From positions 1 through 32,719 of the forward strand of contig JAHBMJ010000842.1 of NCBI GenBank assembly GCA_018398765.1: a stretch of DNA of 32,719 nt. Reading direction: 5' to 3'. The notes beneath the pieces were generated by a model. That model was not told the DNA's origin. It saw only the letters and a program-made list of their open reading frames with translations, and did no database searches. This stretch comes from Chromera velia (taxonomy: Eukaryota; Sar; Chromeraceae). Positions within the stretch are counted from its first letter, which is position 1; every line of letters begins with the position of its first letter. The translations under genes were made by a program, and so were the position numbers. Shown one piece after another: positions 1-32,719 of the stretch.

Positions 1-639
1 GGGGGGGGGGTCGTATTACGGCACCAGGTAACCTGCATGAAGGGAACGACACATGTTCCCTGCCGGTTGGAGAAAAAGGCCAGGTTTTCTATCATTTCTC
101 AGTCGTAGATCGAAAAACCCTCATAGATGGAACCGAGGGAGGTTGTGAAGGGTGTGTGTGTGAAAATGGGGGGGGGGGAGGGGATCTGCCCTGCTTTTTG
201 GCTTAATTTTGACATGTCGCACTGGTAGCAATTTTCTAGGCTCTCTCGCCGTGTCGCTGCAGCTAGCGCTGCAGTTTTGAATGACGATGCAACTAGCGAT
301 GCAATTGATATGAAAGCAGTCAAATGTTGTTCAAATAACTCAATTGACTAGTATTAAATGATCTAGGTAATGATGATCAATTTCTATGTTTTTTTTCTTT
401 GCATGCATGTCAACAATAAATTGCTCCATCATGCGCCGAGTCGGTTATAAGGTCAAACTAATAACATTTATATACACGCGTCAAACAAAAATCTAGACAA
501 AAAATCTATACTTAAGGACTATCAATATCTGTCATGCAGTGTTAGTTTCAACTTAATTCTTATTTTTTCTAGAATTCTTTATATTCAGTAAAGAAAAAAA
601 AAAGCTTCAAAAAAATTAATTGATATCATTATTATCATA
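1..639. other. AT-rich intergenic DNA without a recognisable gene
   Basis: The window opens with a run of ten G and has a second G-rich run near 168-181. From about 330 it becomes strongly AT-rich with scattered homopolymers. The only longish open frame here (99-323, minus) is low-complexity and resembles no protein family I know. I see no splice-like exon, RNA gene or promoter signature. The initial G run may be a contig edge or sequencing artefact. Confidence 0.6.
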
Positions 640-1105
640 CCCTGCAAGTTTGAGTAATTTATATGAGTAATTTAAAGTAATTTAGAGTAATTTAGCTTAG
701 TAATTTAAAGTAATTTAAAGCAATTTAGAGTATAATTTAAAGTAATTTACATAGAATAGTAAACTAAAATATATTAAATTTGGAAAGCTAAATTACTAAG
801 TTTGGTGAAACTTTGGAGGTCAATTTCTAGGTCAATTTCTCATAAACCATAAAGAGTTAGATATTCAAACTAACAGTGCTTATAGCTCTTATATGGACCT
901 ATAAGCACTGTTAGTTTAAAGGTCTAAGTCTTTATGATTCACGAGAAATTGACCTCCAAAGTTTGACTAAATTATTAATTACTTTAGTTTACTATTCTAA
1001 ATCACTTTAAATTACACAAAAATGCTTTAAATTACTTTAAATTACTACGCTAAATTACTCTAAATTACTTTTAATTACTCATCTAAATTACTTAAAGTTG
1101 CAGGG
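640..1105. mobile_element. Fold-back (MITE-like) element 1, AGTAATTTA type
   Basis: The two halves are imperfect reverse complements around a centre near 892. Near the axis, 868-885 pairs with 899-916. The outer ends are CCCTGCAA (640-647) and TTGCAGGG (1098-1105), exact reverse complements, and both are flanked by TA (638-639 and 1106-1107), as expected of a 2-bp TA target duplication. The left arm repeats the word AGTAATTTA about every ten bases and the right arm repeats TAAATTACT. There is no coding capacity, so this is a non-autonomous DNA element or a palindromic repeat of unknown mobilisation. The termini match those of the element at 8885-9404, which is the best argument that they are real element ends. 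Confidence 0.65.
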
Positions 1106-1300
1106 TACTGATCAATTGTTGTTCATTCTAATTAATCACTTTTTGTACACTGGAACTATGATGATGATGATTGAGGGTTAAATCCTAGATTTAGCGACAC
1201 CAAATCCCAAGCCACTAGCAAGGCTTTGAGGACAACCCAGAGCACACATTCATGGGAGGGGGGGATGAGGAAGCCTGCATGCCAATCGGATCGATTCGCC

Positions 1301-2128
1301 TCAACTTGCCTTATCGACAGAATGGACCTTCTTAAGACAGTCGGCTATAGCTTTGGAACCGCTTCTAGGCAGAATTTTGCACAACAGCAACACCATATCC
1401 TTCATTTTTTTCTCATTATCAGAAGTGCCCCTCCTAGTTGCACCTGCAACACGTTGTGCGATCTGTATTCTTATGTCAATGGGTGCTTTCTGCTTCACAA
1501 TTTCGTACAGTTCTTTTAGCCTGTTCCGTTCCCTTTCTATGTCCTTACATTCCGTCAGAACATGAACCTCATCTTTGATCACATGCGAGGGAGACAAACA
1601 TTTATCGCACAGCCGTTCCGGTTGGGTTCTATCTATATGCCCCCCTGTGAGAGCCCTAAAAAGCGTACGGAAGCCTGCGGAGGACTGTAACAGACTCTTT
1701 GGCAGAGGTTCAACACTGCACTCTATCATTTCACTTCTTGGACGCTATTTCCTTTCACTCAGAAGGTGCATGGCCAAACGCTGTCTGGACGGATTCTCTG
1801 ATTGGAAAGGGGAGAGATTCGCAAGGTAGGGAAAAATTCCGTCTCTGTCTCTAACGTTTCTAGTTTCTTCTTTCAACCAGTCGGACAGCCAGGCACCCTC
1901 TACGATCTTTTTTGCCGCCCTTTTCTTTGTGCCCTTGCCCTTCCCTTTAAACTTGTTCCCCACCGTGCTTGGCAATGGAGGCCACAAAAGGGAGCAATCT
2001 AATGGAACGGCCAGCCATTTTACTGTCTTAACGAAGGGTTCACATGAGCCAGCCAAGCACTCATTCCACACTGCCTGGGGTAGAGCACGGTCGATCGATT
2101 TGATGCATTGGATGAAGCCCCCACTCAA
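1301..2128 (-). pseudogene. LINE ORF2 C-terminal part with CCHC-like knuckle
   Basis: This continues the reverse-transcriptase frame without a frameshift and is broken by TAG at 1745-1747 (and by TAG at 2231-2233 just upstream). The last 140 residues contain CDKC followed by a His and Cys in the pattern C-x2-C...H-x4-C (CDKCLSPSH...HVLTEC), a knuckle often found near the C-terminus of LINE ORF2 proteins and thought to bind the element RNA. The tail is Lys/Arg-rich, which fits nucleic-acid binding. The natural terminator appears to be the TGA at 1301-1303. Confidence 0.65.
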
Positions 2129-2449
2129 CTTACCAAGTAGAGAACTGAATGGCTCGAGAGAGAGAGAGAGAAGGGAAGGCGAAACAAAGGAGTGATGGAA
2201 GAGACCAAAACAACATCGAACAAAACGTAACTATAATGCATCGAGGTAGGCAACATCTGTCTTTCTCAGCGGGATCGTTTCCAGTCCATACAGCGCGACT
2301 GGCAGCCAGAGGGCCTTGAACAACGTAATTTTAGAAAAGGGAGAAACAAAGCCCAGAGAAGAGAGAGTACCAAACACCGCCCCCAAAGCCTTCTCTGCCG
2401 CCTCAATGCGGGCTTCAACTGTCTTACTAAGGTCCCCGCCCTCAAAAAC

Positions 2450-3437
2450 CTAGTTGCCCAAATACTTATATTTATTCACCGCTTCCACTGGTCTACCTTC
2501 ATAAAGAAAAGGGGTCCGGGGCACTAGGTCGAGGTGGGGGGAGGAGAGACGCATAACTTTTGTCTTCTTTAAATTCACCTTCAGGCCGTGCTCCTTACAA
2601 TAGTCCTCGAGGCGAGACAGGCGTTTCTGCAAGTCAGAAGCACTGTGAGCAAACAGAACAAGATCGTCAGCGTATCCGATGCTTTCGATTAAAACGTCAG
2701 ACAGTCTGACAGGAGTCTCTCTATCAGTACCCCCAGCCGAGCTTTGATTCCTGTTTTCATTATTGGAGCTGACAGACTTATGCAGATTGTTGATAAAAAG
2801 AAGAAAGAGGAGAGGAGAGAGAGGATTGCCTTGTTTTACTCCTCCGCCTTCTGGAAAGCATTCTGTTGCCCCATCCACCCAAGCCTTCAGCTGACTATAC
2901 ATCGAATGAATTATCCAAACATCGGCTTGGCTTACTCCTTCCTCCCTGAGCCTCTCTAATATTTTGACCTGAGGAACTGTATCAAACGCCTTGCTGAAAT
3001 CAACAAACGCGGCAATCAGAGGGCTCTTCTTCTTTTTGGAGCTTAGAATTAACAAAGACAGAGCAGCGAAGGCCTCCCTTGTCCCTACCCCCTGTCTGAA
3101 ACCGAGCTGCCTTTCGTCAATTTTCACCTCCTTCCTGATCTTAAAAAGTCTTTGAGTCCATCAATAAAGCAAAAATCTTACTCAAAAGCCCCACAATGTG
3201 GATCGGGCGCCATTCGTTACAGTCGAAACTCGGCAGGCCCTTGAGGACGGGAGCAATGCGCAATACATTCCAGCGTTCAGGCCAAAAAGAAAAAAGGTGA
3301 AACAAATTGAAAAAGACAAAGAGCAGCAAGCGGAAGAGAGGAGAAAAACCAAAACATAACGAGAGGTGACAGGGGCCAACCCCATCTAAACCCAGCGCCT
3401 TCTTTGGATCAATTCCTTTCAGTGTTTCCTCGATCAT
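2450..3437 (-). pseudogene. LINE reverse transcriptase domain (frameshifted)
   Basis: The first part (3437-3141) carries the fingers region, with a KALGLDGV segment (the usual K-x2-G-x-DG-like motif) and EWRPIHIVGLLSKIF. The second part (3127-2450) is in another frame and holds the catalytic palm: FVDFSKAFDTV (motif A Asp), GGGVKQGNPLSPLLF (motif B), IGYADDLVLFA (motif C, YADD), LKVNLKKTKVM (motif D) and YKYLG (motif E). The frames switch around a short T run near 3143, consistent with a one-base slip. All catalytic Asp residues are still present although the reading frame is broken. The frame ends at TAG (2450-2452) but homology-like sequence continues straight beyond it. Role if intact: target-primed reverse transcription of the element RNA. 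Confidence 0.85.
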
Positions 3438-3599
3438 GTGTATAGAGAAGGCGGGCTGAGAAGGAGGGGAGAAGGCCAGAGCAACAAGTGCAGGCGGAAG
3501 ACCAGGACCGTCGAAGACCCCTGCCCAAAACTGAGTGAAAGAAGATGCAGTGGATTTATTATCCCCTCCCCTCTGTGTTTTGATTTTCCTGTTCCATTG

Positions 3600-3880
3600 C
3601 TAAACTTTCGAGGGGTTAACTGCTGCTTCTCTAGCTAGTCTCTCTGCTGTCTGTTGCTTGAGCTTACTCCTTTTTGCTGCAAACAGTCGAGCTCTTTCCC
3701 TTCTTAGTTTGACATATTCTTTTCGCAGAGGGTGGGAAAGGTTTGGGGCATGTTTTGCCTTTTCCTTGGCCTCCTTCACCTTCAAATTTATCAGGCGGCA
3801 TTATGGGTCCCACCAAGCCTGATGGGTGCTCTGCTTTCTCCCAGACTGTCTTCTCTTCTTAGATACCTTTCCCCCATCTA
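3600..3880 (-). pseudogene. LINE inter-domain linker (endonuclease to RT)
   Basis: Between the endonuclease and the reverse transcriptase the minus strand encodes a very basic stretch (KEAKEKAKHAPNL..., LRRERARLFAAKRSKLKQ) preceded by a WWDP motif, resembling the short WW-containing segment usual before LINE RT domains. The frame equals that of the first RT part. It is interrupted by TAA at 3801-3803 just after WWDP and by TAG at 3600-3602. The preceding endonuclease segment is in a different frame, so a frameshift lies near 3880-3900. Confidence 0.5.
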
Positions 3881-5444
3881 CTACTGCACCCACTTTGCTG
3901 TCTGCCAGCCTTTCTTCCCAGAAAAGACCCAACTGTTCCAATTGCTCAAGATAGGAAGCCTTGTGAGAGAGTTGGGGGAGGGAGCATTCTGAAGGGGAAG
4001 TGGTTGTGGGGGAGGGGGAGGCGGGTCAGAGGGAGGTGGGATAGGGGGAACAACTTGATCTCCTTCATGCAGTTCGTTTACCCCTCTGTCGAACAGGCCG
4101 GGAAAAACCGTCTCAGAGAATGGCAGGACCACTCTGGCGAGAGGAATCATTTCGTCATCCGTCACCAGGGAAGTTCTATTTACAGTGAGGAGAGGGGGGA
4201 GAAAAGAGAAATTCTTTTCGCCCGTGGGGGCATGTAGAGGATCAGAAGATATAGGGGGAAGAGATGAGTCAAGAAAAAAAGAAAGAGAAAGAACAACATG
4301 TTGTGGGGCAAAGTCAGCTTCCAGGTTTGAAGTGGCAGAGAACCAGGCTGTCAAAAGAAAAGGATCTACAAAAAAGTGATCAATCGCTGTTGTTTCTTCT
4401 CCTGTTTTAAAAAAGGTGCACGGGCCCAGAAAGGAGACATCAACACCCAGCCTCTCACATTTCAAGGACAGGCCGTGGAGAGGAATTAAGTTAGAGCGTT
4501 CACAAAGACGGATCAGCCAATTCCCTTACTCGTCAGGTTGACTACCATGGCTGCAGGCTGACAATCGAGAGGGCTTACAAGCATCAACTTCGTTCTCTTC
4601 TCTGCTTTCATCAGTGGGACATAGCATTCTTTCCCAAGTCAGCCCTTCCGGCACCCGAGTCCCCAGCTTGCCGTTCATGTCCCCAACCAGGATCCGCAAA
4701 TCCTCGAGAGGTACCTGACATAGTGTATCGATCATGCCCTCTCTCTCTCTGTCTCTTAGCTCCCTGTCTCTCTGTCTCAGGTCAGACCCTCTAGATAGAA
4801 AGTAGATACCGAAAACATGGAGGACTCTCGTGGCTGACTCCCCTCCTTCTGAGGGAGAAGGCACACTCACTGACAAACGGACCAGATTTTGACCCACCAG
4901 CTCCCACCTTAGCTGCAGTTCATGAACTAAAGAATTTCTGACTAGGATGTATACACCCCCTGTCCTTGCTTCCCCGATGGTTACGGCTTTCCTTCTCAAC
5001 CCTTCTGCTTTGATTTTCCTTCTCAACCACTCAAAGTGATCGAAATTATGCCTTGTGTGAGTGGATGTTCTTACGGGTATGGAGGGGCACTTCATTTCAG
5101 TTAATACCACAATGTCTGCCTGGCAAGCGGCCAGCCACCGCTCGAGAGCTTTGCTTCGTATGCGTGACCCCAGCCCCCCCACATTTACCGTTTTTATTAT
5201 GAATTTCCTTCTTCCTGAAGCTATGAGACCAGACCTTACGTCGTAAGAAGGAGAGAAAGCATTGTGGGAGGGTGAGGATGCAGAAGGGAAGAGAAGGGAG
5301 GGGGGAGACGGCTGAAAGACCCATTGAGAGATTGAAGAGGTTGCGGAGGGGCACACCGATGGGGCAGAGGCAGAAGCACATGCAGAAGCCGAAGCAAAAG
5401 AGGAAGAAGAAAAAGAAACAGAAGCAGCAGCAGCAGAAGAAGAA

Positions 5445-5488
<44 letters not shown>

Positions 5489-5507
5489 AGAAGGAGAAAA
5501 AGAAGAA

Positions 5508-5552
<45 letters not shown>

Positions 5553-5638
5553 AAAGAAGAAGAAGAAGAAGAAGAAGAGGAGGATGAGGGAGAAGGAGAA
5601 GAGGAGGAGGAGGAGGAGGACGACGATGACGACAACAC
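3881..5638 (-). pseudogene. LINE AP-like endonuclease with N-terminal poly-serine tract
   Basis: After about 70 mostly Ser residues and a low-complexity Ala/Ser/Pro stretch come the motifs of the endonuclease/exonuclease/phosphatase fold: IIKTVNVGGLGS (N-terminal strand), DIVVLTEMKC (catalytic Glu), RILVGDMNGKLG (GDxN) and, past a TAA at 4526-4528 in the same frame, TAIDHFFV (the D-H-x-F/V motif). The usual final SDH motif is not clear; the corresponding stretch reads FAPQHVVLS. In LINEs this domain nicks target DNA to prime reverse transcription. The C-terminal end is Pro-rich (PPSDPPPPPPQPLP). The stop and the weakened SDH motif mark decay. Confidence 0.75.
5395..5632. repeat. GAA/GAG trinucleotide microsatellite
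   Basis: About 230 bases of almost uninterrupted AAG/AGA/GAG triplets. On the minus strand, in the LINE frame, they give the poly-serine tract; on the plus strand they give poly-Lys/Arg/Glu frames that should not be called as genes. Confidence 0.9.
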
Positions 5639-5640
5639 TG

Positions 5641-6061
5641 CAACCAGAGGGGGGGGAAGGTTGGAAGGAGAACCTGAATAACGCTTTTGTCGGTCTGAAA
5701 CTTCACACTTTCTGAGTCTGCATACTTCCCTGCGACCAGCCTAGAAGGCATACACGAGACGCTTCTCGTCTTTCTTTAGTTGATCTGCGCTTATCCATGC
5801 GAAGTCGGAAGCGTCCCTCCTCCAAAAATCATATTCTCTTCTCTTTCCCTTTCCGCCCCTCACTGTACGAATTCTTGCAGAAGAGCGTGAGCTTCCATGT
5901 ATGAGGGCTCAGTCCTCCTCGTCCCTGTCATCAGAAGATCTAGAAGAAGAGAAGGAAGAAGCAGAGACAGAAGAAGAGGAACAGGGGGAAGGCGAGGACA
6001 GAAAATCACGCTCATGTCTCCTCCTACGGCGTTCTCTTTCTTGTTGTCTGTCCTCATGCAC
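5641..6061. other. LINE 5' flank, no supported gene
   Basis: Purine-rich, low-complexity sequence continues to about 6000 and only short Leu-rich or Arg/Glu-rich frames are open. It could contain the 5' UTR or a decayed ORF1 of the LINE, but no zinc knuckle, RRM or coiled-coil signature typical of ORF1 is visible. Confidence 0.4.
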
Positions 6062-7034
6062 AACTATAGTGTGCCACAATGAGAATTTCTAAAACCTTTT
6101 GTGTCACAATGATTTATGAAATAATAACTGTGATTTTAAGAACTTTTGACTGATTCAATTAAATCATACTTATGTGTAATAAAATTAGTTGTAAATCGCG
6201 GTTTGACACGCGTTGAGGGGCGGCGTCATAGCCACTGTATGGACTGCACGGGGTAGAAGCGAGGGAAGCAGAGGGGCATCTGATCAGTGCAGTGATAATA
6301 TCTTTAAAAGAATGATGTTCAGTAAAAGGGATAGCAGCGCATTGGCCTCTTCTAGAGGATGCTCGGGCCGCAGCGGGGGGCTTTCAAGAGCATTGGGTGC
6401 GCAGCAAAAAAGAAAGCACGAAAGCGATGCAGAGGAAGGAGACGATTCTCATTGAATGAATGAATGAATGAATGAATGAATAAATGAATGAATGAATGAA
6501 TAAATGAATGAATGAATGAATAAATTATGAATGACCAAGGCAGTGAATGAGTGAGGGAGTGAGTGAGTGAGTAAGTGAGTGAGGTGAGTGAGGTGAGTGG
6601 GGTGGGTGGGTGAGTGAGGTAAGTGAGTGAGTAAGTGAGCGAGTAAGTGGGTGAGGTGAGTGAGGGAAGTGAGTGAGTAAGTGAGTGAATGAGTGAGTGA
6701 GTGAGTGAATAAATGAATGAATGGGTGAATGAGGTGAGTCTGACCTTCAACAACTCTGAAGATTTCAAGCTAGTGGCTGTTAGTCACTTTGAAAGTCTAG
6801 GATCACTTCAAAGTTTGTCTAACAATTTCATCACACCTAACCTACTCAAACTATTTCATCACACCTATTGTGACACAATTATTTGTGTCACTGATACTAG
6901 TATATAGGGTATTGTGTCACACCTTGCTAGCTCTGGCGACAGATAGACATAGCGGGAAGGCCCTAGGGCGGAATATATCAATCAACTTGAATCAATCAAA
7001 TCAATCACAATTTTAATTCTGTCACACTATAGTT
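6062..7034. mobile_element. Candidate TIR element carrying GAAT/GTGA tandem arrays
   Basis: The left end AACTATAGTGTGCCA (6062-6076) is the reverse complement of TGTCACACTATAGTT (7020-7034) with one mismatch. TGTCACA-type words recur in both orientations inside each end (near 6100, 6870-6930 and 7020), as in sub-terminal transposase-binding repeats. The interior is a GC-richer piece (6200-6450) plus long tetranucleotide arrays, with no transposase. Target duplications are not obvious. A chance pairing of simple repeats is the main alternative. Confidence 0.4.
6454..6735. repeat. (GAAT)n and (GTGA)n tandem repeats
   Basis: GAAT units with occasional AAAT run from 6454 to about 6530. GTGA/GTAA/GTGG variants run from about 6544 to 6735. 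Frames through this region give monotonous Ser-Leu-Thr-His or Ser-Phe-Ile-His peptides and are not genes. Confidence 0.9.
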
Positions 7035-7826
7035 TTAGTGTAACTTTTTGTACACGTTTTTTAGGCTACAGGTGTATGTATATGATTTTAAAATATTTTA
7101 GGGTTGTATATCTGAGCCCTCAGCTAGTATGAGCCAGAATATTCTTCAAATAAGTATATGTATATGATCCATAGATAGAGAAACTAAGCACAGAATCAAG
7201 CAACGTATTAACATGGATAAGAGAGTCTAGAAGAGAGTTAAACACAATAAAACCGTGCGCATGAATGAAGTTTTTCAATCAATGAAGACTATTTTGTGGA
7301 TCTCGAGAACTAGCTCAGGAATCGTGATCGAAAAGAAAGGTTCAGTGGGAAAAGGGAAAAAGCAGAGAGCATCACGTATGTACACCTGCATGATCTGGTC
7401 AATGATTGAGCACGTGCGTCTTCTACGAGTCTCAGGGTGCGTTTAGAAGAGAAAGTAACTTTCAGAAGTCAGACACACAACTGACAGTACACCGCTTAAT
7501 CGGAGCTTGTCAGCTTCCACAACCGCTCATGATCTCTGAATCAAGACCATACCAACCCGTCGGACGAGAACAAAGCATTTCCACACGTTTTTACAGGCAG
7601 GCATCCATGTAAAGCAGAAACAAAGTGAGAGCAAGAGGATACAAATTCGGTATCAAAGCAGCATATCAAAACACAAAATACAAAAAAAGACTGAATCACT
7701 TGCACAAGCATGAAGGTCGATTGAAGATTAATGAATGAGAAGAAGCTCTTTCAGATGGAAGAATTGAATTCGTTTCTGTTTGATTCAGATATGTGGCAAA
7801 AAACAGGGCTACCCCCTACTCAGTGG
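7035..7826. other. Intergenic DNA, no supported gene
   Basis: Moderately AT-rich sequence with only short open frames lacking recognisable domains. It may hold decayed upstream parts of the transposase-like remnant at 7863-8339, since that frame opens abruptly after a stop near 7827, but I cannot identify them. Confidence 0.4.
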
Positions 7827-7862
7827 GTCTGAGGGATTCCGAGAAACAATAAAAAGATTAAA

Positions 7863-8339
7863 TTGGGGGCTGCAGATGTTAGACACGTTTTCCCTCGCGT
7901 GGTTGAGTTTATGGAAAAAAGGTGCCCGGACATTTTTGTTGCAGAGAACCCTCCTGCTTGTTCTTTTTACTTGCATTCGTGGGTCCTTTCTATGTTGACA
8001 GGTTCAACCATGGATGAGAAACTTGCAGAGCTGAAGATGGTGATAAAGACTTGGCAAGACCTTTTTTGCAAGTCTTATGGGTGGGCGGTCTCGAAGACTC
8101 ACTTCTACTCGCACTTTCCGGTGTGGATCCGCCGGTTTGGGGGGTTGAACACAACAAAATGCTACGGCTTTGAATCGTATCATAAGAAGGTTTGCAAACG
8201 TTTTGTCCTACGGGGGGGACGTTATTCATATGATCGTTTTATTCTGGAAGATCTGGTTTTTGCGTGGTTGTGTAAGAGAAAGAAAGCCATGCAAACATAT
8301 TTTGCCGATATGTCACGCCGGGAGGGACTTCGAGCATGA
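7863..8339 (+). pseudogene. Transposase-like remnant (K-x-H...FE..HK motif)
   Basis: A 158-residue open frame with no clear start codon (first ATG near 7911). It contains KTHFYSHFPVWIRRFGG followed by YGFESYHKKVCKRF. This spacing, K-x-H-x3-H-x-P...G...FE-x2-HK, is reminiscent of the C-terminal region shared by several eukaryotic cut-and-paste transposases (KDZ/Plavaka-like and related groups), where the line usually reads K.H...HYP...GP...FE..H..FK. The fragment is far shorter than any such transposase and has no catalytic DDE segment, so it is probably a relic. No terminal inverted repeats can be tied to it. A short host exon is possible. The family call rests on a motif remembered from alignments. 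Confidence 0.35.
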
Positions 8340-8884
8340 ATAACACTATGAAACTACACAAAACTTATGGATTTATGAAGTTCTGTGCAGCCACAACTCT
8401 ATTCTATTACAGCATTCTTTCTTTCCACATATATTTTACTTTCTAGGAGAAGTTATAAAATTGGTAGTTCAAAAAAAAAAATTGGGTGTTAATTTTCTTA
8501 AAAATTGGGAGTTAGTCTTAGAAAAAAATTGGTAATTCCCAATTTTTAGGTGACTCTAAGTGTTCATAAATTTTGTTCCTAGTAATGAATTAGAGTCTAA
8601 TGACTGCAGCTAGAGACTAGTGAGCCCCTGTCTAGTCCATACACAAAATTTTAGCTTCAAACTCTATGGACTTCTTTCACTAAACTAGGTACCAATTTTT
8701 CAAAATTGGGAGTAGTAGTACTACCAATTCGACGCCCAATTCAACTCCCAATTCATTAGGGATAATTGCAGATGAACGGCTCGAAACGAGTTCCAAAACC
8801 TCCCAACATCCCATCCTCCTCCTTTTTCTCTCCTCTTTTGTTTCCTTTGTATCACTCCACACCCTTTCATACTCTTTAATTCTT
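8340..8884. repeat. AT-rich gap with reiterated AATTGGGAGTT words
   Basis: From about 8455 to 8760 the word AATTGG(G)AGTT and its complement AACTCCCAATT recur in both orientations, with an inverted relation between the two ends but poor pairing in the middle. The style (one short word iterated in opposed arms) resembles the fold-back elements at 640-1105 and 8885-9404, but I see no CCCTGCA termini. No gene is visible. Confidence 0.45.
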
Positions 8885-9404
8885 CCCTGCAGGTAGCTAG
8901 GATTTTGCAGGATTTTAGCCCAGGATTTTAGCGGATTTTAATCACGGGATTTTGGCCAGGATTTTAGTAGATTTAGGCAGATTTTGCCCAGAATTCTGCC
9001 GGACTATTTCTCCAGGATTTTAGAATCTAAAATCCTGGCTCTAGGGATTATAAAGACTAAAATCCTGGATCCTAGGATTTTAGAAATGAATGCCAGGATT
9101 TTACGGGATTATATCTTTCCTGTAAAACCCCGTATAATCCCGTAAAATCCCGTATAATCCCGTAAAATCCCGTATAATCCCGTAAAATCCTAGCCTAAAA
9201 TCCTAGGAAGAGGCTAGGATTTTAGCTTTCTTCCAGGATTTTAGATTCTAAAATCCTAGGTGTAGGGATTATATTTTTAACGTTAAGAGTCTGGCAGAAT
9301 CCTGGGCAAAATCCGCTAAAATCCACTAAAATCCTGGCCAAAATCCCGTAAAATCCGCTAAAATCCTAGACTGAAATCCTGCAAAATCCTAGCTACTTGC
9401 AGGG
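8885..9404. mobile_element. Fold-back (MITE-like) element 2, GGATTTTAG type
   Basis: The left end CCCTGCAGGTAGCTAGGATT (8885-8904) is matched by the reverse complement of the right end (9385-9404) with one substitution, and the arms stay similar for roughly 120-130 bases. The inside is an iterated AGGATTTTAG word on the left and CTAAAATCCT on the right, including four near-perfect CCCGTA(T/A)AATC copies around 9128-9190. Flanks are TT on both sides, a possible 2-bp target duplication. It has no coding capacity. The shared CCCTGCA ends link it to the element at 640-1105. Confidence 0.65.
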
Positions 9405-9985
9405 TTCCCTCTCTTTCTTTCTCACTTTTCTAAATCTCTTAAATTGATGCAGCCCATCTAACTCTCTTCCTAAAGTTTGACTCAAATTGTCTCCCTTTTT
9501 TCTTTTCCATTCTCTTATAGCAAACATATAGAATTATTTTCATAGCAAACATTCGGTTCAGCTGGTCAGGCTAAGACGAAGCTCTAGACTAAGCTCATAG
9601 AAACTTGAAACGTACAATAGAAAAGTCTAGTTATAATATGTCTAAAAAACGAGATGTTTTGATGTCCAATGATTTTTTGTGCATTGTAGCAGTATGTATT
9701 TCAGAACTAGTCTTATAATTTGACCTTGATTAAAATTATCTCAAATGAACTTGAACTTGAATGCATCCTATAGCATATAAGCCCTCCAAGTCAACTGTAG
9801 CTAGAACTGTACTAAGCTCACATTGTTTCACTCTAATCACCAAAATCTAAAACACTTCACATGCATGTTTAAGTATGTTTTAGCTGTTTGCAGCTGCAGT
9901 GCAACATAAATTTGCATGAAAATCGCTAGGAAAATCGATTGCATGCATGAAACCTGTAGTCATTTTTTTTCAACACAAGGCAGCT
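9405..9985. other. AT-rich 3' intergenic region
   Basis: A non-coding, AT-rich stretch between the fold-back element and the stop codon of the MORN gene. It contains scattered TGCATGC words (for example near 9861 and 9943). No gene or clear polyadenylation element can be assigned. Confidence 0.5.
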
Positions 9986-11683
9986 TCACTGCAAAATACA
10001 TGCCTTGTTTTCGGCTTCAAAATTTACCCAGGTCATAGAGGCTGCCCGTCTCTGGAGCACGTGCATGGGGCTGTCTCCCTTCCCTTCTGACTTGTACGCC
10101 TGAACAAAATCCCCGTCTCTCCACTCTCCATCCCACACGACTCCGTCACAAGACCTCAGAGTTCCTCTGCCATTCCACCTGCCAGCTTTCCATTCACCAA
10201 CATATTGGTACCCGCTTTTGTACTTTGCAGTACCGTGCCCCTCTACGGTGCTGTCTCGCACATCCCCTGTATACTCATCTCCGTCCTGTGATCGAAACAC
10301 CCCCTTCCCCTTCCATTGGCTCTTCTCCCACTCCCCTTCAAACACATCACCATTTACAAATGTGTACGTGCCGGTTCCCTGCCACTCCCCTTCTACCCAC
10401 TGCCCCTTATACACATCATATGCAACCGCATACTGCCAATATTGTTGCATACCCTCACCATTCCGTTTCCCCCCCTGAAGCTCCCCTGTGTATATATCGC
10501 CTTCTGCAGAGCGGTACGTCCCCCGTCCGTGAACTGTTCCGTCTCTCCACTGCCCCTCATATCGGTCTCCTTGCCGATTGCTGTAGACACCCCACCCATG
10601 GGGCCTCCCTTCTTTCATCTCGCCTTCGTAACCACCAGCAGCAGCTGCCATGGTCAGGGAAGTCATCGTTGTCAGGGAGAGAATCGAACAGCCAGAGGTT
10701 CTGGAGGGGAGACCGAATGCGATCGGGTCGGGTTTTGGTGGCGTGGGCTTGTCGGCTGGCTTTCCTTGGTCTGCCTCTCTCGCACAACGGCTTTTCGCTT
10801 TGCGTTCTACATCGTGATTCCCCTTCAGAGGAGACTTTTCATCGCTTTCCATGCAAGGACCGTCAATATGTCCCTTCTCTCTGTCTTCTCCATGACTTTC
10901 CCTCCTTCTCTTTTCGGCACTCTGGCTCCGTCTATCCTCCTTCACCTCAAAACGAAAATCGCTAGACAGTCCCGCTCGCCATTGTGCAGAACTCAGCTGG
11001 ACTGCCTGTAAGCCTATCTTCATCATCTGCACCATTTCATGCAGCTGCGCAGTACGGGTACCCGGGGGCTGAACCGGGGCCTTTTTGGGGCACACGGAAA
11101 CGGCTGCCTGATGCGAAGCGTTGGGGTCCTCTGCAGGGGGGCTTTCGTCCCCCCCAAAGCCCGACGGCTGGTCCACAGGGTCTGCACGGCGACTCGTGGG
11201 CGCGCTATCATGCAAGTGGGGTCTCTGAACCTCTCTGGCGGGTGGGCCGTTGGTATGCGAAGTCCTTCCCTCCCTGCAGCCTGAGCCACAGGGAAAGTCT
11301 GAAACAGAGGAAATTTCGTGAGCCTTGCGGGCGAAAGAGATTATTTCACCAAGCTCTCGGACGGTGTTGCAGCCAGGAGACAGAGAGCTGCCTGAGGAAT
11401 CGATCTGGGAAACTGGGGTGGCTTTTTCTGCTGCTACTGAGGAGACTGTAATACTCCGGTTGAAGAAAAGCTCTCTCTGTCCTGATTGGGGCGAAAAACA
11501 GTCCTCATGCTCGTCCCCGCCCCCGCCATTCGAACCCTGAGGCTCTGGCAAGAATTCCAGGGATCCACCCCCTTCATAATCAAGGTGACCGCCGGTGTCT
11601 CGGTCATTCCCTTCTTCCGCATCCTGGTGGACTAATGCACCGTCCACAGATTCTGGGGCATCGATGATTTCTCGAAAATTCAT
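9986..11683 (-). CDS. MORN-repeat protein
   Basis: From the Met at 11683 this frame gives 565 residues. The N-terminal two thirds are low-complexity, rich in Glu/Arg/Ser/Pro, with basic KEDRRSQSAEKRRRESHG-like stretches and no obvious fold. The C-terminal part (about 10,640 down to 10,090) contains about eight MORN units of roughly 23 residues, with the typical Y-x-G-x-W/M...G-x-G-x(3-4) pattern (YEGQWRDGTVHGRGTY, FEGEWEKSQWKGKGVF, YVGEWKAGRWNGRGTL). MORN arrays usually bind membranes or scaffold partners at the cortex or cytoskeleton of alveolates; no catalytic domain accompanies them here. The frame is open beyond the chosen Met up to 11830 and overlaps coding-like sequence in another frame (11604-12322), so this may be the last exon of a longer gene. 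It ends with TGA. Confidence 0.8.
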   Translation of the reverse strand: MNFREIIDAPESVDGALVHQDAEEGNDRDTGGHLDYEGGGSLEFLPEPQGSNGGGGDEHEDCFSPQSGQRELFFNRSITVSSVAAEKATPVSQIDSSGSSLSPGCNTVRELGEIISFARKAHEISSVSDFPCGSGCREGRTSHTNGPPAREVQRPHLHDSAPTSRRADPVDQPSGFGGDESPPAEDPNASHQAAVSVCPKKAPVQPPGTRTAQLHEMVQMMKIGLQAVQLSSAQWRAGLSSDFRFEVKEDRRSQSAEKRRRESHGEDREKGHIDGPCMESDEKSPLKGNHDVERKAKSRCAREADQGKPADKPTPPKPDPIAFGLPSRTSGCSILSLTTMTSLTMAAAAGGYEGEMKEGRPHGWGVYSNRQGDRYEGQWRDGTVHGRGTYRSAEGDIYTGELQGGKRNGEGMQQYWQYAVAYDVYKGQWVEGEWQGTGTYTFVNGDVFEGEWEKSQWKGKGVFRSQDGDEYTGDVRDSTVEGHGTAKYKSGYQYVGEWKAGRWNGRGTLRSCDGVVWDGEWRDGDFVQAYKSEGKGDSPMHVLQRRAASMTWVNFEAENKACILQ

Positions 11684-12322
11684 GGTGAAGAAGCAGAGCA
11701 CGCTCTCGCTCACACGTATGAGCCTCCTGGGATAGACCAGAACGGCCCTCAGTCTCTTTTGGCCACAACTCGGTGCCCATTGTGAGACCTCGAGATGATA
11801 GTTTGGGTTGGGGGACGGAGATTGTCTCACAATTCCACCCGACTTTTTCTCCCAGTCTGGCTAGCACAGAATCGGAGAAGTCTGGATGGACACGCGAGAA
11901 CGTCACGAGAATCTGATTATTCAGGCGGGCCATCCACTGTTGAGGCTCAGGTTCCTGTGGAATTGCACCCCCCAAATGAACTGCGGCCTCAAGGGCCCGA
12001 CTGACATCTTCTTTAGGAGTCCAACAACCACAGAAAAGATCTTCTGGGTCTAGTAAATCCTTGTCCACCACCACTTCATGGAGAACGTCGTCGGGATTCT
12101 GTATCAACACGTCAGGACTGAGGGAATCAACGAGAAACGATGACTGACCGGGGACAGCAGCACGCTCCACGAAATGCCATCTCCGCCTCATGAAAGTCTC
12201 CGTGAAACACATTCCAACCCACGAGTCTGGAATTCGTGAAACAAGGACACAGTTGCCCTGCTGGTTGGCACCGTAGTGGGTTCCTGAACCGAAATGACAA
12301 AAAGTGGACTCTAAGAGCCTTC
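11604..12322 (-). CDS. Hypothetical coding segment upstream of the MORN gene
   Basis: An open stretch with protein-like composition begins after a TGA at 12323-12325 and runs in a different frame from the MORN segment, overlapping it by a few hundred bases. It encodes HFGSGTHYGANQQGNCVLV, later FLVDSLSPDVLIQNPDDV and then acidic sequence. The arrangement (H/Y-G-A-N...G...V-R, about 30 residues, then VDS...P...) loosely recalls the C-terminal half of PARP-type ADP-ribosyltransferase domains, but the first half and the catalytic Glu are not identifiable, so this is only a hint. Coding character fades around 11,840. The likely arrangement is an exon joined by splicing to the MORN frame (donor somewhere near 11,800-11,860), or a separate small gene. 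Splice sites cannot be fixed by eye. Confidence 0.45.
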
Positions 12323-12600
12323 AGGACGCATCTTTCTCATGGGACAGCAATACAATATATTAACAGGAACGTTCTAAGACCGAGTCACTGAAAGACAGCT
12401 GGACAAAACTCGCATTGCACTTATGACAGGCACAGGCCACGCACTTCCCTTGCTAGCTCCAGAAGAGGCAGAGAGCTGAACATATGGCTGGCTTTGGTCT
12501 TCATCACAGACACTCTGTACAACGAGTTTGAAACAGTACACATTCATTGCTCGTGAAAATGGGTTTTCGTCTTTCTGGGGCACTCTCTGTGTGCTCTTTC

Positions 12601-13173
12601 TTATCCATCTGCAAGATAACGCAAAGCAAAGCGCTGACCTGCTGCAGCCGCGGCTGCTGGCTGCTCAAATCCTGGAACCGCTGTGATTGCAAGTGCTGAC
12701 CCCGGTAGTTGCGCGAATCGTTGAAAGTCGTCCTGGAAAGTGTTCTCATCCTCATGTCCCGCGGCTTCTGCGTGGTGTAGTACCGATGAAGACAGAATGC
12801 TGTCTCCATCCCCACCACGGATCCCGATAGTACCCTCTTGCAGTGGCTTTTTCTTCTTGTAGCTTTCACAGCTGTGCCGATAAAATCTGCCAAAATCGGG
12901 GGTGGCTTCTGTCCTGCTCCAAGTCTTTCCACAGTCAAGACAGGTCGCCTCGTCGATCCGCGTCCGACTCGCAGCGGCGTTTTCTTCCTGAATTTCAGTT
13001 TCCTTCACTCGGTCAACCCTGATTCTAGGACACGGGACCTTATCTACCAATAAACAACCGCCGCAAACCCCAAAAGTAAGTCGAGGTTTGGAGCCCTGCA
13101 GGTAAGCGAAACGACAGAACGTGTTAAAAGTTGCGAAATGTCCGCAGCAGAGCACGAAGGGAAATCTGACCAT
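12601..13173 (-). CDS. Cys-rich, possibly zinc-binding protein segment
   Basis: A 190-residue open frame with CGGC (residue ~38), a following PCP, and later TCLDCGKTW followed by RFYRHSCESYKKKK. The C-x2-C ... H-x-C spacing suggests a zinc knuckle next to a basic patch, so nucleic-acid binding is plausible. The C-terminus runs into an Ala stretch and a TTGCAG acceptor-like site near 12,610. Short coding-like peptide also lies at 12,374-12,583. This may therefore be the 5' exon of the gene continuing at 12,322 and 11,683, or an independent gene. No named family is recognised. Confidence 0.4.
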   Translation of the reverse strand: MVRFPFVLCCGHFATFNTFCRFAYLQGSKPRLTFGVCGGCLLVDKVPCPRIRVDRVKETEIQEENAAASRTRIDEATCLDCGKTWSRTEATPDFGRFYRHSCESYKKKKPLQEGTIGIRGGDGDSILSSSVLHHAEAAGHEDENTFQDDFQRFAQLPGSALAITAVPGFEQPAAAAAAGQRFALRYLADG

Positions 13174-13219
13174 GTGTGCGGACCGGTTTTATGTATGTTT
13201 TTACCGGAGGAACACATGA

Positions 13220-13262
13220 GCTCTCTCTCTCTCTCTCACTCACGCACACACACGGTTGTCAG

Positions 13263-13303
<41 letters not shown>

Positions 13304-13363
13304 CACTCAGAGAGAGAAGAGAAGAGAAGAGAAGAGAAGAGAAGAGAGAAGAGAGAAGAGAGA

Positions 13364-13405
<42 letters not shown>
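13220..13405. repeat. (CT)n, (CA)n, (AGAGAAG)n and (GA)n microsatellites
   Basis: Four adjoining simple repeats lie just upstream of the Cys-rich minus-strand frame, in the divergent region between it and the plus-strand nuclease-like gene. All open frames through it are low-complexity shadows. Confidence 0.9.
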
Positions 13406-13406
<1 letters not shown>

Positions 13407-14658
13407 GGAGGGGTGTGGGGACGAGTGATGAAGAGAGACGGACATATATACAAAGCCCTGATGTGTGAGGACCAGCTTTTCTCTCAGTATTTGAGCAGCG
13501 TAAGGGATAGAGAGCAAAGGTCACACAAGAAAAGCAGGCAAGCGGATCAGTCAAGAAGTGTTTGATGGAAGGTTGGGAAAACGACTTTTCACCCGCTGAA
13601 CAACGCTGCAAATTTTCCTATATATATGTATAGAAGACCCGCCTGACCATTCTCACAGAAGTTGGTGCTCCGTTTCAACTTTGACGGAAAATTCGATTCC
13701 GGCCACACACTGCAAGCAGACAATTACCATGAAAGTTGTGAAGGCACCAAAAGAGAGCCGGAGACAGCACTACTGCGTAGACAATCGAAACTACGGAGTC
13801 TTCACACTCGCCGGGTGCAGAGCTGAACTTAGTGTCCGTGGTGCTGTCTGAACATCGCTTTGGAGCCTCACCTGCTTAGGTTTCCACACAGTGTCGCGAG
13901 CTTCGCAGAACATGTTTGCGTATGGTCGAGCCCTGAAGACCGATATCGAAAAAAAGGTCAGTCAAAGGCCGGATCGACATGCAGTGTATCTTTTCAAATG
14001 GCAAGCGATCAGATATCACCAGTCATGCAGACAGAGAGGCAAAGAGATGAAGAAAGAGCGCAGTCACACCAAGTCAAGGTCTTCCCCAGCGAAAGATGTG
14101 AGGCTCAAAGAACAACGAAAACGAGTTGCAGATTTAAAATTCAGAAGAGCTGCATGGTTTGCATGCATGGTTAGTCAAATGTCGGAATTATGCAGTTATA
14201 GCGCGAGCAACACTGCAACACCCGCGCGCGTGCCAGATCCGCGCAGGTGCATGTGCATGCGCAACATTATTGCATTTTGCATGCAACACTCGCACACCTA
14301 ATTCTTACGTATCGATACGTTACTATATATATATATACATATATATAAATGAAAAACCTCGTGCACGTCGATCTGAAGGCATGTGCAGCTAGGCTTCTTC
14401 TTTGTCAACCAAACTGTGTTCTGACAGTGCCATACAGCTCTGACTGGGAGTTCTATGTATCGTCGGACTCCACTCTGGCGACTCCCAGTTGAGATATATA
14501 TAGAGAGAGAGCTTTGCAAAGGAAGTTGGAAACAGAGTTCAACCACTTTCTTGTGATGTGCAATGTGGGGAAGACGTCTTCAAAAGCTTTTGTCGAATCC
14601 TTTATGACGGCAGGAGCCTTCGATGACCGTGTTTGAGAGTCAAGTGTGAGAAAAACAA
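13406..14658. other. Divergent intergenic region, no supported exon
   Basis: Only short open frames without recognisable domains occur here. An AT microsatellite lies at about 14322-14347. Several TGCATGC words are present (annotated separately). The region presumably contains the promoter and 5' UTR of the gene starting at 14659 and possibly of the minus-strand gene(s) to the left. Confidence 0.45.
14160..14285. promoter_or_regulatory. TGCATGCA motif cluster upstream of nuclease-like gene
   Basis: TGCATGCA at 14160-14167, TGCATGC at 14254-14260 and TGCATGCA at 14278-14285 lie about 370-500 bases before the ATG at 14659. In apicomplexans this palindrome is a known promoter motif bound by ApiAP2 factors; its use here is inferred. 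The word also occurs away from genes in this window, so the cluster could be background. Confidence 0.35.
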
Positions 14659-16209
14659 ATGATCTACGCTGGACGTCTTCTGAAGAGAGGGCACCTTCCT
14701 TCTCTTTCCTTTCCTAAACGTTGTTGTGAACGTACAAGTTCTCCCAGCGCATCATTTCGAGCATGCCATGACTGGCGTTTGTCCCGAAAAGATGAGAAAG
14801 TATTTCCCATGTGGAGTCCTGCTGCTGCACTTCGCAGCCCTGGTGGGAGGATCATAAGCAAAATACCCTTCAATTCACTGCGGGCCAGTGAAAGCTGTCC
14901 GCTTCGCCTCCTCTCATGGAAACCTGCAGCTGCCGTGAATCAGATGGCGGGCAGTCGTGCGGATGAACAACGCCGTTTGTTTTGGACGATAGGGGACCGG
15001 GGTACCGACTCTGCGGATGCGGTTGTCTCTGACACTGCCCCCCAACAAGCGGAGTCAAAAGAACACAGAAAGGGGACAGACTGTCGTAAAGTTGTCCCAA
15101 AAAAGCAAATCGCAGGAAAAACCAACGGCTTTAATCGAACAAAAAAAGATGGAAGTGAGTCCAAACATCGATATGTCTCTGCTGGTGAACGATATGCAGT
15201 AGAGAGGAGAGCCATTCAGCTGCTTCGTGGCAGTATCCACCCAACCAGCAAGTTCATCGGGGTTGAAGAGCCGATTGACCCTCTCCCACCATTCGCAAAA
15301 GCGGATCTGGCCGTGCGTCCCGCGGGGTGTACTGAAGACCTGTGGCTCCCTGTACAGGTCAAGTCAAGATCCTACCTTTGTAGTGCTGCACCCACGGCCA
15401 TCTTTCGGTGGGTTTGTGGCTATCAGGGAATGCCAGTTGTCTGTGTCGCTCTGAACGAGGGACAGCCCGATCCTCCAATGGTCTGGCAGTTCTCCGGTGA
15501 TGACCTCAACAGATTCCGGGGGGGTGGATCTCTGCGAATTACGTTAGGCGGCAAGCATGACACGACAGAAAGACGCTGCAGCTTTCACCACAATTGCAAC
15601 TATCATCGACACATTGGAGAGCGTCTACATGAGATTTGGAAAATGGCGCGGGCCAATTGCTCTTCTTACAAACTTCTCAGTATGGACATCATCAGGTCTC
15701 AGCTGAGTCCGAATCACCTTGCAGAAGAGACAATGTTCCAGAAATGTCGAGAGCTCTTCGCAAAAGTGCCAGGTGGAGTAGAAATCCGATTGGCTCCATG
15801 TCCGACCCTCCCATATGACGTTGAGGTTCGTCTCAGAGAAGATCCACAGGCAGAATGGAAGAGAGGACAGTTGAAGAGCTCTAGCGTAAACAGGGGTGTG
15901 CATAGCCGCAAGAGTGTAAATGCAAAATTTCGTCCGTACGACGAAGGGGACTTTGACTTTCTTTTGGCAAGCGGCCCCCTCTGGCGCTACTTCTACATGA
16001 TTCCACAAAGCGTTCTTACGCAAGAAGGAATCATATCTTCAGTACAGGGCGGACGAGAGTGTTCAGGTGTAACGCGTTTGACTTTAGACTTCTCCACACC
16101 GCCTGCTGCTCCACACAGGACGCGAGCGTTCCGGCTGCTTCAGTGGCGACTAGACTCTTTGGACTTGCAAGCATCCGGTGAACGGATCACACAAATTTTG
16201 CAAAACTAG
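14659..16209 (+). CDS. Protein with two PD-(D/E)XK nuclease-like segments
   Basis: A 516-residue open frame ending in TAG. The first ~100 residues are basic and Ser-rich with few acidic residues and could be an organellar targeting sequence; later Met codons (residue 51 at 14809, or residue 96) are alternative starts. Segment 1 (about residues 175-285) has GERYAVE, then KADLAV (Asp216), then LPVQVKSRS (Gln233-x-Lys235) followed by a hydrophobic strand. Segment 2 (about 355-460) repeats the order: AEETMF, PYDVEV (Asp387), KRGQLKSSS (Gln404-x-Lys406), then YDEGDFDFLLA and YFYMIP. The E...D...(E/Q)xK order and the final Y-x-Y-x-I/V-P strand resemble small PD-(D/E)XK endonucleases of intron-homing or resolvase type. 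Both copies have Gln at the usual Glu/Gln position. Function is unknown: DNA repair, organellar nuclease or mobile-element origin are all possible. An intron cannot be excluded but none is needed. Confidence 0.6.
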   Translation: MIYAGRLLKRGHLPSLSFPKRCCERTSSPSASFRACHDWRLSRKDEKVFPMWSPAAALRSPGGRIISKIPFNSLRASESCPLRLLSWKPAAAVNQMAGSRADEQRRLFWTIGDRGTDSADAVVSDTAPQQAESKEHRKGTDCRKVVPKKQIAGKTNGFNRTKKDGSESKHRYVSAGERYAVERRAIQLLRGSIHPTSKFIGVEEPIDPLPPFAKADLAVRPAGCTEDLWLPVQVKSRSYLCSAAPTAIFRWVCGYQGMPVVCVALNEGQPDPPMVWQFSGDDLNRFRGGGSLRITLGGKHDTTERRCSFHHNCNYHRHIGERLHEIWKMARANCSSYKLLSMDIIRSQLSPNHLAEETMFQKCRELFAKVPGGVEIRLAPCPTLPYDVEVRLREDPQAEWKRGQLKSSSVNRGVHSRKSVNAKFRPYDEGDFDFLLASGPLWRYFYMIPQSVLTQEGIISSVQGGRECSGVTRLTLDFSTPPAAPHRTRAFRLLQWRLDSLDLQASGERITQILQN

Positions 16210-16465
16210 TACTCAGATGTTTGAAACAAAGCCAAATAAAATATGCATAAATTCAAGCATTGACAAGCATTATATGTTGTACTATGTCGCACAGTGTTGC
16301 ATCAAGTGTGACGGTTGTTGAAAGTTAATCGTTGATTCGTTGTTTCCTGTTATATAACGATTGATAAACTGATAATATAATGTTGTAAAGATGTTGCACA
16401 TTAGAGTACAAGCTAGTGTTTTATAGCATTTGCACAGTGCTATACAAAAACTATTGTCAGTGCAC
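16210..16465. other. 3' flank between the gene and the LTR element
   Basis: AT-rich, non-coding. An AATAAA word (16236-16241) about 27 bases after the TAG could act as a polyadenylation signal. The last four bases (GCAC, 16462-16465) form the left copy of the retrotransposon target duplication. Confidence 0.5.
16462..16465. other. Target-site duplication GCAC (left copy)
   Basis: GCAC directly precedes the left LTR and recurs as GCAC at 19812-19815 directly after the right LTR, as expected of a 4-bp staggered integration. Confidence 0.7.
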
Positions 16466-16942
16466 TGCTTTGTCCCCCCTGTCCGGCCACCTTATGGCGT
16501 CCAGACAGAAGGTAAAGCGAGGACAAGAAGCTTAGGGAAGATCTAGAGAAGGAACGTGAGCAACACTCACTCAAGCAACACTTTACAAGAGGTTTGGCTC
16601 TATATTAGTTTAAGCGCTAACGCGATCTCCCAGTGGGATTCCAATCAGCTGGATGCATTCTATCATGCACAGTTTCTACTCATTCCTCTCTCTCAGACTC
16701 TCGATTTCTCTTGATCTATGGTAAACAGACATCAGACTCAAACGATGCTATCCGTTGCTTGAGTAACATGTTGCATGCTTGAATACGAAGGTCAGACTCG
16801 ATCGATTTCAACAATTTTGATCGACGCGCGCGACACGTACGAAAAAAAGCGCAGCGGTGGAGCCTGGCGTCGGCACGCGGGCTCATTCAGATATAGCGCA
16901 TGTGAGGGTCCAGAGGGCGGCGCCACAGGGTAGGACTCCACA
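16466..16942 (-). repeat. LTR, left copy (3' LTR of the element)
   Basis: 477 bases matching 19335-19811 except for about a dozen substitutions, most of them clustered near 16852-16875. The plus strand begins TGCTTTGTCC and ends GACTCCACA. It carries GATCGATT/AATTTTGATCGA palindromic words and a GATATAGCGC stretch that might belong to promoter sequence. Confidence 0.88.
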
Positions 16943-16944
16943 GA

Positions 16945-16952
16945 TCCTCCCC
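16945..16952 (-). other. Polypurine tract of the LTR element
   Basis: On the minus strand GGGGAGGA lies two bases before the 3' LTR. A purine-rich tract in this position primes plus-strand synthesis in LTR elements. It is short, so orientation rests on it together with the primer-binding-site-like sequence. Confidence 0.55.
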
Positions 16953-19315
16953 GGCCACAAACAAGAAAATCGCGTCCCCGCGATCAGCCAGACACATTCA
17001 AGCATGTGTAGAAAGGGAAAAAAGGCGAGCAAAAGAACACGATCAACCAGATATAATGCAAACCCATACAACCAATAAAACACTTCAAAGCATGTAATCG
17101 AAGGAATAAAATCTCGAGCGTCCTCGCACCATGACAGATGCAAGGAAAAGCAAATCAAGACAACAGATATCAACGAACGAACGGCCGTGAACGGCAGCCG
17201 GTCAGACCTATCAGAGGGAGACGCCTGGCGGTATACCGTCTGGCTTCACGCAGATGCTCGCATAGAGACAGCTAGCTCCATCAAGGCCCCCATCAACTCC
17301 CATGCTACGAGGGGGAGAGGCGATGCCCAGAGAACCCAGAGGGCCTCCAAAGCACCGGCATCCCCCTGCAGGGAGAAGATGTAGAACGGACACAGAGACA
17401 TGCATGGGCTGTCCCCTCGCTTTTTCTTCTTTTTTCATTGAACTAGATATCTCTTTAAAGATTTCTTCTCCTTTTGCTCCTCTTCTACTCATTTTCTCTC
17501 CGCCTCTTCCAGTCTCTTTTTCTTAAATTAAGAAGGAAGCCAGGGATAACCCGAAACATTTTAAAGCAGCAGAAAGTGAGAAGGAGACAGTGAATGAAAG
17601 CGCCCCCTCGACGTGTGCTCGTGCTCTCAGCCACATGAGGGGTCTGACTCCCAAGCCACACGCAAAGAAGAGAAGCTGAGAGAGAAGAAAGGTCACTCTT
17701 CTAAAAGGAGCTCCAGAAGTTCCAAATGCACGGCACATGCGGCGCTCGGCTTGTCGCTCTCGCAGTCCGCCTCTTTGATGCTCAGCTTTGCAATGAGCTC
17801 ACTCCCCCCCCAAGTTCAGTGCAGGGGTGCAAGGGCGGTCACAGGCAGTCGCGGGCATACGCGGGCATAAGCATATGGCGGCGACAATCAGGCAGTCCTC
17901 TGCCCACGTTTCATATGCAGCTGACGTAGGGGTAGGCGATCGACTTCGAGTTCTTGTTGATAGAAGGGCTCGGCCGTCTCGTCGAGCATAAATACATTTC
18001 ACGCGTGTCAGCAGCTGCATAAACGGAGGGAAGGAAGGGACCGGACATATTGCAGACTGCCCCGCTGGTTTCTTTCTATCTCGTCTCTTCTTTCTGTCTC
18101 GTTTCATCCCTTTGCTGCTCCTTTTGACACATGAACTCTCAACTTCAGACAAAAGATGTTCCAGTCACACTCAGTCGCTAGTACTTCGCATGCTCTCGGC
18201 CAGCCTCGATTCGATTCGCCCCCCCTACCTCGAAGCAACCCCCCTCTCCCCCTCTTTCCCCCCCTTTCCCTCCCTCTCCCCCCTTTCCCATTGTCTCCCC
18301 TTCTCCCCCTTCCCCCATGACCCGCTTTGCCCTTCCCGATCCCTGTTAAAAATTTTGCCGGCGCCGGCGAGAGATGAGGCAGCAGCTCAGACTGAGCTGC
18401 TGCTGCCGTGTGCCCTACTCTGTCTCTCAGTAAGTCTGCCGCGACCCTTCTGCCTCTCTTGCCGTCAAGGGCAGGCTCGATATCATTTTGTACCCCTTCC
18501 TTACTTCCCCCTCCTTCCTACTCCAGGCTCGCCGCATCGGGGTCCCAGAGCAGAAGGCCTTCCCCGGCTGGCACACCGGCCGTCACTGCGTTGTTCCGTG
18601 TGGTACGCCGCCACCTGTCCCTTCTGCCTGTTTAACATGTATGCAGAGTCTCGCGCACCCGATCGAACCGCCACTCATTGAATGATCTACGCGATAGCCA
18701 GACAGCAAGAAACGACAAGCTCTCTCTCGGAAGAAAACGGTAGCATTGCAGACACATGGAGAGGCAAAGGGCGTCTTCTTGTGTTTGGACGCTGTCGGAG
18801 GACCAGTCCAGACAGACCTAGACACGCTGGAGGTGTTTGCAAGCCACGAAGGTGGTCGGCCTCTCACAGACAAGCAAGCAACCAACAGCAAAGACAAGTG
18901 AAGGTGATCAGCCGACACCCATCTGGAAGACGGAGACAGTTACAGAATCTAAAGGCATAAGACAAGCACTCTACTGGCCGTTTGAATTGCGATCTGCTTG
19001 TAGGCGGCGGTCTCAATGAAGTCAAGCTCCTCGAAAGTCCAAGCAACACCAAGCAACGTCTCCACCATCGGCTTTGGCGACCTCCAACGATCTTTGGGCT
19101 CTCCACCCAAGGACAAAGGCAAAGTCCAGGATCGGACTTAAAAGAGATCTCCAAAAGAGGATTCCAGGCAGCTTGGGACGCAAGGGGATGCTGAATTCCC
19201 CTATTCACAGTCTTTGCCTGACCATGCCCGTATCGTTGCAATCGGCTTTCAACTGTTGCATAAAAGGAAGATTTGATCTCTATCACAGAAGGTATACAAA
19301 AGTCGACATTCATCG
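16953..19315 (-). other. LTR element interior, apparently non-coding
   Basis: No frame on either strand shows gag CCHC, protease, YxDD or integrase motifs. The longest frames (for example 18112-18681 plus and 18864-19325 minus) are compositionally odd. A C/T-rich tract (18195-18320) and two strong palindromes (18357-18368 and 18381-18401) are the notable structures and could serve RNA packaging or dimerisation. Confidence 0.6.
18357..18401. other. Paired palindromes inside the LTR element
   Basis: GCCGGCGCCGGC (18357-18368) is a perfect 12-bp palindrome. AGCAGCTCAG-A-CTGAGCTGCT (18381-18401) is a perfect 10-bp inverted repeat with a one-base centre. Both would form hairpins in the element RNA. 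Function is unproven. Confidence 0.55.
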
Positions 19316-19331
19316 AGCTGAGCATTCACCA
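19316..19331 (-). other. Primer-binding-site-like sequence
   Basis: The minus strand reads TGGTGAATGCTCAG starting three bases inside the right (5') LTR. This is the expected position and the expected TGG start for a site complementary to a tRNA 3' end. The tRNA cannot be identified without the genome's tRNA set. Confidence 0.6.
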
Positions 19332-19334
19332 CAA

Positions 19335-19811
19335 TGCTTTGTCCCCCCTGTCCGGCCACCTTATGGCGTCCAGACAGAAGGTAAAGCGAGGACAAGAAGC
19401 TTAGGGAAGATCTAGAGAAGGAACGTGAGCAACACTCACTCAAGCAACACTTTACAAGAGGTTTGGCTCTATATTAGTTTAAGCGCTAACGCGATCTTCC
19501 AGTGGGATTCCAATCAGCTGGATGCATTCTATCATGCACAGTTTCTACTCATTCCTCTCTCTCAGACTCTCGATCTCTCATGATCTATGGTAAACAGACA
19601 TTAGACTCAAACGATGCTATCCGTTGCTTGAGTAACATGTTGCATGCTTGAATACGAAGGTCAGACTCGATCGATTTCAACAATTTTGATCGACGCGCGC
19701 GACACGTACGAAAAAAAGCGCGGCGGCGGAGCCTGGTGGCGGTACGCGGGCTCATTCAGATATAGCGCATGTGAGGGTCCAGAGGGCGGTGCCACAGGGT
19801 AGGACTCTACA
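19335..19811 (-). repeat. LTR, right copy (5' LTR of the element)
   Basis: Near-identical to 16466-16942 (offset 2869 throughout, without indels). In minus orientation this is the 5' LTR and would contain the element promoter. The plus strand ends GACTCTACA, followed at once by the target duplication GCAC (19812-19815). Confidence 0.88.
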
Positions 19812-20881
19812 GCACACAATCCGGATGTCTGGTGGTTTTGATATAATGTTTGCATGGTGATTGAGAGATACATTACTAGAAAAAAATGTGAGTGTTTTGT
19901 TTTTCAAGTTTTTTTTTCTTAATTTGAATTATGCATATGCGGGGCTTACCCATTTCTCTAGCCATTTCTAGACCCATTTAAATAGATTTTTTTTTAATTG
20001 AATCAAAATTAACATATGTTATTAAAAAATTTTGTACCATGTACTTTTAATTTTGAATATTTCTTTGAAAATATCATGCTATGACATGAGAGCCTAAATC
20101 TAGACCTGAATCAATCCTTTGAATTAAAAATATTCAAATCTAGAAATATATATCCAGAAATATTAATTCACTATATGAACTATAATAAAATTGATTACAA
20201 TTAGTTACAACTTCATATGTCTGTCTCACATAATTTTATGACATAAATTGTAACATAATATTACGGGCTGATAGCAATGGCGTATGATGATGATGATGAA
20301 TTAAGTCTGCAACAGAAGGAAATGAAGGAGGCCCGCAAGGAGTCTTTGCACGCTTGTCTACCCATCAGTCTCCTAAAGTCAGTCGTGCTGCAATTAATTT
20401 CGGAACGCACATTCCGGACATCATGGCACTGCGGCCCACAATCAGAAATTCGATAGATGAGTCTGTGCAGACCAGCAGTGCGCAGGAAAACATCTGAGCA
20501 GTCATTTTTCTTTTTTGTTTTTTTTGTCTCTCTTCTGATCGGGTACAGGCAAGGAGCGCGTTTGACCTCCTGCAGGACGTCTCTTTTTCTCTCGTGACAC
20601 GGACATCTTGCAAGTCAACAGCTCTTCACCGTAAAGCGAAAGGACGGGGGGGGTCAACAGATTACTTTCAGAACAAATTTCAAGATTTATTACCATACGA
20701 AATTCTCTCATGCCAACAGGCCTGTACGTCTTTTTGTCGGAAATATGGATGGAGCAGCAACGGTGCTGTGCCCCCCCCTCCCGCGCAGCCAACCAGCTAG
20801 GCCGGGAGGAGGGAGGGGGCGGAGAAAGGAATCAAAGCCAAATCAAGGGTACCGAGAGGTCGGCGTCCTTTCTTTCTTCAA
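19812..20881. other. AT-rich intergenic DNA, no supported gene
   Basis: The strongly AT-rich part (19870-20260) is followed by a (GAT)n microsatellite at 20286-20300 and mixed sequence to the 3' end of the secreted-protein gene. Frames at 20365-20800 are short and overlapping, with no domain. The ATG/GAT microsatellite resembles the one at the LINE 3' end and may mark another element's tail. Confidence 0.45.
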
Positions 20882-23742
20882 TCAGACATGAGCCTCGAGA
20901 AAATGGGCAAGGAAGGAGTCCGATTCCCCCGTGCTGTCACTTCCTCCCACGTCCTTCCCTTCTCCTTCTTGCTTCTCTGTAGAGGCAAGAATTCTTCCTT
21001 CGGTGCTTTGGGCTTTAGGGTCTTCTTTGTCTGTGCTGCTGTTGTCCTTCTCTGGCTCTAATGGAACCTGCCGGGTCTCCCCTCCAAAACCCCCAGCTCC
21101 CTTTGAGCTTCTACTTTTGAGCCTCCTCTCCGAATAGGAAGAGGAGGAGATCTGCCGAAACCCACCCGAGATAGGCACTGCCCCCGCCTTCTCTTCCCCC
21201 CCTCCCCCCCCCACCTGAAGACCGAAAGGATGAAGAATCTCTGGATCGATCGGACCGTCCTCAGGTTTTGCCTCGAGGGCCTTTTGAATGGCCTCCTGGC
21301 AGAACTCCTGAGGGTCTACAGGGGTGGTGCCTGGAGTCGACAGAAGATGCTCCTCAAAATCATTGGCCAGCACATCACATGCGGCCTCTGCCCCCTGCTC
21401 ATCGTGGATAGAGGCCGTGAGAGCCTCCACACACTTCGCATCTACGGCAGACCCGCTAAGATTGTTCTCTTTCAAAGCAGACTGAATCGACCCTTCACAT
21501 ATTTCCTTAAACCCCTTTGACATCCCCCCCGATGCTACTGCCTCCTTCTCCATCACACGAATGGCCCGTGCCAGAGCTGCCGAAGAGCCTGTTTGGGTCT
21601 CCGACGTCGATGCAGCCTTGGCCTGTGCGCCCATTTCTGCCATCGCCTTCTGCAACTCGTTCGCGTTCCCCTCCTCCGATGCTTTTACGAATCTGACAAG
21701 GGGCTTGCACAGCTGCTCTGCCCTATCGAGCCGCACGTCTGCTAGCAGTGCCTTGTCAACCGTTCCGGATCCCTCTGAGGACGAGAGGGAGGAACGGGCC
21801 GATTCCAGAGACTTCGAAAAGGACGCACAGACCTGCAGGGGCAGGGAGCGAAAAGGAAGGAAAAGTGTCGATCGGCGCATGGGAAGAATTTACTGCTGGA
21901 GTGTCGAGATGCTAGGAACCATTTACGTGAGCACCCTACTACGCCAACACAAAAAGGGGCGCACAAAGCGAAGAAGAAACGAAAAAGCAGAGGCATACAG
22001 AAAAGTCACGCAAAAATACAAAGTAAGAGGCGAGCTGAGCGAAAGGGGTGCCACCGAGAAAGCTGAACTACCAACCCACCGACCTGTGCCGAAGCATGAG
22101 TTGCACAGAAATCCTGCGCGTCGCCTTCTCCTCCCGATGTTGATGCGATCAAATGCACCGTGTGGGCAACGCACTCGGCCATGCTGAGGGGGTGCACAAT
22201 CACCTCCGTCCCTGCAGCGGTTGCGGGCTCTGATGCTGAAGCGGAGGGCTTTGGGGAGGGAAGGGGGCCCTCGGGTGAGGTGGGGAGGGGTGCGAGAGTG
22301 GTTGTGGGGGCGGCAGGTGCCAGGGGGGGGAAGAGAGTAGGAGCTGGGGTTGTGGTAGTAGGCTCGGCTGCGGGAGTGACGGTGGTTGTTGGTGGTGGGG
22401 TGGTGGTAGAGGGAGCTTCGGTGGGTTCGGGTGTGGAGGCCCCCGGCATGCCCTGCATCCTCTCATACTCCTCATGGCATAGGGCAGCGACAGTCTCCCC
22501 CCCCTCTCCCCAATGCACGTGGTGGTTGAATGCATCCACAATGCGCTTGGCATACAGAGCACAGAAGTCCGCCTGTGCAGTCTTTGTGCAGACCTCGACT
22601 ACGGTGGTTTGGAGATTGTCGGGAGAGAGAGACCCTGTGAGGACTTTCCTCAAGACTCTCTTTGCATACTGCTGACAGGAATATTCGAAATGGTATGGGT
22701 TGAGAGACTCTGAGCCTTTTCCGTTGGTCAGGATGGAGTCACACAGCTGGTCTGTATCCAGCAGGCCCCGGGAGGCGGCTGTCTGCATCTCCATCGCCAT
22801 GCGCTTACATCCCATGTCTGCGCCCTGACCTCCCAGAGGCTCTGTCTTGGCCTCTGGTTTGATGGTTTGGGTGCACGCATCCAGCACAGCAGTCTGCACG
22901 GATGTGCTGTCTGTGACACGTTCAATTGCCGTCTCGCACGCCCCTAGGCTATCAAGAAGGGGATCCCGGGAGGGGTCGGATTTTCGGTTTTCTGCGAGGA
23001 GCTTACAGAAGAGATCAGGACTCATCGACTCACCCCCGGCAAGTCTCTGACCCTCCGCAACCGAACTGACGAGAGACGCGAAGGCATGGCAGTCCTTGTG
23101 CCGTGCTGTGTCTGCCATATACCCTCCTGTTGGGTGTTTGAGGAGGCACTGCGTGTAGGCCACATAGGGTCGGGAGTTGAGGGAGGCTTTGAGGACTTCG
23201 TCTGCCGTCTCTGCACACGCAGACGCGAGAGAGGGGTCAAAAAAGAGATCTGAATGCGTCTGCTGAACCGCGGAGACCCCCTTTACGGCTGCAGCTTGAG
23301 CCCTTCCCGATGTATGGGAGACTGCTGCTCCGGAGGCAGGGGCGGGGTTTACAGAAGCGCCAGAGGGAACAGATGACGAGCGGGGAAGGGAGCGGACAGG
23401 CAAAGACAGGGCACGCACTCCCGTCTGTAATTCATTCAGGGCGATCTGGGGGTTTTCCTGTTCTCCTGAAGTGACCAAGCTGTGCCCCTCCCCCCCTCCC
23501 TGCCTCTTTGCACTTCCAGAGGCAGATCCCCTCAGGGAGCCGGAAGAATCTGTGCTTGGGGAATCCTGAGGGTCTTCGGGGGGCAACCCCACGGAGCGAA
23601 GGAAGACCGAAGGGGAATAGAATGAAAGAGAATCGGCTCTTCCTGATGCGCCTCCCTCAGTCTCGAAGGTTCCCCGTGCCTCCACGCGAAGGAGGAAACC
23701 CAGAGAGAGGGAGACAGCAGCCCACGCTACACGAATCATCAC
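20882..23742 (-). CDS. Secreted Cys-pair repeat protein with Thr/Pro linker
   Basis: Two exons: 23742-22084 and 21832-20882. The 251-bp intron (22083-21833) begins GTCGGTGG and ends CCCTGCAG. The join is phase 0 and restores an 869-residue protein. Residues 1-24 are a clear signal peptide (hydrophobic core, EARG end). After a Ser/Gly-rich disordered part (25-165), residues 176-422 hold six Cys pairs about 22 or 29 residues apart (176/199, 218/246, 269/290, 312/334, 356/385, 394/422), each in an amphipathic helical segment, often closing as (D/E)xFC or xxLC. A mucin-like Thr/Pro linker (435-505) follows, then further Cys pairs (524/546 and several in exon 2), and an acidic Ser-rich tail without a membrane anchor. 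Disulphide-stapled helical hairpins are inferred. No named family is recognised; a cell-wall, cyst or secretory-vesicle protein is plausible. Two exons with an intact frame argue for an expressed gene. Confidence 0.75.
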
Positions 23743-24491
23743 TGAGTGAGTGGCCTAGCAGGCAGCTCAGGCTCTGTCCATTTTGTGACCTGCCTCTACT
23801 GCTCACTCAGCCACTTTCGCCCTCTCAATTACCAATCCGATTGCCGATTTTTGTCTGCCAGTCGGGCAACCTCTAAGGACTCTTTCAAGATACACACGCG
23901 TCCCGTAAGAAATCCTCGAGACAACGGACAACACCCGACCACACTCTACTCAGCCTGCAGATTACAGAAGCTCTGGCCTTGTCTGGCTTTCCAGATAGGT
24001 ACAGTCTCTCAATACTAGAGTTCCAATAGAGAAAGTTGAAAGCGGTTAACCAGCCAGCAAGGAACGTGGCAACTTCAACGTGGCTTGAACGTGCAGAGAC
24101 GTCTGATCGAATGCATGCATGGTTGATCGATTTTTTTGTCAGACTGACGGACCGCGTCGAGCTAGGGCGTCATGCAGTGAAAGTGCCCCCCATGCATGCA
24201 AGCCGCGAGATTTCGTTCGCACGCGGCCCGCATGCGACCAACAACTCCGCCATGCAATCTTCGCCATGCATGCATGCATGCACATGCATGCGAAGGTCAG
24301 TCAATTGCAAATCCTGCAATGGAACGGTGTCAGTCTTCTCCGGTCTACATGCACTGATAAGGGGACGGCCAAAGTTTGGTTTGGCTCTACAAAGATTTCG
24401 GCAGGTCTTCTCTTTTGCGGGGAGAGAGTTGACTGAGACCCAAAGCAAGAAAGAGTTCAGACTGATCATCAAGTCAATTAAGCCTATCAAG
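23743..24491. other. Divergent intergenic region between two genes
   Basis: This separates the minus-strand secreted-protein gene from the plus-strand EF-hand-like gene. A plus-strand frame is open from 24036 into the first exon, but the part before 24492 is odd in composition (Cys/His/Met from TGCATGCA repeats) and is more likely promoter and 5' UTR. Confidence 0.5.
24112..24291. promoter_or_regulatory. TGCATGCA cluster before the multi-exon gene
   Basis: TGCATGCA occurs at 24112-24119 and 24193-24200, a run of four TGCA units at 24267-24282, and TGCATGC at 24285-24291, about 200-380 bases before the chosen ATG. The motif equals the apicomplexan ApiAP2-bound palindrome. Because the frame is open through it, part of it could instead be coding. 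Confidence 0.4.
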
Positions 24492-27129
24492 ATGCCCCTA
24501 AAGTTCCCAGACGCCCCCCACTCAAAGCCTACTCCTAAGGCTGACATCATCGAGCACTCATTTCTCCGCTTACTGAAGGAGATTGACACCTCGGGAAGGG
24601 AGCCTGTGTGCCTGGACGAGAAAAACCTTCACAGAGACATGAGGGCGCACAAGATGCCTGTCGCAAAAAACGTCGCCAAGGAACTCATCTGGTTCGGAGG
24701 GCTCTGATTCTTCTCGTCACTTTTCCGCTGGCGTCCATACGCTCTCTCTTCTCTCAAACCGTCGTCTGAGCTTTCTGTGCTCTCTTTGGGGCTCTAATTT
24801 GCTTCCCTGCAATTATGCATTCTTTCTTCTCTATCCTGCCACATGTTCCTGCGCGAATGCTCTCCCTCTACACGCCTCTTCTTTTTTCCTTCCGTGTGTG
24901 CCCTCCTCCTTCCTAACAAAGCCACCCAAAGCAAAGGATTCCAGAACGTCTTTCCTGCCTTCTTTCTCTCCCAGGTCTTTACTATTTAGAATGTTTCCAA
25001 CCTCAGACGGGAACATTTATTGTCCTCCTTCCTTTCCTGCAGGCTGAATGCGGATAACGGAAGGGGCACGCTGACTGTGAAGGACATCATGCGGATGTAT
25101 ACGCGCTGCTACAACGACACCAGGGGGAGGGAGAACAAGCAGCTGTGCGTGTACCTTCTCTTCAGAGCCATCCAGGAAGAAGAAAAGATCCTGCATGACA
25201 GAAAGTCAGCATGAAATGAAAGCACACCAATGTCACAGAACACAGTGTCGAGTGAATACCTTTGCTGTCCATTGCTCAGAAGCCATAAACGACACAAGCC
25301 ATCTTTGTGCCTTAAAAATTCTCGCTCTTAAATTTCAAGCACAAAAAGAGGCTGTCTGCTTTTCTCTCTCTCGCTTTCTTGCTTGCCTCCTTCCTTCCTT
25401 CCTTCCTTTGTTCGTTTTCTTTCCTTTTCTTCTCTCTCTTTTTTCCCTTTTTGTTCGCCTGTCTTTGTTTGGATTTGGTGTTTTGATCCCTTTCTCTCTT
25501 TCCCTCTGAGTGCTTGCTCATCCATCCGCCTCTCCATCCCCAAATTTTGCAAAACTCCCTCACCCCTTTCTCTCTGGCCAACCGGCCGACTGAACACTGA
25601 ATGATTTGACCGACTGACCTGCAGACTCCAGGCACCTGGATTTGCTGTATGAATATACAGAATTCCGTATATGTAAGAAAGTAAATGAATGACTTGACTG
25701 ACTGACCTGCAGACTCCAGGCACCTGCAAACGGATCCAGTCAGGCTGCTGCCAAATTCATGGTGTCGCCAGACCAGGCTCTACAGGTCTGTTTGCCTATC
25801 CGGTCTTTTGCAGCTTGAGCGAATATCGAACATCAGATACCGTATGCGTGAGTCACTGCAATATCTCTCCGCCGTACCCCCCAAATCTGTCTGCATGCCC
25901 ACCCGAGTGAGAGGTTCTAACCTTCTGACCCTTCTTTCGCTTCTTGAGGCTCTGGACATGTGAGCGGGAAAAAACCCACATGCGCGAAGGATCTTCCTTC
26001 ATCTCCGCATCAACTCCCCTTTCCTTCCTCACTGCACTCACTCACGTTGCAGTCTTCCAACCCAGAAGGAAGCACCGTTCGAGGAAGGCATGCTGTATCG
26101 CTGTCCTTTCTCGCTACACAGTTCCCTTCACCTGCCTGCATTTCTCCAAAATGATCAGAACCATGCAGCCAGCCACTCGATCCCTCAGCGCAACAAAGAG
26201 AAAGAAAGAGAGTGTCTGCCTGCAGGTTGACCAGATCCTCCAGTACATCTGCCGAGTGATGGACATCCACAAGGCGATCCCGAACGTCGAGAGAATCTTC
26301 GGGAAAGACCTCTACGATAGCCCTCATGTCAGTGTGTCAGTGAATCGGGGAATGACCGTCTGAGTGAATTGATGGAAGGAGGAACAAATGGAAAGGGAGT
26401 AAATGCGCAAATAAGACCATGGTCGCTTGGATGAAAAGTTTTCTTCATACCTACCTCCTGACAATTCTCGAACATTATCTGCAGGACGTGCTGTTTGCAT
26501 GGAGAGGGGGCAGAGACACACCTAGTTTCATTGGCAAACAGCAAGACAGACGCACGAAGAAACAGACAGACAGACAGACAGACAGACAGAAACACGGATA
26601 CACAAATAGATTGTTAGCTACATAGCTGGACATATGTACAGCTGAACACATTTTCGTTCCTGCCTTTTGTCTCTTCTGCTTCTCGAGTTTCTCTCTCCTT
26701 AATTTGCACTGCATTGTCTTCCCTCCTCTTGCTTCGCTTTGTTTTTCATGTGCAGGCACAGCTGAGTGCGTGCGAGTGGGTGCGGGTGCTGTCGACAGCT
26801 TTGTGGACTTTTCCATTTCCTCTCAAACCCTGCAGAGGGTGGGGGTCAACAATGAGGGCAGATCTTCTTCAAGGTTGGGAAGGGGGCAGGGGGGACGGCT
26901 AACGCTTCTTTTCTGCGTTCCAGCGATTTAAGCTTGGTGTCTGTTTCGGTTTCTCCTCAGACATCCTCTATAAGAATGGAGAAGAGAAACAGCCCACGAT
27001 GTGCGAGTGCCCCATTAATTATTCGACGTAAAACGGAAAGTACTTTCCTTTGCACAACAACTCTTCTCTGTGCCCACATGGAACTTCTCCCTCGCTCCCT
27101 CCCTCCTTTCTCCCTCCCTCCCTCTTCCT

Positions 27130-27178
<49 letters not shown>

Positions 27179-27225
27179 TGCTTTTGTGTGAGTGTGTGTG
27201 TGTGTGTGCGTGTGTGTGTGCGTGT

Positions 27226-27264
<39 letters not shown>

Positions 27265-28337
27265 TGTGTGTGTGTGCCTGCACGCAGGCAAGGAGCTGAA
27301 TCGGACAAAGAAGATCGAGGCAGGAAGCGACTGGAAGATCCCGACCTCCTTCAAGGCTTCCCTTAACGTTCGTACATTCGTTTGCATTCACGTATCTGAA
27401 TGTCGATTGGCCAGAGGTTTTCGGCTTTCGTGTTGAAACATTTTTGGATTTCTCACCTTCACGTTTCTCCATTTTGTCGATCTGTCCACCCGTTACCTCT
27501 TGTGCGACTGTGTCTGTGGTCAGCTTTGTGCCTGTCCGCATCTGTCTGCATGACTCTTTGAATACATGTGTGTATGTGTGTGTAGAGGGACCGCCCAACT
27601 CTGTAACTCTTAATTCTTGCAGGACCGAGCCGCAGCTGCAGAGAGACGTCTTCAGCTGATCAGCCAGAGAGAGGAAATCCAGAGAAAGAGAGCGGCCGAG
27701 TTCGCACAACAAAGAGACGACTTCCTGAAAGTACTCGCTGCATCAAGGAGGGAGGTCAGGCTTCTCCCCTTCATTGCCTCTCCCTGCGGCTTTCGTTCCC
27801 TCTCGAAGATCTCCTCTTTTTGTTGTTTTGCCCATTCGTCCGGACGTCTGGCTTCGAACCTTCTGCATGCCTCTCTGGGTGTCTTTCCATCAGTCGGTGC
27901 GTCCCCCGTCCCTCTGTCTGGGGGTGTTTTCATTTTCACTGTCTCTGATCCTCTGCCGTCGCCGTCACTCTATTGATTGTGGGACATGCATTCAGACTTT
28001 GATTTCCTGCTCCCATACTGAGTAGACAGGAAAGTATGTTTTTCGCTGGCTCCTAGACCCGGTCGTCCCATCTGCATGTAAGTCGATCGAGAAGCAGAAT
28101 GATCCCTGGTCAGACGGTTCTCTGCATTAAAACGACCTTTCGCGTATGCAGATTGCAAGCTTGGCAAAAGAGGATCCAACCATGCTCACAGAAGAGCACC
28201 TACGAAACGTCTTAAACAGCACGGCGGCTTTCTACGGGAAACCGAAGTTGATCGAGAAGACGATGACAGGCCACTTGGAAGAGACTGATGTTGTAGTCTC
28301 GTCGATTGAAGAATGCGTTGATCGGGACTTTACATAG
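24492..28337 (+). CDS. Multi-exon gene, probable EF-hand-like and coiled-coil protein
   Basis: Exons by eye: 24492-24691, 25043-25204, 25713-25785, 26226-26327, about 26756-26873, 26961-27027, 27288-27367, 27623-27754 and 28152-28337 (TAG). Phases agree across exons 1-4 and 7-9. Exons 5-6 allow two phase solutions: exon 4 may run to 26331 with exon 5 ending at 26838, which keeps phase to the end, while the plainer joins look more protein-like but stop early. The join of exons 1-2 gives ELIWLNADNGRGTLTVKDIM, like a degenerate EF-hand (Gly at loop position 6, Asp at 12, poor chelating residues) after a Trp helix. Exon 4 gives VDQILQYICRVMD...IFGKD, like the next helix pair. Exon 8 is a charged coiled coil (AAAERRLQLISQREEIQRKR); exon 9 holds TEEHLRNVLNS. 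A calcium-sensor-like axonemal or cytoskeletal role is possible. If the start is at 24036 the N-terminus is longer. Confidence 0.6.
25599..25726 (+). repeat. Tandem duplication of the exon 3 splice acceptor
   Basis: A 40-bp sequence at 25599-25638, including polypyrimidine, CTGCAG and the first 14 bases of exon 3, recurs at 25687-25726 with two mismatches (period 88). Entering exon 3 at the upstream copy, in the phase set by exon 2, runs into TGA within about ten codons, so only the downstream acceptor (25712) keeps the frame open. Confidence 0.75.
26565..26590 (+). repeat. (GACA)n microsatellite in intron 4
   Basis: A short tetranucleotide array within the intron between 26328 and 26755. 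Confidence 0.85.
27090..27277 (+). repeat. (CCCT)n/(CT)n and (TG)n microsatellite in intron 6
   Basis: CCCT/CT repeats (27090-27178) pass directly into TG repeats with occasional C and A (27187-27276), ending 11 bases before exon 7. The pyrimidine/TG tract sits where a polypyrimidine tract is expected, so length changes could affect recognition of the CACGCAG acceptor. Low-complexity frames on both strands are not genes. Confidence 0.9.
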
Positions 28338-29120
28338 TTACACCACTTGCAGGGCCTTTTTCTTCTCTTCACTGCATGCTCCGCTAAGAAGGATCACGAA
28401 CTCATCGATCATCATCATCAAGCAGAAATTTATCATTGTCATAACAGCACTGGTGAGCAAGATAAATAGACTTTTGAGGCATAATCAACCGAGATTCAAC
28501 CCATGGTGCACTGTATAATCTATATATTACCATGTAATTAACATATATGCATGTAATATTTCTACCTATATTTGGCAGCTTTGGCTTAAATTGTAAAAGT
28601 GGCTAGGCATTAAGTTGAAAAAAAACTTAATGAAAAACTTTGAAGTAGATTATTTTCTAAATTATTCTAAGGTTAATTATGTGGATGTAGATTTTGTCAA
28701 TTCACTACTACTAGTAACCACTACCATGACTATAGGGCCATTAATAAATGCACTGGCATGTATCATTTATATATATCTATATATAATTCTAGATCAAATT
28801 TTATTAAGTTTTTATTTTAAGACTTAAATGCATGCATGGTTTGAGTCTGGCATCATGCATGTACTGTCTAAACTATTATTTATGTGTATATGCTAGTTTA
28901 TGTGCAATGTGCATAACACATATTCTATCTATTTATCTATATGTCTATCTATCAATATAAGCCTGGTTTCAATTATTTTCAATACAGATGACTAAGGTAA
29001 TAAGTCGGACTACTGATGACAGCTAGCCACGTATACGTACAGCTAACGACACTTCGGTGTCGTTTTGCTCAAAAAGGACTGCATGTTACCATACACCATG
29101 CACGCACACAATTTTATTAA
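28338..29120. other. AT-rich intergenic DNA between convergent genes
   Basis: The 3' flank of both the plus-strand gene and the minus-strand LRR gene. It contains (ATC)n-like words near 28400-28425, long AT-rich stretches and one strong hairpin (29045-29064). No exon or RNA gene is recognised. Confidence 0.5.
29045..29064. terminator. Perfect 8-bp hairpin with TTCG loop
   Basis: AACGACAC-TTCG-GTGTCGTT is a perfect inverted repeat whose plus-strand RNA would carry a UUCG-type tetraloop, followed by TTTTG. It lies between two convergent genes, 57 bases beyond the LRR stop, so a role in 3'-end structure is plausible. Bacterial-style termination is not expected in a nuclear genome, so the type label is only the nearest available. 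Confidence 0.4.
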
Positions 29121-32100
29121 TTAGAATTCGACTTTGAGGAGCGGTAAGTGTCTATGCCCTATTACCTCTTTGACGGCCTCTCCTGTCTTCTTCGGGACGA
29201 ATCCTGTGTTCAGCGACTTGACCGTGATCTTAAGTGTCTGCAAATATGGAAGGCTTCCTCCCTTAAATCCCTCCCCCACCGCCTTCCCTCCTTCCTTTTC
29301 GAAACTGTTATAAGAAAGATCGACACTCTGAAGAGATGGAAACTTTCCGTCCTTCAAACATTCTCCCACTGCTTTCCCCTCTTCTACTCCTAGTTGGTTT
29401 TCAGAGAGATCGAGCGCCTGCAGACTCAAAAACTTGCCTTCTTTCAAACTATCTACTACTGCCTTCCCGCCTTCTTCACCAAGCTTGTTTTTGTTTAAGT
29501 ACAGGTGTTCCAGACGGGAAAACTTTGCTCTTTTTAGAGCCTCTCCCATTTCCTTCCCTGCCTGCCCACTAAAACGATTGCCAGACAGATTGAGTGTCAG
29601 AAGAGAGGGGAAACTGCAGTCTTGCAAGATATCTCCCACTCCCTTCTCTCCCTGCTCAGGTATCATTTCATTAAGAGAGAGGTCAAGAGTCTGGAGACGG
29701 GGTGGATTCGATTTTTTCAGACCCTCAAGCACTGCTCTTCCTCCTCCATTACCGAAGTAGTTGTGAGAGAGATCAAAAACCTGCAGATATCGAAACTGTC
29801 CTTCTTCAAGCCATTCTCTCACTGCCTGCCCCCCCCTAACATACAGACCACTCCCTGAGAGATCCAATTTTTGGATGTATCGAAACTTTCCTCTCTTTAG
29901 ACCCTCCCCCACTCCCTTTCCTACCTCCTTCCCAAACCAGTTCCGAAACAAATTGAGGGTTTGGAGAAACGGGAAGCTTTCGGCAGCCAAAGCCTCCCCC
30001 ACAGGCTTACCTCCTTTCTCATGCAGTTTGTTCTCGGACAAATCTAGGGTCTCTAGGTAGGGAAATTTGCCCTCCTTCAGGCCTTCTCCCACTGCCACTC
30101 CCCCCGAGCCCGTGTCGAGTTAACACCACACGAGGTTAAAAGTACGCAGACGTGAAAAGACACCGGCTTTCAAACCCTTCCCAACTGCCTTTTCGCCCAC
30201 CTCAAGAAGTAAATTGTCAGAAAGATCGAGGTACCAAAGAAACCGACAATTTCCTTCCGTTAATCCCTTCATCGATATCTGAGAGTTCCACAGGTCTTGA
30301 CCTGTGTCGGAAAGGTTAAGTGTCTCTAGGAAGGGGATCTCTCCCTCCTGCAAAGCCTTTGTGAGTGGGCCAAACTCAGAATGAGGAGAGCCCAGCTTCC
30401 TTTTCGCTAGATTCAGCGTGCGTGCAAAAAAAAGAAAAAGGAAACTGCGAAGTTCAGTTATCTTCCTCAAATGCCCCCCTTCATCATTCTCTTCCCATCC
30501 CACACGGTTTGCCATCGACCATGCTGAAAACGACTCTTCCTTGTTTTTTTTTTTCATTTGGCGTCGGTTGGATACGAACACTTTCACTGCCTCATCATCC
30601 AAATACGCAGCCCCCTCCACTGTCGAAAGGGATGGGAATTTGCCTTCCTTCCGACCGTCCTCCAGTGGCATCAGCTACTCAAAACCATCTGCGTTGGAGG
30701 AAATATCAAGGGTCTCTAGGGAATTAAATTTCCCTATGCATAAACCCTCTGTCACTGCTCTCCCCCCTTCCACACCGAGATCATTCTGAGAAATGTTCAG
30801 TATTCTCAGCAACGACAAATTTCCTTCTCTCAAACCCTCTCCCAGTGCCTTCCCTCCTTCCTGACTAAAACGGTTTCCATGAATATAGAGACTGGAAAGA
30901 AGCGGAAAATTGCTAAACTTCAACAGATCCCCCACTATCTTTCCCCCTTTTCCCCCTGTGAGACCATTATGAGATATGTTGAGGGTCTGTAAAGTCACAA
31001 AACTGCCTTTCATCAGCCCTTCTACCACCGCCTCCCCCCCTGGTTGTCCCAGCTTAGTGCTAGCTAGGTTAAGACTCTGGAGAGACGGAAAACTCCCCTC
31101 CTTCAAACCTTCTCCTACTGCCTTTCCATCCTTTCCCACGACTTCGCTGTAAGACAGATTCAGGTTTTTGAGAGAGGGAAACCGACTCCCTTTCAGACCC
31201 TCTTCAATTCTCTGTATTCCTTCACTCAAAATTGAGTTCTGGGAGAGATCCAGAGTCTGGAGGGAGAGAAAATCTCCCTCTTTCAAACATTCCCCCACTG
31301 CTGCCCCTCCCCCGTCTCTCAGCCAATTTCCTGAGTCTCAGAGATTGAGGCTTTCGAGAGACGGGAACAGGCCCTCCTTTAGGCCTTCTGCTATTACCTT
31401 GTATTGCCCTGCCACCATCGGTATGCAGGGAGGCTGTTGAGGGAGAGATCAAGAGTCTGTAGACTCAGAAACTTTCCTTTTTGTTTCAAAGCTTCTCTCA
31501 CTGCCTTACATCCTTCTTTTGACTCACCCAAGTGATAAAAGGACAAATCGAGGAGACGGAGACGGAGGAAACCTCTGCCTTCCTTTAGGCCCTCTGCCAC
31601 TTCCACAGCCCCCCCCTCCCCAAACTTATTGTGAAACAAAGCGAGCTGTTGAAGAGAAGGAAAATCACTGTCCTTCAGACACTCCTCGACTGCTTTAGCT
31701 GCCTTTGTTCCCATCTTGATTTGACGGAGATCGAGCGTCTGTAAAGAGAAAAACTTTCTTTCCTTCAGATCCTGCGTTATTCCTTTTCCACCGCCTTCAC
31801 CAAACTTATTTCCGTTGAGATTCAGACACTTCAGAGATAGGTCCCCCTGGAAACTTCCTTTCTTCAATACCTCTCCCAATTCCTTCCCATCCTCCTAACC
31901 GAGGTCACTCACAGACATATCGAGATTCTGCAGAGACGGAAAATGACCTTCCCTCAAACCCTCTATGACCGCCCTCCCCCCATCCGAACCCCGACCGCTC
32001 AGGGGGATATTGAGGGTCTGGAGTGAAGGAAAGAATCCTACCCTCAGGAGACTTTAGACTACTCTCTTCTTGTCCCCCGACTGACCTGGCGCCCCCTCAA

Positions 32101-32284
32101 AGGGCATACATCAGGGGTCCTCTTCGTTCTCAGACAGGTCAAGGGTTTTTAGGCAGAGACACTTGCCTCTCCTCAAAGCATTTACTACGTCCACCCATCC
32201 TTTCCATTCATATGTCTTCTTGCTCAGGTTGAGGGTTTTGATTGATAAGTACTCCCCTTCTACTTCTAAGAGCTGATTTTTTTT
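29121..32284 (-). pseudogene. Large LRR (ribonuclease-inhibitor-like) array, broken
   Basis: Around thirty repeats of 30 residues with the pattern F-P-x-L-x-T-L-D-L-S-x-N-x-L-x(2-3)-G-G-K-A-V-G-E-x-L-K-x-G. This is the long ribonuclease-inhibitor-like LRR class, which forms a curved solenoid used for protein-protein contacts. The repeat register continues directly through TGA (32111), TAA (32054), TAG (31895), TGA (31338), TAG (30675) and TAA (30120), and shifts frame once near 31390-31440; the final stop is TAA (29121). Because the breaks fall inside repeats with no splice signals, decay explains them better than introns. An insertion-like basic segment without repeat pattern lies at about 30390-30630. 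An upstream exon joins in phase 0 through an intron at 32449-32285. Confidence 0.8.
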
Positions 32285-32449
32285 CTATAAGAGCTGATTT
32301 GAGGAACATCATGCGCAGTTTTTTTCAAAAAGAGAAATAAAAGCGCCGATCGATGCAGAGAGACAGAGATTCCACAAGAGAGAAACCAGAATAGCAGTAC
32401 GAGATCGACTTCTCCCTGGAATTCTAATTCAAGTTTTTGAGTGGCTAAC

Positions 32450-32512
32450 CTGAAGACCATCGAGGGGCTCGTTCACGTACTGGTGGATGGTCTTTGCAGC
32501 AAAGAAAAGGAA
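32450..32512 (-). CDS. Short exon upstream of the LRR array
   Basis: Exactly 21 codons lie between a TTTGTGCAG acceptor and a CAG/GTTAGC donor. They begin FLFFAAKTIHQYV and end with EPLDGLQ. Joined in phase 0 to 32284, this leads straight into the first LRR residues (LLEVEGEYLSIKTLNLS). The 165-bp intron ends CTTATAG, a less usual acceptor. The exon reads like a helix preceding the LRR solenoid. It lies in a different frame from the acidic segment just upstream. Confidence 0.5.
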
Positions 32513-32719
32513 CTGCACAAACACCCCCCCTCTTTTGGAATGTCTGCCTGGAGACGGTCTTCAAGGCCATTCTCCGTTCCTTCGTCCTGTCCCCCTCCAA
32601 CATCCAATTCTTTTTCCTCCTCCTCCTCTTTTTCCTCCCCCTCCCCCCCAGAAAAAGACGTCATTTCCACTGCAGGAGGCGGCCCCGTCTCTGCAGCCTC
32701 CAGATCTTTCTCACCCCCC
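32473..32719 (-). CDS. Acidic coding segment cut by the window edge
   Basis: An open minus-strand frame enters from beyond 32719 and reads acidic, Glu-rich sequence (EKDLEAAETGPPPAVEM, GGEGEEKEEEEEKELDVGGG) before stopping at 32473. It is probably an N-terminal exon of the LRR gene. Its end overlaps the 32450-32512 exon in another frame, so either a donor lies around 32525-32540, or a G-run (seven G) near 32530 has slipped. Partial; the start is outside the window. Confidence 0.4.
   Translation of the reverse strand, partial: GGEKDLEAAETGPPPAVEMTSFSGGEGEEKEEEEEKELDVGGGQDEGTENGLEDRLQADIPKEGGCLCSSFSLLQRPSTST

Follow-up and report, generated by a model that had tools for sequence, protein, structure and literature searches.

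Two palindromic elements in the DNA of a Chromera-like alveolate, an alga close to Chromera velia, are in our view probably class II DNA transposons of the foldback/MITE type. Both would be non-autonomous and depend for their movement on an unseen transposase. This reading builds on features that can be observed directly in the window (the whole stretch of 32,719 bases that was analysed): the palindromes themselves, the ends that they have in common, short words that keep the same register in both arms, 2-bp flanks that match, and the lack of recognised coding capacity. An earlier note on this DNA had placed the elements, their CCCTGCA ends, their 2-bp flank repeats and their iterated words just as we found them, with the heptamer at four of four ends and flanks TA/TA and TT/TT. 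Its proposal of a non-autonomous family with common ends is compatible with our data.

Palindromes, ends and flanks

Both elements are near-complete palindromes, with inverted repeats making up most of their length (Table 1). The arms of element 1 (638-732 and 1013-1107) are 92% complementary, the outer arms of element 2 (8885-8940 and 9349-9404) 93%, and the next pair of element 2 (8944-9008 and 9285-9349) 89%. The inner palindrome of element 1 has arms at 824-888 and 896-960 (85% complementary, 7 nt spacer), and shorter out-of-register arm matches are present too (e.g., 79% over 63 nt, 81% over 48 nt, and 89% over 27 nt). A self-comparison of all 32,719 bases gave 14 inverted rows at E<1e-3, four of them within the two elements and the remaining 10 linking simple-sequence tracts that are separated by 12-27 kb. 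If the arms may be no more than 3 kb apart, elements 1 and 2 are the sole inverted repeats of the window at this threshold. Folded as DNA, element 1 reaches an energy of -143.6 (shuffle mean -37.5, z -25.9) and element 2 one of -175.8 (shuffle mean -54.0, z -28.7), with none of 100 shuffles as good in either case. Both elements are short and without recognised coding capacity; stop-to-stop frames wholly inside them span at most 31 aa in element 1 and 67 aa in element 2, and a protein search with the 67-aa frame of element 2 returned one candidate and no match at E<=10.

Table 1. Positions of the elements, their flanks and their repeat arrays in the window
Feature	Positions	Strand	Description
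Element 1	640..1105	none	palindromic foldback element, 466 bp, ends CCCTGCAA..TTGCAGGG
Element 1 left flank TA	638..639	none	putative 2-bp target duplication
Element 1 right flank TA	1106..1107	none	matches left flank
Element 1 left arm word array	653..749	+	word AGTAATTTA, <=1 mismatch; starts 14, 27, 37, 47, 60, 70, 80, 102 from outer end
Element 1 inner palindrome	824..960	none	without exact word copies
Element 1 right arm word array	996..1096	-	AGTAATTTA inverted; starts 14, 27, 37, 47, 60, 70, 90, 100 from outer end
Element 2	8885..9404	none	palindromic foldback element, 520 bp, ends CCCTGCAG..TTGCAGGG
Element 2 left flank TT	8883..8884	none	putative 2-bp target duplication
Element 2 right flank TT	9405..9406	none	matches left flank
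Element 2 left arm word array	8899..8967	+	word AGGATTTTAG, <=2 mismatches; starts 15, 25, 38, 48, 62, 74 from outer end
One-sided 20-bp tandem array, element 2 core	9118..9190	none	3.7 copies, 96% matches
Element 2 right arm word array	9306..9390	-	word AGGATTTTAG inverted; starts 15, 25, 38, 48, 58, 70, 80 from outer end

Two hairpins of unrelated origin, compared in fixed register, would agree over the 7 bp of their ends with a probability of about 6e-5, a figure calculated after the ends had been seen. The heptamer by itself is weak evidence, because it is over-represented in the window (17 occurrences, 9 forward and 8 reverse, vs 5.0 expected) and convergent pairs 300-800 bp apart are expected under random placement (mean 1.1; three or more in 10% of trials). 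A third convergent pair, at 17364-17826, was rejected because its arms are not complementary (60 of 143 columns identical, compared with 99 of 112 and 97 of 114 in the two elements). Near-ends at 8020, 13094, 24805 and 28344 were likewise set aside; they fall in none of the three convergent heptamer pairs of the window and in no inverted repeat with arms within 3 kb. In each copy the left and right flanking dinucleotides match, for boundaries that were picked by eye; with boundaries chosen in this way, the probability of a chance match is ~0.074 for each copy and ~0.005 for the two (as a product). Since TA reads the same on both strands, it could belong to the palindrome of element 1; the TT/TT of element 2 cannot be explained in this way.

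The stretch at 8455-8760 had been put forward as a third, end-less relative. We do not count it as a member of the family, since it lacks an exact CCCTGCA, its fold is weak (8445-8775, z -3.2, none of 100 shuffles as good), and its similarity to the elements lies within the shuffle range. Segment 8440-8780 scored 36.5/38.5 against element 1 (100 shuffles: mean 32.2, maximum 41.5) and 20/19 against element 2 (shuffle mean 22.2, maximum 33). Going by its fold, the stretch may be a degenerate inverted repeat in its own right, but compared with its own reverse complement it scored 47, a value within the shuffle range (200 mononucleotide shuffles: mean 29.8, maximum 56). An ORF at 7833-8339 (+), upstream of element 2, which we had suspected to be the C-terminal piece of a transposase, was dropped from consideration as such: the sole Pfam match at E values up to 10 was at chance level (E 0.22). 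The longer frame of this ORF had no Pfam match up to E 1, a protein search gave no match from seven candidates (of similar length only, among which full-length relatives could not appear), and its single-sequence predicted fold, with a pLDDT of 38.5, was too poor for a fold search.

Iterated words and the register of the arms

The arms of both elements are made of short tandem units that are oppositely oriented in the two outer arms. The first word begins 14 bp from the end in element 1 and 15 bp in element 2, its orientation being the same in the two, and word spacing is mostly 10-13 bp in the arrays of both elements. Outside the elements, neither strand of the window has an exact match to AGTAATTTA or AGGATTTTA. 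Several word starts are common to the two arms, namely 14, 27, 37, 47, 60 and 70 in element 1 and 15, 25, 38 and 48 in element 2. The arm-to-arm identity in register is 0.957 for positions 14-83 of element 1 (best shifted 0.657, best within-arm 0.714) and 0.925 for positions 15-54 of element 2 (best shifted 0.70, best within-arm 0.65). Because in-register identity is far above shifted or within-arm identity, the comparison of the arms indicates that the word array is older than the inversion or was homogenised across it. For the outer arms, the common word starts and the in-register identity contradict the suggestion that the arms grew by local word amplification; amplification that is clearly one-sided is seen only in the core of element 2, at 9118-9190.

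Arm-to-arm mismatches are rarer inside the words than outside, with 3/71 vs 7/38 in element 1 (p 0.020) and 1/58 vs 3/22 in element 2 (p 0.061), gap columns excluded. This deficit is only suggestive, because the word definition itself favours it. The words of the two elements may be related to each other: with the orientation kept and the best rotation taken, 8/10 places are the same in AGTAATTTAG and AGGATTTTAG (permutation p 0.049) and 7/10 in AGTAATTTAA and AGGATTTTAG (p 0.21), both values being uncorrected for the trial of two variants. Beyond their ends, the elements show no clear homology, with a local score of 38.5 against a mean of 25.4 (SD 4.6, maximum 45) in 200 shuffles.

Comparison with known transposons

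Drosophila FB is a foldback element. Long terminal inverted repeats of tandem units are described for the foldback elements Tm1 (PMC3169594), Galileo (PMC3573991) and Tetris (PMC4079207). Foldback elements with unit-iterated arms are thus a known kind, and the earlier note's hint at an undescribed class is not supported. The particular family to which elements 1 and 2 belong may be undescribed. The elements resemble Tm1 and Tetris in their long, foldback terminal inverted repeats, with arm tandem units of 13-15 bp in Tm1 and ~220 bp in Tetris. They differ from both in their CCCTGCA ends, in having almost no middle domain, and in showing 2-bp flank identity only, whereas Tm1 (PMC3169594) and Tetris (PMC4079207), which were linked to Mutator, have target duplications mostly of 8-10 bp. 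Tetris has terminal portions in common with a differently built MITE, DAIBAM, one autonomous mover being assumed for both (PMC4079207). Galileo, a member of the P superfamily in Drosophila, is similar in its long internally repeated termini, its several subfamilies, the proposal of its tandem repeats as extra transposase sites, and the unequal repeat numbers between arms of one copy; compared by its description, it differs by a 7-bp target duplication and by terminal repeats that are on average much longer (PMC3573991).

Taken together, the 2-bp flanks and the CCC..GGG ends fit none of the families compared, except possibly PHIS. Tc1/mariner elements have a TA target site at every copy and a 2-bp duplication, which resembles the TA at element 1 but not the TT/TT around element 2. 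PHISTA and ESTA elements are described with 2-bp TA duplications (PMC12730594), compared with TA at element 1 and TT at element 2, and the PHIS group (Harbinger/ISL2EU) with duplications of 0, 2 or 3 bp (PMC12730594). The termini of CMCT elements (EnSpm/Plavaka/ESTA) are given as CA..TG in most cases and TGT..ACA in PlavakaA (PMC12730594), whereas four of four ends here read CCC..GGG. The target site of piggyBac is TTAA (PMC10954464), in contrast to our flanks, TA and TT. The introner elements of Amoebophrya are introns with inverted repeats of 8-20 nt and direct repeats of 3-5 nt (PMC7789003); they are alike in their alveolate host, hairpin-predicted inverted repeats and short direct repeats, but elements 1 and 2 lie outside recognised genes and are palindromic almost throughout.

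By the titles and abstract openings among the matches listed, the literature on CCCTGCA and inverted repeats held no transposon with such an end (in the Mage paper the heptamer is part of a primer, PMC10954464), and no paper, Chromera literature included, described such elements. No literature was found that joins the terms 2-bp TSD, MITE, palindromic and superfamily. Exact-pattern scans for further copies in viral_contigs and genome_contigs gave no match and carry little weight, since these collections are not aimed at eukaryotes and near records may be absent from them.

Origin and significance of the elements

The pair might represent two unrelated MITE families, each mobilised by a transposase of its own; the agreement of their 7-bp ends would then be due to chance or to convergent evolution towards a common end motif. 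The different interiors, a whole-element similarity within the shuffle range, the over-representation of CCCTGCA in the window and the unlike duplicated dinucleotides would all suit such families. We nevertheless hold them to be unlikely: four of four termini agree over the heptamer, and the first words lie at nearly the same distance from the ends, in the same orientation, in arrays of similar spacing. It is quite improbable that the palindromes are products of template switching, in the replication or repair of AT-rich intergenic DNA, and never transposed, their 2-bp flanks being due to chance. Template switching between inverted repeats is described to homogenise arms (PMC8604942), and the low probability of two matching dinucleotides applies to boundaries picked by eye; yet local repair would not be expected to yield common ends at two loci separated by 8 kb, and the window holds no other comparable close-armed inverted repeat. 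The very stable DNA hairpins could also suggest genes for hairpin RNAs (small-RNA precursors) or some regulatory structure, a reading that we consider highly improbable, as it leaves the direct flank repeats and the repeated identical ends unexplained and no Rfam family reached its gathering score in window 1-10000.

If the elements are non-autonomous DNA transposons, a transposase encoded elsewhere would recognise the CCCTGCA ends, excise the element and insert it with a 2-bp target duplication. The iterated words of ~10 bp are possibly accessory transposase binding sites; secondary sites of this sort were proposed in such repeats of Galileo, the statement being made for one subfamily (PMC3573991). 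The palindrome probably stems from inverted copying of one arm (end, word array and inner segment), for example if the template was switched while a gap was being repaired; the arms may have stayed similar afterwards through the formation of hairpins. The mobility of the elements, the origin of the palindromes, the transposase and the use that it makes of the words are what we infer. Against a transposon stands the observation of two copies only, with neither an empty site nor a transposase.

A bolder proposal, which we regard as doubtful, is that of an undescribed group of alveolate transposons characterised by 2-bp duplications and by a fixed CCCTGCA end, behind which a 10-bp accessory word, copied in register into both arms, is free to change. 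If this were true, families would speciate by swapping the word that is recognised by the transposase or by a host factor. Chromerids are photosynthetic relatives of apicomplexans, and their DNA transposons are little described in the literature surveyed; the Chromera genome is reported to hold about 30 Mb of transposable elements (PMC4501334). Two elements that have one end motif but two sets of words offer a compact starting point in the search for the transposase, and also allow a test of whether the iterated words of foldback arms are binding sites or products of slippage.

Palindromes and their ends

Elements 1 and 2, two foldback- or MITE-like elements, are palindromic nearly end to end, and in the self-comparison of the window at E<1e-3 no other inverted repeats had arms lying within 3 kb of each other. 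With no distance limit, the same threshold gave 14 inverted rows, four in the elements and ten joining simple-sequence tracts 12-27 kb apart. Their DNA folded better than dinucleotide shuffles, by 26 SD for element 1 and 29 SD for element 2. All four termini start with CCCTGCA, the heptamer that the earlier note had described as shared, and are likewise identical at positions 10 and 18-21. The 2-bp flank repeats it reported were also found, TA/TA around element 1 and TT/TT around element 2; the former could be part of the palindrome, the latter cannot, because it is a direct repeat. CCCTGCA is over-represented in the window (17 places vs 5.0 expected, matched by none of 100 shuffles), the element ends accounting for only four of these places. 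Because the heptamer is so common, and one more convergent pair lacks any arms, the evidence comes from the arms, not from the heptamer.

Features of the two elements and their surroundings
Feature	Position (strand)	Characteristics
Element 1	640-1105	466 bp; word AGTAATTTA, starts 14, 27, 37, 47, 60, 70 from outer end, both arms
Degenerate retrotransposon	2450-5638 (-)	Two Pfam domains in separate open frames: endonuclease, E 4.5e-6; reverse transcriptase, E 2.9e-27
MITE-like element	6067-7029	~960 bp; 14-bp inverted ends TAGTGTGnCAnAAT (2 mismatches), TA either side; ATTGTGACACAAT-like words inside
Open frame	7833-8339 (+)	168 aa
AT-rich stretch	8455-8760	AATTGGGAGTT words; weak inverted structure (fold z -3.2)
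Element 2	8885-9404	520 bp; word AGGATTTTAG, starts 15, 25, 38, 48 from outer end, both arms; 4-base indel shift thereafter
Array, one side of element 2 core only	9118-9190	20-bp unit, 3.7 copies
Predicted protein	14659-16206	
Direct repeat	16463-16943, 19332-19812	481 bp, 97.5% identity, 2.4 kb between; TGCTTTG..CTCCACA/CTCTACA; outer flanks both GCAC

Surroundings and affinities

The predicted protein had 14 matches at E<=0.001 (11 from Chromera velia CCMP2878, three from Vitrella brassicaformis), and four of the ten open frames scanned had Pfam matches (reverse transcriptase, endonuclease, MORN repeats, leucine-rich repeats). We infer that the window belongs to a eukaryotic nuclear genome, either that of C. 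velia or that of a near relation. The degenerate retrotransposon is probably LINE-type, the MITE-like element resembles the mariner type, and the direct repeats look like an LTR pair from a short LTR retrotransposon, whose 4-bp duplication may be GCAC. The 168-aa frame had no Pfam match, and a 158-aa part of it had no homologue of similar length; it may resemble a transposase C-terminus. The AT-rich stretch, suggested in the earlier note as a possible third relative, was unrelated to both elements by the similarity tests made, and its inverted structure is weak.

No DNA-transposase domain was matched among the window frames scanned with Pfam (10, 1 and 3 frames, partly the same), nor was an autonomous partner found among them. 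The 2-bp flanks argue against Mutator-type elements (8-10 bp), and the TT flank speaks against strict TA or TTAA users. The CCC..GGG ends are unlike the CA..TG ends of most CMCT lineages (PMC12730594), and PHIS is a possible superfamily.

The evidence for a family consists of two copies, both in one window. As wholes they are not clearly similar (score 38.5; shuffles mean 25.4, maximum 45). When their words were compared, one variant matched at eight of ten positions (permutation p 0.049) and another at seven of ten (p 0.21); the words may be commonly descended.

Construction of the arms

Foldback elements are typified by long inverted ends that contain iterated units: those of Tm1 are 13-15 bp and vary in number (PMC3169594), and those of Tetris are ~220 bp, its terminal portions also occurring in a different MITE, with one autonomous element thought to move both (PMC4079207). 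The tandem repeats of Galileo are proposed to contain secondary transposase sites, and for one subfamily this is stated outright (PMC3573991). Our elements work like Tm1, Tetris and Galileo. Arm mismatches were fewer in words than between them (3/71 vs 7/38, p 0.020, in element 1; 1/58 vs 3/22, p 0.061, in element 2), as binding sites predict, although the words were picked for likeness, which biases the test that way.

Compared in register, the arms are identical at 0.957 of 70 positions (element 1) and 0.925 of 40 (element 2, a stretch picked to end ahead of the indel). Over the same stretches, the best shifted comparison gave 0.657 and 0.70 between arms, and 0.714 and 0.65 for an arm against itself. 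There are shorter out-of-register matches between arms, at 79% (63 nt), 81% (48 nt) and 89% (27 nt), which repeated words necessarily produce. The same irregular spacing and spacers in both arms are not expected of arms grown independently by local amplification; probably, either the word array predates the inverted duplication or each arm corrects the other. Local word amplification, which the earlier note had proposed for arm growth, is thus contradicted for the outer arms, which are in register. The exception is one-sided amplification in the element 2 core, where CCCGTAWAAT has seven + strand copies, six of them within 9129-9179, and a single - strand copy at 9098. The one-sided array there therefore indicates that slippage happens, yet the outer arms are not the product of slippage acting on each of them separately.
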